From contig NZ_NHSK01000074.1 in NCBI RefSeq assembly GCF_016653355.1, positions 132,178 through 196,177 on the forward strand: a stretch of 64,000 nt of DNA, given 5' to 3'. This stretch comes from Rhodoplanes elegans (lineage in GTDB: Bacteria > Pseudomonadota > Alphaproteobacteria > Rhizobiales > Xanthobacteraceae). Below the pieces are notes generated by a model that saw only the letters and a list, made by a program, of their open reading frames with translations, did no database searches and was not told the origin of the DNA. How positions within the stretch are numbered: position 1 is the stretch's first letter; the number at the start of each line of letters is the position of its first letter. Shown here in pieces: positions 1-64,000 of this stretch. Position numbers and translations under genes: made by a program.

Positions 1-48
1 GCACACGTTGCACCACACCCCGTCGTCGTTCCTGCTCCACCAGTCCAT
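1..48 (-). CDS. Small hypothetical protein, N-terminus only (runs off left edge)
   Basis: Only the first 16 codons are in the window. The minus strand shows a very strong ribosome-binding site (GGAGGATGAGGG, positions 49-60) directly before an ATG at 48, and the frame stays open to the edge. The peptide begins MDWWSRNDDGVWCNVC, so it is rich in Trp and Asp and carries a CxxC pair that could bind zinc. It lies 33 nt downstream of the 82-330 gene on the same strand, so the two are probably cotranscribed. Function cannot be assigned. Confidence 0.5.
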   Translation of the reverse strand, partial: MDWWSRNDDGVWCNVC

Positions 49-81
49 CCCTCATCCTCCATGCGCCAGCGGCGCTGGTGG

Positions 82-330
82 TCAGTTCTCCGGCCCGTAG
101 TCGTCGCAGTAGTAGTCCAGGACAACGTCATAGATCGCGTTGATTTCAGCACCGGTCAGCGGCGGCTTGAACTCGTCACCGGTCAGCACGGTGTTGAGCG
201 GGACACCGTGCTGGTCCGCGGTGCGCTGCTCGTTCGTCGCCAGCCACCACGTGTCCGGGCCGCCGTCGGCCCACAGTTCGAAGGATGCACCGCGTAACTG
301 GAACTCTTCGTTCAAGCATCGCTCGGCCAT
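82..330 (-). CDS. Hypothetical acidic 82-aa protein of the accessory region
   Basis: An 82-residue acidic protein with no family I recognise. The start is chosen because AGAGGGG lies 6-8 nt upstream of the ATG on the minus strand. The middle contains a Trp-rich stretch (ELWADGG, DTWWLATNEQ) and the C-terminus is acidic (YYCDDYGPEN). It is transcribed divergently from the ribbon-helix-helix gene at 378, and the 47-nt gap holds a promoter-like sequence, so the RHH protein may control both. Small size, packing and lack of homology suggest a phage or other mobile element. No membrane segment or signal peptide is visible. Confidence 0.55.
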   Translation of the reverse strand: MAERCLNEEFQLRGASFELWADGGPDTWWLATNEQRTADQHGVPLNTVLTGDEFKPPLTGAEINAIYDVVLDYYCDDYGPEN

Positions 331-342
331 GTCGTTCCCCTC

Positions 343-371
343 TTGACAGTCTCAAATAAACGTACCATAGA
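343..371 (+). promoter_or_regulatory. Promoter-like sequence for the RHH gene; possible leaderless start
   Basis: TTGACA (343-348), a 17-nt spacer and CATAGA (366-371) give a plausible sigma70-type promoter. The expected transcription start falls at about 377-379, on the ATG of the next gene, and no Shine-Dalgarno precedes that ATG. The transcript may therefore be leaderless. The site lies in the divergent gap and is a natural place for autoregulation by the RHH protein, but no clear palindrome is visible. Confidence 0.4.
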
Positions 372-377
372 AATGCG

Positions 378-560
378 ATGGGACGCAAGCCGAAGAAGAC
401 AGAATTACGAGCCCAGGCGGTGAGCATCACGCTCGCCCCCGGTCAGCGTGACAAGATCGACGCCGTCGTGGAACGGGGCGAGGTCTCGTCACGATCGGAG
501 TTCATCCGCCGCGCGGTCGAGGTCGCGCTCAAGCGGGCGGAGAAGAGGAGAGAGGGATGA
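378..560 (+). CDS. Ribbon-helix-helix (CopG/MetJ-type) transcriptional regulator
   Basis: A 60-residue basic protein. Residues 12-22 (RAQAVSITLAP) fit the DNA-binding beta strand of ribbon-helix-helix proteins, and the rest fits the two helices (QRDKIDAVVERGE, SRSEFIRRAVEVAL). Such proteins dimerise and act as small repressors in phages, plasmids and toxin-antitoxin loci. The stop overlaps the next start by 4 nt (ATGA), so translation is probably coupled. The partner does not resemble RelE/ParE or other toxins I know, so I call a regulator rather than an antitoxin. No Shine-Dalgarno precedes the ATG; the upstream promoter suggests leaderless translation. Confidence 0.7.
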   Translation: MGRKPKKTELRAQAVSITLAPGQRDKIDAVVERGEVSSRSEFIRRAVEVALKRAEKRREG

Positions 561-751
561 CGGAAAAGTGGCTGATCTACATCGTCGGGTACGGGTACTT
601 CGAGTTTGAAGGAACCGAGGAGCAGGCCGAGCAGAAGCGACGCGACAAGGCGTCGTGGGAGCGCGCCAACGGCTACAAGTGCCGAATGAGCGATGCCGCC
701 GCGGTCGAGAAGCTCAAGGCGCGTGCCGTTCGCGATTGTGAGGTGGTCTAA
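557..751 (+). CDS. Hypothetical 64-aa protein coupled to the RHH regulator
   Basis: A 64-residue protein with an aromatic N-terminal strand (WLIYIVGYGYFEFEG) followed by a charged helix (EEQAEQKRRDKASWE). The start overlaps the RHH stop by 4 nt and is preceded by GAAGAGGAGAGAGGG, an excellent ribosome-binding site at the end of the RHH gene. It is co-expressed with the RHH gene. No family recognised; compact single-domain phage-type proteins often look like this. Confidence 0.55.
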   Translation: MTEKWLIYIVGYGYFEFEGTEEQAEQKRRDKASWERANGYKCRMSDAAAVEKLKARAVRDCEVV

Positions 752-815
752 CCGCCCCGCCCGCGCTGGCGGCAGGGTGAGGAGGAGCGCCGGAGGAGCC
801 GGCGAAGGAGGGGTG

Positions 816-983
816 ATGCCGACGTGCATCGTGGATGATGCGTTGCGGCTCTTCAACGAGACGCGGGCGTCGATCGGACTTGCGCCAGTCGATCGACTCC
901 CCAATAGGCGACGCGGCGTTTGGTGCGAGAAAGCGATGTGGGCGAGTGTCGCCCGCCGCCGGCAGGCCGACCAGCACCCGTAG
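816..983 (+). CDS. Hypothetical 55-aa protein
   Basis: A short frame chosen for its ribosome-binding site (GGCGAAGGAGGGG just before the ATG; a GTG lies one codon earlier). The protein begins MPTCIVDDALRLFNETRAS and contains a Trp/Cys segment (RRGVWCEKAMWASVARRR). It lies in the same direction as its neighbours with a 64-nt gap from the preceding gene. No family recognised. The codon pattern and RBS make it likelier to be real than the overlapping frames here. Confidence 0.4.
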   Translation: MPTCIVDDALRLFNETRASIGLAPVDRLPNRRRGVWCEKAMWASVARRRQADQHP

Positions 984-997
984 AGGGAGGAGAGGGG

Positions 998-1234
998 ATG
1001 GAACTGCCACTGCAAGCGCAACAGCGGTTGTGCCGGCCGCGTCCGAAGCGCCATCTTCCCCTGAGATACGCCAAGCCGTACCCGATCGTGCTTGACGACA
1101 TTCGCCGCTACAGGCTGCGGCGCCTCCCGATCGTGCGGTCGTATCGTGGGAGTTTCCTCGCTGCGTGGTTTCTTTCCTGGAATCGGAGGCGGGCCCGAAA
1201 ACGTCCCCCAGCAAAATCAACGGCGAGCCGTTAA
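998..1234 (+). CDS. Hypothetical basic 78-aa protein
   Basis: A 78-residue, very arginine-rich protein starting at an ATG preceded by GAGGGAGGAGAGGGG (a strong, purine-rich ribosome-binding site like those of its neighbours). A short hydrophobic stretch (GSFLAAWFLSW, about residues 52-62) is followed by a basic tail, so a membrane-associated peptide is possible. Nothing identifies a function. It sits 14 nt after the preceding small gene. Confidence 0.4.
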   Translation: MELPLQAQQRLCRPRPKRHLPLRYAKPYPIVLDDIRRYRLRRLPIVRSYRGSFLAAWFLSWNRRRARKRPPAKSTASR

Positions 1235-1247
1235 TCACTTCCTAACC

Positions 1248-1460
1248 ATGACCCGCTGCGTCCACTACGTCGGCTTCCGTGACGACGCCTATCTCCGGGC
1301 CCGGCGCGTGTTCGGCGGGCCCGCCTTCATTCACAAATGGTGGGATCGCCGCGCCGCCCGCGAGATCGGCCCCGACGACCTCGTGGTATTCGCCACCGGA
1401 GAGCACGATCAGCCGCCCCGGCCGTGGAACGCGCCGGACGTCGAGGAGGACAGGGGATGA
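1248..1460 (+). CDS. Hypothetical 70-aa protein
   Basis: A 70-residue protein beginning MTRCVHYVGFRDDAYLRARR with a conserved-looking GPAFIHKWWDRRA segment and an acidic tail. No clear Shine-Dalgarno precedes the ATG, which lies 13 nt after the previous stop, so expression may depend on coupling. Its stop overlaps the next start (ATGA at 1457-1460). The strongly structured sequence with spaced aromatics argues for a real protein. Small phage genes have this architecture; no function is proposed. Confidence 0.5.
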   Translation: MTRCVHYVGFRDDAYLRARRVFGGPAFIHKWWDRRAAREIGPDDLVVFATGEHDQPPRPWNAPDVEEDRG

Positions 1461-1693
1461 GCGAAGTGTGCGACATGCGCCACGCGAAGCTGATGCAGGA
1501 GCTTCGCCAGTCTGGCGTTACGATCGAGGACATCGCCCGGGCGTGGGCGTCGATCGACGGGAAGCGAGACGCCTTTGACGCAGAGAAGGGCAAGAGCGTG
1601 TCCGATGACATCACCGGCCACTATCTCGGCTATCTTTCAGAGGCCGAGGAGCTTGTGACCAGGGCCGCTAAGTACGCGCGCGAGCGGCGCTGA
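1457..1693 (+). CDS. Hypothetical 78-aa alpha-helical protein
   Basis: A 78-residue, mostly helical protein (MRHAKLMQELRQSGVTIEDIARAW..., ending KYARERR). Its start overlaps the upstream stop by 4 nt and follows GAGGAGGACAGGGG, a strong ribosome-binding site. It is the last plus-strand gene of the accessory block and converges on the HNH gene. The pattern of an 'LRQSGVTIEDIARAW' helix pair could be a small DNA-binding fold, but this is only suggestive. Confidence 0.55.
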   Translation: MSEVCDMRHAKLMQELRQSGVTIEDIARAWASIDGKRDAFDAEKGKSVSDDITGHYLGYLSEAEELVTRAAKYARERR

Positions 1694-1742
1694 GTTGGGG
1701 CGGCGCGCTGGACCATCGAGGAGGGACGAGGGACAACGACCC

Positions 1743-2186
1743 TCAGCGCCCCTCTCGCCTGGAGAGGAATGCCTTGGCGATGTCTGCGAACACCTCCTCG
1801 CCCCAGTCCGACAATGCGGCGTTGATGCTGGCGAGCACGATCCGGCAGTTGCTCTGAACGTACCCGCGGGCCGGGACGATGCGGTCGATCGACGGGGCGT
1901 AGGGATCCCAATTCGTCGCCCTCTTCACTTCTTTGAAGAACGGAATACCGGTGACGGCGCACCGCAATCCGTTTCGCTCGACCTCGGCCAACGCCCAATC
2001 GAGCGTCAAGTCGCTCTCCACAGCTTTCGAAACTTTCCGACACTTGGCCGCGGCCACCCTGACCCGTAGGGCGCCCTCGATCCGCTGACGCAGGCTGCGT
2101 TCGATCGTGTGTGCCGCGGCGGTCACCTTGCGCGCGCGGCTTCTGGCGCGGCGGGGAAAATCCGGGGAATGGGCAACCGTCGTCAT
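1743..2186 (-). CDS. HNH-type endonuclease-like protein (phage/mobile-element)
   Basis: A 147-residue protein with a basic N-terminus (residues 10-45) and a C-terminal segment typical of small HNH-like nucleases found in phage genomes. The motifs are CAVTGIPFF (about 75-83), then PSIDRIVPARGY (about 97-108), then NCRIVLASINAAL (about 112-124). In such families the DRI...GY stretch is the beta-beta-alpha-metal core, and a conserved Asn follows. Catalytic residues cannot be fixed by eye. AGAGGG lies just upstream of the ATG at 2186. It is the only minus-strand gene of the right half of the accessory block. It could be a homing-type nuclease or part of a phage packaging module. Confidence 0.65.
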   Translation of the reverse strand: MTTVAHSPDFPRRARSRARKVTAAAHTIERSLRQRIEGALRVRVAAAKCRKVSKAVESDLTLDWALAEVERNGLRCAVTGIPFFKEVKRATNWDPYAPSIDRIVPARGYVQSNCRIVLASINAALSDWGEEVFADIAKAFLSRREGR

Positions 2187-2212
2187 TTATCCCTCTGATA
2201 TTGCTTATCGTT

Positions 2213-2280
2213 GCCGGCTCTCCCCCAAGAGCCGGCCGCACCCCTTTTTGGAAGGGCCTCGCGAGAGCGGGGCCCTTTTT
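2213..2280 (+). terminator. Tandem hairpins ending in an intrinsic terminator (orphan)
   Basis: Two adjacent perfect hairpins. The first has a 9-bp stem (GCCGGCTCT 2213-2221 with AGAGCCGGC 2228-2236). The second has an 11-bp stem with one G-U pair (2252-2262 with 2267-2277), a GAGA tetraloop and a run of five T ending at 2280, which is a textbook plus-strand intrinsic terminator. No plus-strand gene ends just upstream; the flanking gene is antisense. It may terminate the accessory block, mark the 3' end of a small RNA, or be left over from a chromosomal gene displaced by insertion. Confidence 0.7.
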
Positions 2281-2354
2281 CGTTGGAGCCGGCTGATTGC
2301 GGTCTCATCCCGGGAGTGTGACGATACCGCCGATTCATCGTCGCGGAGATCGAG

Positions 2355-2774
2355 ATGCCGGGTAACGCGAAGATCGGAGCAGGTCGCGCGCGGGAATTCG
2401 TCGCGACGGCGAGGGCTCGGGTCCTCGTCGGCTTCCTCGCCGGCGCCGTGCTCGTCGCCGGAACGGTTGCGGCGGCCGCAGCGGAAAAGTTCGGGGCGAT
2501 CGCGTTCTCGACCGACTCGGGCCGGGCCGGCTGGTCGTTCGACTACGACAGCCGGGCCCGCGCCGAATCCGAGGCGCTCGCCAGTTGCGGGGGCGGGTGC
2601 AAGATCGTCATCTGGTTCAAGAACGCCTGCGGGGCGCTGGCGACCGGCGGCAACAACGCCTACGGGGCGGCCTGGGCCAACAGCCGGGCCGAGGCGGAGC
2701 AGAAAGCGACGGGCTTCTGCAGACAGCGCAGCGCGAGCTGCAGCATTCGCCGCTGGGTCTGCACGACGCGGTGA
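2355..2774 (+). CDS. DUF4189 domain secreted protein
   Basis: A 139-residue protein with a basic start and a hydrophobic signal segment (VLVGFLAGAVLVAGTVAAAAA, about 23-43), probably cleaved after AAA. The mature part has the DUF4189 pattern: FGAIAFSTDSGRAGWSFDY, repeated Ala/Glu helices (RAESEALASC, RAEAEQKATGFC) and paired cysteines (CGGGC, C, C, C, C) that should form disulfides in the periplasm. The family has no firm function; members are small exported proteins often linked to the envelope. An independent monocistronic gene, 74 nt after the orphan terminator. Confidence 0.8.
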   Translation: MPGNAKIGAGRAREFVATARARVLVGFLAGAVLVAGTVAAAAAEKFGAIAFSTDSGRAGWSFDYDSRARAESEALASCGGGCKIVIWFKNACGALATGGNNAYGAAWANSRAEAEQKATGFCRQRSASCSIRRWVCTTR

Positions 2775-2908
2775 CCGATGAGACGGCAAACCGAGACAAA
2801 GGGCACCGCAGTGAGGGCAGGCCGCGGTGACGGCACGAGGCCGTCACCGCCGATGCGTTCGTGGCCGTGGCGGTCGCCGGGCCGCCACGCCGGCCCGGCG
2901 CACGTCCC

Positions 2909-3322
2909 TCACTCCGGCTCGAAGGTCAGCGCCACGCCGTTGATGCAGTAGCGCTGGCCGGTCGGCGGCGGGCCGTCCGGGAAGACGTGGCCGAGATGGC
3001 TGCCGCAGCGGCTGCAATGCACCTCGGTGCGCACCATGCCCCAGCTCCGGTCGGTCGTGGTCTCGACCGCGCCCGGCACCGGGTCGTTGAAGCTCGGCCA
3101 ACCGGTGCCGCTCTCGAACTTGGTCTTGCCGACGAACAGCTTCTGGCCGCAGCCGGCGCACACGAAGGCGCCGGCGCGCTTCTCGTGCAGGAGCGAGCAG
3201 CTGCCCGGCGCCTCGGTGCCGTGCCGGCGCATCACCTGGTACTGCTCGGGGGTCAGCAGGCGGCGCCACTCCTCCTCGGTGCGGGTCACCGGATAGGTCT
3301 TGTCGGTCGTGCGCGTGTCCAT
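2909..3322 (-). CDS. msrB: Peptide-methionine (R)-S-oxide reductase MsrB
   Basis: A 137-residue cytosolic reductase that repairs methionine-R-sulfoxide in proteins using thioredoxin. Visible family marks: N-terminal WRRLLTPEQYQVMRRHGTEAP; two zinc-binding CxxC pairs (CAGC and CSRC); the FESGTGWPSF block; and the catalytic RYCINGVAL near the C-terminus, in which Cys attacks the sulfoxide. Length matches the family. The start at 3322 is preceded by AGGAGA. Longer upstream reading on this strand is an open GC-rich frame without family match. Stands alone, convergent with the DUF4189 gene. Confidence 0.95.
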   Translation of the reverse strand: MDTRTTDKTYPVTRTEEEWRRLLTPEQYQVMRRHGTEAPGSCSLLHEKRAGAFVCAGCGQKLFVGKTKFESGTGWPSFNDPVPGAVETTTDRSWGMVRTEVHCSRCGSHLGHVFPDGPPPTGQRYCINGVALTFEPE

Positions 3323-3588
3323 CGGGGGTCTCCTGGTCGGGCCGGCCGGGGCGCCCGGGGCGCGTCCGTGAGCGGCGTCACGCCCACATGTAGTGGTATG
3401 CGCGCGACTTTGCACCATGGCGCGGGCGGGCGAGGGAGGGCGGTCGGCCCGCCGTGGCGGGGCCGAGAGGCGCCGGAGAAACACAAGATTACGACAAATC
3501 GGAATCTTTCATTTTACCGAATGTCATGGGGCGCGGTGGCATCTTGGGAGGGTCGGAGAACGTGCGTCGTCCGACGGGAGCCGAATCC

Positions 3589-4908
3589 ATGACTCAGAAC
3601 CGCCAGTATCCGCGCTACCTGACGCTGAAGATGGGCCAGATCACGGGCGAGGAACTCGTCCGCGACTGCGCGGTCCTCAACGTGTCGCGCGGCGGCGCCT
3701 GCGTCCTGGTCTCGGACATCGAGAGCCTGCCGGAGACGTTCAGCCTGAGCTTCGACGGCGACACCCGCGAGTGCGCGATCGCCTGGCGCGAGCGCCACCG
3801 GGTCGGCGTCGCCTTCACGGACGGCGAGCTCGACGAGAGCGCGCTGCCGGACCCGCAGGCGCTGCGCACCGCCGAACGCGGCGACGACGTGCTCCGCGTC
3901 GCCGAGCTCTTCCTCCGCGGTGTTCATGCCTACACCGAGCAGCAGCTCGAGCTGTTCGACACCGTGATGCACCATCTGCTCGACAACACCACCGACAGCG
4001 CGATGGCGCAGCTCTCGGTCCGCATCGCGCCGGTGCAGCGCGCCCCCGTCAAGGTGATCCACCGGCTCGCCGAGGACGACGACATCGCAGTCTCCGGCCC
4101 GGTGCTCGAGCGGTCGCCGATTCTCGCCGAAGACTTCCTGGTGCGCATCGCTCGCGCCAAGAGCCAGGCGCATCTCTTCGCGCTCGCCGGCCGCATCATG
4201 GTGCCCGAGAAGGTGACCGACGTGCTGGTCGAGCGCGGCGACACCGCCGTCACGCACCGTGTCGCCGCCAACGACGGCGCGCTGATCTCGCGCGGCGGCT
4301 TCCAGCGCCTCGCCGGCCGCGCCCGCCAGGACGAGGAGCTCGCCCGCCACATCGTCCATCGCCGCGAGCTGCCGGCCGACATGTTCGCGGCGCTGGTGCG
4401 GCTCGTCGCCGAGCCGGTGCGCCAGCAGCTCCTGCGCGATCCCGATCCCGACGTGCGCCGCCGCATGGCGCAGTGCATGCTGCCCACGACCGCCGCCGAC
4501 GAGGAGGCGCCGAGCCGGACGCCCGCCCGCACCCGGCCGACCGAGGCCGATCGCGACGAGAGCACCGCCAAGCTGCGCAGCCAGCTCGTCGCCGCGGCGC
4601 GCGACAGCCGGCTCGAGGAGACCGTCGATACATTGGCCCGCCTCACCAAGGTGCCGGCCGAGGCGATCCGCAATCTGGTGCGGCTCGGCTTCGAGGACGG
4701 CGCGCTGGTGCTGTGCAAGGCGGCCGGGCTCGGCTGGCCGGACGCCAAGAGCGTCTTCACGGTGCTGATGACCCGCAACGCCCGCGTCGACTACAAGGCG
4801 GCCTTCGATCGTTACATCACGTTCTCGGGCGACATCACCGAGCGCGCCGTGCGCTACCTCAAGGCCCGCAAGTCGCCCTCCACGACGGAATTCCGCCGCA
4901 TGCTGTGA
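3589..4908 (+). CDS. PilZ domain + DUF2336 protein (c-di-GMP binding)
   Basis: A 439-residue cytosolic protein. The N-terminal about 95 residues form a PilZ domain with both ligand motifs, RxxxR (RQYPR, residues 4-8) and NxSxxG (NVSRGG, about 33-38), so cyclic di-GMP binding is expected. The remainder is a helical DUF2336 domain (about 110-435) with repeated short helices; an Arg/Thr-rich linker lies near 305-325. DUF2336 proteins are common in alphaproteobacteria and lack a defined activity. The start at 3589 follows GGGAG; an in-frame GTG at 3562 is an alternative. Followed by a strong terminator. Confidence 0.85.
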   Translation: MTQNRQYPRYLTLKMGQITGEELVRDCAVLNVSRGGACVLVSDIESLPETFSLSFDGDTRECAIAWRERHRVGVAFTDGELDESALPDPQALRTAERGDDVLRVAELFLRGVHAYTEQQLELFDTVMHHLLDNTTDSAMAQLSVRIAPVQRAPVKVIHRLAEDDDIAVSGPVLERSPILAEDFLVRIARAKSQAHLFALAGRIMVPEKVTDVLVERGDTAVTHRVAANDGALISRGGFQRLAGRARQDEELARHIVHRRELPADMFAALVRLVAEPVRQQLLRDPDPDVRRRMAQCMLPTTAADEEAPSRTPARTRPTEADRDESTAKLRSQLVAAARDSRLEETVDTLARLTKVPAEAIRNLVRLGFEDGALVLCKAAGLGWPDAKSVFTVLMTRNARVDYKAAFDRYITFSGDITERAVRYLKARKSPSTTEFRRML

Positions 4909-4956
4909 CGGATCCGGAGGTTTCGCACGGTCGCCCCGCGCGAATGCCTTCCGGTC

Positions 4957-4990
4957 GAGCGCGCGCCCGCGAGGGCGCGCGCTCTTTCGT
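4957..4990 (+). terminator. Intrinsic terminator of the PilZ-DUF2336 gene
   Basis: A perfect 12-bp stem (4957-4968 paired with 4973-4984) with a GCGA tetraloop followed by TTTCGTTT. It lies 48 nt after the stop codon of the PilZ-DUF2336 gene. Confidence 0.85.
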
Positions 4991-5089
4991 TTCAAGAGCA
5001 GGGTCCGAACGCGCGCTTGCCGGCTCGGTCGGCCGCCTTATGATTTCCCCGACAGAGATCGCGGAGCGGACACGCGCAGGGGGAGGCAC

Positions 5090-5557
5090 ATGGACGAGCT
5101 CGGCTTCATGCGGCGCGCCATCGCGCTCGCCGACGCGTCGGTCGCGAGCGGCGGAGGGCCGTTCGGCGCCGTCCTGGTGAAGGACGGTGCCATCGTCGGC
5201 GAGGGCGCCAACCGCGTCGTCCCGGACGGCGATCCGACCGCCCATGCCGAGGTGGTGGCGATCCGCGACGCCTGCCGGCGACTCGGGACGCACGTGCTCG
5301 ACGGTGCGATCGTCTACACGAGCTGCGAGCCGTGTCCGATGTGTCTCTCGGCCCTGTGGTGGGCACGGGTCGGCGAGATCGTCTACGGCAACGACCGCCA
5401 CGCCGCGGCGGCGATCGGCTTCGACGACCAGGCGCTCTACGACGAGGTCGCGCGCCCGCTGGCGGCGCGAAAGCTGCCGCTGCGCCGCCTCGCCGCCGCG
5501 GAAGCGGCCGAGACGTTCCGCTGCTGGGAGACGAAGGCCGACAAGGTGCGGTACTGA
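5090..5557 (+). CDS. guaD: Guanine deaminase (cytidine-deaminase fold)
   Basis: A 155-residue zinc deaminase converting guanine to xanthine in purine salvage. It resembles the Bacillus subtilis GuaD type closely: GGPFGAVLVKDG near the start, HAE (about 53-55) providing the zinc His and the proton-shuttling Glu, and SCEPCPMCL (about 83-91) providing the two zinc Cys. The C-terminal segment ending DKVRY matches the domain-swapped tail of that family. GGGGGAGG is close upstream of the ATG. Monocistronic, convergent with the exporter operon. Confidence 0.88.
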   Translation: MDELGFMRRAIALADASVASGGGPFGAVLVKDGAIVGEGANRVVPDGDPTAHAEVVAIRDACRRLGTHVLDGAIVYTSCEPCPMCLSALWWARVGEIVYGNDRHAAAAIGFDDQALYDEVARPLAARKLPLRRLAAAEAAETFRCWETKADKVRY

Positions 5558-5596
5558 GCGGCGCGGGGCCGGACCTCGCCGCTCAATCCAGGTCGC

Positions 5597-6730
5597 TCAA
5601 TCCAGCGTCCGCCGGAACCGCGTAACCGCGATGGTCATCGCGATCAGCATCAGCACCACCAGCGACAGGGTGTCGTAGCGCAGATCGGCGAGCGTCGAGC
5701 CCTTGAGCATGATCGAGCGGACGATGCGCAGATAGTGCGTCAGCGGCAGCGTCTCGCCGACATACTGGGCCCATTGCGGCATGCCGGCGAACGGGAACAG
5801 GAAGCCGGACAGGAGCAGGTTCGGCAGGAAGTACATCATCGCCATCTGCATGGCCTGGAGCTGGTTCTGAGCCAGCGTCGAGAACGTGTAGCCGACCGAC
5901 AGGTTGGTGGCGATGAACAACGTCGTCAGCGCGGCGAGCAGCGCGAGATTGCCGAAGATCGGCACGGCGAACAGGAGCGTGCCGGCGCCGACGATCAGCG
6001 AGCCCTGCAGGAAGCCGATCACCACATAGGGCGCGATCTTGCCGAGCATGATCTCGACCGGCGAGATAGGCATAGCGAGCAGCGTCTCCATGGTGCCGCG
6101 CTCGGTCTCGCGCGTCACCGCGAGCGCCGTGAAGATCAGCATGGTGAGGGTCAGGATGGTGCCGAGCAGGCCCGGCACGATGTTGAGCTGGCTCACAGCC
6201 GCCGGATTGTAGCGGGCATGGGCGCGGACCTCGAACGGCGGCGGCGTGAACTCCGGGATGGACCGGTCCCAGCGCAGCGCCGTGGTGGTGACGCTCGACA
6301 ACGCGGCGAGCGCCGCGCCGGAGCCGACCGGATCGGTCGCATCCGCCGCGACCAGGATCGCGGGACGGTCGCCGCGGCGCAGATCGCGCTCGAAGTTCGC
6401 CGGGATTTCTATGCCGAACAGCACCGTTCCGGATTGTAGAAGTCTATCGAACTCCGCCTCGTCGTGCACCTCCTTCACGATCGTGAAGTATCGCGTGTTC
6501 TCCAACGCGCGAAGGATCGAGCGGCCGACGTCGCTCTGCTCCTGCAGCAGCACCGCCGTCGGCAGGTGCCGGGGCTGGGTGTTGATGGCATAGCCGAACA
6601 GGAGGAGCTGCATCAGCGGAATGGTGATCATGGTGGCGAGCGACACCCGGTCGCGCCGCAGCTGAAGCACCTCCTTCAGCAGCACGGCGCCGACCCGCCG
6701 CAGGAACATCACAGTGCCGGTGTGGATCAT
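5597..6730 (-). CDS. ABC-2 type exporter permease (YbhS/YbhR-like)
   Basis: A 377-residue inner-membrane permease. Layout: one N-terminal membrane helix (about 29-49), a large periplasmic loop (about 50-180), then five helices (from about 185), with the hallmark segment LGTILTLTMLIFTALAVTRETERGTMETLLAMPIS. It should pair with the ATPase at 6951-7937 and the membrane-fusion protein at 7934-8737 to export a hydrophobic or cationic compound. Related systems usually have two permease genes; only one is here, so it may work as a homodimer. It is separated from the ATPase by 220 nt of repeats instead of overlapping it. Confidence 0.88.
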   Translation of the reverse strand: MIHTGTVMFLRRVGAVLLKEVLQLRRDRVSLATMITIPLMQLLLFGYAINTQPRHLPTAVLLQEQSDVGRSILRALENTRYFTIVKEVHDEAEFDRLLQSGTVLFGIEIPANFERDLRRGDRPAILVAADATDPVGSGAALAALSSVTTTALRWDRSIPEFTPPPFEVRAHARYNPAAVSQLNIVPGLLGTILTLTMLIFTALAVTRETERGTMETLLAMPISPVEIMLGKIAPYVVIGFLQGSLIVGAGTLLFAVPIFGNLALLAALTTLFIATNLSVGYTFSTLAQNQLQAMQMAMMYFLPNLLLSGFLFPFAGMPQWAQYVGETLPLTHYLRIVRSIMLKGSTLADLRYDTLSLVVLMLIAMTIAVTRFRRTLD

Positions 6731-6778
6731 GACCGGCTCCGAGTGTTCTGGAACGGCCGCGTGTCCCGACCGGAGTCG

Positions 6779-6936
6779 CCCTCATGGTGAGGAGCGCTCC
6801 GCAGGAGCGCGTCTCGAACCATGTGGCCCCGACGCCGAGGCCGTCCTCGCCCTTCGAGACGGCTGCTTCGCAGCCTCCTCAGGGTGACGACGGAAGGCGG
6901 CGTGGATAGCCGGGACGAGCCCGGCCATGACGCGCG
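6779..6936 (+). repeat. Interspersed palindromic repeats (three units) inside the exporter operon
   Basis: Unit one (about 6779-6833) has a GCGCTCC/GGAGCGC hairpin flanked by GTGAGG and GTCTCGAACCATG. Unit two (about 6842-6892) is the same family in inverted orientation, with CTTCGAGAC, a GGCTGC/GCAGCC hairpin and CCTCAGGGTGA. Unit three (about 6902-6934) is half of another family (GTGGATAGCCGGGACGAGCCCGGCCATGACG written in parts), also present at 39217-39252. Such units are common between genes in Bradyrhizobium relatives. Confidence 0.8.
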
Positions 6937-6950
6937 ATGGGGGCGGGACA

Positions 6951-7937
6951 TCACGCCCTGCCTCCCTGCTGCGCCCGGCCCATCAGGTCGATGAACACGT
7001 CTTCGAGCGACGGCTGCGCCTGCTCCCACGCGAGTGCCGGATCGCTGCGCAAGTCGGCGATCGCGGCATTCACCTTGTCGTGGTCCGGGCCGGAGACGTG
7101 CAGGCTGGTGCCGAACGGCGCCACCATGGCGATGCCGTCGCGCTTCGACAGCGTCTCGGCGAGCGCGACGAGGTTCGGCCCGGACACCGTCCAGGTGGTC
7201 AGATGCGACGCCGCGATCACCTCGGGCACGGTGCCCTGCGCCAGCAGATCCCCGTAGGCGATGTAGGCGATCTCGTGACAGCGCTCGGCCTCGTCCATGT
7301 AATGGGTCGAGACCAGCACGGTGAGGCCTTGCGCGGCGAGCGCGTGGATCTCGTTCCAGAACTCGCGCCGCGCTTTTGGATCGACGCCGGCGGTCGGCTC
7401 GTCGAGCAGCAGCAGCTTCGGATCCGGCAGCGTGCAGGCGCCGAGCGCCAGGCGCTGCTTCCAGCCGCCCGACAGCGCGCCGGCGAGCTGCTCGGCGCGC
7501 CCTTCGAGGCCGAGCCGGGCGATGGCGTCGCGCGCCGCGCCGCGCGGGTCCGGCAGGCCGTAGACGCGGGCGACGAACTCCAGGTTTTCGCGCACCGAGA
7601 GGTCCTGATAGAGGCTGAAGCGCTGCGTCATGTAGCCGACGTGACGCTTGATCTCGGTGGCATCCTTGCGGATGTCGAAGCCCAGGCAGGTGCCGCGGCC
7701 GGAGTCGGGCGTGAGCAAGCCGCACAGCATCCGGATCGTCGTCGTCTTGCCGGAGCCGTTGGGCCCGAGAAAGCCGTAGATCAGGCCGCGCCGCACCTGC
7801 ATGGTGAGATTGCGCACCACCACGGTGCTGCCGAACGATTTCGTCAGCCCCTCCACGTCGATCGCGATGGCGTGGGGATCGTCCGCCGGAGGTTGCGACG
7901 CGGGCGAAGCGGCCGGTGCGGGGGCAGGGGCCGTCAT
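6951..7937 (-). CDS. ABC exporter ATP-binding protein (YbhF-like, single domain)
   Basis: A 328-residue ATPase energising the exporter. Walker A GPNGSGKTT (about 59-67), signature LSGGWKQR (about 154-161), Walker B LLLLDEPTAGVD (about 176-187) and a switch His in STHYMDEAE are all present. A C-terminal extension after residue 240 is typical of drug-type ABC exporters (CcmA/YbhF class). YbhF itself has two ATPase domains; this protein has one. The N-terminus is Ala/Pro-rich. Its start overlaps the stop of the membrane-fusion gene by 4 nt (ATGA). Confidence 0.9.
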   Translation of the reverse strand: MTAPAPAPAASPASQPPADDPHAIAIDVEGLTKSFGSTVVVRNLTMQVRRGLIYGFLGPNGSGKTTTIRMLCGLLTPDSGRGTCLGFDIRKDATEIKRHVGYMTQRFSLYQDLSVRENLEFVARVYGLPDPRGAARDAIARLGLEGRAEQLAGALSGGWKQRLALGACTLPDPKLLLLDEPTAGVDPKARREFWNEIHALAAQGLTVLVSTHYMDEAERCHEIAYIAYGDLLAQGTVPEVIAASHLTTWTVSGPNLVALAETLSKRDGIAMVAPFGTSLHVSGPDHDKVNAAIADLRSDPALAWEQAQPSLEDVFIDLMGRAQQGGRA

Positions 7938-8737
7938 CGCGCCGCCCCGGTGGTGACCGGCGCTGCGCCGCCGATCGCGACGTCGACGGGTTGGCCGACC
8001 CGCACGGCCTCCGGCTTGTCGGGGATCGCCTCGATCAGGAAGACGAGCTTGTCGCGCTCCTGCAGGCTGTAGATGACCGGCGGCGTGAACTCGGCCGAGC
8101 GGGCGATGAAGCTCACCTTCGCCGTGATGTCGCCGGCGCAGCCGTCACAGCTCACCTTGACCGTGTTGCCGTAGGCGAGGCGAGGCAGCGTCTCTTGCGG
8201 GACGTAGAAGCGGACCTTGAGATTGCCGGGCGGCAGGATGGCGAGCACCGGCTTGCCGGCCGACACCATCTCGCCGGGGCGGAAGTAGATCTGCTGTACC
8301 GTGCCGGTCACCGGGCTCACGAGAACCCGCCGATCCAGATGGGTCTTGGCCGTGACGAGCCGTGCCCTGGCGGTGCGCAGCGCCGCTTCGGCCTCGTCGT
8401 AGTTGCGCTGGGTGCCGGACTGCGTTTTGAGGAGAGTCTGCGCCCGCGCATAGGCGGCTTGCGCGTTCTCGAGCTGCGCCTCGTACATGTTCACCTCGGC
8501 GCGCTGCAGCGCGTCGTCGACCGTGAACAGCGGCGCCTTGGCCTCGACCTTGTCGCCCTCGCGCACCGAGAGCGTCTCCACCCGGCCGGCCTCGTCGGGG
8601 CCGACGAAGATCAGGTTCGCCTCGATCCAGCCCTGATAGGTTTTCGGAGCGTCGTTGCAGCCGGCGAGCACGGCACTCAGCACGGCCACGAGAAAAAGAC
8701 GCGCCGCGGCGGCGATGCGGTTGCGAGGCCGGGTCAT
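7934..8737 (-). CDS. HlyD-family periplasmic adaptor lipoprotein (YbhG-like)
   Basis: A 267-residue membrane-fusion protein. It starts with a short signal peptide and a lipobox (LAGC, Cys at about 23), so it is probably a lipoprotein anchored to the inner membrane. It then has a beta-barrel/lipoyl half (VETLSVREGDKVEAKAPLF), a coiled-coil hairpin (about 75-125, Ala/Glu/Arg-rich) and the second lipoyl half (VSPVTGTVQQIYFRPGEMV). It links the ABC pump to an outer-membrane channel. The start is fixed by a 4-nt overlap with the TetR stop. The open frame upstream of it overlaps tetR and is not coding. Confidence 0.9.
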   Translation of the reverse strand: MTRPRNRIAAAARLFLVAVLSAVLAGCNDAPKTYQGWIEANLIFVGPDEAGRVETLSVREGDKVEAKAPLFTVDDALQRAEVNMYEAQLENAQAAYARAQTLLKTQSGTQRNYDEAEAALRTARARLVTAKTHLDRRVLVSPVTGTVQQIYFRPGEMVSAGKPVLAILPPGNLKVRFYVPQETLPRLAYGNTVKVSCDGCAGDITAKVSFIARSAEFTPPVIYSLQERDKLVFLIEAIPDKPEAVRVGQPVDVAIGGAAPVTTGAAR

Positions 8738-9510
8738 CGCGGCTCTCCCCGATCGAACAGGATGTCGAGATGGGCGCGCAGCATCGCTTCCGGATCGATC
8801 GGCAGGAAGCGGTCGAACAGGCTCGACCAGATCACCGACATGAGGCCCGGGGCGACGACGAGCTGCGGGAAGTCGACCAGTCGCGGATTCACCTCGCCAC
8901 GCGCGGCGGCCTCGACGAGCAGCGCCCGGACGGCGGCCAGCGCCGGCATCACGACGTTGCGGTAGTGGAACTCGGCGAGGCGCGGAAACCGCGGGCCGTC
9001 CGAGAGCACCAGCCGCAGCACCCGTCGCCGCTCGGTGCCGAGCACCTCCTTGGCGAACACGGCGAGCAGATGCTCGAGGGCGGCGCGCGGCGGCAGCTCC
9101 TGGTTCGGCAACGCCTTCAGGTCGGCGACCAGCGGACCCATCATGGTCGTGATCAGCTCCTGGAACAGCGCCTCCTTGTCCTCGAAGTAGAGGTAGATGG
9201 TGCCCTTGGCGACGCCGGCGCGCCTGGCCACGTCGTCGAGCCGCGCCGCCGCGAAGCCGCGCTCGCTGAACTCGTCGAGCGCCGCCGCCAGGATCGCCGC
9301 GCGCCGCATCGCGGTCTTCTCGGCCCGGACGCCGCGGGGCGCAGGGGGCGCGCCGGGAAGGGGGGCGGGAGGCGGCTCCGGTGCGCCACCGGGGGCTGGC
9401 GGCGCGCCGGCTTTGACGGCCGGAGCGGCGGCGGCAGGGCGGATCTCGCGCTTTTCGGATCGGGGTGCGCCTGTCGGCTTTCGGCGCTTCGGCGTATCCA
9501 TGATCAGCAT
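8734..9510 (-). CDS. TetR-family repressor of the exporter operon
   Basis: A 258-residue regulator. A long Ala/Pro/Gly-rich N-terminal tail (about 1-62) precedes the helix-turn-helix: AAALDEFSERGFAAARLDDVARRAGVAKGTIYLYFEDKEAL in parts, ending in the typical YLYFEDKE recognition-helix region. The C-terminal domain resembles AcrR/CecR-type ligand pockets. It is the first gene of the TetR-HlyD-ABC-permease operon, an arrangement like cecR-ybhG-ybhF-ybhSR in E. coli. A perfect palindrome lies 3 nt before the ATG. The ATG at 9501 (MDTPK) is an alternative start. Confidence 0.9.
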   Translation of the reverse strand: MLIMDTPKRRKPTGAPRSEKREIRPAAAAPAVKAGAPPAPGGAPEPPPAPLPGAPPAPRGVRAEKTAMRRAAILAAALDEFSERGFAAARLDDVARRAGVAKGTIYLYFEDKEALFQELITTMMGPLVADLKALPNQELPPRAALEHLLAVFAKEVLGTERRRVLRLVLSDGPRFPRLAEFHYRNVVMPALAAVRALLVEAAARGEVNPRLVDFPQLVVAPGLMSVIWSSLFDRFLPIDPEAMLRAHLDILFDRGEPR

Positions 9511-9513
9511 CTC

Positions 9514-9531
9514 TGACTGACTGGTCAGTCA
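9514..9531 (-). promoter_or_regulatory. Palindromic operator for the TetR regulator
   Basis: TGACTGAC (9514-9521), a 2-nt centre and GTCAGTCA (9524-9531) form a perfect 8-bp-arm palindrome directly upstream of the tetR start. Palindromes of this shape and length are bound by TetR dimers of the AcrR group, so autorepression of the exporter operon is the likely role. Confidence 0.75.
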
Positions 9532-9691
9532 TATTTATGACTGCACGTCTCGGGTTGCAACCCCAGGGCGGCTCGAAATGCGCGTCTGCGCAATCATACG
9601 GACGGGATCGGACCAGCCTTCGCGCCGGGCGCGACCGGAACAGGTTTCGGCAGTTCCGGTTGACCATTGGCGACATCCCTGGAGGACGCCC

Positions 9692-10549
9692 ATGCAGGCC
9701 AACACCGTCGAGCGTCTGGCGCGGCTTGGCTACGCGGCGCGCGGCATCGTCCATCTCCTGGTCGGCGGTTTGGCCGTGCTGGCGGCGCTCGGCCGCGGGG
9801 GCGCGACGACGGGCTCGAAGGGCGCGCTGCAGACGCTGCTCGAGCAGCCGCTGGGCACCGTGTGGCTCGGACTCGTCGCGGCGGGGCTCCTGTGCTTCGC
9901 GGCCTGGCGGGTGCTGCAATCCGTGCTCGACGCCGACCATCTCGGGCGCGACCGAAAGGCTCTCCTGAAGCGCGGCACCTACGGCATTTCGGCGGTGCTG
10001 AACGGCGCGCTTGCGCTCGCCACCCTCGGCTGGGCGTTCGGCTACGCGGCAGGGTCGGGCGACGGCGAGGCGTCGGCGCGCGACTGGACCGCCTCGGTGC
10101 TGTCGGTGCCGGCCGGGCAGTGGCTGCTCGGCATCGTCGGCCTCGGCATCGCGGCCGGCGGTCTTGTCTTCGTGGCCCGCGCCTGGAAGGGCGGCGTCAC
10201 CGAGGGGCTCGCCTGCGACGGCGACGCGGCGCGCTGGGTCGAGCCGCTCGGCCGCGCCGGCTTCGCGGCCCGCGGGGTGGTGTTCGGGCTGATCGGCGCG
10301 TTCCTGGTGGTCGCCGCCGTCACGGCCAATGCCCGCGAGGCGCGCGGGCTCGCCGGAGCGCTGCGCACCCTCCAGGACCAGCCCTATGGCTGGATCCTGC
10401 TCGGCGCGACGGCGCTCGGCCTGTTCGCCTTCGGGCTCTTCCAGTTCGCCGTCGCGCGCTATCGCCGCATCGACACGGGTGCGGCAGGCCACGTCACGAA
10501 TCGGATCGAGCGCGGAGCCCGCCGCGCGGTCGGCACGATCGGCGGCTGA
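9692..10549 (+). CDS. DUF1206 membrane protein (three repeated two-helix units)
   Basis: A 285-residue inner-membrane protein made of three related units of about 80-90 residues. Each starts with a motif like LGYAARGIVHLLVGGL (about 10), TYGISAVLNGALALATLG (about 97) and GFAARGVVFGLIGAFLVV (about 190), with two membrane helices per unit. This is the DUF1206 pattern; no function is established. The start at 9692 follows GGAGGACGCCC. It is divergent from tetR, so the TetR operator could influence it, although the ATG is about 160 nt away. Confidence 0.85.
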   Translation: MQANTVERLARLGYAARGIVHLLVGGLAVLAALGRGGATTGSKGALQTLLEQPLGTVWLGLVAAGLLCFAAWRVLQSVLDADHLGRDRKALLKRGTYGISAVLNGALALATLGWAFGYAAGSGDGEASARDWTASVLSVPAGQWLLGIVGLGIAAGGLVFVARAWKGGVTEGLACDGDAARWVEPLGRAGFAARGVVFGLIGAFLVVAAVTANAREARGLAGALRTLQDQPYGWILLGATALGLFAFGLFQFAVARYRRIDTGAAGHVTNRIERGARRAVGTIGG

Positions 10550-10577
10550 TCTCGTATCCGCGCCTCACACCCGCTCG

Positions 10578-12728
10578 TCACATCCGCCAGGCCAGCAGCC
10601 GCATGGCGTTGGCCGTCACCAGCACGGTGGCGCCGGTGTCCGCCAGGATCGCCGGCCACAGGCCGGTGATGCCGGCGATGGTGGTGACCAGGAATACGGC
10701 CTTCAGCCCGAGGGCCACGACGATGTTCTGGCGGATGTTGGCCGTCGCCGCGCGCGACAGCGCGACAAGGCGGGCGACGTCCATGACGCGGCCGTGCAGC
10801 ACGGCGGCGTCGGCGGTCTCCAGCGCCACGTCGGTGCCGCCGCCCATGGCGATGCCGACATCGGCGGCGGCGAGCGCCGGGGCGTCGTTGATGCCGTCGC
10901 CGATCTTGGCGACCGCGCCGCCGCTCGCCTGCAGCTCGCGCACGATGCGCTGCTTGTCCTCGGGCAGCAGCCCGCCGCGGGCCGGAATGCCGAGATCGGC
11001 GGCGATCGCGGCGGCGGTGCGCGGATTGTCGCCGGTCAGCATCACGGGAGCGACGCCGGCCGCTTCCAGGGCGCGCAGGCCGGCCTTGGCGTCGGGGCGC
11101 GGCTCGTCGCGCATCGCGATCAGGCCCGCGACCGCGTCGCCGGCGAGCAGCACCGCGACGGTCTTGCCGTCCTGCTCGAACGTTTCGACGTTGGCACGCA
11201 GCGCCTCGGAGAACGCGGCGCGCGCCGCGGCGGCCCGGGCCGAGCCGAGGAACAGCGGTTCGCCGCCGAGCCTTCCGAAAACGCCTTCGCCGGCGAGCGC
11301 CGTGACGCCGGCGGCCGGCGGCACCGGCGCGCCCTCCGCCTTGGCGCGCGACAGGATCGCCAGCGCCAGCGGGTGATTGGAGCCGGTCTCGAGCGCCGCG
11401 GCCATCGAGAGCACCTGCCGTTCGCTGCGGCCGACTGCGACAAGGTCGGTGACGCGCGGCTTGCCCTCGGTCAGCGTGCCGGTCTTGTCGAGGGCGGCGT
11501 GCCTGATCGTGCCGAGCGTCTCCAGCACGGCGCCGCCCTTGACCAGCAGCCCATGGCGGGCGCCGGCCGACAGCGCCGCTGCGATCGCGGCCGGCGTCGA
11601 GATGACCAGCGCGCAGGGGCAGCCAATCAGCAGGAGCGCGAGGCCCTTGTAGATCCACTCGCCCCACGCCGCGCCGAGCAGCAGCGGCGGGGCGACCGCG
11701 ACGATCGCGGCGACGGCCACCACGGCGGGCGTGTACCAGCGGGCGAAACGGTCGATCAGCCGCTCGGTCGGCGCCTTGGCGTCCTGCGCCTCCTCGACCA
11801 GCCGCACCACCCGGGCGATGGTGTTGTCGGTGGCCGTCGCCGTCACTCGCACGCGCAGCACCGCGTCGGTCACGATGGCGCCGGCGAACACGGTGTCGCC
11901 GGGCGCTTTCTGCACCGGCACGCTCTCGCCCGTGACAGGGGATTCGTCGACCGCGGCACGGCCGTCGACCACCACGCCGTCGGCGGCGATGCGGTCGCCG
12001 GGCCGCACCAGGATCACGGCGCCCACCGCGAGAGTCGCGGCCGGCACCTCCTCGGTTACGCCGTTGCGCTCGACCAGCGCGGTCTTGGGCACCAGGGCGG
12101 AGAGGCTGCGGATGCTGGCGCGGGCGCGGCCGGCCGCGACGCCCTCCAGAAGCTCGCCGACCAGGAACAGGAAGACCACCATGGCGGCCTCCTCGGTCGC
12201 GCCGATCAGCACGGCGCCGACCGCCGCGATGGTCATCAGCATCTCGATCGAGAACGGCGTGCCGGCTCGGGCCGCGGCGAGCGCCCGACGGGCGATCGGC
12301 ACCAGCCCGATCGCGAGGGCCGCCAGGAACGCCCAGGTCTCGATCGCGGGAACGAGCTGCCCGGCCGCGTAGGCGGCGGCGAGCGCTGCCCCGCAGGCGA
12401 GCGGGAGCGTGGCCTTGCGGCCGCGCCACCACGGCCCGTCCTCCGCGTCGCCGCGGTCGTGGGCGTGGTCGTGCGCCGCGTCGGCCGCGTCCGCCGCGGC
12501 CGGCGCGTCGAGCGGGGCGACGTCGTAGCCGAGCGCCGTCAGGCTCTGCCGCAGCGTCGGCAGCGATGCCGTGCCGGGCGGATGCGTCACCGTCATGGTG
12601 CCGCTGGTCGTCGAGACGGCGACGGCCGCCACGCCGGGCAGCCGGCTCACCGCGGTCTGCACCTTGGCGGCGCAGGAGCCGCAATCCATTCCCGTCACGC
12701 GATAGCGCGTCTCGACCACGTCCGACAT
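10578..12728 (-). CDS. Zn/Cd/Pb-transporting P1B-type ATPase (ZntA/CadA-like)
   Basis: A 716-residue heavy-metal efflux pump. In order: an N-terminal HMA domain with GMDCGSCA (about 13-20); a short His/Asp-rich linker (DHAHDRGDAED); membrane helices; the CPC transport motif (GCPCALVIS); the phosphorylation site DKTGTLTEG; SNHPLA (HP motif); GDGINDAP hinge; and two final helices. CPC with a single CxxC HMA domain and the adjacent MerR regulator with cysteine tail favour divalent Zn/Cd/Pb over copper. The ATG at 12728 with upstream AAAGGG is preferred over a TTG 15 nt upstream. Divergent from its regulator. Confidence 0.92.
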   Translation of the reverse strand: MSDVVETRYRVTGMDCGSCAAKVQTAVSRLPGVAAVAVSTTSGTMTVTHPPGTASLPTLRQSLTALGYDVAPLDAPAAADAADAAHDHAHDRGDAEDGPWWRGRKATLPLACGAALAAAYAAGQLVPAIETWAFLAALAIGLVPIARRALAAARAGTPFSIEMLMTIAAVGAVLIGATEEAAMVVFLFLVGELLEGVAAGRARASIRSLSALVPKTALVERNGVTEEVPAATLAVGAVILVRPGDRIAADGVVVDGRAAVDESPVTGESVPVQKAPGDTVFAGAIVTDAVLRVRVTATATDNTIARVVRLVEEAQDAKAPTERLIDRFARWYTPAVVAVAAIVAVAPPLLLGAAWGEWIYKGLALLLIGCPCALVISTPAAIAAALSAGARHGLLVKGGAVLETLGTIRHAALDKTGTLTEGKPRVTDLVAVGRSERQVLSMAAALETGSNHPLALAILSRAKAEGAPVPPAAGVTALAGEGVFGRLGGEPLFLGSARAAAARAAFSEALRANVETFEQDGKTVAVLLAGDAVAGLIAMRDEPRPDAKAGLRALEAAGVAPVMLTGDNPRTAAAIAADLGIPARGGLLPEDKQRIVRELQASGGAVAKIGDGINDAPALAAADVGIAMGGGTDVALETADAAVLHGRVMDVARLVALSRAATANIRQNIVVALGLKAVFLVTTIAGITGLWPAILADTGATVLVTANAMRLLAWRM

Positions 12729-12763
12729 CGAAGGCCCTTTCAAATCCTGGGCCTCGTCCTACA

Positions 12764-12782
12764 TCCTCTAGCGACTAGAGGA
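12764..12782 (-). promoter_or_regulatory. MerR-type operator/promoter of the metal ATPase
   Basis: TCCTCTAG-CGA-CTAGAGGA is a perfect 8-bp-arm palindrome with a 3-bp centre. On the minus strand a TTGCTC-like -35 overlaps its edge and a TAGGAC-like -10 follows after a 19-nt spacer, the over-long spacing typical of promoters activated by MerR-family proteins through DNA unwinding. It lies between the divergent pump and regulator genes. Confidence 0.75.
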
Positions 12783-12791
12783 GCAAGAGCC

Positions 12792-13238
12792 ATGACGCAA
12801 CACGGGGCCGAGACGGTCGACGAGGCAGTGCCGATCGGCGAGGCGGCGCGGCGCAGCGGCGTGAAGGTGCCGACCATCCGCTACTACGAGCAGATCGGCC
12901 TTCTGGCCGCGCCGGCCCGCACCGAGGGCAACCGGCGGCTCTACACGGGCGCGGAGCTGCACCGGCTCGCCTTCGTGCGCCACGCCCGGGAGCTCGGCTT
13001 CGACGTCGAGGCGATCCGCACGCTGCTCACCCTCCAGGACCGGCCGGAGCAGCCCTGCGGCGAGGCCGACGCCATCGCCAAGGCGCGCCTCGCCGAGGTG
13101 CGGGCCCGCATCGCCAAGCTGAAGGCGCTGGAGGAGGAGCTCACCCGCATGATCGACGAATGCGCCTGCGGCCGCGTCGCCGACTGCCGGGTGATCGAGA
13201 TTTTGGCCGAGCCGCACCGCCACGGTGCGCTGGCGTGA
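12792..13238 (+). CDS. MerR-family metal-responsive regulator (ZntR/CadR-like)
   Basis: A 148-residue activator. The N-terminal MerR helix-turn-helix reads PIGEAARRSGVKVPTIRYYEQIGLL (in parts), followed by the dimerisation coiled coil (about 90-125). Metal-ligand candidates are Cys in EQPCGEAD (about 84) and the C-terminal CACGRVADC cluster (about 130-138), which matches the Zn/Cd sensors ZntR/CadR rather than CueR. The ATG at 12792 follows AGAGGAGCAAGAG. It should activate the divergent P-type ATPase when Zn, Cd or Pb is in excess. Confidence 0.9.
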   Translation: MTQHGAETVDEAVPIGEAARRSGVKVPTIRYYEQIGLLAAPARTEGNRRLYTGAELHRLAFVRHARELGFDVEAIRTLLTLQDRPEQPCGEADAIAKARLAEVRARIAKLKALEEELTRMIDECACGRVADCRVIEILAEPHRHGALA

Positions 13239-13270
13239 GGGGGACTGCCGCGCGGCCCAGGATCAAGGCT

Positions 13271-13430
13271 GCGTGCCCCGGACAAGGCGCGTCAGGCCGG
13301 AGGCCTGATGCGCCGCCGAGCCGGGGCCCAGGGCCGCACGACGGGCCGTACGGTGAGCGGTCCGCCACCGCCTCGTCAGCTCGCCCCTGGGTCCCGGTTC
13401 GCGGCGCGTCGCGCCGCGCCAGGGACACGC
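13271..13430 (+). repeat. Interspersed repeat (CCCGGACA...GGGGCCCAGG...CCTGGGTCCCGG family)
   Basis: About 160 nt with an imperfect inverted structure: GCCCCGGACAAGGCGCGTCAGG at the left, CCGGGGCCCAGGG in the middle, its complement CCCCTGGGTCCCGG further on, and CCAGGGACACG at the right. A second copy of the same family is at about 25475-25625. It fills the gap between the merR gene and the end of the sulfur operon. No gene is visible in it. Confidence 0.8.
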
Positions 13431-13434
13431 GGCC

Positions 13435-14562
13435 TCACACGCCGCGCGAAAGCTCGGTCAAGATGTGCTTCACCGAGGGCGTGACGATCGCCACGAACTG
13501 GGCCTCGCGCTGGCGGCGGTGGACTTCTGAACGGCGCATGTAGCCGCGGGCGCCGAGCGCCAGCACGGCGGCCTGCGTCGCCTCGAGCGCCAGCCAGGCG
13601 CCGTCGAGCCGCGCCCTCAGCACCTCGAGGAACGCGCCGCGTGACGGATCCTCGTGTGACGCCGCGAGCACTGCGGCGCGCGCGGCGAGCGCATTCGCGC
13701 GGGCCTCGATCGCGTCGGCATCGAGCGGCAGCACCGCCACGGGCTTGTCGCCCAGGAGCTTCGCGTCCTTGCGCATCAGCGCCGCCGCCGCGCGCGCCGC
13801 CCCGAGCGCCATGCCGAACTGCAGCAGGACGAAACCCTGGCGGATGGTCGGGACGAAGCGGGCGGCGTCCTCGGTGATCACGGCGTCGTCCGGCACGAAG
13901 ACGTCGCGCAGCAGCACCGCGTAGGTGCGGGTGCCTTCCAGCGCCAGGAACGGCCCGACCTCGACCAGCGACACGCCGTCCGCCGCGCAATCGAAGACCG
14001 CCATGATGCGTTGCCCGCCCTCGCCGTCGCCGACCGCGAAGACCGAGGCGAACAGATGATCCGGCCCGAGATTGGAGACCCAGGGCAGGCGGCCCGACAC
14101 CCGCCAGCCGCCCGGCACCCGCTCGCCCGTGAAGGCGAGCCGGTCGAGCTTCGAGAAGGTCTTCATCGGGTTTGACAACCCGGTGCCGCCGAGCGTCTGG
14201 CCGGCCGCCACGGCGGCGAGCCATTTCTGCCGCGGCGCCGGGTTTTCCGAACGCGCCAGATACCAGGCCAGCGCGCCCTGGCACCACGTGCAGAAGGCGG
14301 TCGAGCCGCAGGCGGTGCCGACCGTCGCCATGTCGGCGATCGCCGCGACGAGGCCGCCGGCCGGATGCGCGCCGGTGTGATGCGCATAGGCGCCCGCGGC
14401 GCCCAGATGGCGCATCACCGGGTCGGGGTAGAGCCCGTCCTCGTCGATGGCGCGGGCGAGTGGCACGAGGTCGCGCGCCACGATCTCGGCGACGGAGCGG
14501 CCCGCCGCCCCGGCGAGCGGCGGCGACGTCGGCGGAGCTGCGATCTCGACCCCCAGGCTCAT
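13435..14562 (-). CDS. Acyl-CoA dehydrogenase-like flavoenzyme (SfnB/DszC-type)
   Basis: A 375-residue flavoprotein of the acyl-CoA dehydrogenase fold: an N-terminal helical domain with a CGSTAFCTWCQGALAW stretch (about 74-89), a middle beta domain (GGTGLSNPM; LPWVSNLGPDH), and a C-terminal helical domain (RSEVHRRQREAQF). Close relatives include DszC- and SfnB-type enzymes, which act on sulfur or nitrogen compounds as flavin-dependent monooxygenases rather than dehydrogenating acyl-CoA. As last gene of an ABC importer operon it may release sulfite from the imported compound. The start overlaps the OsmC stop (ATGA). Substrate is unknown. Confidence 0.8.
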   Translation of the reverse strand: MSLGVEIAAPPTSPPLAGAAGRSVAEIVARDLVPLARAIDEDGLYPDPVMRHLGAAGAYAHHTGAHPAGGLVAAIADMATVGTACGSTAFCTWCQGALAWYLARSENPAPRQKWLAAVAAGQTLGGTGLSNPMKTFSKLDRLAFTGERVPGGWRVSGRLPWVSNLGPDHLFASVFAVGDGEGGQRIMAVFDCAADGVSLVEVGPFLALEGTRTYAVLLRDVFVPDDAVITEDAARFVPTIRQGFVLLQFGMALGAARAAAALMRKDAKLLGDKPVAVLPLDADAIEARANALAARAAVLAASHEDPSRGAFLEVLRARLDGAWLALEATQAAVLALGARGYMRRSEVHRRQREAQFVAIVTPSVKHILTELSRGV

Positions 14563-15110
14563 GCGCGCGAAACCTCGACCGGCACCGGGTTCTTGACGGT
14601 GCCGAGCACCGGCGACCATTGGGCCGCGTGGGCGATCACCTCGGCGATCTCGGCGTCGGTCGCGCCGTCGACGTCGAGATGCGCCTTCAGCCGCACCGCG
14701 GTGAGGCCGACGGGCTTGGGCGACAGATCGCCCGTGCCCCACACCGAGGTGATGTTGATGTCGCCCTCGAGCTCGACCGAGATCGCCTTGATGGTCCAGC
14801 CGCGCGCCACCGCATTGGCCTGCAGGCCGACCGCGACGCAGGAGCCGAGCGCGGCGAGCAGCGCCTCGGTCGGGTTCGGCGCCGTGTCGTCGCCGAGCAG
14901 ACCGGGCGGCTCGTCGACGATATGGGCGTCCAGGTCGCGCACGTAATTGAGATGGCGGAAGCGCTTTCCTTCGGCGACGGTGCGGACCTTGACGGTTCGA
15001 ACCGCGGACGGGTCGGACCGGCCCTTGTCGCCCAGCGCCTTCAGGCGCTCGGCGTCGATCGGCTCGAACGGTGCGGCGAGCGTGGTCTTCACGGCGACGG
15101 CGCTGCTCAT
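14559..15110 (-). CDS. OsmC-family protein with a single conserved cysteine
   Basis: A 183-residue OsmC/Ohr-fold protein. The first family Cys is present in ALGSCVAVGLQ (about 93), but the position of the second Cys (normally CPV) reads WSPV (about 166), so a classical two-Cys peroxidase cycle is not possible. An N-terminal extension of about 40 residues precedes the fold. It may handle thiols, persulfides or another reactive intermediate in the neighbouring sulfur pathway. The ATG at 15110 is preceded by GGAGCC. It overlaps the flavoenzyme gene by 4 nt, so the products probably work together. Confidence 0.82.
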   Translation of the reverse strand: MSSAVAVKTTLAAPFEPIDAERLKALGDKGRSDPSAVRTVKVRTVAEGKRFRHLNYVRDLDAHIVDEPPGLLGDDTAPNPTEALLAALGSCVAVGLQANAVARGWTIKAISVELEGDINITSVWGTGDLSPKPVGLTAVRLKAHLDVDGATDAEIAEVIAHAAQWSPVLGTVKNPVPVEVSRA

Positions 15111-15154
15111 GGGGGCTCCTTGTTGCTTCCTTCGGGGTGGGGGCGAGGACGGCG

Positions 15155-16033
15155 TCAGGCCGTCGGGGTCCAGCGGGCGCGGTCGAGCAGGGCGGCCGCG
15201 AGCGCATCGAGGGCGAAGCCGATCAGGCCGATCAGCAGAACGAGCGCGGCGAGGCGGTCGTATTCGAGCGTGTCGCGGGCGTCGTTGATGGCGTAGCCGA
15301 GGCCCGAGGTGACGCCGAGGAACTCGGCCGGCACCAGCACGATCCAGGCGACGCCGAGCGCCAGGCGAAAGCCGGTGAGGATGTCGGGCGCCACGGCCCG
15401 CACGACGATCACCTGCACGAGGGCAAAACCGCGGCCGCCGAGCGTGCGGCCGACCGCGATCCAGGCGGGGTCGATGCGCTTCACGCCCGCCGCGGTCGCG
15501 AACACGATCGGCCAGATCGAGGCCGCCGTGATCAGGAACACGATGGCGCCGTTCCAGGTCGGGAAGGCGAGCACGGCGACCGGCATCCACGCCAGCGGCG
15601 AGACCATGCGCAGGATCTGGAACGGCAGCTGCACGGCGCGCTCGAGCAGCGGCGTGAGGCCGATCGCGATGCCGACCGGGATGCCGATCAGCGCCGCGAC
15701 GGCGAGGCCCTGCAGCACGCGCGAAAGACTGGGGGCGGCGGCCTTCCAGGCGTCGCCCGACGTGATCAGCTCGCCGAAGGCGGCGAGCGCCGGGGCGGGC
15801 GCGAAGCCCGTGAAGGCGACGAGCCGCGGGTTCGACGCGATGACGAGGCCGCCGAGCCACCACAGGGCGAACAGGCCGACGAGGCCGGCGGCGGGCGGGG
15901 CCGCCCAGCGCAGATAGCCGGCGAGCTGATCGCCCGACAGCCCGGCGCGCTGCAGCCGGGTGCGCGGCTCCGCGATCGTCATGTCCGCGGGCGTCCTGTC
16001 CAAGACCGTCCTGTCCAGCACCGTCATGGTCAT
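15155..16033 (-). CDS. ABC transporter permease (SsuC/TauC-like)
   Basis: A 292-residue inner-membrane permease of the nitrate/sulfonate/taurine class. After a soluble N-terminus of about 45 residues, six hydrophobic segments follow, with the loop GRTLGGRGFALVQVIVVRAVAPDILTGFRLALGVAWIVLVPAEFLG (in parts) as the EAA-type motif that docks to the ATPase. The start overlaps the stop of the substrate-binding gene; an ATG two codons later is an alternative. The transporter is complete with the genes at 16030-18063. Confidence 0.9.
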   Translation of the reverse strand: MTMTVLDRTVLDRTPADMTIAEPRTRLQRAGLSGDQLAGYLRWAAPPAAGLVGLFALWWLGGLVIASNPRLVAFTGFAPAPALAAFGELITSGDAWKAAAPSLSRVLQGLAVAALIGIPVGIAIGLTPLLERAVQLPFQILRMVSPLAWMPVAVLAFPTWNGAIVFLITAASIWPIVFATAAGVKRIDPAWIAVGRTLGGRGFALVQVIVVRAVAPDILTGFRLALGVAWIVLVPAEFLGVTSGLGYAINDARDTLEYDRLAALVLLIGLIGFALDALAAALLDRARWTPTA

Positions 16034-17277
16034 AGTGTCAGGATCTCCTCGCGCACGAACGGGCTCGCGCGGTCGACGCTCGGGTCGTCGACCCAGCCCG
16101 GGTTCGTCTTCAGCGACGCCTCGACGAAGCGCAGGTCGTAGAGGTCCTTCGCCACGAACTCAGGATCGAGCGCCTTCAGGAAGGCGGTGTCGCCCTCCAC
16201 CACGGTCTTCTGCATCGCCTCGATGATCAGCTTGGTCGCCGAGGGGTAGGGCCAGGGCTGGAAGTCGATGCGGCCGGACTTCCAGTCGCGATGCCGGATC
16301 GCGCCGGAAGCGTCGTAGGCGGCGCCGTAGTCGGTCATCGCCTTGAGCACCACGTCGCCCGGCACCGGCAGGTAGCCCTTGCCGTCCTTGGAGAGCAGCT
16401 TCGCCACCTCGGGCTTGTTCTTCGAGGCGAAGATCTGCGCCTTGACGATGGCGTCGGTGATCTTCTGGGTCCAGTCGGGCCGCTCCTGCGTGTCGCGCTC
16501 GTGCACGGCGACGACGCAGCAGGGATGGTTCTTCCAGATGTCGCCGGTGAAGCGCAGCATGCGGGCGCCGACGCGCAGCTCGCCGAGCGCATTGAACGGC
16601 TCGGCGACGATGTAGCCGTCGATCTTCTTCGCCGCGAGCGCGGTCGGCATCTCGGGTGGCGCGAGGATCTGCAGCGCGACCTCGCCGGGTGCGACCGTCG
16701 CCCCCTCCGGCTTGATCACCGGCGTGAGCCCGACCTGCCGCAGCCCGTACTGCAGGACGACATTGTGCATCGAGTACCAGAACGGCACGGCGATGCGGGC
16801 GCCGGACAGATCCTTGAACTCGCGGATGGTCGTGTGGGCACCGACGACGAGGCCGGAGCCGTTGGTGTGCGCCCAGGCGAGCAGCTTCACCGGGAACTTG
16901 TTGTTGTAACGCATCCACACCGGGATGGGCTTGAGGAAGTGGACGACGTTGAAGCGTCCGGCCGCGAAGCCCTCGACCAGCGCCGACCAGCTGCGCACCG
17001 GCGTCGGCGGCTCGACCTTCAGGCCCTCCGCCTCGAACAGCCCCTGCGCGTGCGCGACGAGGAGCGCCGCCGCATCGGTGATCGGCAGATAGCCGATGCG
17101 CACCACCTCGTCGGTGGAGGCGTGCGCCGTCGTGCCGATGCCGGCGGCGGCGAGCATCGCGCCGAGCCCTCCGCGGGCGAGTGCGTCGAGCGTGCCGCGC
17201 CGCGTCCAGTCGGCCCGGAACCACTCCTGTGAGAGGGCGAGCGGGTGGTCGGCGCCGGTGGCGTCGTCGTGGCTCAT
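16030..17277 (-). CDS. Periplasmic substrate-binding protein (NrtA/SsuA-like, Tat-exported)
   Basis: A 415-residue binding protein. Residues 25-53 contain a twin-arginine signal (TRRGTLDALARGGLGAMLA, ending THA), so it is probably folded before export. The mature part has the NMT1/THI5-like fold: RIGYLPITDAAALLVA, EGLKVE, WSALVEGFAAGRFNVVHFL, and GYIVAEPFNALGEL. Family members bind nitrate, bicarbonate, sulfonates or pyrimidine precursors. The OsmC and flavoenzyme neighbours favour an organosulfur ligand. It lies 63 nt after the ATPase gene and overlaps the permease gene. Confidence 0.88.
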   Translation of the reverse strand: MSHDDATGADHPLALSQEWFRADWTRRGTLDALARGGLGAMLAAAGIGTTAHASTDEVVRIGYLPITDAAALLVAHAQGLFEAEGLKVEPPTPVRSWSALVEGFAAGRFNVVHFLKPIPVWMRYNNKFPVKLLAWAHTNGSGLVVGAHTTIREFKDLSGARIAVPFWYSMHNVVLQYGLRQVGLTPVIKPEGATVAPGEVALQILAPPEMPTALAAKKIDGYIVAEPFNALGELRVGARMLRFTGDIWKNHPCCVVAVHERDTQERPDWTQKITDAIVKAQIFASKNKPEVAKLLSKDGKGYLPVPGDVVLKAMTDYGAAYDASGAIRHRDWKSGRIDFQPWPYPSATKLIIEAMQKTVVEGDTAFLKALDPEFVAKDLYDLRFVEASLKTNPGWVDDPSVDRASPFVREEILTL

Positions 17278-17340
17278 CGAAAATGCTCCGATCGGTGTCG
17301 TCGGTGTCGTCGTCGGCCGCGCCGGCGGCGGGCGCGTCGG

Positions 17341-18063
17341 TCAGGCGGCGTCGAGGCGGGCGACCACGCGGTCGCGCGTCGCCGCGTCGATGCCGTTCGC
17401 GATCGCGAGATCCTCGGCGACCCGGCCCGGATGGCCGGACAGCAGCACGGCGCGCGTGCACAAGGCTTCGGCGTCGGCGAGATCGTGGCTGACCAGGATC
17501 AGTGTGGTGCCGGCGTCGAGCGCGAGGCGCAGCACGTCGGCGCGCAGCGCCGCGCGGGTGCCCATGTCGAGCGCCGAGAACGGCTCGTCGAGCAGCAGCA
17601 CGTCGGGCCGCGGCGCGAGTGCACGGGCGAGTGCGACGCGCTGCTGCTGGCCGCCCGACAGCTCGGTCGGCAGCGCATCGGCGCGGTCCGACAGGCCGAT
17701 CTGGGCGAGCAGCGCGTTGACGCGCAGCCGCGCCGCGTCGTGATCACGTCGCATCAGGCCGGAGAAGCGCAGACCGAGCTCGACGTTCTGCCGCACGCTC
17801 GCCCACGGCAGCAGCGCCGGCCGCTGCAGCATCATGGTGACGCCGGGCAGGGGGCCGTCGACCGGGCGCCCGCCGATGGTGACGGTCCCCTCGGTCGGCT
17901 TCGCCAGTCCGGCGATCATCTGCATTAGCGTGGACTTGCCGGCCCCGGACGCACCGAGAAGCGCGACTCGCTCGCCGGCCGCGACCGCGAGATCGATCCC
18001 GTCGAGCACGACGCGACGGCCGTAACGGTGCGACAGCCCGGTGATGGTGACTGGAAGAGACAC
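17341..18063 (-). CDS. ABC transporter ATP-binding protein (SsuB/TauB-like)
   Basis: A 240-residue ATPase of the nitrate/sulfonate/taurine group. Walker [11 protein letters not shown]-loop [13 protein letters not shown], signature LSGGQQQR, Walker [13 protein letters not shown] and the switch His in VSHDLADAE are all present. The start is GTG at 18063, with GGAG 8 nt upstream; no ATG fits the family N-terminus ([14 protein letters not shown]). It is the first long gene of the operon; a possible 23-codon leader ends 16 nt upstream. Confidence 0.92.
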
Positions 18064-18079
18064 GGGGGTTCTCCGTTGG

Positions 18080-18151
18080 TCACGAAAATATCCGGATGCG
18101 CGTCTCTTCAAGCAAGAGTAGTGCCATGCGTTGTTGGAGCGGAATCGACAT
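18080..18151 (-). CDS. Possible 23-aa leader peptide upstream of the ABC operon
   Basis: A 23-codon frame starting at an ATG with GGAGAAGAACC just upstream and ending 16 nt before the ABC ATPase start. The peptide is [17 protein letters not shown] followed by RIRIFS. It has a run of four Leu and no Cys, so it is not an obvious cysteine-sensing leader. Position, spacing and RBS suggest translation coupled to the operon. Its Shine-Dalgarno lies in the 3' arm of the hairpin at 18157-18182. Chance occurrence of so short a frame is quite possible. Confidence 0.35.
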
Positions 18152-18156
18152 GGTTC

Positions 18157-18182
18157 TTCTCCGCCCGGCCCGCTGCGGAGAA
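18157..18182 (-). promoter_or_regulatory. Hairpin that sequesters the leader Shine-Dalgarno
   Basis: On the minus strand TTCTCCGC (18182-18175) pairs perfectly with GCGGAGAA (18164-18157) around a 10-nt loop. The downstream arm contains the GGAG that would serve the leader ATG at 18151, so the folded RNA hides it. No T tract follows, which argues against a terminator. Confidence 0.45.
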
Positions 18183-18431
18183 AACTCGGTTCTTTCAGGG
18201 GAAACACGGCGCGCCGCCGGCCGCGGGCACCCGACTCCCGCGGCCTCGTCCCCTCGGGCAGGAGCCGGATCGGGGGCGGGCTGCTGCCCGGCGATGCGGC
18301 AATCGCGCGTCCGCGGGGCGCGATGCTCTCGACAAGACCGTCGGCATGGGCCGATATCCCGCCGGCGTCTTCGGCGACGTGATGCGCCGGCCGGAGACGC
18401 CGCGATGCAACTGCCAAGGAACACAGAAGCC

Positions 18432-20996
18432 ATGCTGCGCGCCTACCGTGAACATGCCGCCGAACGTGATCGCCTCGGAATTCCGCCGCTGCCGCTCTCG
18501 GCCGAGCAGACGGCCGCGCTGGTCGAGCTGCTGCGCGCGCCGCCGGCCGGAGAGGACGCGTTCCTGCTCGAGCTCCTCACGCATCGCGTGCCGGCCGGCG
18601 TCGACGACGCCGCCAAGGTGAAGGCGACGTTCCTGGCCGGGATTGCGGCGGGCGAAGAAAAGTCGGCGCTGATCTCGCGGCTGCGGGCGACCGAGCTGCT
18701 CGGCACCATGCTGGGCGGCTTCAACGTGGCGCCGCTGGTCTCGCTGCTGTCCGACCCGGAGGTCGGCGCCGCCGCCGCCGAAGCGCTCAAGCACACCCTT
18801 CAGGTGTTCGATGCGTTCGACGCCGTCGCGGCGCTCGCCGATCGCGGTGACGCCAACGCGAAGGCGGTGCTCGCCTCGTGGGCCGAGGCGGAGTGGTTCA
18901 CGTCGCGGCCGGAGGTCCCGGCTTCGCTCGAGATCGTCGTGTTCAAGGTGACGGGCGAGACCAACACGGACGACCTGTCGCCGGCGCCCGACGCCACGAC
19001 GCGACCCGACATCCCGCTCCACGCCCTGGCGATGCTGAAGAACCCGCGGCCCGGAATCACGCCGGACGAGCCCGGCGTGCGCGGACCGACCAAGCAGCTC
19101 GGCGCGCTCGTCGCCGGCGGCCGCCCGGTCGCCTATGTGGGCGACGTCGTCGGCACCGGCTCGTCGCGCAAGTCGGCCACCAACTCGGTCCTGTGGTTCA
19201 CGGGCCGCGACATCCCGTACGTGCCGAACAAGCGCTTCGGCGGCGTCTGCCTCGGCGGCAAGATCGCGCCGATCTTCTACAACACCATGGAGGATGCCGG
19301 CGCGCTGCCGATCGAGCTCGACGTCTCCAAGATGGAGATGGGCGACGTCATCGAGCTGCGCCCCTACGAGGGCAAGGCGCTGAAGAACGGCGACGTGATC
19401 GCGACCTTCACGGTGAAGTCCGACGTGATTTTCGACGAGGTGCGGGCCCGCGGCCGCATTCCGCTGATCATCGGCCGCGCCCTCACCGCGAAGGCGCGGG
19501 CGAAGCTCGGCCTGCCGCCCTCGACGCTGTTCCGCCAGACCGCGGCGCCGGCCGGCAAGGCCAAGGGCTTCTCGCTCGCCCAGAAGATCGTCGGCCGCGC
19601 CTGCGGCCTGCCGGAGGGGCAGGGCGTGCGCCCGGGCAGCTATTGCGAGCCGCGGATCGCCACGGTCGGCTCGCAGGACACCACCGGCCCGATGACCCGC
19701 GACGAGCTGAAGGACCTCGCCTGCCTCGGCTTCTCGGCCGACCTCGTGATGCAGTCCTTCTGCCACACGGCGCCCTATCCGAAGCCGGTCGACGTGCGCA
19801 CCCATCGCGAGCTGCCGGGCTTCTTCGCCAGCCGCGGCGGCGTCGCGCTGAAGCCCGGTGACGGCGTCATCCACTCCTGGCTCAACCGCCTGACGCTGCC
19901 CGACACGGTCGGCACCGGCGGCGACAGCCACACGCGCTTTCCGATCGGCATCTCGTTCCCGGCCGGCTCCGGTCTCGTCGCCTTCGCGGCGGCGACCGGC
20001 GTGATGCCGCTCGACATGCCGGAGTCGGTGCTGGTGCGCTTCAAGGGCGAGATGCAGCCCGGCATCACGCTGCGCGATCTCGTCAACGCGATCCCCTACG
20101 TCGCCATCCAGCAGGGCCTGCTGACGGTCGAGAAGAAAGGCAAGAAGAACGTCTTCAACGGCCGGATTCTCGAGATCGAGGGTCTCCCCGATCTGAAGGT
20201 TGAGCAGGCCTTCGAGCTCTCCGACGCCTCGGCCGAGCGTTCGGCGGCGGCCTGCACGGTGCGGCTCGGCACCGCGCCGGTGATCGAGTATCTGCGCTCC
20301 AACGTCGCCCTGATCGGCCGCATGATCGCCGACGGCTACGGCGACCGGAACACGCTCGAGCGCCGGCGCGATGCCATGAACGCCTGGCTCGCCAATCCGA
20401 CGCTCATCGAGCCGGACGCGGAGGCCGACTACGCCGCCGTGATCGAGATCGATCTCGCCACCATCACCGAACCGCTGCTCGCCTGCCCGAACGATCCGGA
20501 CGACGTGAAGCCGCTGTCGGCGGTCGCGGGCGATAAGATCGACGAGGTGTTCATCGGCTCGTGCATGACGAACATCGGCCACTTCCGGGCCGCGGCTCAC
20601 GTGCTCGCCGGCGAGACCGACCTGCCGACCCGGCTGTGGGTGGCGCCGCCCACCCGCATGGACGCGCAGATCCTCACCGAGGAGGGCTTCTACGCCCCGC
20701 TCGGCAAGGCCGGCGCCCGCATGGAGATGCCCGGCTGCTCGCTGTGCATGGGCAACCAGGCGCAGATCCGGAAGGGATCGACCGCGGTGTCGACCTCGAC
20801 CCGCAACTTCCCGAACCGGCTCGGCCTCGACACCCGGGTCTATCTCGCCTCGGCCGAGCTCGCCGCGGTGAGCGCCCGGCTCGGCCGCATCCCGACCATG
20901 GACGAGTACCTGAAGGGGACCAGCACGGTGACGGCGAAGGCCGCCGACATCTACCGGTACATGAACTTCGACCAGATCCCCGAATTCGCCTCCTGA
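18432..20996 (+). CDS. acnB: Aconitate hydratase B
   Basis: An 854-residue TCA-cycle enzyme interconverting citrate and isocitrate; AcnB enzymes also often act on 2-methylisocitrate. It begins [20 protein letters not shown], the family start, followed by the AcnB-specific HEAT-like domain, the swivel domain ([11 protein letters not shown]) and the catalytic core (GGDSHTRFP). The three [4Fe-4S] ligands are visible: Cys in GSCMTN (about 707) and both Cys in GCSLCMG (about 768 and 771), matching positions in the E. coli enzyme. The ATG at 18432 is chosen over in-frame 18405 because of homology to the family start; AAGGA lies 11 nt upstream. Confidence 0.96.
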
Positions 20997-21117
20997 CGAC
21001 CAGGACGCCCGGTATCCCGCGCCCCGCATAGGGCAGGGGTGCCGGCGTCCAGGAGCGGGAAAACCGTCGGGCGCCGCCCCCGACCGTGGCGACGCGCGAC
21101 GTGTGAGACAAGTCGAA

Positions 21118-21194
21118 TGGCGCGCTCGGAGAGATTCGAACTCCCGACCCTCAGATTCGAAGTCTGATGCTCTATCCGGCTGAGCTACGAGCGC
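21118..21194 (-). tRNA. tRNA-Arg (anticodon TCG)
   Basis: A 77-nt minus-strand cloverleaf. The acceptor arms are GCGCTCG (from 21194) and CGAGCGC, with discriminator G and encoded CCA (complement at 21118-21120). The anticodon stem CAGA/TCTG encloses the loop CTTCGAA, giving anticodon TCG. The T loop is TTCGAAT. It reads CGA codons (and probably other CGN by wobble). It lies between acnB and the diguanylate cyclase. Confidence 0.95.
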
Positions 21195-21357
21195 GTCGGC
21201 CCGGCGGGGGTCGTCGAGCGACGGGCCGGGCAGGACGGTCTTATAGCCGATCGGAGCGAAAAATCGACTCCGCCTTCGGGGGGAGATTCCCGGCGGAACA
21301 ATCCCGAGGCGAAATCCGCGAGCGGCGCACGGTCCGCGACCGCGCGAACCTCCCGGG

Positions 21358-22665
21358 TCACGCGACGGCCGATTCGCCGTGCCGGCCGGGGCCGCTGCCG
21401 GAGGGACCGGCCGTGCGGGCGCCGGCCGCGGCGTCGCGGGCGTCCTCGCGCAGCATCGTCGCGGGGTGCGACAGGTCGGTCATGTGACCGGCCGGCGCGG
21501 CGGCCAGGAACGGGCCGGCGAGCGTCTCGACCCGGTTGCGGCCGTTCGCCTTGGCCCGGTAGAGGGCGCGGTCCGCCACCGCCATCAGGGCGGCGAGGCT
21601 GCCGCCGACGTCGCTGGTCGTCGCCACGCCGACGCTGACCGTCGAGGTCGGCCGCACCGCCCCGAGATCGAGCCGGCACGCCTCGAACTCGATGCGAATG
21701 CGCTCGGCGACCGCGAAGGCCTCGGCGAGGCTCGCGCCCGGCAGCAGGCAGGCGAACTCCTCGCCGCCGGTGCGGCCGAGCACGTCGGTCGGCCGCAGCA
21801 CCCGTTCGGCGGTGTCGCAGAAGGCGCACAGCACCCGGTCGCCGGCCTGATGCCCGAACGTGTCGTTGACGTGCTTGAACTTGTCGATGTCGAGCATCAG
21901 CAGCGCCGCCTCGCCGCCGTCGGCGAGCAGCCGGCGCAGGATGCGCTCGCCGCGCTCGAAGAAGGCGCGCCGGTTGGCGACGCCGGTGAGCGGATCGACC
22001 AGCGCGGTCCGCTTGTGCTCGAGCACCAGGCGCTCCTTCGACATCGCCATCACCAGGAAGGCGAGCGAGAAGGAGAACAGCACGAGGCCGGCCGCCCCGA
22101 GCGGGACCAGGGTCGCCGTGAACGAGTTCTCGGGCGCCGGAAACACGAGCTTCTCGGCGATCGGGATGCGGATCAGCACGCCGAAAGCCTGCAGAAGAAG
22201 GATGAAGATGGTCGGCCAGCGCGAGACCAGCTCGGGATTCTTCGGTCGCAGATACTCCGACGCCGTGAGCAGCAGATAGGAGGAGATCAGGATCGCCGAC
22301 ACGCGGATGCGGAGCGGCATGTCGGTCCAGTAGAAGTCGAACTGGCACGCCACCATCCAGCCGACCGAGACGGCGAGCAGCACCGAGAGGCGCGGCTTGC
22401 GCCCCTCGAAGGTGCGGGCGCCCGTCCACATCATGCCGTAGCCGAACAGCTGGATCGGATTGCCGATGACGATCGAGATCTCGGGCGGGATCACGCCGCG
22501 CAGCACCACGAGCCCGGTGCCGACGACGACAAGGAGCAGCCCGCCGCCCCACCAGGCGAGCGTCTTCGACGTGCGGTCCTGCAGCCACGCGAACAGCAGC
22601 ATGAAGCCGCTGATCGCCGCAGCGAACGCGGTCACGGCGAAGAGGGTGGGCTGATCAATGTGCAT
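21358..22665 (-). CDS. Membrane-bound diguanylate cyclase (GGDEF), copy 1
   Basis: A 435-residue protein making cyclic di-GMP from two GTP. Six or seven membrane helices fill residues 1-215 and may sense a membrane or redox signal. The GGDEF domain follows: DPLTGVANRRAFF, DIDKFKHVNDTFGH, and the active GGEEF site. RPTD five residues upstream of GGEEF is the inhibitory I-site, so product feedback is expected. A Pro/Gly/Ala-rich tail follows. The start at 22665 (MHIDQPTLF) aligns with the start of the neighbouring paralogue; an ATG 8 codons upstream is possible. Confidence 0.92.
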   Translation of the reverse strand: MHIDQPTLFAVTAFAAAISGFMLLFAWLQDRTSKTLAWWGGGLLLVVVGTGLVVLRGVIPPEISIVIGNPIQLFGYGMMWTGARTFEGRKPRLSVLLAVSVGWMVACQFDFYWTDMPLRIRVSAILISSYLLLTASEYLRPKNPELVSRWPTIFILLLQAFGVLIRIPIAEKLVFPAPENSFTATLVPLGAAGLVLFSFSLAFLVMAMSKERLVLEHKRTALVDPLTGVANRRAFFERGERILRRLLADGGEAALLMLDIDKFKHVNDTFGHQAGDRVLCAFCDTAERVLRPTDVLGRTGGEEFACLLPGASLAEAFAVAERIRIEFEACRLDLGAVRPTSTVSVGVATTSDVGGSLAALMAVADRALYRAKANGRNRVETLAGPFLAAAPAGHMTDLSHPATMLREDARDAAAGARTAGPSGSGPGRHGESAVA

Positions 22666-22803
22666 CGAGCATCCGATCGCGGCGTCCATTTGGCACGGCG
22701 CGAGGGTTCCGTTCTAGCCGATTCCGATGAGAGTCCTGTTCCCGATTGCGTAAAAGTTGGACCGGCTCCGACAAGGATTCGTCAACCATCGCGCCCCGTC
22801 CGG

Positions 22804-24018
22804 TCATGCCATGGTGAGATTGGCCGGCGCGCGGCCGGCGGCCGCCGGAGCGGCCGATCCGATGCCGCGCTCCGGCGAGATCCACTCCACACGATTGCGG
22901 CCGTTCGCCTTGGCCGCATAGAGGGCGCGATCCGCGCACTCCATCAGGGCCGCGAGGTCGTGCGCGCGGGGACCGGTCGCGGCCACCCCGATGCTGACCG
23001 AAACCGGATCGGCGGTGCCGATCGTCGGACCCTGGCCGGCGAACCAGTCGCGGATCCGCTCCGCGATCTGCACCGCGTCGGCCACGTTCGCGCCCGGCAG
23101 CAGACAGGCGAACTCCTCGCCGCCGGTGCGGGCGAGCAGATCGCTCGGGCGGAGCAGGGCGGAGGCGCCATTGCAGAAGAGCTTCAGTGCGGCGTCGCCG
23201 GCGGCGTGCCCCAGGCGGTCGTTGATCCGCTTGAACAGGTCGAGGTCGATCATCAGCACGGCCACCGGATGGCCGTCGGCGAGCATCCGGGCGAGCGTCC
23301 GCTCGCCGCGGTCGAAGAAGGCCCGCCGGTTGGCGATGCCGGTCAGCGGATCACGCAGGGCGTCGCGGCGGAGCTCGATCTCGACCCGGTCCTTCACCAT
23401 CGCCATCACCAGGAACGGCATCGAATCGGCGGCGAGGAACAGCGCGATGGTCCACAGCGGGAACACGATCCCGACCTGGTCGGCCGGCACCGGGAAGACG
23501 AAGTAGGCAGCGAAGGGAATGCGCACCGCATACAGGGCCGCCTGGAAGGACAAGAGGCCGACCGTAAGGCCGCGCGACACCGACCGGAGGTCGGGCATCC
23601 GGGCATACACCCGGGCGGTCAGCGCCAGGATGACGACCGCCAGGACCGAGAAGGCCCGAAGGCGGAGTTCCTGCGAGTCCCGGAACGCCGGCAGTTGCCA
23701 CAGCATCACCCAGGCGACGGCCCCGAACGAGCCGACCGCGAGTCGCGGCCGCGCCCCGGCGAACACGCGGGCGGCGCACCACATTCCGCCGTAAGCGGCG
23801 AGCCAGAGGCTGGCCCCGGCGACGATCGAGACCGCATCCGGCACCACGCCGCGGCCGACGACCACCACGGCCGCCACGGCCAGCAGCAGGGTCGCGCCGC
23901 TCCACCAGGCGAGCGTCGCCGCCTTCCGGTTCTGCCACCACGCCACGAGCAGCATCGGGCTGCTGGCCGCGGTCGCGAGGATCGCGACGGTGTACAGGGT
24001 CGGTAGGTCGAAGCGCAT
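22804..24018 (-). CDS. Membrane-bound diguanylate cyclase (GGDEF), copy 2
   Basis: A 404-residue paralogue of the next downstream cyclase, with the same layout: N-terminus MRFDLPTLYTVAILA, about six membrane helices (to about 205), then DPLTGIANRRAFF, DLDLFKRINDRLGH and an intact GGEEF. RPSD supplies the I-site. The shared N-terminal motif (DxPTL) and the identical domain order show tandem duplication, but the membrane parts have diverged, so the two may respond to different signals. 138 nt separate the coding regions. Confidence 0.92.
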   Translation of the reverse strand: MRFDLPTLYTVAILATAASSPMLLVAWWQNRKAATLAWWSGATLLLAVAAVVVVGRGVVPDAVSIVAGASLWLAAYGGMWCAARVFAGARPRLAVGSFGAVAWVMLWQLPAFRDSQELRLRAFSVLAVVILALTARVYARMPDLRSVSRGLTVGLLSFQAALYAVRIPFAAYFVFPVPADQVGIVFPLWTIALFLAADSMPFLVMAMVKDRVEIELRRDALRDPLTGIANRRAFFDRGERTLARMLADGHPVAVLMIDLDLFKRINDRLGHAAGDAALKLFCNGASALLRPSDLLARTGGEEFACLLPGANVADAVQIAERIRDWFAGQGPTIGTADPVSVSIGVAATGPRAHDLAALMECADRALYAAKANGRNRVEWISPERGIGSAAPAAAGRAPANLTMA

Positions 24019-24263
24019 GCTCGTCGTCTCGGCCCACGCGGCGCTACGTGGGTAGCGGGGGAGTTACAACCCTGCCGGTCTAGGCGGTTTCGATCAAAGG
24101 TAGCCAGGGAGGGTGAAGATCCGGTTTCGACCGTCCCGCGATCCGTCCGCCGCGGACGTGCGCCACGGACTTGGCCGTGACGCCGGTGGGCGGGGGTTGG
24201 GCCCGGGTCGAATCCGCTGCTATGGGTCGGGATCGCTCGGCGAGCCATTCGAGGAGAGACAGC

Positions 24264-25391
24264 ATGGACGTGAAGGCGGCGGTGGCGTTCGAGGCGGGCA
24301 AGCCTCTCGAGGTGACGACCGTGCAGCTCGAGGGACCGCGCGACGGCGAGGTCCTGGTCGAGATCATGGCGACCGGCATCTGCCACACCGACGAGTTCAC
24401 GCTGTCGGGTGCCGACCCGGAGGGCCTGTTCCCGGCGATCCTGGGCCACGAGGGCGCCGGCATCGTCCGCGCGGTCGGGGCCGGGGTAACCTCGGTGAAG
24501 CCGGGCGACCACGTCATCCCGCTCTACACGCCCGAATGCCGGCAGTGCCCGTCCTGTCTCTCGCGCAAGACGAACCTCTGCACGGCGATCCGCGCGACCC
24601 AGGGGCAGGGGCTGATGCCGGACGGCTCGTCGCGCTTCTCGCTCGAGGGCAAGCCGATCCACCACTACATGGGGTGCTCGACCTTCGCCAACTTCACGGT
24701 TCTGCCCGAGATCGCGGTGGCGAAGATCCGCGAGGACGCGCCCTTCGACAAGGTCTGCTACATCGGCTGCGGGGTGACGACCGGCGTCGGCGCCGTGATC
24801 AACACGGCCAAGGTGGAGCCGGGATCGACCGCCGTGGTGTTCGGCCTCGGCGGCATCGGGCTCAACGTCATCCAGGGCCTGCGCCTGGTCGGCGCCGACA
24901 TGATCATCGGGGTCGACATCAACAACGACAAGAAGGCGTGGGGCGAGCGCTTCGGGATGACGCATTTCGTCAACCCCAGGGAGATCGGCGGCGACCTCGT
25001 CCCGTATCTGGTGAATCTCACCAAGCGCGGGGCCGACCAGATCGGCGGCGCCGACTACACGTTCGACTGCACCGGCAACGTCACGGTGATGCGCCAGGCG
25101 CTGGAATGCTGCCACCGCGGCTGGGGCGTCTCGGTGGTCATCGGGGTGGCACCGGCCGGCGCCGAGATCCAGACGCGGCCGTTCCAGCTCGTCACCGGGC
25201 GGGTGTGGAAGGGCTCGGCCTTCGGCGGCGCCCGCGGCCGTACCGACGTGCCGCGCATCGTCGACTGGTACATGCAGGGCAAGATCGAGATCGACCCGAT
25301 GATCACCCACACGCTGCCGCTCGCCGAGATCAACCGGGGGTTCGACCTCATGCACGCCGGCGAATCGATCCGCAGCGTCGTGGTGTACTGA
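24264..25391 (+). CDS. frmA: S-(hydroxymethyl)glutathione dehydrogenase / class III alcohol dehydrogenase
   Basis: A 375-residue zinc enzyme that oxidises S-hydroxymethylglutathione (formaldehyde detoxification) and reduces S-nitrosoglutathione. Catalytic-zinc elements are GICHTDEFTLSG and GHEGAGIV; the structural zinc is held by CRQCPSCLSRKTNLC. The NAD fold GLGGIGLNVIQG and the GVDINNDK acidic residue mark NAD preference. The typical C-terminus (GESIRSVVVY) is intact. The ATG at 24264 follows GAGGAGAGACAGC. No frmR or gfa gene is adjacent, so it is probably constitutive housekeeping. Confidence 0.95.
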   Translation: MDVKAAVAFEAGKPLEVTTVQLEGPRDGEVLVEIMATGICHTDEFTLSGADPEGLFPAILGHEGAGIVRAVGAGVTSVKPGDHVIPLYTPECRQCPSCLSRKTNLCTAIRATQGQGLMPDGSSRFSLEGKPIHHYMGCSTFANFTVLPEIAVAKIREDAPFDKVCYIGCGVTTGVGAVINTAKVEPGSTAVVFGLGGIGLNVIQGLRLVGADMIIGVDINNDKKAWGERFGMTHFVNPREIGGDLVPYLVNLTKRGADQIGGADYTFDCTGNVTVMRQALECCHRGWGVSVVIGVAPAGAEIQTRPFQLVTGRVWKGSAFGGARGRTDVPRIVDWYMQGKIEIDPMITHTLPLAEINRGFDLMHAGESIRSVVVY

Positions 25392-25419
25392 GCGAGGGCT
25401 CTGCTCGTTCCATCGTCGT

Positions 25420-25634
25420 CCCGGGGCGCGGCGAAGCCGCGAGCCTCGTTCCTCAACAGCGGCCCCAGACTTCGGGTGCCCCGGACAAGGTGCGTCGGGC
25501 CGAAGGCTCGACGCGCCGCAGAGCCGGGGCCCAGGGGCCCCGGAGACGGCGGTCCGGCAAAGCCATCATGCGATCGCCCCTGGGTCCCGGGTCACGGCGC
25601 GATGCGCCGCGCCCGGGACACGAGGCTCGTTCCA
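25420..25634 (+). repeat. Interspersed repeat, second copy of the GGGGCCCAGG/CCTGGGTCCCGG family
   Basis: About 200 nt between frmA and secG. It has CCCCGGACAAGG (about 25479), GAGCCGGGGCCCAGGGG (about 25521), CCCCTGGGTCCCGG (about 25577), CCCGGGACACGAGGCTCG (about 25612), and near-direct flanks GAGCCTCGTTCC and GAGGCTCGTTCC at its two ends. The copy at 13271-13430 has the same parts. The rest of the 25392-25853 gap holds no gene that I can support. Confidence 0.8.
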
Positions 25635-25853
25635 TACCGGGACCATTGGGGCCTGCGACCCCTTCCGACCCGCTCGCCATAGCCCGTCTGCCGCTTTTCC
25701 GGGCCGGACGGGTGGAAAAGCGCGGCGGGATCGTGTAGACGCGGCGCGCCGCCCTTATATGTCGCCGGTCGGCCCCCGCCCGTGATCGCGAGGCGGGGCT
25801 AGCCTCGGCCGGATGTCCGGGATTTTTCAGCGTCGTTTCGAGCGGACCGTTCC

Positions 25854-26297
25854 ATGCAGACCGTCGTCATCGTCATCCACCTGATGATCGTGCTCGCCCT
25901 GATCGGGCTGGTGCTCCTGCAGCGTTCCGAAGGCGGGGCGCTCGGCATCGGCGGTGGCGGCGGATTCATGAGCAACCGCAGCTCCGGCAACGCGCTCACC
26001 CGGGCGACCGCGGTCCTGGCGGCGGCGTTCTTCGTCACCAGCCTCCTGCTGTCGGTGCTGGCCGGCATGTCGCACCGGCCGACCACGGTGATTCCGGCGG
26101 CCGACGGCCCGGCCGCCCCGGCGCCCGGCGCCCCGTCGCCGCTCGGCACCGGCGGCGGCGTGCTCGACCAGCTCCAGCGCGGCCAGCCGGCCGCCCCGGG
26201 CGCCCCGGCCGCGCCCTCGGCTCCGGCCCCCTCGGCGCCCGCTCCGGCCGCTCCCGCACCGGCGCCGTCCGGTCCGGAAGTGCCGCGTTCGCAGTGA
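25854..26297 (+). CDS. secG: Preprotein translocase subunit SecG
   Basis: A 147-residue small subunit of the Sec channel. Two membrane helices (about 2-22 and 53-75) flank the family loop LLQRSEGGALGIGGGGGFMSNRSSGN. The C-terminal 65 residues are a low-complexity Ala/Pro tail, common in alphaproteobacterial SecG and absent from the E. coli protein. It lies upstream of pyrG as in many Rhizobiales; tpiA, often next to secG in relatives, is not here. Confidence 0.93.
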   Translation: MQTVVIVIHLMIVLALIGLVLLQRSEGGALGIGGGGGFMSNRSSGNALTRATAVLAAAFFVTSLLLSVLAGMSHRPTTVIPAADGPAAPAPGAPSPLGTGGGVLDQLQRGQPAAPGAPAAPSAPAPSAPAPAAPAPAPSGPEVPRSQ

Positions 26298-26523
26298 CGG
26301 CGGCCGGCCCCGCCGGCACGCATTCGGGCGGCGGCCCAGAGGGCCGCGCACCCCTGATCACCATCCCGTCATCCACCGCCGGGCGAGCCTCGCCCGGCGC
26401 CCGAGGATCTGGAGCCAAGCCATTGCGAGATGGCCTGAAAATTCATGCCGTTCCGGTGCCGGAGCGGATCGTCGGGTCTGCCTTGCGTGCAAAGACCTCG
26501 TCGAATCGTTCCAGCTTGGCTAG

Positions 26524-28164
<1,641 letters not shown>

Positions 28165-28225
28165 CCGGCGCGGCCCGGGCCACCGGCGGGCCGGGCGCGG
28201 GCGCAATGCAGGAAGGACACCGTCG

Positions 28226-28465
28226 ATGAAGCACCTTCTCGCCGTCCTGGTGGCGCTCCTCGCGATCCTGTCGTGGACCTTCGCCGGCACCATCGTCGAG
28301 CTGGAGACCTACCGGTCCGCCAACGCCCAGGGCCTCTGCCACGTCGCCGACGTGAACTACGGGGCCGACGCCGGCGCCCGGGCGCAGCGCGAGCGCTGCC
28401 TCGCCGCGACCACCACCGGCACCAGCTTCACCCGGCACCTCCTGAACGCGCTCGGCTGGTTCTGA
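28226..28465 (+). CDS. Small secreted or membrane-anchored hypothetical protein
   Basis: A 79-residue protein with a hydrophobic N-terminus (LLAVLVALLAILSWTFAG, residues 4-21) that is a signal peptide or anchor. The rest contains two Cys (GLCHVAD, ERCLAAT) that could pair in the periplasm. A good RBS (AGGAAGGA) precedes the ATG by about 9 nt. It follows pyrG by 61 nt on the same strand. No family recognised. Confidence 0.65.
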   Translation: MKHLLAVLVALLAILSWTFAGTIVELETYRSANAQGLCHVADVNYGADAGARAQRERCLAATTTGTSFTRHLLNALGWF

Positions 28466-28601
28466 GCGATCGCGGCAAGCCTCTGTGAACCGTCCGGATC
28501 GATTCGCCCTGATCGGGGCGGCGCACACGCACTCGTGACTCGGGTCGCCCCGCGCCGGGCCGCTAGACTGGCCGCGGTGCATCATTCGAGGCGAGGGGCA
28601 A

Positions 28602-28907
28602 ATGACCAGCGCATTTTCCACGGCGTTCCGCGCGACCGTGCCGGCGATTGCGGTTCTGCTCGCGGGACTCTCGTCGGCCGTGGCCGGGGACACGCCTATC
28701 CGGTCCGGATGGACCGAGATCGGCCCCTCGACGGCACAGTTCGGGCCGGTGCCGGTCATCCGGCTCGGCGCCATCGTCACGGCCGAGATGGCCGGTCCGG
28801 TGGTGATCCTGCGGACCGTCAAAGGCGAGATCCCGATCGATCGCGAGGCGTTCCTGCCGTATCTGACCGGTACGCCAGCCCCCGTGATGGCCCAGGGCGA
28901 AGATTAG
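28602..28907 (+). CDS. Small secreted hypothetical protein
   Basis: A 101-residue protein with a signal peptide (ATVPAIAVLLAGLSSAVAG, cleavage probably after AVA near residue 28) and a mature part of about 70 residues rich in beta-prone sequence (VIRLGAIVTAEMAGPVVILRT). GAGGCGAGGGGC precedes the ATG. No Cys in the mature part and no recognised domain. Likely periplasmic. Confidence 0.6.
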   Translation: MTSAFSTAFRATVPAIAVLLAGLSSAVAGDTPIRSGWTEIGPSTAQFGPVPVIRLGAIVTAEMAGPVVILRTVKGEIPIDREAFLPYLTGTPAPVMAQGED

Positions 28908-28999
28908 AACGCTCCGCGCGCGCCGGCGCGTCGCCACGCGCGCTCTGCTATGATGGCCTGCGACGGGCCGGTCGGCGGGGCGGCCCGGGCGGAGCCGGC

Positions 29000-29563
29000 A
29001 TGAGCCACGACATCTCCACCAAGGCGCAGGCGACCCGCGCGCACACGGCCCGCGCGGACTCGACCGACGTGCCGAGCCTCTATGACGCGGACATCCTGCT
29101 GTGGTCCGAGCAGCAGGCCGCGCTGATCCGCGCGCTCGGCCGCCGCCGCGACCTCCCGAACGACCTCGACATCGAGAACGTCGCCGAGGAGATCGAGAGC
29201 GTGGGACGGTCCGAGCTCGCCGCCGTCGAGAGCAAGATCGAGCTGATCATCTTGCATGTCCTGAAGCTGGTCCTGGAACCGGACGCGCCGCCGACTCGCC
29301 ATTGGCGGGCCGAGATCGCCGGCTTCCATGCCGACCTGCGGCGCCGCTACAGCGCCTCCATGCGCCAGCGCATCGACCTCGACGCGCTGTGGCGGTCCGC
29401 CCGCCAGCAGGCCGCGCTGGCGCACGAGGGCACGCCGGTGCAGCCGGTCGTCGACGGCCTGCCGGAGGACTGCCCGTTCGCCCTCGACGACTTCTTGGGC
29501 GAACCGATCGATCCCGCCGCGCTGACGGCCCGGCTGCAGGCGCCGCCCTCGGCGCCCGCCTGA
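29000..29563 (+). CDS. DUF29 domain protein
   Basis: A 187-residue protein matching DUF29: LYDADILLWSEQQAALIR near the start, then LDIENVAEEIESVGRSE and a long helix VESKIELIILHVLKLVLEP, then PFALDDFLGEP near the end. DUF29 proteins are widespread in cyanobacteria and alphaproteobacteria, often in many copies and with no known activity; some lie near mobile or toxin-antitoxin genes. GGAG is 6 nt upstream of the ATG. It converges with mobA, only 8 nt between stops. Confidence 0.8.
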   Translation: MSHDISTKAQATRAHTARADSTDVPSLYDADILLWSEQQAALIRALGRRRDLPNDLDIENVAEEIESVGRSELAAVESKIELIILHVLKLVLEPDAPPTRHWRAEIAGFHADLRRRYSASMRQRIDLDALWRSARQQAALAHEGTPVQPVVDGLPEDCPFALDDFLGEPIDPAALTARLQAPPSAPA

Positions 29564-29571
29564 TCGGGCTT

Positions 29572-31524
29572 TTACGCGCCCGCGGCCTCTGCCATCCGGG
29601 GCGGGACCGCCTCGCGCTGCGGCTGCATGAAGCCGTCGAAATACGCCGCCAGCGCCGCGTGGCCGTCGAGCGGCAGCACCTGCGCGACGTACTGGTCGGG
29701 CCGCACCACCACCATGCAGCCGGCGGCACGGTCGATGCCCCGCATGGCAAAGATGTCGTGCCCGCCCGTCCGGTGGTCGGCACAAAACACCTTCTCGTAG
29801 TCGCGTAAGCCGAGGCGGCCCTTGGTCGGCAGCAGCAGCGGCGGCAGTGTTCCGATGTCGAGCGTGCGGTGCGGCTCCTGGAACACCGCCCGCACGTCGA
29901 TGACGGCGTCGATGTCCTCGCCGTCGCGTGTGTAGCGGTGCACCGGCGAAACCGGGTCGTCGGCGAGCCACGCGCACAGCCACCGCACCGTCGAGGTTTC
30001 GGCGGACAGATCACCGGCCGGGGCGAAGATAAAAATCCGGAAGCGCCCGTCCGCCTCGATCACGTGGCCGAGATGCACGGGCTTCGCGTCGGCGAGCCGC
30101 ACCACGGGCGCCGAATGGAAGCGCGTTCCGACCACGAAACCGGTCGCGAGATGCTGGTGCCGCCCGTCGCCGGTCAGCAGCGCCGGCGCGTAGCGGGTCG
30201 CGGTGCCGGCCGTGTAGCGGCCGTGCGTGACGAAGTAGCGCCGCGTCGCCTCGGGGTCGACCTCGCGGCCGTCGGCATGTGCCGAGGCGAGCAGCGCGGC
30301 CCATTCGCGGTCGAAGTCGATCAGCTCCTTGGCGATGGCGCGCCGCTCGGCCGAGTAGGTGGCGAGCAGCCTCTCGGGGCTGCGCCCGCGCAGCACGGCG
30401 GCGAGCTTCCAGCCGAGATTGAAGGCGTCCTGCATGGAGACGTTCATGCCCTGGCCGGCCTTCGGGCTGTGGGTGTGGCAGGCGTCGCCGGCGATGAAGA
30501 CCCGGGGCGCGTGGGTCGCGGTCTCGGCCTCCGGCACGTCGTCGAACTTGTCGGTGAGTCGCTGGCCGATCTCGTAGACCGACCACCACGGCACCTCCTT
30601 CGGGTCGAGCCGATAAGGATGGAGGATGCGCTGCGCCTTGGCGATCAACGCGTCGAGCGGGATGTGGCGGGCCGCGACGCGTTCGCCGGCGTCGAGCGCC
30701 GTCAGCTCGACATAGAGCCGCACCAGATGGCCGCCCTCGCGCGGGATCACGATGATGCTGCCTTCGTGCGCCGACTGGATCAGCGCCTTGCAGCGGATGT
30801 CCGGAAAGTCCGTGACGGCGAGCAGATCCATCACGCCCCAGGCGTGGTTCGCCGAGTCTCCGACGAGCTCGCGTCCGATCGCGGCCCGCACGGCACTGCG
30901 CGCGCCGTCGCAGCCGACGACGTATCGCGCCCGCACGGTCTCGGTCGTCGTGTCGTTCGCCGGCTCGGTGCGCTCCAGCGTCACGGTGACGCCGTCGGCA
31001 TCGCGCACGAGCCCGACGACGCGCCGCGCGTAGAACGGCTCGAGCTTCGCCGCCGACTTGCGCATGCGCTCCAGATAGAAGTCGTGCACGCGCGCCTGGT
31101 TGAGCACGACGTGCGGAAACTCCGAGAGCCCGTCCTCGACGTCCTGCACGACGCCGCTGCGCGCGATCCTTTCGGGCGTCGCCGGGTCCGGGCGCCAGAA
31201 GGTCGTCTCGGTGATCCAGCACGCCTCCTTCAGCACCCGCTCGGCGAAGCCGAAGGCGTTGAACATCTCCATGGTGCGGCAGGCGATGCCGTCGGCCTGG
31301 CCGCGCCGCATCGGCTCGCTCTTCTGCTCGACGATGCAGGTTTTTATATCCGCGAAGGCGGCGAGCTGGGCCGCGAGCGTCAGCCCGGCCGGCCCGCAGC
31401 CGACGATCAGCACGTCGACCGACGCGGGGAGGGGTCCCTGCGCGCCGGCGAACGCGGGATAGCGATCCGCGGGATCGACAATCTCCGGATCGCCCGGCAC
31501 GAAGCCGTCCTGATGGAACTGCAT
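29572..31524 (-). CDS. mobA: 3-hydroxybenzoate 4-monooxygenase (FAD)
   Basis: A 650-residue flavoprotein hydroxylase converting 3-hydroxybenzoate to protocatechuate with NADPH and O2. It matches the MobA type of Comamonas in its start ([11 protein letters not shown]), its FAD site ([20 protein letters not shown]), the [27 protein letters not shown] block, the [16 protein letters not shown] second FAD motif and the C-terminal thioredoxin-like domain of phenol hydroxylases. GGGAGG lies upstream of the start. A MarR regulator is divergent, as in the mobA-mobR pair of Comamonas. No ring-cleavage genes are present in the window. Confidence 0.9.
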
Positions 31525-31599
31525 GCATCCTCCCGTCGGCGGACTTTTGTCTGTTGGCCGCCGTTGTCGTCCGCCGTCTTCGCCGTGCTCGTCCCACCC

Positions 31600-31680
31600 T
31601 CCGCTCATCCCCGCGAAAGCGGGGATCCAGGGCCATGGAGCGTGGAGCCTATGGGTCCCCGCCTTCGCGGGGACGAGCGG
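31600..31680 (+). repeat. Interspersed inverted repeat between mobA and its regulator
   Basis: The left arm CCGCTCATCCCCGCGAAAGC and the right arm GCCTTCGCGGGGACGAGCGG are imperfect complements; GGGGATCCAGGG and GGGTCCCC sit inside. The core is a common Rhizobiales intergenic palindrome. It lies between the mobA start and the MarR operator, in the promoter region of mobA. Confidence 0.8.
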
Positions 31681-31713
31681 AAATTGGGTGTTCGCGCGAC
31701 GACTGATATTGAT

Positions 31714-31738
31714 CAGCATACTGACGATCAGTATGCTG
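31714..31738 (+). promoter_or_regulatory. Perfect palindromic operator for the MarR regulator
   Basis: CAGCATACTGA (31714-31724), a CGA centre and TCAGTATGCTG (31728-31738) form a perfect 11-bp-arm palindrome. It sits 49 nt upstream of the marR ATG and within the shared regulatory region with mobA. MarR dimers bind palindromes of this size, so both genes are likely controlled from here. Confidence 0.8.
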
Positions 31739-31787
31739 TCAATCACGCGACACCCGACCGGACGCGACGTTCTCGAGCGAGGCCCGC

Positions 31788-32252
31788 ATGGAGGATCCCA
31801 AGAACATGCCCGGCCATCTGGCGCGGCGGTTCCAGCAGATCGCCGTCGCCTGCTTCGTCGCCGAGGTGGAGAAGGCGGGCTTCGATCTCACGCCGGTGCA
31901 ATACGCGGCGCTCGCCGCGATCGCCGCCCAGCCCGGAATCGATCAGATCGGGCTGGCCGGCCTGATCGCCTACGACCGCACCACCATCGGCGGCGTCGTC
32001 GACCGGCTGGTGCAGAAGGGTTTCGTGGTGCGCGAGGAGAGCCCGATCGACCGCCGCGCCCGCGTCCTCACCCTGACGCCGGCCGGCAAGACGACGCTGC
32101 GCGCCATCGGCCCGGCGGTCGCGGCGGCCCAGCGCACCATGCTGCGCGGCCTCGGCGCGCAGGAGCGCCGCGACCTCGTCCGCCTGCTGCAAAAGGCCGT
32201 CGCCGGCGGCAACGCGCTCAGCCGCGCCCCGCGGCGCGAGATGGCGGGGTAG
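31788..32252 (+). CDS. mobR: MarR-family repressor, probable MobR
   Basis: A 154-residue winged-helix regulator. MarR features: [52 protein letters not shown] (in parts), with the wing [14 protein letters not shown]. Placed divergently from mobA with a perfect palindrome between, it should repress mobA until 3-hydroxybenzoate binds, as described for MobR in Comamonas testosteroni. That assignment rests on context. ATG at 31806 is an alternative start. Confidence 0.85.
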
Positions 32253-32263
32253 GGCGGCGCGAA

Positions 32264-32395
32264 GCCGCCGTAGCCCGGCCGGAGCGAAGCGACGGCCGGG
32301 ACGGGCCTCGCCGGAGGAATCGGCCGGGGAAGGGTCGGGGACAAGCCGCGCCGTGGGCTCCCGGGTTTCGCAGGCTCAACCCGGGCTACGGGTTC
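32264..32395 (+). repeat. Interspersed repeat between marR and kdsA
   Basis: The left part has GTAGCCCGGCCGGAGCGAAG and the right part GGCTCAACCCGGGCTACGGG; both are forms of the GTAGCCCGG...CCGGGCTAC repeat family of Rhizobiales. The region also includes the smaller GGCGGCGC/GAAGCCGCC structure. No gene is visible in it. Confidence 0.7.
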
Positions 32396-32464
32396 CATAC
32401 GGGCACCGGTCGGATGCGGCGCGCCGTTGACCCGGCTCGCGGGGGGCGCCATGGTCCGCGCGCC

Positions 32465-33343
32465 ATGACCATGTCCGTCACATTCGCTCCCTCGTCCGTC
32501 GTCGCCGTCGGCCCGTCCGAGAACCCGGTCCGGTTCGGCAATGCGCTGCCGCTGGCGCTGATCGCCGGCCCCTGCCAGATGGAGAGCCGCGCCCACGCGC
32601 TGGAGACCGCGGCGGCCGTCAAGGAGATCGCCGGGCGCGCCGGGATCGCCGTGGTGTTCAAGGCCTCGTTCGACAAGGCGAACCGCACCAGCCTGACGGG
32701 CGCCCGCGGGGTCGGGCTCGACGCGGCACTGCCGGTCTTCGCCGAGATCCGCGAGACGCTCGGGATGCCGGTGCTCACCGACGTGCACGACGCCGGCCAG
32801 TGCGCGCCGGTCGCCGAGGTGGTCGACATCCTGCAGATTCCGGCGTTCCTGTGCCGGCAGACCGACCTCCTGGTCGCCGCGGCGCGGACCGGGCGGATCG
32901 TCAACGTCAAGAAGGGCCAGTTCCTGGCGCCCTGGGACATGGCGAACGTCGTCGCCAAGGTGACGGGCGCGGGCAATGCGAACGTGCTGGTGACCGAGCG
33001 CGGCGCCTCGTTCGGCTACAACACGCTGGTCTCCGACATGCGGGCGCTGCCGATCCTGGCGCGCACCGGGGCTCCCGTGATCTTCGACGCCACCCATTCG
33101 GTGCAGCAGCCGGGCGGGCAGGGGACGTCGTCGGGGGGAGACCGCGCCTTCGTGCCTGTGCTGGCGCGCGCCGCCGTCGCGGTCGGGGTCGCCGGCGTGT
33201 TCATCGAGACGCATCCGGACCCGGACCGGGCGCCGTCCGACGGCCCCAACATGGTACCGCTCGCCGATCTCGAGGCGCTCCTGTGCCGCCTGGTCGCCTT
33301 CGACCGCCTCGCCAAGGAGGCTCTCGCCGAACCGGGTGATTGA
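32465..33343 (+). CDS. kdsA: 3-deoxy-8-phosphooctulonate synthase (KDO-8-P synthase)
   Basis: A 292-residue enzyme condensing arabinose 5-phosphate and phosphoenolpyruvate for the lipopolysaccharide inner core. Family blocks: [71 protein letters not shown] and [21 protein letters not shown]. Cys in AGPCQ is the metal-type marker position. The start is weakly supported: no clear Shine-Dalgarno precedes ATG 32465, and a second ATG lies two codons on. Synteny with pyrG and eno is standard. Confidence 0.95.
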
Positions 33344-33393
33344 ACCCGCGGGCGCGGCGTCGCAACCTAGTCTCAGGACAAGGGGGAGACGCC

Positions 33394-33798
33394 ATGCTGC
33401 TGCAATCGCTCGCCGGGCTGCCGGCCTTTCTGGCCTATCTGTGCACCGCGCTGGTCGCCTCGGTCCTCTACCTGTTGATCTACACGCGGGTGACGCATCA
33501 CGACGAGTTCGTCCTGATCGCCAAGAACGTGCCGGGCGCCGCCGTGTCGCTCGGGCTGGCGCTGCTCGGCTTCGCGCTACCGGTGGCGAGCGCCATCGCC
33601 CACGCGGCCTCGATCCTCGACTGCGCCGTGTGGAGCCTGATCGCGCTCGCCGTGCAGATCGGCGTCTATTTCCTGGTGCGCATCCCGGTCCCGGATCTGT
33701 CGAACCGCATCGCCGCGGGCGAGCTCGCGCCGGCGATCTGGCTCGGCCTCGCCTCGCTCGCCGCCGGGGCGCTCAACGCCGCCTCGATGTCGTACTGA
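33394..33798 (+). CDS. DUF350 membrane protein (YjfL-like)
   Basis: A 134-residue inner-membrane protein with four hydrophobic helices (about 8-29, 47-68, 76-98 and 108-130), the DUF350 pattern (FVLIAKNVPGAAVSLGLALLGFALP). GGGGGAGACGCC precedes the ATG at 33394. It starts the three-gene module with the YgiB-like protein and the ATP-grasp ligase; the same association is known in gamma- and alphaproteobacteria (yjfLMC/ygiBC). Its role is unknown; possibly an envelope channel or anchor for the ligase product. Confidence 0.85.
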   Translation: MLLQSLAGLPAFLAYLCTALVASVLYLLIYTRVTHHDEFVLIAKNVPGAAVSLGLALLGFALPVASAIAHAASILDCAVWSLIALAVQIGVYFLVRIPVPDLSNRIAAGELAPAIWLGLASLAAGALNAASMSY

Positions 33799-33822
33799 GC
33801 GCGGGCCGAAGGGGCCGAGGAC

Positions 33823-34221
33823 ATGAAACGCTCCACCCAGGTCGGGCTGGTGCTGATGTCGGCGCTCGGCGTCGGCGGCACCGCCTACATGCTGATGCCG
33901 GGCCGCGACTGCCGGCCGCCGGACACGCCGGAGCAGGCGGCGCTGCACGCACCGCTGACGCCCGGCGCCGCCGCCGCCGCGGTCCCGGCCCAACAGCAGA
34001 ACTGCGCCCCGCGCGGCTCCTCCGGCTCGTCGGGACGCTGGAGCAGCAGCGGCTCGTCGTGGTGGCACGGCTCGTCGTCCTCGTCGTCGGGCCAGACCGG
34101 TCCGGTGGTCGCCAAGGCGGCGAGCGGCACCGCGTCGTCGGCCGCCTCGTCCTCCGGCATCGGCGCGACGCTCCGCAGCGGCTTCGGCTCGTTCGGTCGT
34201 GCCATGTCGTCGGGAGGCTGA
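33823..34221 (+). CDS. YgiB-like small secreted protein with Ser-rich tail
   Basis: A 132-residue protein with an N-terminal membrane/signal segment (VGLVLMSALGVGGTAYMLMP, residues 7-26), two Cys (DCRPP, NCAPR) and a Ser/Gly-rich C-terminal half with WW in the middle. Similarity to YgiB/YjfM rests on layout and context: it lies between a DUF350 gene and an ATP-grasp ligase gene, 24 nt and 2 nt from them. It may be a substrate or partner of the ligase. The sequence alone is of low complexity. Confidence 0.65.
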   Translation: MKRSTQVGLVLMSALGVGGTAYMLMPGRDCRPPDTPEQAALHAPLTPGAAAAAVPAQQQNCAPRGSSGSSGRWSSSGSSWWHGSSSSSSGQTGPVVAKAASGTASSAASSSGIGATLRSGFGSFGRAMSSGG

Positions 34222-34223
34222 GC

Positions 34224-35411
34224 GTGCAGCGCATCGCCTGCCCGGAGCGCGACGACTGGCGCGAGACCGCCGAGACGCACGGCTTCGCGTTCCACACCAT
34301 CGACGGCGCGCCCTACTGGGACGAGACCGCCTACTATGGCTTCACGCTCGAAGAGATCGAGCGCGACATCGAGGCGCCGACCGCCGAGCTCGACGCGATG
34401 TGCCGCGAGCTGGTCGCCCGCGCGGTCGGGGACGAGCGGATCCTGACACTCCTGAAGATCCCGCAGGCCTACTGGACTTACATCGCGGCGAGCTTCAAGC
34501 GCGGCGATCCCTCGCTCTACGGCCGCTTCGACCTCTGCTACGACGGCACCGGGCCGGCGAAGCTGCTCGAATACAACGCCGACACGCCGACCGCGCTCTA
34601 CGAGACCGGCGTGTTCCAGTGGCTGTGGCTGGAGGAGGCGATCGCGCGGCAGATCGTGCCGGCCGGCAGCGACCAGTTCAACGCGGTGCACGAGACGCTG
34701 ATCGCCGGCTGGCGCAGCGTCGCCGACACGGTGGCGCGCCAGCAGGGCGAGCCGGTCGGCACCGTGCACCTCGCCGGCGCGCTGGAGAGCGCCGAGGATC
34801 TCGGCACGCTCTCCTATCTGGAAGACACGGCCCGGCAGGCCGGCCTCGACACCGTGACGATCGCGATGGACCGCATCGGCCGCAAGCGCAACGGCGACTT
34901 CGTCGACGAGCAGGACCGGCCGATGACCCTCGCCTTCAAGCTCTATCCCTGGGAGTGGATGTTCCGCGAGCAGTTCGGCCGGTATCTTCCCGGCGCGTCG
35001 ACGCGCTGGATCGAGCCGCCCTGGAAGGCGATCCTGTCGTCGAAAGGCATCCTGCCGCTGCTGTGGTCGATGGCGCCGAACCATCCGAACCTGCTGCCCG
35101 CCTATTTCGAGGACGACCCGGAGGCGGGCCGGCTCGGCGAGTCCTACGTGCGGAAGCCGCTCTACTCGCGCGAAGGCGCCAATGTCGCCATGGTGGTGGG
35201 CGGCGAGGTGCTCGACTCCGACAGCGGGCCCTACGGCGCGGAGGGCTTCGTGCGCCAGGCCGTCGCCGCGCTGCCGCGCACGGCGGGCGGGTATCCGGTG
35301 CTCGGATCCTGGATCGTGAACGGCGAGGCCTGCGGCCTGTCGATCCGCGAGGACGCCTCGCCGATCACCAAGAACACCTCGCGCTTCCTGCCGCACGCGA
35401 TCCTGCCCTGA
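34224..35411 (+). CDS. ATP-grasp amide ligase, glutathionylspermidine synthase family (YgiC/YjfC-like)
   Basis: A 395-residue ATP-grasp ligase: YWDETAYYGFTLEEIERDIE, YGRFDLCYDGTGPAKLLEYNADTPTALYE (in parts), KLYPWEWMFREQFG, EPPWKAILSSKGILPLLW, and PTAGGYPVLGSWIVNGEACG-like end (SWIVNGEACGLSIRED). The C-terminal glutathionylspermidine synthase fold is present but the amidase half is absent, as in YgiC/YjfC. Family members are proposed to form an amide bond between a carboxylate and an amine or peptide. The start is GTG at 34224, with GGGAGG upstream, 2 nt after the previous stop. Confidence 0.85.
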   Translation: MQRIACPERDDWRETAETHGFAFHTIDGAPYWDETAYYGFTLEEIERDIEAPTAELDAMCRELVARAVGDERILTLLKIPQAYWTYIAASFKRGDPSLYGRFDLCYDGTGPAKLLEYNADTPTALYETGVFQWLWLEEAIARQIVPAGSDQFNAVHETLIAGWRSVADTVARQQGEPVGTVHLAGALESAEDLGTLSYLEDTARQAGLDTVTIAMDRIGRKRNGDFVDEQDRPMTLAFKLYPWEWMFREQFGRYLPGASTRWIEPPWKAILSSKGILPLLWSMAPNHPNLLPAYFEDDPEAGRLGESYVRKPLYSREGANVAMVVGGEVLDSDSGPYGAEGFVRQAVAALPRTAGGYPVLGSWIVNGEACGLSIREDASPITKNTSRFLPHAILP

Positions 35412-35478
35412 CGGCGGTGCGGACATTCCGGCGCGCCGCGATCTTGTCGCGCCGTCGCGGTCCTGTACAACACCGCGC

Positions 35479-36702
35479 ATGAGTTCTCCCGCCAGCGACG
35501 ACAGCGCCGACCCGCCGGGAACCGGACGGGTGCTGGCGGTCGTCGCGCTGGCGCTGTTCTCGACCAGCCTGTTCATGCGCGCCATCGACCCGGTGATCCC
35601 GCAGATCGCCGCCGGCTTCCAGATGGATGTCCGCACCGTCGCGCTGCTCTCCACCGCCTATGCGTTGCCCTATGCGCTCGCCCAGCCGGTGCTCGGCAGC
35701 CTCGGCGACACGGTCGGCAAGGTGCTGGTGCTGAAGCTCTGCCTAGTGCTGAGCATCTTCGCCGGCTTCCTCGGCGCCTTCGCGCCGGACTTTTCGACGC
35801 TGTTCGGATCGCGCGTGCTGGTCGGCATGGTGTCGGGCGGCATCTTTCCGATCGCGCTCGCCATCGGCGGCGATCTGGTGCCGGTCGCCAAGCGTCAGAT
35901 CGCGTTCAGCCGGCTGCTCGCGGCCGCGATGCTCGGCAACGTGCTCGGCTCGCCGCTCGCCGGGCTGATCGCCGACACGGTCGGCTGGCGCGGCGTCTTC
36001 GCGCTGGTCGCGGCCATCGCGGTCGTCGCGCTCGTCGCCGTGCAGGTCGGATTTCGCGGCATGGCGATCGACACACGCACTCGCTTCGAGATGATCACCG
36101 TCGTGCGCGGCTACCGCGCCGTGTTCAGGAATCCGCTGGCGAAGTTCTGCTTCCTCGCCGTGTTCCTCGAAGGCACGTTCCTGCACGGGCTGTTTCCGTT
36201 CGTCGCGGCGCTGCTCGCCGAGCGCGGCGAGGGCCGCGCCGCGATCGCCGGCGTGGTGATCGCCGGCTTCGCAGTCGGCGGCTTCGTCTATTCCGGGCTG
36301 ATCTCGGTGCTGCTGCGCCGGCTCGGCGAGCGCGGCCTGATGCGCGGTGGCGGCGCCTTGATGGCGATCGGCCTCGCTGTGGTGACGCTCGGCTTCGTCT
36401 GGCCGGTCGAGTTCATGATCTTCATGGTGATCGGGCTCGGCTTCTACTCGCTGCACGGCGTCATCCAGATCTACGTGACCGAGCTGGCGCCGTCGGCACG
36501 CGGCACCGCGGTCGCGCTGCACGGCTGCTCGTTCTTCCTCGGGCAGGCGCTCGGCCCGGTCGTCTACCGCACCGGCTTCGACCATGTCGGCGTCTCCGCC
36601 ACCAGCACGCTCGCCGGCCTGGTGCTGTTCGGCACCGGGCTGATGTGCGCCGCGGTCCTGCGGCGACCGGCGAAGCCGGAGCCTGACGCGCGCGGCGGCT
36701 GA
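35479..36702 (+). CDS. MFS transporter
   Basis: A 407-residue major-facilitator permease with 12 hydrophobic segments, the A-motif-like loop after helix 2 (GSLGDTVGKVLVL), a central cytoplasmic loop and a final cytoplasmic tail. It is not close enough to a characterised family for a substrate. It follows the ATP-grasp ligase by 67 nt on the same strand, so it may export the ligase product or be unrelated. It ends just before the TPP riboswitch. Confidence 0.85.
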   Translation: MSSPASDDSADPPGTGRVLAVVALALFSTSLFMRAIDPVIPQIAAGFQMDVRTVALLSTAYALPYALAQPVLGSLGDTVGKVLVLKLCLVLSIFAGFLGAFAPDFSTLFGSRVLVGMVSGGIFPIALAIGGDLVPVAKRQIAFSRLLAAAMLGNVLGSPLAGLIADTVGWRGVFALVAAIAVVALVAVQVGFRGMAIDTRTRFEMITVVRGYRAVFRNPLAKFCFLAVFLEGTFLHGLFPFVAALLAERGEGRAAIAGVVIAGFAVGGFVYSGLISVLLRRLGERGLMRGGGALMAIGLAVVTLGFVWPVEFMIFMVIGLGFYSLHGVIQIYVTELAPSARGTAVALHGCSFFLGQALGPVVYRTGFDHVGVSATSTLAGLVLFGTGLMCAAVLRRPAKPEPDARGG

Positions 36703-36795
36703 TCGCCGAACGTCCCACGTCGCGCCGCGACCCATCGTGATCGCGCATCGCCGCTCCGCTCTTGCGGCGGCGGCCCGGATCGTCCATCATTCCCT

Positions 36796-36874
36796 CACGG
36801 CCTGGGGTGCCGCGCAGGTGCGCGGCTGAGATCACACCCACTGAACCTGTCTGGGTCATTCCAGCGAAGGGAGC
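36796..36874 (+). promoter_or_regulatory. TPP riboswitch (THI element)
   Basis: The conserved thiamine-pyrophosphate aptamer: GGGGTGCC, an optional P3a hairpin (GCCGCGC AGGT GCGCGGC), GGCTGAGAT, ACCC, TGAACCTG, CTGGGTCATTCCAGCGAAGGGAG (given in parts). The terminal AAGGGAG is also the Shine-Dalgarno of thiO, 6 nt before the ATG, so ligand binding should directly block translation; there is no terminator in between. Confidence 0.96.
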
Positions 36875-36879
36875 CGCCG

Positions 36880-38079
36880 ATGGCAGCTGAATCACGTCCG
36901 TATTCTGAAACGAACGCCACGCGGGCGCGCGCGCCCGATCAGGCCCCGGCCCCCGATGTCGTGATCATCGGGGCCGGCGTCTGCGGGCTGGGCATCGCCT
37001 GGCGACTGGCGCAGCGCGGCCTCGCCGTCACGGTGCTCGACCAAGGCGCCCTCGGCGCCGCGGCGAGCTGGGTCGCCGGCGGCATGCTGGCCGCCTGCGC
37101 CGAGGCCGAGCCCGGCGAGGAGGAACTGGTCCGGCTCGGCCGGCATGCGCAGCGCCTGTGGCCCGGCTTCGCGACCGAGCTTCTGGAGGCGACCAGCATC
37201 GACGTCGATCTGCGCACCGAAGGCACCCTGGTGGTGGCGCCGACCGCCGACGAGCGCGCCCGTCTCCTCCATCATCACGCGTTCCAGACAGGCCTCGGCC
37301 TGACACTCGACTGGCTGACGCCGGCGGAGGTCCGCCGGCGCGAGCCGCATCTCGCAGCCGGGATCACCGGCGCGGTGTTCAGCCCGGAGGACCATCAGGT
37401 CGCGACCCGGTCGCTCACCACGGCGCTGATCCGCGCGGCCGAGCGGGCCGGCGTCACCCTGCGGCCGCACACCGCGGTCGCGCGCATCGTCGTCGAGAAC
37501 GGCCGCGCCACCGGCGTGGAGCTTTCCGACGGCACGCGCATCGCCGCCGGAACCGTGGTGCTGGCCGCCGGGGCCTGGTCGCGCGGCATCGAGGGGGTCG
37601 CCCCCGCCGCCCGCCCGCCGGTGCGGCCGATCAAGGGGCAGGTGATCGTCCTGAAGATGGATGCCGCCGCGCCGCTGCTGACTCACGTTCTCTGGGCGCC
37701 GGGTTGTTATCTGGTGCCGCGCCGCGACGGCCATCTGATCCTCGGCGCCACCGTCGAGGAGAAGGGCTTCGACACCGCGATCACGGCCGGCGGCATCTTC
37801 GCATTGCTGGAGGCCGCGTGGCGGGTGCTGCCGGCGATCGAGGAGCTGCCGATCGTCGACACGGTCGTAGGCCACCGGCCCGGCAGCCGCGACGACGCGC
37901 CGATCCTCGGCGCTTCGGAGGTGCCGGGGCTCGTCTACGCCACCGGCCACCACCGCAACGGCATCCTGCTGGCGCCCGTGACGGCCGACGCCGTCGCCCG
38001 GCTGGTGGCCGGCGAGGGGACCGATCCGGCGATCGCCGCGTTCGGCATGGAGCGGTTCGCGGCGAAAGCCGCGGCCTGA
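36880..38079 (+). CDS. thiO: Glycine oxidase ThiO
   Basis: A 399-residue FAD-dependent amine oxidase forming the dehydroglycine imine used for the thiazole of thiamine. The FAD site is VVIIGAGVCGLGIAWRLAQRG (in part; residues about 27-47), followed by GALGAAASWVAGGMLA and the C-terminal GHRPGSRDDAPILG and GHHRNGILLAP. First gene of the riboswitch-controlled operon thiO-thiS-thiG-thiE; thiC, which often precedes them, is not here. The ATG directly follows the aptamer. Confidence 0.95.
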   Translation: MAAESRPYSETNATRARAPDQAPAPDVVIIGAGVCGLGIAWRLAQRGLAVTVLDQGALGAAASWVAGGMLAACAEAEPGEEELVRLGRHAQRLWPGFATELLEATSIDVDLRTEGTLVVAPTADERARLLHHHAFQTGLGLTLDWLTPAEVRRREPHLAAGITGAVFSPEDHQVATRSLTTALIRAAERAGVTLRPHTAVARIVVENGRATGVELSDGTRIAAGTVVLAAGAWSRGIEGVAPAARPPVRPIKGQVIVLKMDAAAPLLTHVLWAPGCYLVPRRDGHLILGATVEEKGFDTAITAGGIFALLEAAWRVLPAIEELPIVDTVVGHRPGSRDDAPILGASEVPGLVYATGHHRNGILLAPVTADAVARLVAGEGTDPAIAAFGMERFAAKAAA

Positions 38080-38097
38080 CCGGCGCGAGGATCAACA

Positions 38098-39139
<1,042 letters not shown>

Positions 39140-39159
39140 ATGCTACCGCACCCGACGAG

Positions 39160-39252
39160 CCGTCATGCGCGGCCTTGTGCCGGGCATCCACGTCTCTCGG
39201 CCGCCGGTCATGGCGAAGACGTGGATGGCCGGGACGAGCCCGGCCATGACGG
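39160..39252 (+). repeat. Long imperfect inverted repeat inside the thi operon
   Basis: The left arm runs from CCGTCATGCGCGG to CATCCACGTCT (39160-39195) and the right arm from AGACGTGGATGG to GGCCATGACGG (39217-39252). The arms are imperfect inverted copies of about 36 nt around a 21-nt centre. Half of the same family is at about 6902-6934. The right arm contains the ATG of thiE at 39246. The element is a known type of Rhizobiales intergenic repeat; its spurious translation (RGLVPGIHV...) often appears as an extra N-terminus. Confidence 0.85.
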
Positions 39253-39911
39253 CGCTGAAGTCCCCCGACCGCCTGCCGGCACGGCTGCTGCTGGTCACCG
39301 ACCGGCGGCAGGCGGTGCGGCCGCTGGCCGAGATTCTTCAGGCGGCCTTCGCGGCCGGCTGCCGGTTCGCCAGCATTCGCGAGAAGGATCTCAGCGAACC
39401 CGCGCAAGTCGTCTTGACGAAAGAGTTATTGCCGATCGCCGAGCGGCACGGCGCGATCCTGGTGCTGCATGGACGGCCGGAGGTCGCGCGCGCCGCCGGC
39501 CTCACCGGCGTGCATCTACGCGGCGGGTCCGACCCGCGTCCGGCTCGCGACCTGTTCGGCCCGGTCGGGCTGATCGGCGTCTCGGTGCACGCGCCGGCCG
39601 AAGCGGGGCGGCTCGATCCCGACCTCGTTGCCTGGGCGATCGCCGGCCCGGCTTTCGCGACCGCCAGCAAGCCGGGCTACGGGCCGGCGCTCGGACCGGC
39701 GGGCGTCGGCGCGATCGCGGCGGCCTGCCCGGTGCCGGTCCTGGCGATCGGCGGCGTCACGGCCGAAGCCATCCCGGACCTGCTCGCCGCAGGGGCCGCC
39801 GGCGTCGCCGTGATGGGCGCCGTGATGCGGGCGGGCGACCCGGGCGCCGAGATCGAATCGCTGCTCGCCGCGCTGGCCGCGGCGGCGCCGGCTCAGCCGC
39901 GCCCCCGGTAG
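39246..39911 (+). CDS. thiE: Thiamine-phosphate synthase ThiE
   Basis: A 221-residue TIM-barrel enzyme coupling hydroxymethylpyrimidine diphosphate to thiazole phosphate. Features: [51 protein letters not shown] and [31 protein letters not shown] choose ATG 39246, giving MTALKSPDR before the conserved LLLVTDRR. Its start codon and upstream region lie inside the repeat. Longer starts would add repeat-encoded residues without family match. Its 3' end overlaps convergent queF by 19 nt. Confidence 0.88.
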
Positions 39912-40384
39912 GTCGGGACCCCCTGGTCCGGCACCCAGACGCCGGCCGGCAGCTTGCCGGCCTGGAAGAACACGTCGATCGGCATGCCGCCGCGCGGATA
40001 GAAGTAGCCGCCGATCCGCAGCCAGCGCGGCTTCAAAGCGGCGACCAGCCGCTTGCCGATCGCCACGGTGCAATCCTCGTGAAATGAACCGTGGTTGCGG
40101 AAGCTGTTGAGATACAGCTTCAAGGATTTCGATTCGACCAGCCAGGCGGCCGGCACGTAGTCGATGACCAGGGTCGCGAAGTCGGGCTGGCCCGTCACCG
40201 GGCACAGCGAGGTGAACTCGGGGAACGTGAAGCGCGCCACATAGGGCGTGTCGGCGTGCGGGTTCGGCACCCGGTCGAGCGTCGCCGTCTCGGGCGAATC
40301 GGGGATCGGGGTCGGCGTGCCGAGCTGCAGCGGGGCGCCGGCGCGGCGGCCGGGCGACGGGCGGGGGCGGGCGGTGCGAGGCAT
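39893..40384 (-). CDS. queF: NADPH-dependent 7-cyano-7-deazaguanine reductase QueF (type I)
   Basis: A 163-residue enzyme reducing preQ0 to preQ1 in queuosine synthesis, tunnelling-fold class. Catalytic Cys is in [12 protein letters not shown] (about 61), and the family motif [22 protein letters not shown] (in part; the QueF signature) follows, with the catalytic Asp in HEDC. The unicellular short form (type I) fits the length. A Pro/Arg-rich 20-residue N-terminus precedes the fold. Its tail is antisense to the end of thiE. Confidence 0.95.
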
Positions 40385-40438
40385 GTCGTTCTCCGGTCGC
40401 GCGAGGCGACCATGATGGCTCGGCGTGCGCGACCATGA

Positions 40439-41812
<1,374 letters not shown>

Positions 41813-41885
41813 TCCGACCCGCGACCGGTGTCGCGGCGGCGACGCCCCGACGCCTCGACACCACTCACCGCGACCGAAAAGACAC

Positions 41886-41912
41886 GGAAGCCGGCGCCTT
41901 GCGCCGGCTTCC
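41886..41912 (+). terminator. Perfect hairpin between eno and ftsB
   Basis: GGAAGCCGGCGC (41886-41897) pairs with GCGCCGGCTTCC (41901-41912) over a 3-nt CTT loop, a 12-bp perfect stem. It is followed by TGCTGTG, not a T tract, so it may be a weak terminator, an RNA-processing site, or a stabilising 3' end for eno. Confidence 0.6.
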
Positions 41913-41971
41913 TGCTGTGAGAGTACGGATTAAACCGCATTTTAACGGACGTGGCGCCCTATGGGCTCATT

Positions 41972-42289
41972 ATGGTGTCGCGTCCCCGTATAAGATCGAT
42001 CGTCACGGCGCTCTGCCTCTATGTGCTGGCGTCGCTGATGATCGGCTATTTCGGAATCAACGCCTACACGGGCAGTCGCGGCATCAACGCGCGCAAGGAT
42101 CTCGATGCCCAGATCGCCGAGCTGACCGCCGATCTCGCAGTTGCGAAGGCGGAGCGCGAGGTCTGGCAGCGGCGCGTCGCGCTGCTGAAATCCGAAAGTC
42201 TGGATCCCGACCTGCTGGACGAGCGGGCGCGGTCGCTGCTCAACTTTGTCGATCGCCGCGACATCGTGATGATCGTCAAGTCGCGCTGA
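41972..42289 (+). CDS. ftsB: FtsB-like septum formation initiator (DivIC family)
   Basis: A 105-residue bitopic cell-division protein: one N-terminal membrane helix (about 9-28, SIVTALCLYVLASLMIGYFG in part), then a periplasmic coiled coil (about 38-75, ARKDLDAQIAELTADLAVAKAER in part) and the terminal DPDLLDERARSLLNFVD segment common in Rhizobiales. The start at 41972 (MVSRPRIRS) fits relatives although no clear Shine-Dalgarno is seen; GTG at 41951 is an alternative. Sits between eno and pdhA, as in Sinorhizobium and others. Confidence 0.88.
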   Translation: MVSRPRIRSIVTALCLYVLASLMIGYFGINAYTGSRGINARKDLDAQIAELTADLAVAKAEREVWQRRVALLKSESLDPDLLDERARSLLNFVDRRDIVMIVKSR

Positions 42290-42444
42290 TCCGCCACGGC
42301 GGCCGGCGGTGGCATGGCTTGCTCCCTGCAAGCCCAAGCCACATATGAAAAATCAGCACAGGTTTCGACGTCCGGACCATCCTTTCGTAGCGTCTCGAAT
42401 TCGGCTATGGGGTTGATCGTTCGTCGCCACACCCCGAGGTCACG

Positions 42445-43488
42445 ATGGCTTCCCAAAAGAAAGTCGCCGACACGCCTGCGCCGACCAGCCGGCCGTCGAT
42501 CCTGCCCATAGACGCTTCTCCCGTGCAGGAGCTCGGCCGCGACGCGGATCTGAAAGCGTATCGCGACATGCTGCTGATCCGCCGCTTCGAGGAGAAGTCG
42601 GGTCAGCTCTACGGGATGGGGCTGATCGGCGGCTTCTGCCATCTCTACATCGGCCAGGAGGCCGTGGTGGTGGGCATGCAGCTCGCCATGACGGAGGGCG
42701 ACCAGGTCATCACCGGCTATCGCGACCACGGCCACATGCTCGCCTGCGGCATGGATCCGCGCGGCGTGATGGCGGAGCTGACCGGCCGGCGCGGCGGCTA
42801 CTCCAAGGGCAAGGGCGGCTCGATGCACATGTTCAGCCGCGAAAAGCACTTCTACGGCGGCCACGGCATCGTCGGCGCCCAGGTGTCGCTCGGCACCGGG
42901 CTCGCCTTCGCCAACAAGTACCGTGACAACGGCAATGTCTGCCTCACCTATTTTGGCGACGGCGCCGCCAATCAGGGCCAGGTCTACGAGAGCTTCAACA
43001 TGGCGGCGCTGTGGAAGCTGCCTGTCGTCTACATCATCGAGAACAACCGCTACGCCATGGGCACCTCGGTGCAGCGCGCCTCGGCCCAGGTCGATCTCTC
43101 CAAGCGCGGCGCCTCGTTCAACATCCCGGGCGAGCTGGTCGACGGCATGGACGTGCGCGCCGTGAAGGCCGCCGGCGACCGCGTGCTCGAGTACTGCCGC
43201 AGCGGGCAGGGGCCCTACATCCTCGAGATGAAGACCTACCGGTATCGCGGTCACTCGATGTCGGATCCGGCCAAGTACCGCACCCGCGAAGAGGTCGAGA
43301 AGGTCCGCGTCGAGAGCGATCCGATCGAGCAGTCGCGCGCCCGCATCCTCGCCCACGGCTGGGCCGACGAGGACGCGCTCAAGGCGATGGACGCCGACGT
43401 CCGCAAGATCGTCAACGAGGCCGCCGAGTTCGCGACCTACGATCCGGAGCCGGACGCCTCCGAACTCTACACCGACATTCTGCGCTGA
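42445..43488 (+). CDS. pdhA: Pyruvate dehydrogenase E1 alpha subunit
   Basis: A 347-residue subunit of the E1 heterotetramer of the pyruvate dehydrogenase complex. Thiamine-diphosphate binding is seen in GDGAANQGQVYESFN...ENN. The phosphorylation-loop homologue is YRYRGHSMSDPAKYRTREEV (in part). An N-terminal extension (about 1-35) precedes the fold. It starts the pdhA-pdhB-DUF5076-pdhC-X-Y-lpd operon, 36 nt before pdhB. Confidence 0.97.
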   Translation: MASQKKVADTPAPTSRPSILPIDASPVQELGRDADLKAYRDMLLIRRFEEKSGQLYGMGLIGGFCHLYIGQEAVVVGMQLAMTEGDQVITGYRDHGHMLACGMDPRGVMAELTGRRGGYSKGKGGSMHMFSREKHFYGGHGIVGAQVSLGTGLAFANKYRDNGNVCLTYFGDGAANQGQVYESFNMAALWKLPVVYIIENNRYAMGTSVQRASAQVDLSKRGASFNIPGELVDGMDVRAVKAAGDRVLEYCRSGQGPYILEMKTYRYRGHSMSDPAKYRTREEVEKVRVESDPIEQSRARILAHGWADEDALKAMDADVRKIVNEAAEFATYDPEPDASELYTDILR

Positions 43489-43524
43489 TCGCGGCGCCAT
43501 CCGGACAACGAGGGTCGAACCCCC

Positions 43525-44910
43525 ATGCCAACCCAGATCCTGATGCCGGCTCTCTCGCCCACGATGGAGAAGGGCAACCTCTCCAAATGGGTCAAGCAGG
43601 AGGGCGACAAGGTGAAGGCCGGCGACGTGATCGCCGAGATCGAGACCGACAAGGCGACCATGGAGGTCGAGGCGATCGACGAGGGCACGCTCGGCAAGAT
43701 CCTGGTGCCGGCCGGCACTGCCGACGTCGCCGTCAACACGCCGATCGCCGTGATCGTCGCCGACGGCGAGGATGCGAGCGCCGCCGCGACGCCGGCCGCC
43801 CAGAACAAGGCGTCACAGTCGGCCCCGCCCGCGGCGGCTCCCGCCGCGGCACCGACCCCGGCTGCTGCGCCAGTCCCGGCCGCGCCCGCCGTGCCGGAGC
43901 TCGCCGAAGAGACTCACGAAGGCGCCGAGCTCGTCACCATGACGGTGCGCGAGGCGCTGCGTGACGCCATGGCCGAGGAGATGCGCCGCGACGGCGACAT
44001 CTTCGTCATGGGCGAGGAGGTCGCCGAGTATCAGGGCGCCTACAAGGTCACCCAGGGCCTCCTTCAGGAGTTCGGCGCGCAGCGCGTCGTCGACACGCCG
44101 ATCACCGAGCACGGCTTCGCCGGCCTCGGCGTCGGCGCAGCGCTCGCCGGCCTCAAGCCGATCGTCGAGTTCATGACCTTCAATTTCGCCATGCAGGCGA
44201 TCGACCAGATCATCAATTCGGCCGCCAAGACGCTATACATGTCGGGCGGTCAGATGGGCTGCTCGATCGTCTTTCGCGGGCCCAATGGGCCCGCCGCGCG
44301 CGTCGGCGCCCAGCACAGCCAGGACTACTCGTCCTGGTACTCGCACATCCCAGGCCTCAAGGTGGTGGCGCCCTACACGGCGGCCGACGCCAAGGGCCTC
44401 TTGAAGGCCGCGATCCGCGATCCGAACCCGGTGATCTTCCTGGAGAACGAGATTCTCTACGGCCAATCGTTCCAGGTGCCGAAGGTCGACGACTGGCTGG
44501 TGCCGATCGGCAAGGCGCGGGTCGCCCGCACCGGCAAGGACGTCACGCTGGTCGCCTGGTCGATCGGCATGACTTATGCGCTGAAGGCCGCCGAAAAGCT
44601 GGCGGAGCAGGGGATCGACGCCGAGGTGATCGATCTGCGTACCATCCGCCCGATGGACACCGAGACGATCGTCGCGTCGGTGAAGAAGACCGGCCGCTGC
44701 GTCGTCGTCGAGGAGTGCTGGCCGCAGTCCGGCGTCGCCTCCGAGATCGCCACCCGCATCATGGAGCACGCCTTCGACTGGCTCGATGCGCCGGTGGCGC
44801 GCGTGTCCGGCAAGGACGTGCCGATGCCCTACGCCGCCAATCTCGAGAAGCTGGCGCTGCCGTCGGTCGACGAGGTGGTCGAAGCGGCGCGCGCCGTCAC
44901 GTATCGGTGA
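43525..44910 (+). CDS. pdhB: Pyruvate dehydrogenase E1 beta subunit with N-terminal lipoyl domain
   Basis: A 461-residue subunit. An N-terminal lipoyl domain (about 1-80, lipoylated Lys in [11 protein letters not shown]) is followed by an Ala/Pro linker (about 85-130) and the E1 beta transketolase fold ([58 protein letters not shown]). The lipoyl fusion to E1 beta is normal in alphaproteobacteria and lets the subunit join the lipoyl shuttle. 4 nt separate it from the next gene. Confidence 0.97.
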
Positions 44911-44914
44911 CGCC

Positions 44915-45433
44915 ATGGCACGCTCCAAGACCGACGACCTCTACCACGCGCTGCCGATCGCCGAGGATGCGCTCGCCAATGGCGGCGTCGAGATCCTCCG
45001 GGCCGGGCTGATCGACGACGAGCTGTTCGTCACCGCCCGCCATGCCTTCGACGACCCCGCCACCTGGGGCGAGGTCCTGGCGGAGATCACCCGCAAGCTC
45101 GCGCAGATCTACTCGCTGGAGACCGACCTCACCGAGGCCGAGGCGCTGGCCGAGATCGAGGAGGCCTACGCGGCCGACCTCGGCGCCAAGGAGGTGGACG
45201 ACACGCCGCCGCCCCGTCCGGCGACCTCGCGAAAGTCGCCGGCCCGCAAGGCGGCCGCTGCGCCTGCCGGAAAGCGGGCACCCGCGAAGCCCGCGACCGC
45301 CAAGAAGACTCCGACGAAGAAGCCGGCCGCCGGCAAGTCTGTCGCCGCCAAGGCGACCAAGATACCGGCCAAGACGACGGCGAACAGCAAGCCCGTCGCG
45401 AAGAAGCCGGCGCCGCGCGCCCGGCCGCGCTGA
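44915..45433 (+). CDS. DUF5076 protein with Lys/Ala/Pro histone-H1-like tail
   Basis: A 172-residue protein. Residues 1-88 match DUF5076, a small Rhizobiales domain of unknown function encoded between pdhB and pdhC (LPIAEDALANGGVEILRAGLIDDELFVTARHAF in part). Residues 89-172 are a tail made mostly of Lys, Ala and Pro with KKTP, KKPA and AAKA repeats, very like histone-H1/HMGI-type tails that bind DNA or polyanions. The tail is in frame with no shift in base composition. Translation is probably coupled to pdhB (4-nt gap). DUF5076 proteins are normally about 100 residues, so the tail is an addition. Confidence 0.8.
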   Translation: MARSKTDDLYHALPIAEDALANGGVEILRAGLIDDELFVTARHAFDDPATWGEVLAEITRKLAQIYSLETDLTEAEALAEIEEAYAADLGAKEVDDTPPPRPATSRKSPARKAAAAPAGKRAPAKPATAKKTPTKKPAAGKSVAAKATKIPAKTTANSKPVAKKPAPRARPR

Positions 45434-45534
45434 CGCGCCGCGTTCCGCGGCCGGCACGTCCGGCCGCGCCCGATCCGAGACGGCGCCCCCCGTGACCGGC
45501 GCCGACCGTCGCGCCCAACTGGAAGACACTCCCG

Positions 45535-46947
45535 ATGCCCATCAACATCCTGATGCCTGCGCTCTCGCCCACGATGGAGAAGGGCAACCTCGCCAAGTGG
45601 CTCAAGAAGGAGGGCGACAAGGTGCGCTCCGGCGACGTGATCGCCGAGATCGAGACCGACAAGGCGACGATGGAGTATGAGGCGGTCGACGAGGGCACGA
45701 TCGCCAAGATCCTGGTGCCGGCCGGCACCGCCGACGTCGCCGTCAATGCGCCGATCGCCGTGCTGGCGGTCGAAGGCGAGGTGGTCACCCAGGTCGCTGC
45801 GGCCGGGGCGAAGGCCGGTGCGAAGCCCGAAGCGCCGAAGGCCGATGCCAATCCGGCCGCGAGCGCCGCCCAAGGAAGCGCCGCGCAGGGGCAGGGGGCT
45901 CCGCCGCCCGCCTCCGCGCAGGCCTCCGCCGGGGCGGCCGGCACGGTGCCGCGCGCCGGCCTGCACGACACGGCGTCCGGACCGGCCGCGCATCAGGCGA
46001 ACGGCGGCACCCGCCAGTTCGCCTCGCCGCTCGCCCGCCGGCTCGCCAAGGAGGCCGGCATCGATCTCGGCCGCGTCGAGGGCTCGGGCCCGCACGGCCG
46101 CGTCGTCGCCCGCGACATCGAGGCGGCGCGTGGCGGCAAGGGCCTGAAGCCCGCGGCTGCGGCGACGCCCGGCGCGCCGGCGGCCGCCCCGATGCCGGCG
46201 CTCGCGCCCTCCGACGAGGCGATCAAGGCGCTCTATCCCGAGGGCTCCTACGACTTCGTTCCGCACGACCAGATGCGCCGCATCATCGCGCAGCGCCTGC
46301 AGGTCGCGAAGCAGACGATCCCGCATTTCTATCTCACCGTCACCTGCACGATCGACGGCCTGCTGGCGGCCCGCGAGGCCGTCAACGCCTCCGCGCCGAA
46401 GGACAAGGACGGCAAGCCGGCCTGGAAGCTCTCGGTCAACGACTTCGTCATCAAGGCGCTGGCGATGGGCCTGAAGACGGTGCCGGACGCCAACGTCACC
46501 TGGACGGAGGCGGGGCTGCTCAAGCACAAGTCCGCCAACGTCGCCGTGGCGGTCGCGATCCCGGGCGGCCTGATCACGCCGGTGATCCGCAGCGCCGACA
46601 CGAAGTCGTTGTCGGTCATCTCGGCCGAGATGAAGGATTTTGCGACACGCGCCCGGTCGCGCCGGCTGAAGCCGGAGGAGTATCAGGGCGGCGCGACGGC
46701 GGTGTCGAATCTCGGCATGTACGGCATCGAAGAATTCGCCGCCGTGATCAACCCGCCGCACGCGACGATCCTGGCGGTCGGCGCCGGCGCCCAGGTGCCG
46801 GTCGTGAAGGACGGCGCGATCACGGTCGCCACCCAGATGAAGATCACGCTCTCCACCGACCACCGCGCCGTCGACGGCGCGCTCGGCGCCGAGTTTTTGG
46901 GGGCGATCAAGCGCTTCATCGAGAACCCGGTGATGATGGTGGTTTGA
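45535..46947 (+). CDS. pdhC: Pyruvate dehydrogenase E2 (dihydrolipoamide acetyltransferase)
   Basis: A 470-residue E2 core subunit. A single N-terminal lipoyl domain (Lys in [11 protein letters not shown]), an Ala/Pro linker, the E3/E1-binding domain (SPLARRLAKEAGIDLGRVEGSGPHGRVV in part, about 161-190), a second linker, and the catalytic domain ending in DHRAVDGALGAEFL, where His and Asp are catalytic. Nearly the same lipoyl sequence occurs in pdhB, which suggests duplication. Intergenic distance to the DUF5076 gene is 101 nt. Confidence 0.97.
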   Translation: MPINILMPALSPTMEKGNLAKWLKKEGDKVRSGDVIAEIETDKATMEYEAVDEGTIAKILVPAGTADVAVNAPIAVLAVEGEVVTQVAAAGAKAGAKPEAPKADANPAASAAQGSAAQGQGAPPPASAQASAGAAGTVPRAGLHDTASGPAAHQANGGTRQFASPLARRLAKEAGIDLGRVEGSGPHGRVVARDIEAARGGKGLKPAAAATPGAPAAAPMPALAPSDEAIKALYPEGSYDFVPHDQMRRIIAQRLQVAKQTIPHFYLTVTCTIDGLLAAREAVNASAPKDKDGKPAWKLSVNDFVIKALAMGLKTVPDANVTWTEAGLLKHKSANVAVAVAIPGGLITPVIRSADTKSLSVISAEMKDFATRARSRRLKPEEYQGGATAVSNLGMYGIEEFAAVINPPHATILAVGAGAQVPVVKDGAITVATQMKITLSTDHRAVDGALGAEFLGAIKRFIENPVMMVV

Positions 46948-46993
46948 GCACGCGGCGCGACCACGCGGAGACGCGGAGCCGGGAAGGGGTCCG

Positions 46994-47491
46994 ATGAGCG
47001 ACGGCGGCGGCACCGCGAAGAACGTGGTGGTGACCTTCTTCCCGATGGCCATCGCTGTGCTGTCGCTCGTCACGTCGATCTACAACGGCTGGCTCAACAA
47101 CAAGTTCGTCGGCATCATCCAGGGGAATGTCGGCCGCGTCGAGTACATGCGGACCTGCAAGGAGATCATCGACGCCTACTTCCTCGTGAAGGTGCGGGTG
47201 GGGTTGCTGGCCGACGCCGCGCGTGGCGCACCGGCCGGAGCGGAGCTCGGGCGCGAGCGGGCCGAGGCGGAGGTTGCGGTGGCGAAGTTCGCGGCGCTCG
47301 GCACCTATCTCGCCAATCTGCGCGACGAGGCGATCCGGGCCCGCTACACCGAGCTGTCGCGCCGGCTCGAGGCGCTCGTCCGCGAGCGCGGCGGGTCGGG
47401 CGACGCAGCGACCCGCTTCCAGGCCGCCGACACGATCTTCGCCGAGCTGAACGCCGACTGCGTCAGGAGCGCCAAGGACATGCCGCTGTGA
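46994..47491 (+). CDS. Membrane-anchored hypothetical protein in the pdh operon
   Basis: A 165-residue protein with one N-terminal membrane helix (VVVTFFPMAIAVLSLVTSIY, residues 11-30) and a soluble helical region (about 50-155) rich in Ala/Glu/Arg with heptad-like spacing. GGAAGGGGTCCG is just upstream of the ATG. It lies between pdhC and lpd in the same direction. No family recognised. Location could indicate membrane tethering of the PDH complex, but this is conjecture. Confidence 0.6.
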   Translation: MSDGGGTAKNVVVTFFPMAIAVLSLVTSIYNGWLNNKFVGIIQGNVGRVEYMRTCKEIIDAYFLVKVRVGLLADAARGAPAGAELGRERAEAEVAVAKFAALGTYLANLRDEAIRARYTELSRRLEALVRERGGSGDAATRFQAADTIFAELNADCVRSAKDMPL

Positions 47492-47573
47492 GCGAGACGA
47501 AGGCACCGGCGGGACGCTTGCACCGGCACGCGGCGATGCCCATGTCGCACCGTGTGCGGACCAGGAGACCGGC

Positions 47574-47831
47574 ATGACCGAGCCGAGCGACGCCATCATC
47601 CCGATCCTGCAACGAATCCAGGCGGGTATCGCCGAGACGAAGCGGGACATCGGCCGACGCATCGAGACGGTCGGCGAGACCCTGGCACATCACGGCGAGA
47701 AGCTCGAGACGATCGAGGGATATCTGACCTACGGCCTCGGTCTCACGGCCCGAAATCTTTCCGACATCGAAACCCTCAAGGCCGACATCGAAGAGATCAA
47801 GCGCCGCGTCGCGGCCTTGGAACGGCGCTGA
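47574..47831 (+). CDS. Small coiled-coil hypothetical protein in the pdh operon
   Basis: An 85-residue protein predicted almost all helical: IQRIQAGIAETKRDIGRRIETVGETLAHHGEKLETIEGYL and NLSDIETLKADIEEIKRRVAALERR (in parts), both with heptad repeats. AGGAGACCGGC precedes the ATG. A plausible partner of the preceding membrane-anchored protein. Similar coiled-coil genes sometimes follow signalling genes, but no function is known. Confidence 0.6.
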   Translation: MTEPSDAIIPILQRIQAGIAETKRDIGRRIETVGETLAHHGEKLETIEGYLTYGLGLTARNLSDIETLKADIEEIKRRVAALERR

Positions 47832-47910
47832 AAATTATCCCCCCGAAGCGCCCGCCGCTCCCGGCGGGCCGCCTCTCCGCCCGGAGAGGATCAGCCGACC
47901 AGAGAAGCGA

Positions 47911-49332
47911 ATGTCCGACACCTCCTTCGACGTCATCATCATCGGCTCCGGCCCCGGCGGCTACGTCACGGCGATCCGCGCCGCGCAGCTCGGCTTCAAG
48001 ACCGCGATCGTCGAGAAGTCGCACCTCGGCGGCATCTGTCTCAACTGGGGCTGCATCCCGACCAAGGCGCTGCTGCGCTCGGCCGAGATCTATCACTACA
48101 TGCAACACCCCGAGGTCTACGGGCTGAAGGCCGAGAACGTGTCGTTCGATCCGGCCGCCGTGGTGAAGCGCTCGCGCGGCGTCTCGAAGCGGCTCAACGA
48201 CGGCGTCGGCTTCCTGATGAAGAAGAACAAGGTCTCGGTGATCTGGGGCGCCGCCACGGTCGACGCGCCCGGCAAGATCTCGGTGGCGGCGTCGAAGACC
48301 GAGGCGCCGAAGGGCGCGCTCGGCCCGGGCAGCTATCAGGCCAAGCACATCATCGTGGCGACCGGCGCGCGGCCGCGCGTGCTGCCGGGGCTCGAGCCCG
48401 ACGGCAAGCTCGTGTGGACCTATTTCGAGGCCATGGTTCCGGAGAAGATGCCGAAGTCGCTCCTCGTCGTCGGCTCCGGAGCCATCGGCATCGAGTTCGC
48501 CTCGTTCTACCGGACCATGGGCGCCGACGTGACGGTCGTCGAGGTGCTGCCGCAGATCCTGCCCGTCGAGGACGCCGAGATCGCGGCGTTCGCGCGGAAG
48601 CAGTTCGAGAAGCAGGGCTTCAAGATCCTCACCGGCGCCAAGGTGACGAAGCTCGACAAGAAGGCGGACAGCGTCACGGCGACGATCGACGACGGCAAGG
48701 GCGGCACCCAGACGCTCACGGTCGACCGCGTGATCTCGGCCGTCGGCGTCGTCGGCAACATCGAGAACCTCGGATTGGAAAAGCTCGGCGTGAAGACCGA
48801 CCGCGGCACGATCGTCACCGACGGGCTCGGCAAGACCAACGTGCCGGGCCTCTACGCGATCGGCGACGTCGCCGGCCCGCCGATGCTGGCTCACAAGGCC
48901 GAGCACGAGGGCGTCATCTGCATCGAGGCGATCAAGGGCCTGCACCCGCATCCGCTCGACAAGTCGAAGATCCCGGGCTGCACCTACTGCTCACCGCAGA
49001 TCGCCTCGGTCGGCCTAACGGAAGCCAAGGCGAAAGAGCAGGGGCTCGACATCCGGGTCGGCCGCTTCCCGTTCGCCGGCAACGGCAAGGCGATCGCGCT
49101 CGGCGAGGATCAGGGTCTCGTCAAGGTGATCTTCGACAAGAAGACCGGCCAGCTTCTCGGCGCCCACATGGTCGGCGCCGAGGTGACCGAGCTGATCCAG
49201 GGCTATGTCGTCGCGATGAATCTCGAGACGACCGAGGAAGAGCTGATGCACACGGTCTTCCCGCATCCGACCCTGTCTGAGATGATGAAGGAGGCCGTGC
49301 TCGACGCCTACGGCCGCGTGCTCAACGCCTGA
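47911..49332 (+). CDS. lpd: Dihydrolipoamide dehydrogenase (E3)
   Basis: A 473-residue FAD enzyme reoxidising the lipoyl groups of the complex. FAD site IIGSGPGGYVTAIRAAQLG, redox disulfide GGICLNWGCIPTK, NAD site VGSGAIGIEFASFY, and the C-terminal His-Glu pair HPHPTLSE-like motif HTVFPHPTLSEMM. Last gene of the pdh operon; a GC-rich hairpin follows. Unlike the Sinorhizobium arrangement, lipA does not follow here. Confidence 0.97.
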   Translation: MSDTSFDVIIIGSGPGGYVTAIRAAQLGFKTAIVEKSHLGGICLNWGCIPTKALLRSAEIYHYMQHPEVYGLKAENVSFDPAAVVKRSRGVSKRLNDGVGFLMKKNKVSVIWGAATVDAPGKISVAASKTEAPKGALGPGSYQAKHIIVATGARPRVLPGLEPDGKLVWTYFEAMVPEKMPKSLLVVGSGAIGIEFASFYRTMGADVTVVEVLPQILPVEDAEIAAFARKQFEKQGFKILTGAKVTKLDKKADSVTATIDDGKGGTQTLTVDRVISAVGVVGNIENLGLEKLGVKTDRGTIVTDGLGKTNVPGLYAIGDVAGPPMLAHKAEHEGVICIEAIKGLHPHPLDKSKIPGCTYCSPQIASVGLTEAKAKEQGLDIRVGRFPFAGNGKAIALGEDQGLVKVIFDKKTGQLLGAHMVGAEVTELIQGYVVAMNLETTEEELMHTVFPHPTLSEMMKEAVLDAYGRVLNA

Positions 49333-49342
49333 TCTCCGGGAC

Positions 49343-49363
49343 CCCGGCGCGCCCTGCGCCGGG
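49343..49363 (+). terminator. GC hairpin after lpd
   Basis: CCCGGCGC (49343-49350) pairs with GCGCCGGG (49356-49363) around a 5-nt loop, 11 nt after the lpd stop. No T tract follows, so it is a probable 3'-end structure rather than a proven terminator. Confidence 0.5.
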
Positions 49364-49428
49364 CTCCCTTCGGGCGCGACGACGGCCTGCGAGCCGAACA
49401 CCAATGCCGAGGCAAGGGAGCCTGACCG

Positions 49429-49644
49429 ATGACGGATCACACCTACAAGCTGGTCGAGCTGGTCGGCTCGTCGCCGAACAGCATCGACGACGCCATCCGC
49501 AACGCCATCACGCGCGCCGGCAAGACGGTGCGCAACATGCGCTGGTTCGAGGTGGTCGGCACCCGCGGCCACATCGAGGACGGCAAGGTGGCGCACTTTC
49601 AGGTGACCCTGAAGGTCGGCTTCACGCTGGACGACGCCGGCTGA
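49429..49644 (+). CDS. Dodecin flavoprotein
   Basis: A 71-residue protein forming a hollow dodecamer that binds flavins for storage or buffering. Family signature: [25 protein letters not shown] (in part), [17 protein letters not shown] and [10 protein letters not shown]. Trp in RNMRWFEV is the flavin-stacking residue. AAGGGAG precedes the ATG. Close to lpd, which consumes FAD. Its 3' end overlaps the pncC stop by 23 nt in antisense. Confidence 0.92.
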
Positions 49645-50203
49645 CGGGGGCGTCCGCGGCCGTAGCCGTTGCCGTCTCGGGTCCGCAGGCCTCGTCGAGG
49701 ACCGCCTGGACGAGATCGAGCGCCGCGACGACGGTGCGGTAGCGGATCTCGCCGCGGCCGATCTCGCCGAACCGGCAGACCCGGTGGCGGGCCGGCATGC
49801 CGCGCCGGCCGGCGGCGACATGGACGAGGCCGACCGGATTGCCGTCCTCGTCGCAGGCCGGCCCGGCGACGCCCGTGACGGCGACCGCCAGGTCGGCGCA
49901 GGAACGCTCCAGCGCGCCCGCCACCATGGCCCGGGCGACGTCCTCGCAGACCGCCGTGCTGTGTTCCAGGAGTGCCTCGGGCACGCCGAGCGCCACGGTC
50001 TTCTGGACCTTGGTGTAGACCGCGAAGCCGCCGTGGAGCTGCGAGCCGGCGCCGGGCGCCTCCGACAGCACGGCCGCCAGAAGGCCGCCGGTGCAGGATT
50101 CCGCCGTGACCAGGGTCAGGCCGCGCTCGCGCGCCCGGTCGATCACGATCGCCGCACGGCGGACCAGCGGGGCGTCGATGGCGGTGAACTCGAGCTCGCT
50201 CAT
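49622..50203 (-). CDS. pncC: Nicotinamide-nucleotide amidohydrolase PncC (CinA C-terminal type)
   Basis: A 193-residue enzyme deamidating NMN to nicotinate mononucleotide in pyridine-nucleotide recycling. Family motifs: [19 protein letters not shown] near residue 35, [18 protein letters not shown], and [22 protein letters not shown]. The N-terminal CinA (COG1058) half is absent, as in many alphaproteobacteria. The 3' end is antisense to the dodecin gene. Start ATG 50203 has weak RBS support. Confidence 0.9.
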
Positions 50204-50612
50204 GCGGTGGGACTGGCGTGCGAGGCGTCTGGCGGGCCGGATGCGGCACCGACGGCGGATCCTGGGAAGAGGCGGACGATCCGAGGCTTGAACGCGCCCG
50301 CCGGCGCCATCGTTCCCAACGGATCGATCCGAGCGGCGACGCGCCGGACGCGGCTGCAGTGCCAGCCTCGACGCAGCATCCTGTGCCAAGCGGCTGAATT
50401 TCTGCACAATTCCGGGCCCGTGGTGTCGGCCCGTTTATATTCCATAATATGTCTTATGCGAATTACAGACATGGCCGGAGACATGTCCCCACCGGTCCGG
50501 CCGGCTGCTCGCATCGCTCTCGATCGCTGACCGGACCGGCGTGCCGCGGGGTCGTCTCGGCGCGCGCCGCCGTCTATGGTGCGGCCCGCACGTCATGTCG
50601 AACGAGTCTGGA
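50204..50612 (+). other. 409-nt intergenic region without a supported gene
   Basis: No convincing gene. A 104-codon minus-strand frame ending at 50200 overlaps the pncC start by 4 nt, but its composition (mostly Arg, Ala, Pro, Gly) and lack of RBS do not support it. A short AT-rich island (TTTATATTCCATAATATG, about 50434-50451) stands out from the GC-rich surroundings and may hold promoters for pncC (minus) or the MaoC gene (plus). Confidence 0.4.
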
Positions 50613-51095
50613 ATGACCCAGTCGGACTTTGCGGTTCCGGTCGCGGACCGCCACTTCGAGGACTACGTCCCCGGGCGGACCTACGAGTACGGGTCCGTCA
50701 CGGTGACCGAGGCCGAGATCGTCGAATTCGCCCGGCGCTTCGATCCGCAGACCATGCACACCGAGCCCGAGGCCGCCGCCCGTGGCGCCTTCGGTGGCCT
50801 GATCGCCTCGGGCTGGCACACGGCCGCCATGACCATGCGGATGCTCGCGGACGGCTGGCTGACCGCCACCCAGAGCCTCGCCAGCCCCGGGGTCGACGAG
50901 CTGCGCTGGATCAAGCCGGTCCGGCCCGGCGACACGCTGCGCATCCGGGTCACCACGGTGTCGGCCGAGCGGTCGCGCTCCAAGCCGGACCGCGGGCTGG
51001 TCCGTTCCTTCGTCGAGGTCCTGAACCAGCGCGACGAGGTGGTGATGAGCATGATCGGCATGGTCCTGATCCGTTGCCGGACGCTTCCACCGTGA
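50613..51095 (+). CDS. MaoC-like hotdog-fold dehydratase domain protein
   Basis: A 160-residue hotdog-fold protein. MaoC features: HFEDYVPGRTYEYGSVTVTEAEIVEFARRFDPQTMHTEPEAAARGAFGGLIASGWHTAAMTMR (in parts), where the Asp and His of FDPQTMHT are the hydratase dyad. Similar small proteins act as (R)-enoyl-CoA hydratases; the substrate here is unknown. Start ATG 50613 (MTQSDFAVP) is chosen as nearest to the fold; ATG 50595 is in frame. Followed after 10 nt by mazG. Confidence 0.85.
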   Translation: MTQSDFAVPVADRHFEDYVPGRTYEYGSVTVTEAEIVEFARRFDPQTMHTEPEAAARGAFGGLIASGWHTAAMTMRMLADGWLTATQSLASPGVDELRWIKPVRPGDTLRIRVTTVSAERSRSKPDRGLVRSFVEVLNQRDEVVMSMIGMVLIRCRTLPP

Positions 51096-51105
51096 GGACC
51101 GCGCC

Positions 51106-51945
51106 ATGACGGAGCCCGAGAAGTCGCCGACGATGACGCCCTCGCGCGGCATCGCGCGGCTCCTGGAGATCATGGCGGCGCTGCGCACGCCGGGCTCCGG
51201 CTGCGCCTGGGACCTCGCCCAGGACTTTTCCTCGATCGCGCCCTACACGATCGAGGAAGCCTACGAGGTCGCCGACGCGATCGCCCGGATGAACCTCGCA
51301 GACCTCGAGGACGAGCTCGGCGATCTCCTGCTCCAGGTCGTCTTTCACGCCCGCATGGCCGAGGAGCAAGGTGCCTTCGACTTCGGCGGCGTGGTCGAGG
51401 CGATCACGAGGAAGATGCTGCGCCGGCATCCGCACGTGTTCGGCGACGCCACGGGCGAGACGCCAGAGGTGGTCGCGGGCCTGTGGGAGCGCATCAAGGC
51501 CGAGGAGAAGGCCGAGCGCGCGGCACGTGGCGGTGGACGCGACGAGCAGCGCGCGTTGGCAGGGGTTCCGACCGCCCTGCCCGCCCTCACCCGCGCCCTC
51601 AAGCTGCAGCAGAAGGCCGGCCGCGTCGGCTTCGACTGGAACGATCCGCGGGCCGTGATCGCGAAGATCCGCGAGGAGACCGACGAGATCGAGGCGGCGC
51701 TCGACGCCGCCGATCGTGATCACGCCGGCGCCGAGGTCGGCGATCTCTTGTTCGCCGTCGTCAACCTGGCGCGCCATCTCGATGCCGATCCGGAGCGGGT
51801 TCTGCGCGAGACCAATCAGAAGTTCGAGCGCCGCTTCGGCTTCATCGAGCGCGCGCTTCTCGCGCGCGGAAGGACGCCGGCGGAGTCGACGCTCGACGAG
51901 ATGGACGCGCTGTGGACCGCCGCGAAGGCGGAGGAACGGCGCTAG
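51106..51945 (+). CDS. mazG: Nucleoside triphosphate pyrophosphohydrolase MazG
   Basis: A 279-residue hydrolase cleaving canonical and damaged NTPs to NMP and pyrophosphate. Two MazG domains are visible: the first with EEAYEVADAI and DELGDLLLQVVFH (about 45-86), the second with EETDEIEAAL and EVGDLLFAVVNLAR (about 190-225), each with the metal-binding Glu/Asp. Length matches the two-domain form. In relatives it lies after hflX; here it is separated and on the opposite strand. Confidence 0.94.
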   Translation: MTEPEKSPTMTPSRGIARLLEIMAALRTPGSGCAWDLAQDFSSIAPYTIEEAYEVADAIARMNLADLEDELGDLLLQVVFHARMAEEQGAFDFGGVVEAITRKMLRRHPHVFGDATGETPEVVAGLWERIKAEEKAERAARGGGRDEQRALAGVPTALPALTRALKLQQKAGRVGFDWNDPRAVIAKIREETDEIEAALDAADRDHAGAEVGDLLFAVVNLARHLDADPERVLRETNQKFERRFGFIERALLARGRTPAESTLDEMDALWTAAKAEERR

Positions 51946-52114
51946 GCCGACGCCGCCGGCCGATGCGCGTGTTCGTGCGGATCGGCATTGGTTCAGGAGC
52001 GACGCACTCTCGGTGTGCGATTCCTCTCGCGGCCCGCCACGCCGCGGTTCATAGTCGAAAGAGTCACGAACGCCATCGCGCCGGGCCGACAAGCGCGGGA
52101 TCCGAGAGCACGAC

Positions 52115-52417
52115 ATGACCGACGATCCGATCGAGCTCGATCAGCACCGCGGGATGGCCGCCCAGAAGGCGACCGAGCTGCGGCGTCTGCGCGTCGATGT
52201 CGAAGCGAACGCCAAGGCGTTGATGGAGAGGCAGACGGAACTCGAGACGCACCTTCTCGCGGCGCCGGCCCAGACCTGGCCCGAGGCGGCCGAGAAGGCT
52301 CATTATCTGCTGACATTGTTCGCCGCGAGCCCGGCCGCCCAGGACCCGCGACGTCAGCGGCTGATCTCGGATGTTCTCGAGGATTTCCGCCGCCTGTCGA
52401 ACGAGACCGGCGGCTGA
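52115..52417 (+). CDS. Conserved small hypothetical protein
   Basis: A 100-residue, helical, charged protein (MDDPIELDQHRGMAAQKATELRRLRVDVEANAKAL in part) with the conserved-looking segment WPEAAEKAHYLLTLFAA and ending RRLSNETGG. Very similar proteins occur across Bradyrhizobium relatives, as I recall, but without function. GAGAGCACGAC precedes the ATG. It converges with rpsU. Confidence 0.65.
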   Translation: MTDDPIELDQHRGMAAQKATELRRLRVDVEANAKALMERQTELETHLLAAPAQTWPEAAEKAHYLLTLFAASPAAQDPRRQRLISDVLEDFRRLSNETGG

Positions 52418-52459
52418 CGACGATCCGTATCGTCGAACTCCGCTACGACCTCCGGGGCG

Positions 52460-52774
52460 TCAGGCCGGACGTGGGAGCGTCGTGCCGCCGCCGGCGAGAC
52501 CACCCGAGGGACCGCCGGCGCGCAGCCCTGCCCCGCGCTTCGCCGCGACGACCTTCTTCTTGGGGGCCGCGATCTCGCCCTCGCGCACGGCCTTCTTGCG
52601 CGCGAGCTTGCGGGCGCGACGCACCGCGTCGGACTTCTCACGCGCCAGCTTCTCCGACGGCTTCTCGTAGAAGCGCCGGCGCTTCATCTCCCGAAAAATC
52701 CCGTCTCGCTGCATCTTCTTCTTGAGGACGCGGAGCGCCTGATCGACGTTGTTGTCACGAACGAGGACTTGCAC
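52460..52774 (-). CDS. rpsU: Small ribosomal subunit protein bS21
   Basis: A 104-residue bS21 with the canonical core [45 protein letters not shown] (in parts) and a Lys/Ala/Gly-rich C-terminal extension of about 30 residues. The start is GTG at 52774 with GGAG 8 nt upstream. It lies behind cspA on the same strand, a pairing common in Rhizobiales and suited to cold response. Confidence 0.95.
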
Positions 52775-52823
52775 GGGACCATCTCCTTCCGGCGCGTCGG
52801 ACCGTCGGTCCGGTCGCGTCGTG

Positions 52824-52861
52824 AAAAGCGAACCCCGCGCTCGTGGCCGAACGCGGGGTTC
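52824..52861 (-). terminator. Intrinsic terminator after cspA
   Basis: On the minus strand GAACCCCGCG (52861-52852) pairs with CGCGGGGTTC (52839-52830) around a 12-nt loop, followed by GCTTTTC. It lies between the cspA stop (52924) and the rpsU start, so cspA is mostly transcribed alone and rpsU either reads through or has its own promoter. Confidence 0.8.
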
Positions 52862-52923
52862 TGCTCGGTTCATTCGGGCGGCAGGTCCGGCTTGGACGCT
52901 GGCCCGAGCTTGTTGCGCGTCGT

Positions 52924-53133
52924 TCAGACGACGCGGAGATTCTCGGCCGAGGACTTTCCGGTCCGCCGGTCGGCGACGACGTCGAACGTGACCTTCTGAC
53001 CTTCGTCGAGCCGGCTCAGGCCCGCCCGCTCGACCGCGCTGATGTGCACGAACACATCATTGCCGCCGCCCTCGGGCGCGATGAAGCCGAAGCCCTTCTG
53101 ACTGTTGAACCACTTCACGGTTCCAGTGCTCAT
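52924..53133 (-). CDS. cspA: Cold-shock protein, CspA family
   Basis: A 69-residue OB-fold RNA chaperone. RNP1 (KGFGFIAP, about 13-20) and RNP2 (DVFVHIS, about 26-32) are intact; [13 protein letters not shown] opens the protein. The C-terminus has [11 protein letters not shown]. The start at 53133 is the only ATG that fits. The mRNA leader of about 380 nt to the next gene contains a hairpin at 53167-53187 and repeated CCGAAACGAC units. Confidence 0.95.
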
Positions 53134-53166
53134 GGAGTCGTATCTTTCGTGTGCACGAGTTTGCCG

Positions 53167-53187
53167 CGGCGGCGCACTACGCCGCCG
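53167..53187 (-). promoter_or_regulatory. Hairpin in the cspA leader; remainder of 53134-53513 without genes
   Basis: CGGCGGCG (53167-53174) pairs perfectly with CGCCGCCG (53180-53187) over a 5-nt loop, about 35-55 nt upstream of the cspA start. Cold-shock mRNAs usually have long structured leaders. Further upstream CCGAAACGAC is repeated twice within 25 nt. I see no gene in 53134-53513. Confidence 0.45.
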
Positions 53188-53513
53188 GTTCGTTCGAGAC
53201 TCTGGAAAACCGTCAGTCGGACGCGACGAGGGGGCCAGCCAGGTCGTTTCGGTCGGTTCTGTCGTTTCGGCCATTTCTCTTTGAACGGGGCCGACCATGG
53301 CATCGGGGTCGATCCAGAGCAATACGACGATCCGAGCCGAGGCCCGCCCGAACCGACGGGCCGGTCGGCTCCGGCGCTTCGGGAAGGCAGAGAAAGATCA
53401 GCATGGCCCGCGGCTTGTCCCGACGAGCAGACCGCGTGCGCGGCGCCGACCCGACCCGGGCTTTTATTTTTCGTAGGGCTGGTCCGATCGCGAGCCGCGT
53501 GAGAGGCGCTCGA

Positions 53514-53714
53514 TCAGACCGCGCGCTCGAGCTCTTCCTCGCCGACGACGCGCTCGTACTGCTCGCTGGAGCTCTTCACCCGATACCGGAAGCCGCTGTC
53601 CTCGAGCGGCAGCTGGCGCGTCACCTCGTAGGGTCCGTTCGCGGTCGCGCTGAAGCGGCTGGTCCGGACCAGCCGGACGCGCTGTCCGAGCTGATATTTG
53701 TGCAGGTCGGCCAT
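53514..53714 (-). CDS. Small beta-rich hypothetical protein (SH3/KOW-like size)
   Basis: A 66-residue protein: ADLHKYQLGQRVRLVRTSRFSATANGPYEVTRQLPLEDSGFRYRVKSSSEQYERVVGEEELER (in parts). The pattern GQRVRLV, GPYEVTRQLP, FRYRVKS, QYERVVGE looks like a small five-strand barrel such as SH3 or Tudor-like. GAGGTGAAGACG precedes the ATG. A related Rhizobiales gene is common near the zinc-ribbon protein that follows. No function. Confidence 0.65.
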   Translation of the reverse strand: MADLHKYQLGQRVRLVRTSRFSATANGPYEVTRQLPLEDSGFRYRVKSSSEQYERVVGEEELERAV

Positions 53715-53727
53715 CGTCTTCACCTCG

Positions 53728-53982
53728 CTAGCTCGATGCCATGTCGATTCGCGTGACCCAGGCCCGTCCGCATCCGCTGCAGGCCCAATGATGCTCGATC
53801 GCGCCGCCGGAGACGTAGTCGGAGCGCCAGGGAGCGACCGGCGCACGCGCCGCGCAATCCTCACAGCAGCCCGGCGTGGCGACGGAGTCGTGAGTCTGCG
53901 CGGTCGCGACGGCCTGCGCGCTGCGGCGCAGCCACTGCCTGTCGTTCTTGCGGATGAGATGAAGCGGATAGGTCACCGACAC
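53728..53982 (-). CDS. Small Cys-rich zinc-ribbon-like hypothetical protein
   Basis: An 84-residue protein with paired cysteines: CCEDC (about 40-44) and CSGCG (about 69-73), spaced to bind one zinc. The C-terminal half has the form WACSGCGRAWVTRID of a zinc ribbon. The start is GTG at 53982 with GAGGAGACGACC upstream. Adjacent to the 66-aa protein (13-nt gap) and probably cotranscribed. Confidence 0.6.
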   Translation of the reverse strand: MSVTYPLHLIRKNDRQWLRRSAQAVATAQTHDSVATPGCCEDCAARAPVAPWRSDYVSGGAIEHHWACSGCGRAWVTRIDMASS

Positions 53983-54178
53983 GGTCGTCTCCTCGATGGG
54001 CGGGAAGCACGACCGCAACAGTCAGAAGTGCCACAGCGGGTCTGCGATCGTCCTGATATGGGAACGGCACGACCGGTTGTCGAGGGGGCCTAGCTCTTCG
54101 GATCGATCTCACCCGGTCGGCCAAGTTGTCGGACGTCGCCAGATCAGCACGGCGGATCGGCGTGTCGCCGGACCGTCG

Positions 54179-55585
54179 TCAGTCCGCTACCGCGGCCCGC
54201 ACCCGCTCGCCGAACTTCGCCCGCACCTGCCCTTCCCGGCTCGGATGGACGCGCAGATGCACGGTGGTGACCCCGTCGTCGGAGGTCGCGGTGTCGAGCA
54301 CGTCGCCGGTGCGGTGGAGCCAGCTCAGCGCGGCGCCGTCGGCGGCGTCGACCGCGACGGTCAACGCGACGCGGGTGCGCGCCACGCGTTCGGCGATCGT
54401 CGCGACGAGGCCATCGAGCCCCTCCCCGGTGATCGCCGAGACGAGGCGGGGCAGCCGCTCGGCAGGCTGCCGGGCAGCCAGGTTCTCCAGGCGCTCGCGC
54501 TCTTCGGCGGGCACCTGGTCGATCTTGTTCCAGACCTCGAGGATGCGCTCGTCCTGCGGCGGGATGCCGAGCTCCTCGAGCACCTGGTCGACGTCCTTGG
54601 ACTGCGCCTGGGTGTCGCCGTGCGACACGTCGCGCACGTGGAGGATGAGATCCGCCTCGATCACCTCCTCCAGCGTCGCCCGGAAGGCGGCGACCAGCAT
54701 GGTCGGGAGATCGGAGATGAAGCCGACCGTGTCGGAGAGGATCACGCGCGGGCCGTTCGGCAGGTCGACGGCGCGCAGCGTCGGATCGAGGGTGGCGAAC
54801 AGCATGTCGGCGGCGAGTACACCTGACCGCGTCAGCCGGTTGAACAGCGTCGACTTGCCGGCGTTGGTGTAGCCGACCAGCGCGACGATCGGGTACGGCA
54901 CCCGCTTGCGGCTGGTGCGGTGGAGGGTGCGGGTGCGCTTGACGCCTTCGAGGTCGTGCTCGATGCGCCGGATGCGGTCCTGGATGAGCCGCCGGTCCGT
55001 CTCGATCTGGGTCTCGCCCGGCCCACCGAGGAAGCCGAAGCCGCCGCGCTGGCGCTCGAGATGGGTCCAGGAGCGGACCAGCCGGCTCTTCTGGTAGGTC
55101 AGATGGGCGAGCTCGACCTGCAGCGTGCCCTCACGGGTCGCGGCGCGCCGGCCGAAGATCTCCAGGATGAGGCCCGTGCGGTCGAGCACCTTGGTGCTCC
55201 AGGCCCTTTCCAGATTGCGCTGCTGCACGGGCGAGAGCGCGCAGTCCATCACCACGAGGCCGATCTCGAGGCTCTTCACCAGGCCGGCGAACTCGTCGAC
55301 CTTGCCTTTGCCGAGGTACGTCGCCGGGCGGATCGCCGACAGCATGACGATGCCGCTCTCGACCACGTCGAGGTCGATCGCCCGCGCCAGACCGGTCGCC
55401 TCGGCGAGCCGGGCCTCCGGCGCGCGGACGATCGTCTCGGGACGCACGCCGACGTCGGCCCGGGCCGTACCGGCCCGCGCCTCGGCATTGCGCAGATAGG
55501 GTCCGATGACGAGGCAACGCGTCACGGCCGCACCCGTCGGGGTCGGCGTCAGGCGTTGCGGGTCGTCGCGGTGTCGTGGCTCCAA
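54179..55585 (-). CDS. hflX: Ribosome-associated GTPase HflX
   Basis: A 468-residue GTPase that rescues or splits stalled ribosomes. N-terminal nucleotide-binding domain (about 1-190), glycine-rich linker [19 protein letters not shown], then the G domain: G1 GYTNAGKS, G3 [11 protein letters not shown]4 NKID, followed by the C-terminal domain. It is downstream of hfq; the start used is TTG directly after the hfq stop ([10 protein letters not shown]), because relatives have similar N-termini; GTG at 55525 is an alternative. Final gene of the ntr-hfq cluster. Confidence 0.94.
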
Positions 55586-55840
55586 CTAGGCCTTTTCCGC
55601 TGCTTCCTCGGCCCCTTCGAACAGCTGGATCGGGTGACCCGGCATGATGGTCGAGATCGCGTGCTTGTAGACGAGTTGGGAGTGGCCGTCCCGCCTCAAA
55701 AGCACACAGAAGTTGTCGAACCAGGTGACAACGCCTTGGAGCTTGACTCCGTTCACGAGAAAAATGGTGAGCGGCGTCTTGTTCTTGCGAACATAGTTCA
55801 GGAAGGTGTCTTGTAGGTTTTGTGAGCGATCGGCTGCCAT
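55586..55840 (-). CDS. hfq: RNA chaperone Hfq
   Basis: An 84-residue Sm-like hexameric RNA chaperone for small-RNA pairing. Sm1 ([34 protein letters not shown] in parts) and Sm2 ([10 protein letters not shown]) are intact; acidic C-terminus [10 protein letters not shown]. It is between dat and hflX, as in most Rhizobiales. The stop is followed at once by the TTG start of hflX. Confidence 0.97.
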
Positions 55841-56019
55841 GGCCGTTTGTTTCCGTTGTACTCGCGGTCCCCGTTCGCGAGGTGGCGACTTTTTCGCGCC
55901 CGACGCGCGCCGTCGTTGCGGCGCCCGCGGGCGTGGGCATCGGTATTAGATTGCACCGCGGTAACGAGCGCAAGCCCAAGCTGGCCGATTACCGCCTGAA
56001 TTCGCAGCAGCTTCGTCCG

Positions 56020-56877
56020 TCAGGAGAATTCGGCGTGGGCATGGAAGGCGGCGCGCAGCCGCGCGGCGACCGGGCCGGGCGTCCCGCCGGCGACCGGCTG
56101 ACCGTCGATCCGCACCACCGGCATGACGATCTGGCTCGCCGCCGTGACGAAGGCCTCGCGGGCCGCGAGCGCCTCGTCGACCGTGAACGGCCGCTCGACC
56201 AGGGTCAGGCCCTCGGCCGCCGCGACGGTCTTGACCACCTCGCGCGAGATGCCGCGCAAGATGTCCGGGCCGACCGGGCGGGTGACCAGCTCGCCCTGGT
56301 CGGTTACGATCCAGGCGTTCGAGGAGGCGCCCTCGGTGACGAAGCCGTCGCGGTCTACGAACCAGGCCTCGCGGGCGCCCTGCTCGCGCGCCGCCTGCTT
56401 GGCGAGAACGTTGGGCAGGAGCGCGATCGCCTTGATGTCGACCCGGGCCCAGCGGGTCTCCGGCACGGTGACGACCGCGATGCCGGCGCGCGCCGCCGCC
56501 TCGCCGCCCGCCGGGTCGATCCGCTTGGCCGAGACGACGAGGCTCGGCCGCGTGCCGGGCGGCGGGAAACCGTGGTCGCGGCGGGCGACGCCGCGGGTGA
56601 CCTGCAGATAGACGAGCCCATCCCGCACCCGGTTGCGCCGCACCGCCTCGTGCAGGACGACGCTCAGCGCCGACAGGGGCAGCGGCAGCGGGATGCGCAG
56701 CTCCGACAGCGAGCGGACGAGACGATCGGTGTGGCGACGCTCGTCGACGAGCCGCCCTCCCCGCACCTCGCAGACCTCGTAGACACCATCGGCGAACTGA
56801 TAGCCGCGGTCCTCGACATGGACCACGGCGGAGCGGAACGGCCGCCACTGGCCGTTCACGTAGACGACACGAGACAT
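56020..56877 (-). CDS. dat: D-amino-acid transaminase (class IV PLP aminotransferase)
   Basis: A 285-residue class IV aminotransferase. The PLP Lys lies in VDIKAIALLPNVLAKQAA, and EGASSNAWIV, HAVRRNRV and SQIVMPVVRIDG fit the D-alanine/branched-chain fold; dat follows ntrX in Rhizobiales. The start at 56877 (MSRVVYVNGQW) has no clear Shine-Dalgarno and lies 10 nt downstream of a perfect 13-bp hairpin. A D-amino-acid aminotransferase is the best call; a branched-chain specificity is not excluded. Confidence 0.88.
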   Translation of the reverse strand: MSRVVYVNGQWRPFRSAVVHVEDRGYQFADGVYEVCEVRGGRLVDERRHTDRLVRSLSELRIPLPLPLSALSVVLHEAVRRNRVRDGLVYLQVTRGVARRDHGFPPPGTRPSLVVSAKRIDPAGGEAAARAGIAVVTVPETRWARVDIKAIALLPNVLAKQAAREQGAREAWFVDRDGFVTEGASSNAWIVTDQGELVTRPVGPDILRGISREVVKTVAAAEGLTLVERPFTVDEALAAREAFVTAASQIVMPVVRIDGQPVAGGTPGPVAARLRAAFHAHAEFS

Positions 56878-56887
56878 GACGTGATCA

Positions 56888-56924
56888 GAACGAATCGACG
56901 CTTCTGCGAAACGTCGATTCGTTC
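56888..56924 (-). promoter_or_regulatory. Perfect hairpin just upstream of dat
   Basis: GAACGAATCGACG (56888-56900) pairs with CGTCGATTCGTTC (56912-56924), a 13-bp perfect stem with an 11-nt loop, 10 nt before the dat start on the minus strand. It may terminate ntrX transcription, stabilise the 3' end, or restrict translation of dat. Confidence 0.6.
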
Positions 56925-56938
56925 GTTCCTTCTTGTTG

Positions 56939-56987
56939 GAGCATGATCGGATCCGAAAACCGAAGGTCCCTTATCGGGATCATGCTC
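56939..56987 (-). repeat. GAGCATGATC...GATCATGCTC interspersed repeat overlapping the ntrX stop
   Basis: GAGCATGATC and GATCATGCTC (56939-56948 and 56978-56987) frame an interior with GAAAACCGAAGG. On the minus strand the form is GAGCATGATCCCGATAAGG...TTTTCGG...GATCATGCTC. This is one of the commonest intergenic repeats in Bradyrhizobium relatives. The last two bases of the element belong to the ntrX stop codon (56986-56988). Confidence 0.85.
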
Positions 56988-58356
56988 AGTCCATTCCCAA
57001 GGCCTTGAGCTTCCGGTGCAGGGCCGAACGCTCCATGCCGACGAACTCGGCGGTGCGCGAGATGTTGCCGCCGAAGCGGCTGATCTGGGCGCGCAGATAC
57101 TCCCGCTCGAAGGCCTCGCGGGCGTCGCGCAGCGGCATGCCCATCAGATGCTCGCCGCCGTTGCCGCGCGGCATCGCCGGCACCATCGAGCCGACGTCGG
57201 GCGGCAGCATCGAGGCCGTGATGATGGCGTCGGGATCGCCGCCGGCGAGAATCATCAGCCGCTCGACGTTGTTGCGGAGCTGGCGGACGTTGCCGGGCCA
57301 GTCGTGCGACTGGAGCACGGCGAGCGCGTCGTCGCCGATGCGGCGCTTGGGCAGGCCGGTCGCCTGCGAGATCTGGTCCTGGAAGTGCTCGACGAGATCC
57401 GGGATGTCGTCGCGCCGCTCGGCGAGCGGCGGCACCCGGATCGGCACCACCGAGAGCCGGTGATAGAGATCCTCGCGGAACCGGCCCGCGGCGATCTCCT
57501 CCTCCAGGTTGCGCGCCGTCGAGGAGACGATGCGCACGTCGACGGCGACCTTCGTCGTGCCGCCGACCCGCTGGAACTGCTGGTCGACCAGGACGCGCAG
57601 GATCTTGCTCTGCGTCTCCCGCGGCATGTCGGCGATTTCGTCGATGAACAGCGTGCCCCCGTGGGCCTCCTCCAGGGCGCCGACCTTGCGGGTCTCGCTG
57701 CCGTTCGACTGCTCGATGCCGAACAGCTCGACCTCCATCCGTTCCGGCGTGATGGCGGCGGCGTTGATCACCACGAAGGGACCGCTGGCGCGCCCCGAGA
57801 GGGCGTGCACGGTGCGGGCCGTGAGCTCCTTGCCGGCGCCCGAGGGGCCGACGATGAGAATGCGGCTGTTGGTCGGCGACACCTTCTCGATGGTCTGGCG
57901 CAGGTGGTTGATGGCGGTCGAGCGGCCGACCAGCGTGGTCGGGAACGGCGCCAGCTGCTTGAGCTCCTTCACCTCGCGCTTGAGCCGCGACGTCTCCAGT
58001 GCACGATCGGCGACCAGCACCAGCCGGTCGGCCTTGAACGGCTTCTCGATGAAGTCGTAGGCGCCCTGCTTGATGGCGGCGACGGCGGTCTCGATGTTGC
58101 CGTGGCCCGAGATCATCACGACCGGCAGCTCGGGATTCTCCGCCTTGATGGTGGAGAGGAGCTGCAGCCCGTCGAGCTTCGAGCCCTGCAGCCAGATGTC
58201 GAGGAACACGAGGCTCGGGCGGCGCGCCTGGATGGCGCGCAGCGCGTCGTCGGAGTCGCGGGCCGTGCGGGTGCCGTAGCCCTCGTCCTCCAGGATGCCG
58301 GCCACCAGCTCGCGGATGTCGGCCTCGTCGTCGACGATCAGGATGTCAGACGCCAT
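56986..58356 (-). CDS. ntrX: Response regulator NtrX (sigma54 AAA+ type, no GAFTGA)
   Basis: A 456-residue response regulator partner of NtrY. Receiver domain with phospho-Asp in FLDIWLQGSK (about 54) and Lys in EKPF; AAA+ domain with Walker A VGPSGAGKELTAR and Walker B GGTLFIDEIADMP; C-terminal Fis-type helix-turn-helix. The loop that should read GAFTGA is FGIEQSNGSETRKVG, so classical sigma54 activation is unlikely; this is usual for NtrX. It overlaps ntrY by 11 nt. Confidence 0.95.
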   Translation of the reverse strand: MASDILIVDDEADIRELVAGILEDEGYGTRTARDSDDALRAIQARRPSLVFLDIWLQGSKLDGLQLLSTIKAENPELPVVMISGHGNIETAVAAIKQGAYDFIEKPFKADRLVLVADRALETSRLKREVKELKQLAPFPTTLVGRSTAINHLRQTIEKVSPTNSRILIVGPSGAGKELTARTVHALSGRASGPFVVINAAAITPERMEVELFGIEQSNGSETRKVGALEEAHGGTLFIDEIADMPRETQSKILRVLVDQQFQRVGGTTKVAVDVRIVSSTARNLEEEIAAGRFREDLYHRLSVVPIRVPPLAERRDDIPDLVEHFQDQISQATGLPKRRIGDDALAVLQSHDWPGNVRQLRNNVERLMILAGGDPDAIITASMLPPDVGSMVPAMPRGNGGEHLMGMPLRDAREAFEREYLRAQISRFGGNISRTAEFVGMERSALHRKLKALGMD

Positions 58357-60601
58357 GTCGTTGCTCGCCCTGCTGCTGGTCTTGGTCGGCGGTGGCCGGT
58401 TCGGCGGCGAAACGCAGACGGAACCAGGCGCCGCGCCGGCCCGGCTCGCGCTCGGCTGCGTCGTGCAGCTCGATGCGTCCGCCGTGCTCCTCGAGAATCT
58501 TGCCGACGATCGCGAGGCCGAGCCCGGTGCCCTTCTCGCGGGTCGTCACATAGGGCTCGAGCAGCCGCCGCCGGTTCTCCTTCGGCAGCCCGATCCCGTT
58601 GTCGATCACGTCGATCACGATGTCGTCCCCCTCCCGCGCCGCGGCGACGTGGATGTGCCCCTTGTCGAGCTCGGCGGGCGGGACCGCGGCGATGGCTTCG
58701 GTCGCGTTCTTGATGATGTTGGTCAACCCTTGCGAGATCAGGCGCCGGTCGAATCGCGCCGGCATCGGACCGTCGGGGATGTCGGCGGTGATTTCGACAT
58801 CGGCGTGGCCGACCCGCATGAGGAACACGGCCTGCCGCACCGTGTCGGCGACGTCCTCCTCGGTCATCACCGGCTTCGGCATGCGGGCGAAGCGCGAGAA
58901 CTCGTCGACCATGCGACGGATGTCCTCGACCTGCCGGACGATCGTGTCGGTGCACTGCTCGAAGATCTGCTTGTCCTCGACGATCACCTTTCCGTACTTG
59001 CGGCGCAGCCGCTCGGCCGAGAGCTGGATCGGGGTCAGCGGGTTCTTGATCTCATGGGCGATGCGACGCGCGACGTCGGCCCACGCCGAGGTCCGCTGCG
59101 CCGTGACCAGATCGGTGATGTCGTCGAGCGTGAACACGTAGCCGTGCTCGGGATCGGCGGACTGCTCGGTGGTCATCCGGATCGAGACGGTGCGCTCGCG
59201 CCCTGCCCGGTTGATCGACGCCTGCCCCTGCGCGAAGCGCTGGCCGGTGGTGCGGGCCGAGAGGAACATGTCGGCGAGCTCGGGCAGCACCTCGGCGAGC
59301 GGCTTGCCGAGCACCTCCTGCTCGGTCGCCCCGATCAGCTTCTCGGCCGAGCGGTTGAGGATGCTGATCCGCCCGTCGGCGCCGACGCCGACGACGCCGG
59401 CCGAGGCGCCGGCCAGCACGGCCTCGGTGAACCGCCGCCGGCTGTCGATCACGTCGCGGGCCCGCACGATGTCGTCGCGCTGCGTGCGCAGCTCGAACGT
59501 CATCTTGTTGAAGGTCTCGCCGAGCTGGGCGAGGTCGCCCTCGGATTGGCGCACCGGCACCTGGACGTAGAGATTGCCGGTCGAGACCACGTTGGCGGCG
59601 CCGATCAGGCGGCGGATCGGCGCGACCAGCCGGTTGGCGAAGTTGAAGCCGATCCACACGGCCGAGAGCAGCACGGTGAGGGCGATGACCGTGAACATCA
59701 GCGCGAAGGCGATCTGCACGCCGAGCCGCCGCTTCTCCAGCTCGGCGAACTCGCTCACCGTCGTCTGCGTCTCGCGGAACTGCGACACGACCAGCGGATT
59801 GAGCGGCCGGGCGACGAACAGGATCGTGTCGTCGTAGTTGCGCAGCTTGAGCGCGCCGGCGACGTAGTTCGCGTCAGGATTGACGATCACCTGCGGCTCG
59901 GTCTCGCTGACGCCGGCCAGCATCGCGGCGGTCGGCCGCGGCGCCTCGTGCGCGAGCTTGATGTCGGCGCGCTCGATCACGGCCAGGTTCTTGTCGAGCA
60001 GCACGGCGATCGGCAGGCCGCGCACCTGCGCCTGCGCCGTGAAGAACTGGCGGAAGCGATCGCGGTCCTGGTCGAACAGCGGCCGGGCGCGGCCGACGTC
60101 GAAGGCCATCGCCTGCGTCTCGCTGCGCAGCGACTGGGCGTGCTCGTTGAGATAGACCTCGGCGACGACCAGCGAGTTGGCGATGACGCCGCGGGTGCGC
60201 TGGGTGAAGAAGCGATCGAGACCGCGGTCGAGCGTGATCGAGGCGACCACGGCGACCAGGATGGCGGGTGCCGCCGCGATCACCGAGAACAGCCCGACGA
60301 TGCGCACGTGCAGCCGCGCGCCCGCGGTGCCGCGCCGGCGGGCCTGGACGATCTGCCAGACCTCGCGGCCGATCACCCCGAGCAGCAGCGCCACCGCCGT
60401 GCCGTTGACCATCAGCAGGCTGACGACGACGTTGTGGGTCGGCACGATCGGGGTCAGGCCGGCCAGCACCAGAAAGGTGACGAGCGCCGACAGCAGCGCG
60501 GCGGCGACGCCGATCGGTCCCAGGATCCGGGTCCCGGAGCCGCTGCCCGGCTTGACCGCCTCGGCCAGCCCGGCGCTCGTCGCCTCGTCCACGGTTGCCA
60601 T
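58346..60601 (-). CDS. ntrY: Sensor histidine kinase NtrY
   Basis: A 751-residue membrane sensor kinase. Four N-terminal membrane helices (about 25-150 and around 290), HAMP (NRLVAPIRRLIGAANVVSTGNL in part), PAS (about 380-480), then HisKA with phospho-His in [21 protein letters not shown] and HATPase (NIIKNATEAI, DNGIGLPKENRRRLLEPYVTTREKGTGLGLAIV in parts). It phosphorylates NtrX in nitrogen, redox or envelope responses. GAGGGGGGTGC precedes the ATG. Confidence 0.95.
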   Translation of the reverse strand: MATVDEATSAGLAEAVKPGSGSGTRILGPIGVAAALLSALVTFLVLAGLTPIVPTHNVVVSLLMVNGTAVALLLGVIGREVWQIVQARRRGTAGARLHVRIVGLFSVIAAAPAILVAVVASITLDRGLDRFFTQRTRGVIANSLVVAEVYLNEHAQSLRSETQAMAFDVGRARPLFDQDRDRFRQFFTAQAQVRGLPIAVLLDKNLAVIERADIKLAHEAPRPTAAMLAGVSETEPQVIVNPDANYVAGALKLRNYDDTILFVARPLNPLVVSQFRETQTTVSEFAELEKRRLGVQIAFALMFTVIALTVLLSAVWIGFNFANRLVAPIRRLIGAANVVSTGNLYVQVPVRQSEGDLAQLGETFNKMTFELRTQRDDIVRARDVIDSRRRFTEAVLAGASAGVVGVGADGRISILNRSAEKLIGATEQEVLGKPLAEVLPELADMFLSARTTGQRFAQGQASINRAGRERTVSIRMTTEQSADPEHGYVFTLDDITDLVTAQRTSAWADVARRIAHEIKNPLTPIQLSAERLRRKYGKVIVEDKQIFEQCTDTIVRQVEDIRRMVDEFSRFARMPKPVMTEEDVADTVRQAVFLMRVGHADVEITADIPDGPMPARFDRRLISQGLTNIIKNATEAIAAVPPAELDKGHIHVAAAREGDDIVIDVIDNGIGLPKENRRRLLEPYVTTREKGTGLGLAIVGKILEEHGGRIELHDAAEREPGRRGAWFRLRFAAEPATADQDQQQGEQRHGV

Positions 60602-60766
60602 GCACCCCCCTCGGCCGCATCGACTTTGACGCGCCGTTACTGCCTCTCTGGCTGAGGCGTTTGTACAACAATGTTGCCGAATTGAGACGATTCAACGGCG
60701 CCCTCGTCTTCACGAGAGCGCGAGCGGAATCGCCGATTCCGGGCGAGCCCGGATAACCGCACCGGC

Positions 60767-62211
<1,445 letters not shown>

Positions 62212-62215
<4 letters not shown>

Positions 62216-63378
62216 CCTCGCGAGAGCGGAGCGCCGCGCTCGGCGGCGTCGTCGCCCGTGTACATCGGCATCAGAACGCTGAACGAGGTCCGGCGCGGCT
62301 GCGACTCGCACTCGACGATGCCGCCGTGGTCCCCGATGATCTTGGCGACCAGCGCCAGGCCGAGGCCCGAGCCGGTCGGCTTGGTGGTCATGAACGGCTC
62401 GAACAAATGCGGCCGGAGATCCTCCGGCACGCCGGGGCCGTTGTCCTTCACGCAGAACTCGAGCGGCAGCGACACGCGCGTCTTGCTGCCGGGCAGCGAC
62501 AGGCGCACGCCCGGCCGGAACGCCGTGGTGAGATGGATCTCGCCGTCGGTCGCGTTGGGGCCGATCGACTCGGCGGCGTTCTTCACCAGATTGAGGAACA
62601 CCTGGATGAGCTGGTCGCGGTTGCCGAGGATCGCCGGCAGTGACGGGTCGTAATCCTCGACGAAGCGGATGTGGCGGGCGAAGCCCGACTGGGCGAGCCG
62701 CTTCACGTGCTCCAGCACGACATGGATGTTGACCGGCTCGCGATCGACCGGCCGCTTGTCTGCGAACACCTCCATGCGGTCGACCAGCTTCACGATGCGG
62801 TCGGCCTCGTCGCAGATCAGCCGCGTGAGCGTGCGGTCGTCGTCGCTCGCCGACTGCTCCAGGAGCTGGGCGGCCCCGCGGATGCCGGAGAGCGGGTTCT
62901 TGATCTCGTGCGCCAGCATGGCGGCGAGCGCCGTCACCGAGCGGGCGGCGCCGCGGTGGGTGAGCTGGCGGTCCATCTTCTCGGCGATCGAGCGCAGCTG
63001 CAGCATCACGACGACGTGGCCGGGCTGCTCCGGCACCGGCGCGACGTGGAGGTCGACGATGCGTTCGCCCGGCATGCGCGGGGTCGCGAGGTCGACCTTG
63101 TACTCGTTGACGGCCGCGCCCCGGACCCGGACCTGCTCGATCAGCGCCAGTACCGGGCTGCCGAACGGCACCAGGTCGCGCAGCTTGTAGCGGCGCAGGA
63201 ACGGCGCCGACATGTCGAAGAAGTGCTCGGCCGCCGTGTTGGCGTCGGCGATCTCGCCGTCCGGCCCGACCACGACGACGGAATGCGGCAGCGAGTTGAG
63301 CACCGCCTCGGCCGACGACATGCCGAGCGGACCCTGGCCGGACCAGTGCGGGCGAGCTTCGATGGGGGCGGATTTCAT
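62212..63378 (-). CDS. ntrB: Nitrogen sensor kinase/phosphatase NtrB (NRII)
   Basis: A 388-residue cytosolic sensor. PAS domain ([27 protein letters not shown] in part), HisKA with phospho-His in [19 protein letters not shown], and HATPase with [20 protein letters not shown], and [13 protein letters not shown]. Its activity is set by the PII protein in relatives. Overlaps dusB by 4 nt; translation coupled to ntrC. Confidence 0.96.
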
Positions 63379-64000
63379 GCGGCGACCTTCCACTTGAACG
63401 CGGCATATGCGTCGCGCAGCCGGCCCTGGACCTCGGCCGGCTCGTCGATGGTGAGCACCCGCGCCCGCCACGCCTTGACGTCGGCGGGCGTGGCCCCGGC
63501 GCCCGCGGCGGCGGCGTCGAGCGCCCAGCCGAGATGCTTGCGGGCCTGCCGGCCGCCGAGATGGGTGCCGTAGAGGGTCAGCATCTCGTCGTGGAGCTGC
63601 AGGAGCCAGGCGAGCTGGGTGTCGAGATCCGGGGTGGCCTCGCGCCGTCCGGTCGCGAGGAAGCGGGCGATCCGGCCGGGCAGCCACGGCTTTCCGCACG
63701 CGCCGCGGCCGATCATCACGGCGTCGGCGCCGGAGCGGGCGAGCGCCGTCACGGCGTCGTCCTCCGACCTGACGTCGCCGTTGACGACGACCGGGATCGA
63801 GACCGCGTCCTTGACGGCGCGGACCGCGTGCCAGTCGGCCGTGCCGGTGTAGAACTGGTTGCGGGTGCGCCCGTGCACGGTGACGAGGCGGACGCCGGCC
63901 TGTTCGGCGCGGCGGGCGAGCGCCGGGGCGACGATCGAGGTCTCGTCCCAGCCGAGCCGCATCTTCAGGGTGACCGGGACGTCGACCGCACCGACCGTCG
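63375..64000 (-). CDS. dusB: tRNA-dihydrouridine synthase DusB (NifR3), 5' part outside the window
   Basis: The C-terminal 208 codons of a flavin-dependent enzyme reducing uridines in tRNA; the start is beyond 64000. Visible family parts: [78 protein letters not shown] (in parts). It is the first gene in the window of the classical nifR3-ntrB-ntrC operon and overlaps ntrB by 4 nt. Confidence 0.94.

Follow-up and report, generated by a model that had tools for sequence, protein, structure and literature searches.

The start codon of the gene that follows thiG in the thi operon of Rhodoplanes elegans very likely lies inside a small dispersed repeat, which is almost certainly a head-to-head dimer of CGTC-tagged REPs. 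The insertion of this element, its repeat family, the available start codons, and two 4-nt overlaps of stop and start codons at the junction can be read directly from the DNA. From these features, we infer a relay in which translation would pass from thiG over a short bridging open reading frame (ORF) to the downstream gene, probably tenI; this proposal is tentative and, in our judgment, falls somewhat short of probable. Unless another locus is named, coordinates refer to the window, i.e., the complete stretch of 64,000 nucleotides that was analyzed.

The thi operon and the gene after thiG

The operon has the gene order thiO-thiS-thiG-TMP-TENI family gene, with a TPP riboswitch at its head (Table 1). 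The first ATG of thiO (36880) falls within the 3' end of the TPP aptamer (36792 to 36889), an overlap that suggests control at the level of translation. The 3' ends of the TMP-TENI gene and the convergent queF overlap by 19 nt (39893 to 39911).

Table 1. Features of the thi operon and of the thiG-tenI junction in the window
Feature	Position	Strand	Basis
TPP riboswitch aptamer heading the thi operon	36792..36889	+	Rfam RF00059, 55.3 bits (gathering score 54.3)
thiO (glycine oxidase)	36880..38079	+	NCBIfam TIGR02352, 344 bits (cutoff 250.8)
thiS	38098..38352	+	TIGR01683, 57.3 bits (cutoff 37.45)
thiG, stop codon TGA 39137-39139	38354..39139	+	Pfam PF05690, E 6.5e-105
GTGA: GTG overlapping the thiG stop, start position of the next gene in relatives	39136..39139	+	
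Proposed bridging ORF, 37 codons plus stop, ending with TGA 39247-39249	39136..39249	+	Translation inferred
Left CGTC-REP unit: 9-bp stem with one G.G mismatch, loop CTTGT, tail CCA	39161..39192	+	Alignment; family features from PMC3733652
Variable spacer between the REP units	39193..39219	+	Alignment of family copies
Right CGTC-REP unit, inverted: perfect 9-bp stem, loop CTCGT, tail CCA	39220..39251	-	Alignment, genome matches
ATGA in the repeat end, in which the putative start of the downstream gene and the bridging ORF stop overlap	39246..39249	+	
TMP-TENI family gene, probably tenI	39246..39911	+	PF02581, 126.8 bits for the 39165 form; alignment

The name thiE, under which the downstream gene had been introduced in the preliminary description, is doubtful, since its active-site motifs point to tenI, though the overall scores lean toward ThiE. 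QLRxK, ND, and (E/D)D are the active-site motifs of ThiE (thiamine phosphate synthase). Each of five Rhodoplanes genomes, i.e., the source and G001 to G004, encodes three TMP-TENI proteins, which were aligned except for the third paralogue of the source genome (L182), for which no match was obtained. In all five genomes, the operon copy combines REK with LHGR or LHGD and lacks an ED/DD acidic pair, as in B. subtilis TenI (1yad), and the QLRxK, ND, and (E/D)D pattern is absent as a set; the acidic residues missing from this copy bind metal in ThiE. Another copy in the same genomes carries QLRDK, NDRVDV, and GPDDM throughout (5/5) and, in the source genome, adjoins genes read from their translations as thiM and thiD. 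TenI enzymes have the TMP-TENI fold with NGR and LPSGS-like motifs and are encoded in thiazole operons; the HGR, RGGS/PAGS, and SVH motifs of the operon gene match 1yad. Its best NCBIfam match is TIGR00693 thiE, with 106.9 bits below the cutoff of 145.1, and its best PDB match is 3o63, a pyrophosphorylase, with 1yad in third place; NF005819 TenI scored 73.6 against a cutoff of 251. Judged by its motifs, the operon gene is probably tenI, encoding a thiazole tautomerase, rather than thiE.

A CGTC-REP dimer between thiG and tenI

The inverted repeat of about 93 nt that had been reported for this junction is confirmed by its arms, its copy number, and a fold beyond chance. The arms (39159 to 39195 and 39217 to 39253) are 37 nt long, 84% complementary, and 21 nt apart, and the repeat measures 95 nt from end to end, 93 nt if taken as CCGTCATG..CATGACGG, and 91 nt as the family core CGTCATG..CATGACG (39161 to 39251). 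For the junction RNA (39120 to 39290), the predicted folding energy is -94.4 kcal/mol (z = -4.07), and none of 200 shuffles was as stable. The alignment of 42 places in loci of the same genome resolved the element into two inverted palindromes of 32 nt (typically CGTCATGCCCGGCCTTGTGCCGGGCATCCACG and CGTGGATGGCCGGGACGAGCCCGGCCATGACG) separated by a spacer that varies; both units carry an unpaired terminal CGTC tag that reads inwards, and these ends recur in nearly all of the aligned places. At the thiG junction, the right unit, with its perfect stem, reads ATGGCCGGG-CTCGT-CCCGGCCAT-CCA, and the left unit, with one G.G mismatch, reads ATGCGCGGC-CTTGT-GCCGGGCAT-CCA.

The element shows features of CGTC-REPs, i.e., stems of 8 to 9 bp beginning with AT, loops of 4 to 5 nt, CCA tails, and a multicopy, intergenic occurrence, predominantly as head-to-head dimers. 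With at most two mismatches, the right unit has 120 matches in the 6.54-Mb genome, compared with 0 for the pattern read backwards, and the 40 of 195 candidate family members in this genome that were scored were all significant. Matches occur in all six genomes of the genus Rhodoplanes that were examined, with few in G002 (3) and in the incomplete G005 (1). Elsewhere in the window, a second, half copy consists of a right unit (6901 to 6932, one mismatch to the search pattern), and a different inverted repeat (31593 to 31688, 37-nt arms, 84% complementary) lies in the 5' part of a long ORF (31523 to 33343).

As an inverted REP pair of about 90 nt in many copies, the element resembles REPIN/RAYT systems, but its tag is CGTC rather than GTAG, and the Y1 domain exceeded the cutoff in only one of five Rhodoplanes genomes. 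In this profile search, Y1_Tnp (PF01797) was the only transposase domain considered; it was found over the cutoff in G004 and below the threshold in the source genome, with no match in G001 to G003. A RAYT as the mobilizer of the element is not supported by this distribution. The subthreshold Y1_Tnp (RAYT-like) match is located in a 225-codon open frame beside the window (G000:C74:202627-202962).

Empty sites and the gene overlap in relatives

The thiG stop codon is overlapped by the GTG start of the following gene (ACGTGA) in R. tepidamans DSM 9987 (G001) and the Cfx2-03 MAG, which share the genus with the source, and also in more distant relatives; the element is missing from the thiG junction of four other Rhodoplanes genomes. 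Among 80 named thiG loci, 40 are without a TMP-TENI gene within 1.5 kb, and the other 40 comprise 20 with a 4-nt overlap, 1 with a 1-nt overlap, and 19 with other arrangements. From a set of 153 loci, 52 distinct junctions were retained after the removal of 39 loci without a tenI-like match, 17 without thiG, 8 with thiG below 60% or without its C terminus, 5 without tenI within 1.2 kb downstream, and 32 duplicate junctions. Direct 4-nt overlaps, mostly GTGA, account for 22 of these junctions and a direct 1-nt overlap for 1; another 10 have NTGA and a displaced start, and 19 lack NTGA at the thiG stop and manage without coupling by overlap.

The empty state is not confined to this junction. For 16 of the 83 element sites in loci of the source genome, the G001 stretches examined include orthologous flanks, and 13 of the 16, including the thiG-tenI junction, contain no unit according to the search pattern; two of the 13 (L155 and L160) show an uninterrupted alignment and may contain a degenerate copy. 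A target-site duplication and the exact borders were not discernible, since filled sites and empty G001 sites align poorly at the edges beyond the 91-nt core. The element begins 21 nt after the thiG stop; a 15-nt rule for REPs near stop codons is cited in a passage of PMC5082802. The junction of G003, GGCCATGAC, was considered as a remnant of the same element, but shared ancestry is not favored, as the direct overlap is kept in G001 and G004.

A probable start codon in the repeat end

The repeat between thiG and the next gene had been claimed to supply the start codon of the latter, and the sequence bears this out: ATG 39246 to 39248 is located in the right end of the element, GGCCATGACGG, in frame with the gene. 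Further starts of this frame inside the element are 39165, 39177, 39210, and 39225. The frame contains no ATG, GTG, or TTG upstream of the element, and downstream the first such codon is not reached until GTG 39315, within the conserved core; any standard start is therefore confined to the element. Among the five codons, ATG 39246 is the likely one. It would place 13 residues before the core LLLVTDRR, compared with 3 to 11 in relatives with a direct overlap. The comparison with relatives lacking the repeat, which the preliminary description had suggested, left the start codon claim standing, as the exact leader is absent from them.

Within the fetched stretches of the same genome, 144 distinct unit ends were associated with seven open, coding-like frames of at least 60 codons. 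Six of these have another in-frame start 4 to 17 codons further on, and the gene downstream of thiG is alone among the seven in having no other in-frame start before its conserved core.

A bridging reading frame and a proposed relay

We propose that a CGTC-REP dimer inserted between thiG and tenI in the lineage leading to this Rhodoplanes species. tenI would thereby have lost its ancestral GTG start, which shared nucleotides with the thiG stop codon, and come into frame with the ATG found at the end of every intact unit of this type (CATGACG), making 39246 the new start. In the unit end, ATG and TGA overlap (ATGA), and the old GTG frame through the element stops exactly there. The likeliest route of translation would then consist of two successive termination-reinitiation steps, i.e., from the thiG stop and GTG into the bridging ORF, through the hairpin, and from its TGA and ATG into tenI.

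GTG 39136 has survived, and its frame crosses the element over 37 codons and ends with TGA 39247 to 39249, which overlaps ATG 39246; a 4-nt stop/start overlap is thus found twice, at GTGA (39136 to 39139) and ATGA (39246 to 39249). Without the bridge, 106 nt lie between the thiG stop and ATG 39246. In data given in part of PMC10666635, a distance of about 20 nt almost abolishes coupling, and at 38 nt the loss is 80 to 90% for two E. coli pairs and complete for another. With GTGA preserved and ATGA located at the repeat end, the genes could remain coupled, and weaker expression of tenI is possible. From this arrangement of codons, we infer that 39246 is used, that the bridging ORF is translated, and that the genes are coupled. 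Independence of the downstream gene from the rest of the operon, which had been suggested earlier, is not supported, since a search for sigma-70 and U-tract consensus sequences detected no promoter- or terminator-like site at 39050 to 39350.

Comparable arrangements exist at other junctions. Among the 10 junctions that combine NTGA with a displaced start, five end the NTG frame in a 4-nt overlap with an in-frame start (the window, G003, G002, L042, and L322), in two (L306 and L310) the frame stops 1 nt before the start, and three (L011, L099, and L340) show no relay. The bridging frames comprise 5 codons in both G003 and L042, 24 in L322, and 109 in G002, where a 322-nt insert holding another repeat is crossed. 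In G101 of genus g68 (L310, 1399 to 1483), the thiG-tenI junction carries a CGTC-REP-like dimer of its own, and the bridging frame ends 1 nt before the ATG; this dimer is multicopy, with 49 matches (40 of 102 candidates scored). The shortened dimer in a sister species (G072, L306, 1433 to 1483) looks like the same insertion after an in-frame loss of 72 nt, and G122 (L313), also of genus g68, has the direct overlap.

When L306 and L310, which are related, are counted once, five of nine junctions are strict relays, compared with 1.2 expected from dinucleotide shuffles of the spacers (P = 4.8e-4) and with an empirical background of 29/200 (P = 4.8e-3), the criterion having been formed on the window itself and the +1-nt class having been added after L306 and L310 were seen. 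Without the window, the count is 4/8 (P = 1.5e-3 for shuffles and 0.019 for the background of 29/200). Taken by itself, the window would show a relay by chance with a probability of about 0.32 (shuffles), and the bridging frame is open in 28 of the 33 element copies with full ends.

A second locus emerged when the same form was sought among the seven coding-like cases. On contig C102 of the source genome (L161, about 1507 to 1617, minus strand), a REP dimer lies between genes for an AAA ATPase and VWA_CoxE, with GTGA ... ATGA and a bridging frame of 37 codons; in the source genome, the gene at this locus also has a GTG beyond the element, 12 nt into the coding region. R. tepidamans and G004 carry different inserts at this locus, and their frames of 62 and 75 codons, respectively, again lead from GTGA to a 4-nt overlap. 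Of seven AAA/VWA_CoxE loci, the three with NTGA all show the relay, three (L358, L359, and L360) are without NTGA, and one (L357) is without the upstream gene. The corresponding shuffle chances are 0.33 in the source genome, 0.31 in G001, and 0.21 in G004.

The relay is not supported as a general genome-wide rule. With an unvalidated gene caller applied to about 0.82 Mb of G001, the window, and the adjoining 9.8 kb, relay-like ends were found in 18/92 NTGA pairs versus 29/200 pairs without NTGA, i.e., there was no general enrichment (P = 0.18); CTGA alone gave 21/152 (P = 0.16), and relay-like ends arise by chance in about 15% of cases. Overall, the comparisons suggest a junction-specific effect and lend moderate support to the relay.

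Alternative routes to tenI translation

It is rather unlikely that the element supplies the start, ribosomes enter anew, and the long hairpin merely lowers or uncouples tenI expression. Such fresh entry would fit the stable fold (-94.4 kcal/mol, z = -4.07), which holds ATG 39246 in a stem, the distance of 106 nt, far beyond the coupling range in part of PMC10666635, and the absence of a Shine-Dalgarno-like GGAGG or GAGG from the 20 nt before 39246. However, the lack of a ribosome site itself makes entry anew unlikely, the gene is intact with a dN/dS of 0.24 relative to R. tepidamans, and related starts without the element are as hard to open. The burial of the start in a hairpin, mentioned in the preliminary description, is in fact not distinctive: the predicted opening cost is 24.1 kcal/mol at 39246 versus 14.9 to 31.9 kcal/mol in element-free relatives, i.e., 31.9 in R. 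tepidamans, 26.7 in G004, 27.7 in G003, 15.0 in G002, and 14.9 to 22.4 in seven other relatives with a direct overlap. For the starts of thiO, thiS, and thiG, the predicted cost is 10.4 to 13.1 kcal/mol. By these predictions, the start of this gene has thus always been difficult to access, in keeping with a gene that relied on coupling.

A start in the left arm (39165 or 39177), by which the element would encode an N-terminal extension like those from Rickettsia palindromic elements, is unlikely. In-frame insertions of this type are described in passages of PMC10969869 and PMC3733652, and from 39165 onward the element contains no stop codon in this frame; however, the frame is open in 31 of the 33 copies with full ends, and its openness is therefore no evidence for an extension. 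Moreover, 39165 is located 25 nt from the thiG stop in a stem, with no visible ribosome site, and would place 40 residues before the conserved core instead of the 3 to 11 in direct-overlap relatives. Finally, that the insertion nearly silenced a dispensable tenI now on its way out, the reaction being nonessential or paralogues substituting, is very unlikely, since the frame is intact at a dN/dS of 0.24 and the two paralogues are of other types and present in four relatives too, although the genome has three TMP-TENI genes and residue changes, ThiG-specific ones aside, are slightly more numerous on the source branch than on the R. tepidamans branch (15 versus 9 and 11 versus 5), an excess that could reflect relaxed constraint.

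Relation to known repeats and coupled genes

The element shares with the CGTC-REPs of Di Nocera et al. 2013 (PMC3733652, in part) the CGTC tag, 9-bp stems beginning with AT, 5-nt loops, CCA tails, the organization as a head-to-head heterodimer, an alphaproteobacterial host, and a mostly intergenic location. The CGTC-REPs lack a clear dedicated transposase; for the present family, Y1_Tnp, the one domain sought, exceeded the cutoff in G004 only. The same sections report that GTAG-REP ends give TAG stop codons and that N-terminal REPs were mostly judged to be misannotations; they do not describe start codons or ATGA overlaps contributed by a CGTC end. Rickettsia palindromic elements, two types of which are CGTC REPs (PMC3733652, in part), are likewise alphaproteobacterial palindromic repeats that merge with genes, but according to passages of PMC10969869 and PMC3733652, they add in-frame internal or terminal peptide segments, whereas here the start codon lies at the very edge of the repeat.

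Element-supplied gene starts have already been published for MITEAba12 of Acinetobacter (PMC6382973, in part), a small nonautonomous element whose outward end gives the start and the first residues (MQQS) of neighboring genes, and the relay would be an added, unproven twist. MITEAba12 differs in being IS-derived, with TIRs, 9-bp TSDs, and a putative outward promoter, and restoration of a 4-nt gene overlap is not described in the passages considered. The proposed relay has a 4-nt overlap at each of its two junctions, of the kind tested for termination-reinitiation at overlapping gene pairs (Huber 2019, PMC6728339, and Huber 2023, PMC10666635, both in part); the relay differs from these pairs in taking two steps, via a nonconserved bridging ORF that an inserted repeat has created. 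In the open-access literature searched, no description of a bridging ORF arising from a REP was found.

Implications

In R. elegans, the thiG-tenI junction offers a clear natural example of a metabolic gene whose translation very likely now initiates within a REP dimer, and the corresponding sites in sister species are empty. For annotation, the gene after thiG in these genomes should probably be called tenI, not thiE. It is conceivable, yet doubtful, that repeats in 4-nt-overlap junctions survive where a bridging ORF begins at the old start and its end forms a new 4-nt overlap, coupling thus being rebuilt in two steps, and that CGTC-REP dimers are suited for this by a ready-made ATGA at each end. 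If such rebuilding holds true, the thiG-tenI and AAA-VWA junctions of Rhodoplanes and its relatives are natural experiments. If the relay is true, it would provide a simple rule for the repeat insertions that are tolerable in coupled operons and a function for the ATGA built into the ends of CGTC-REPs.
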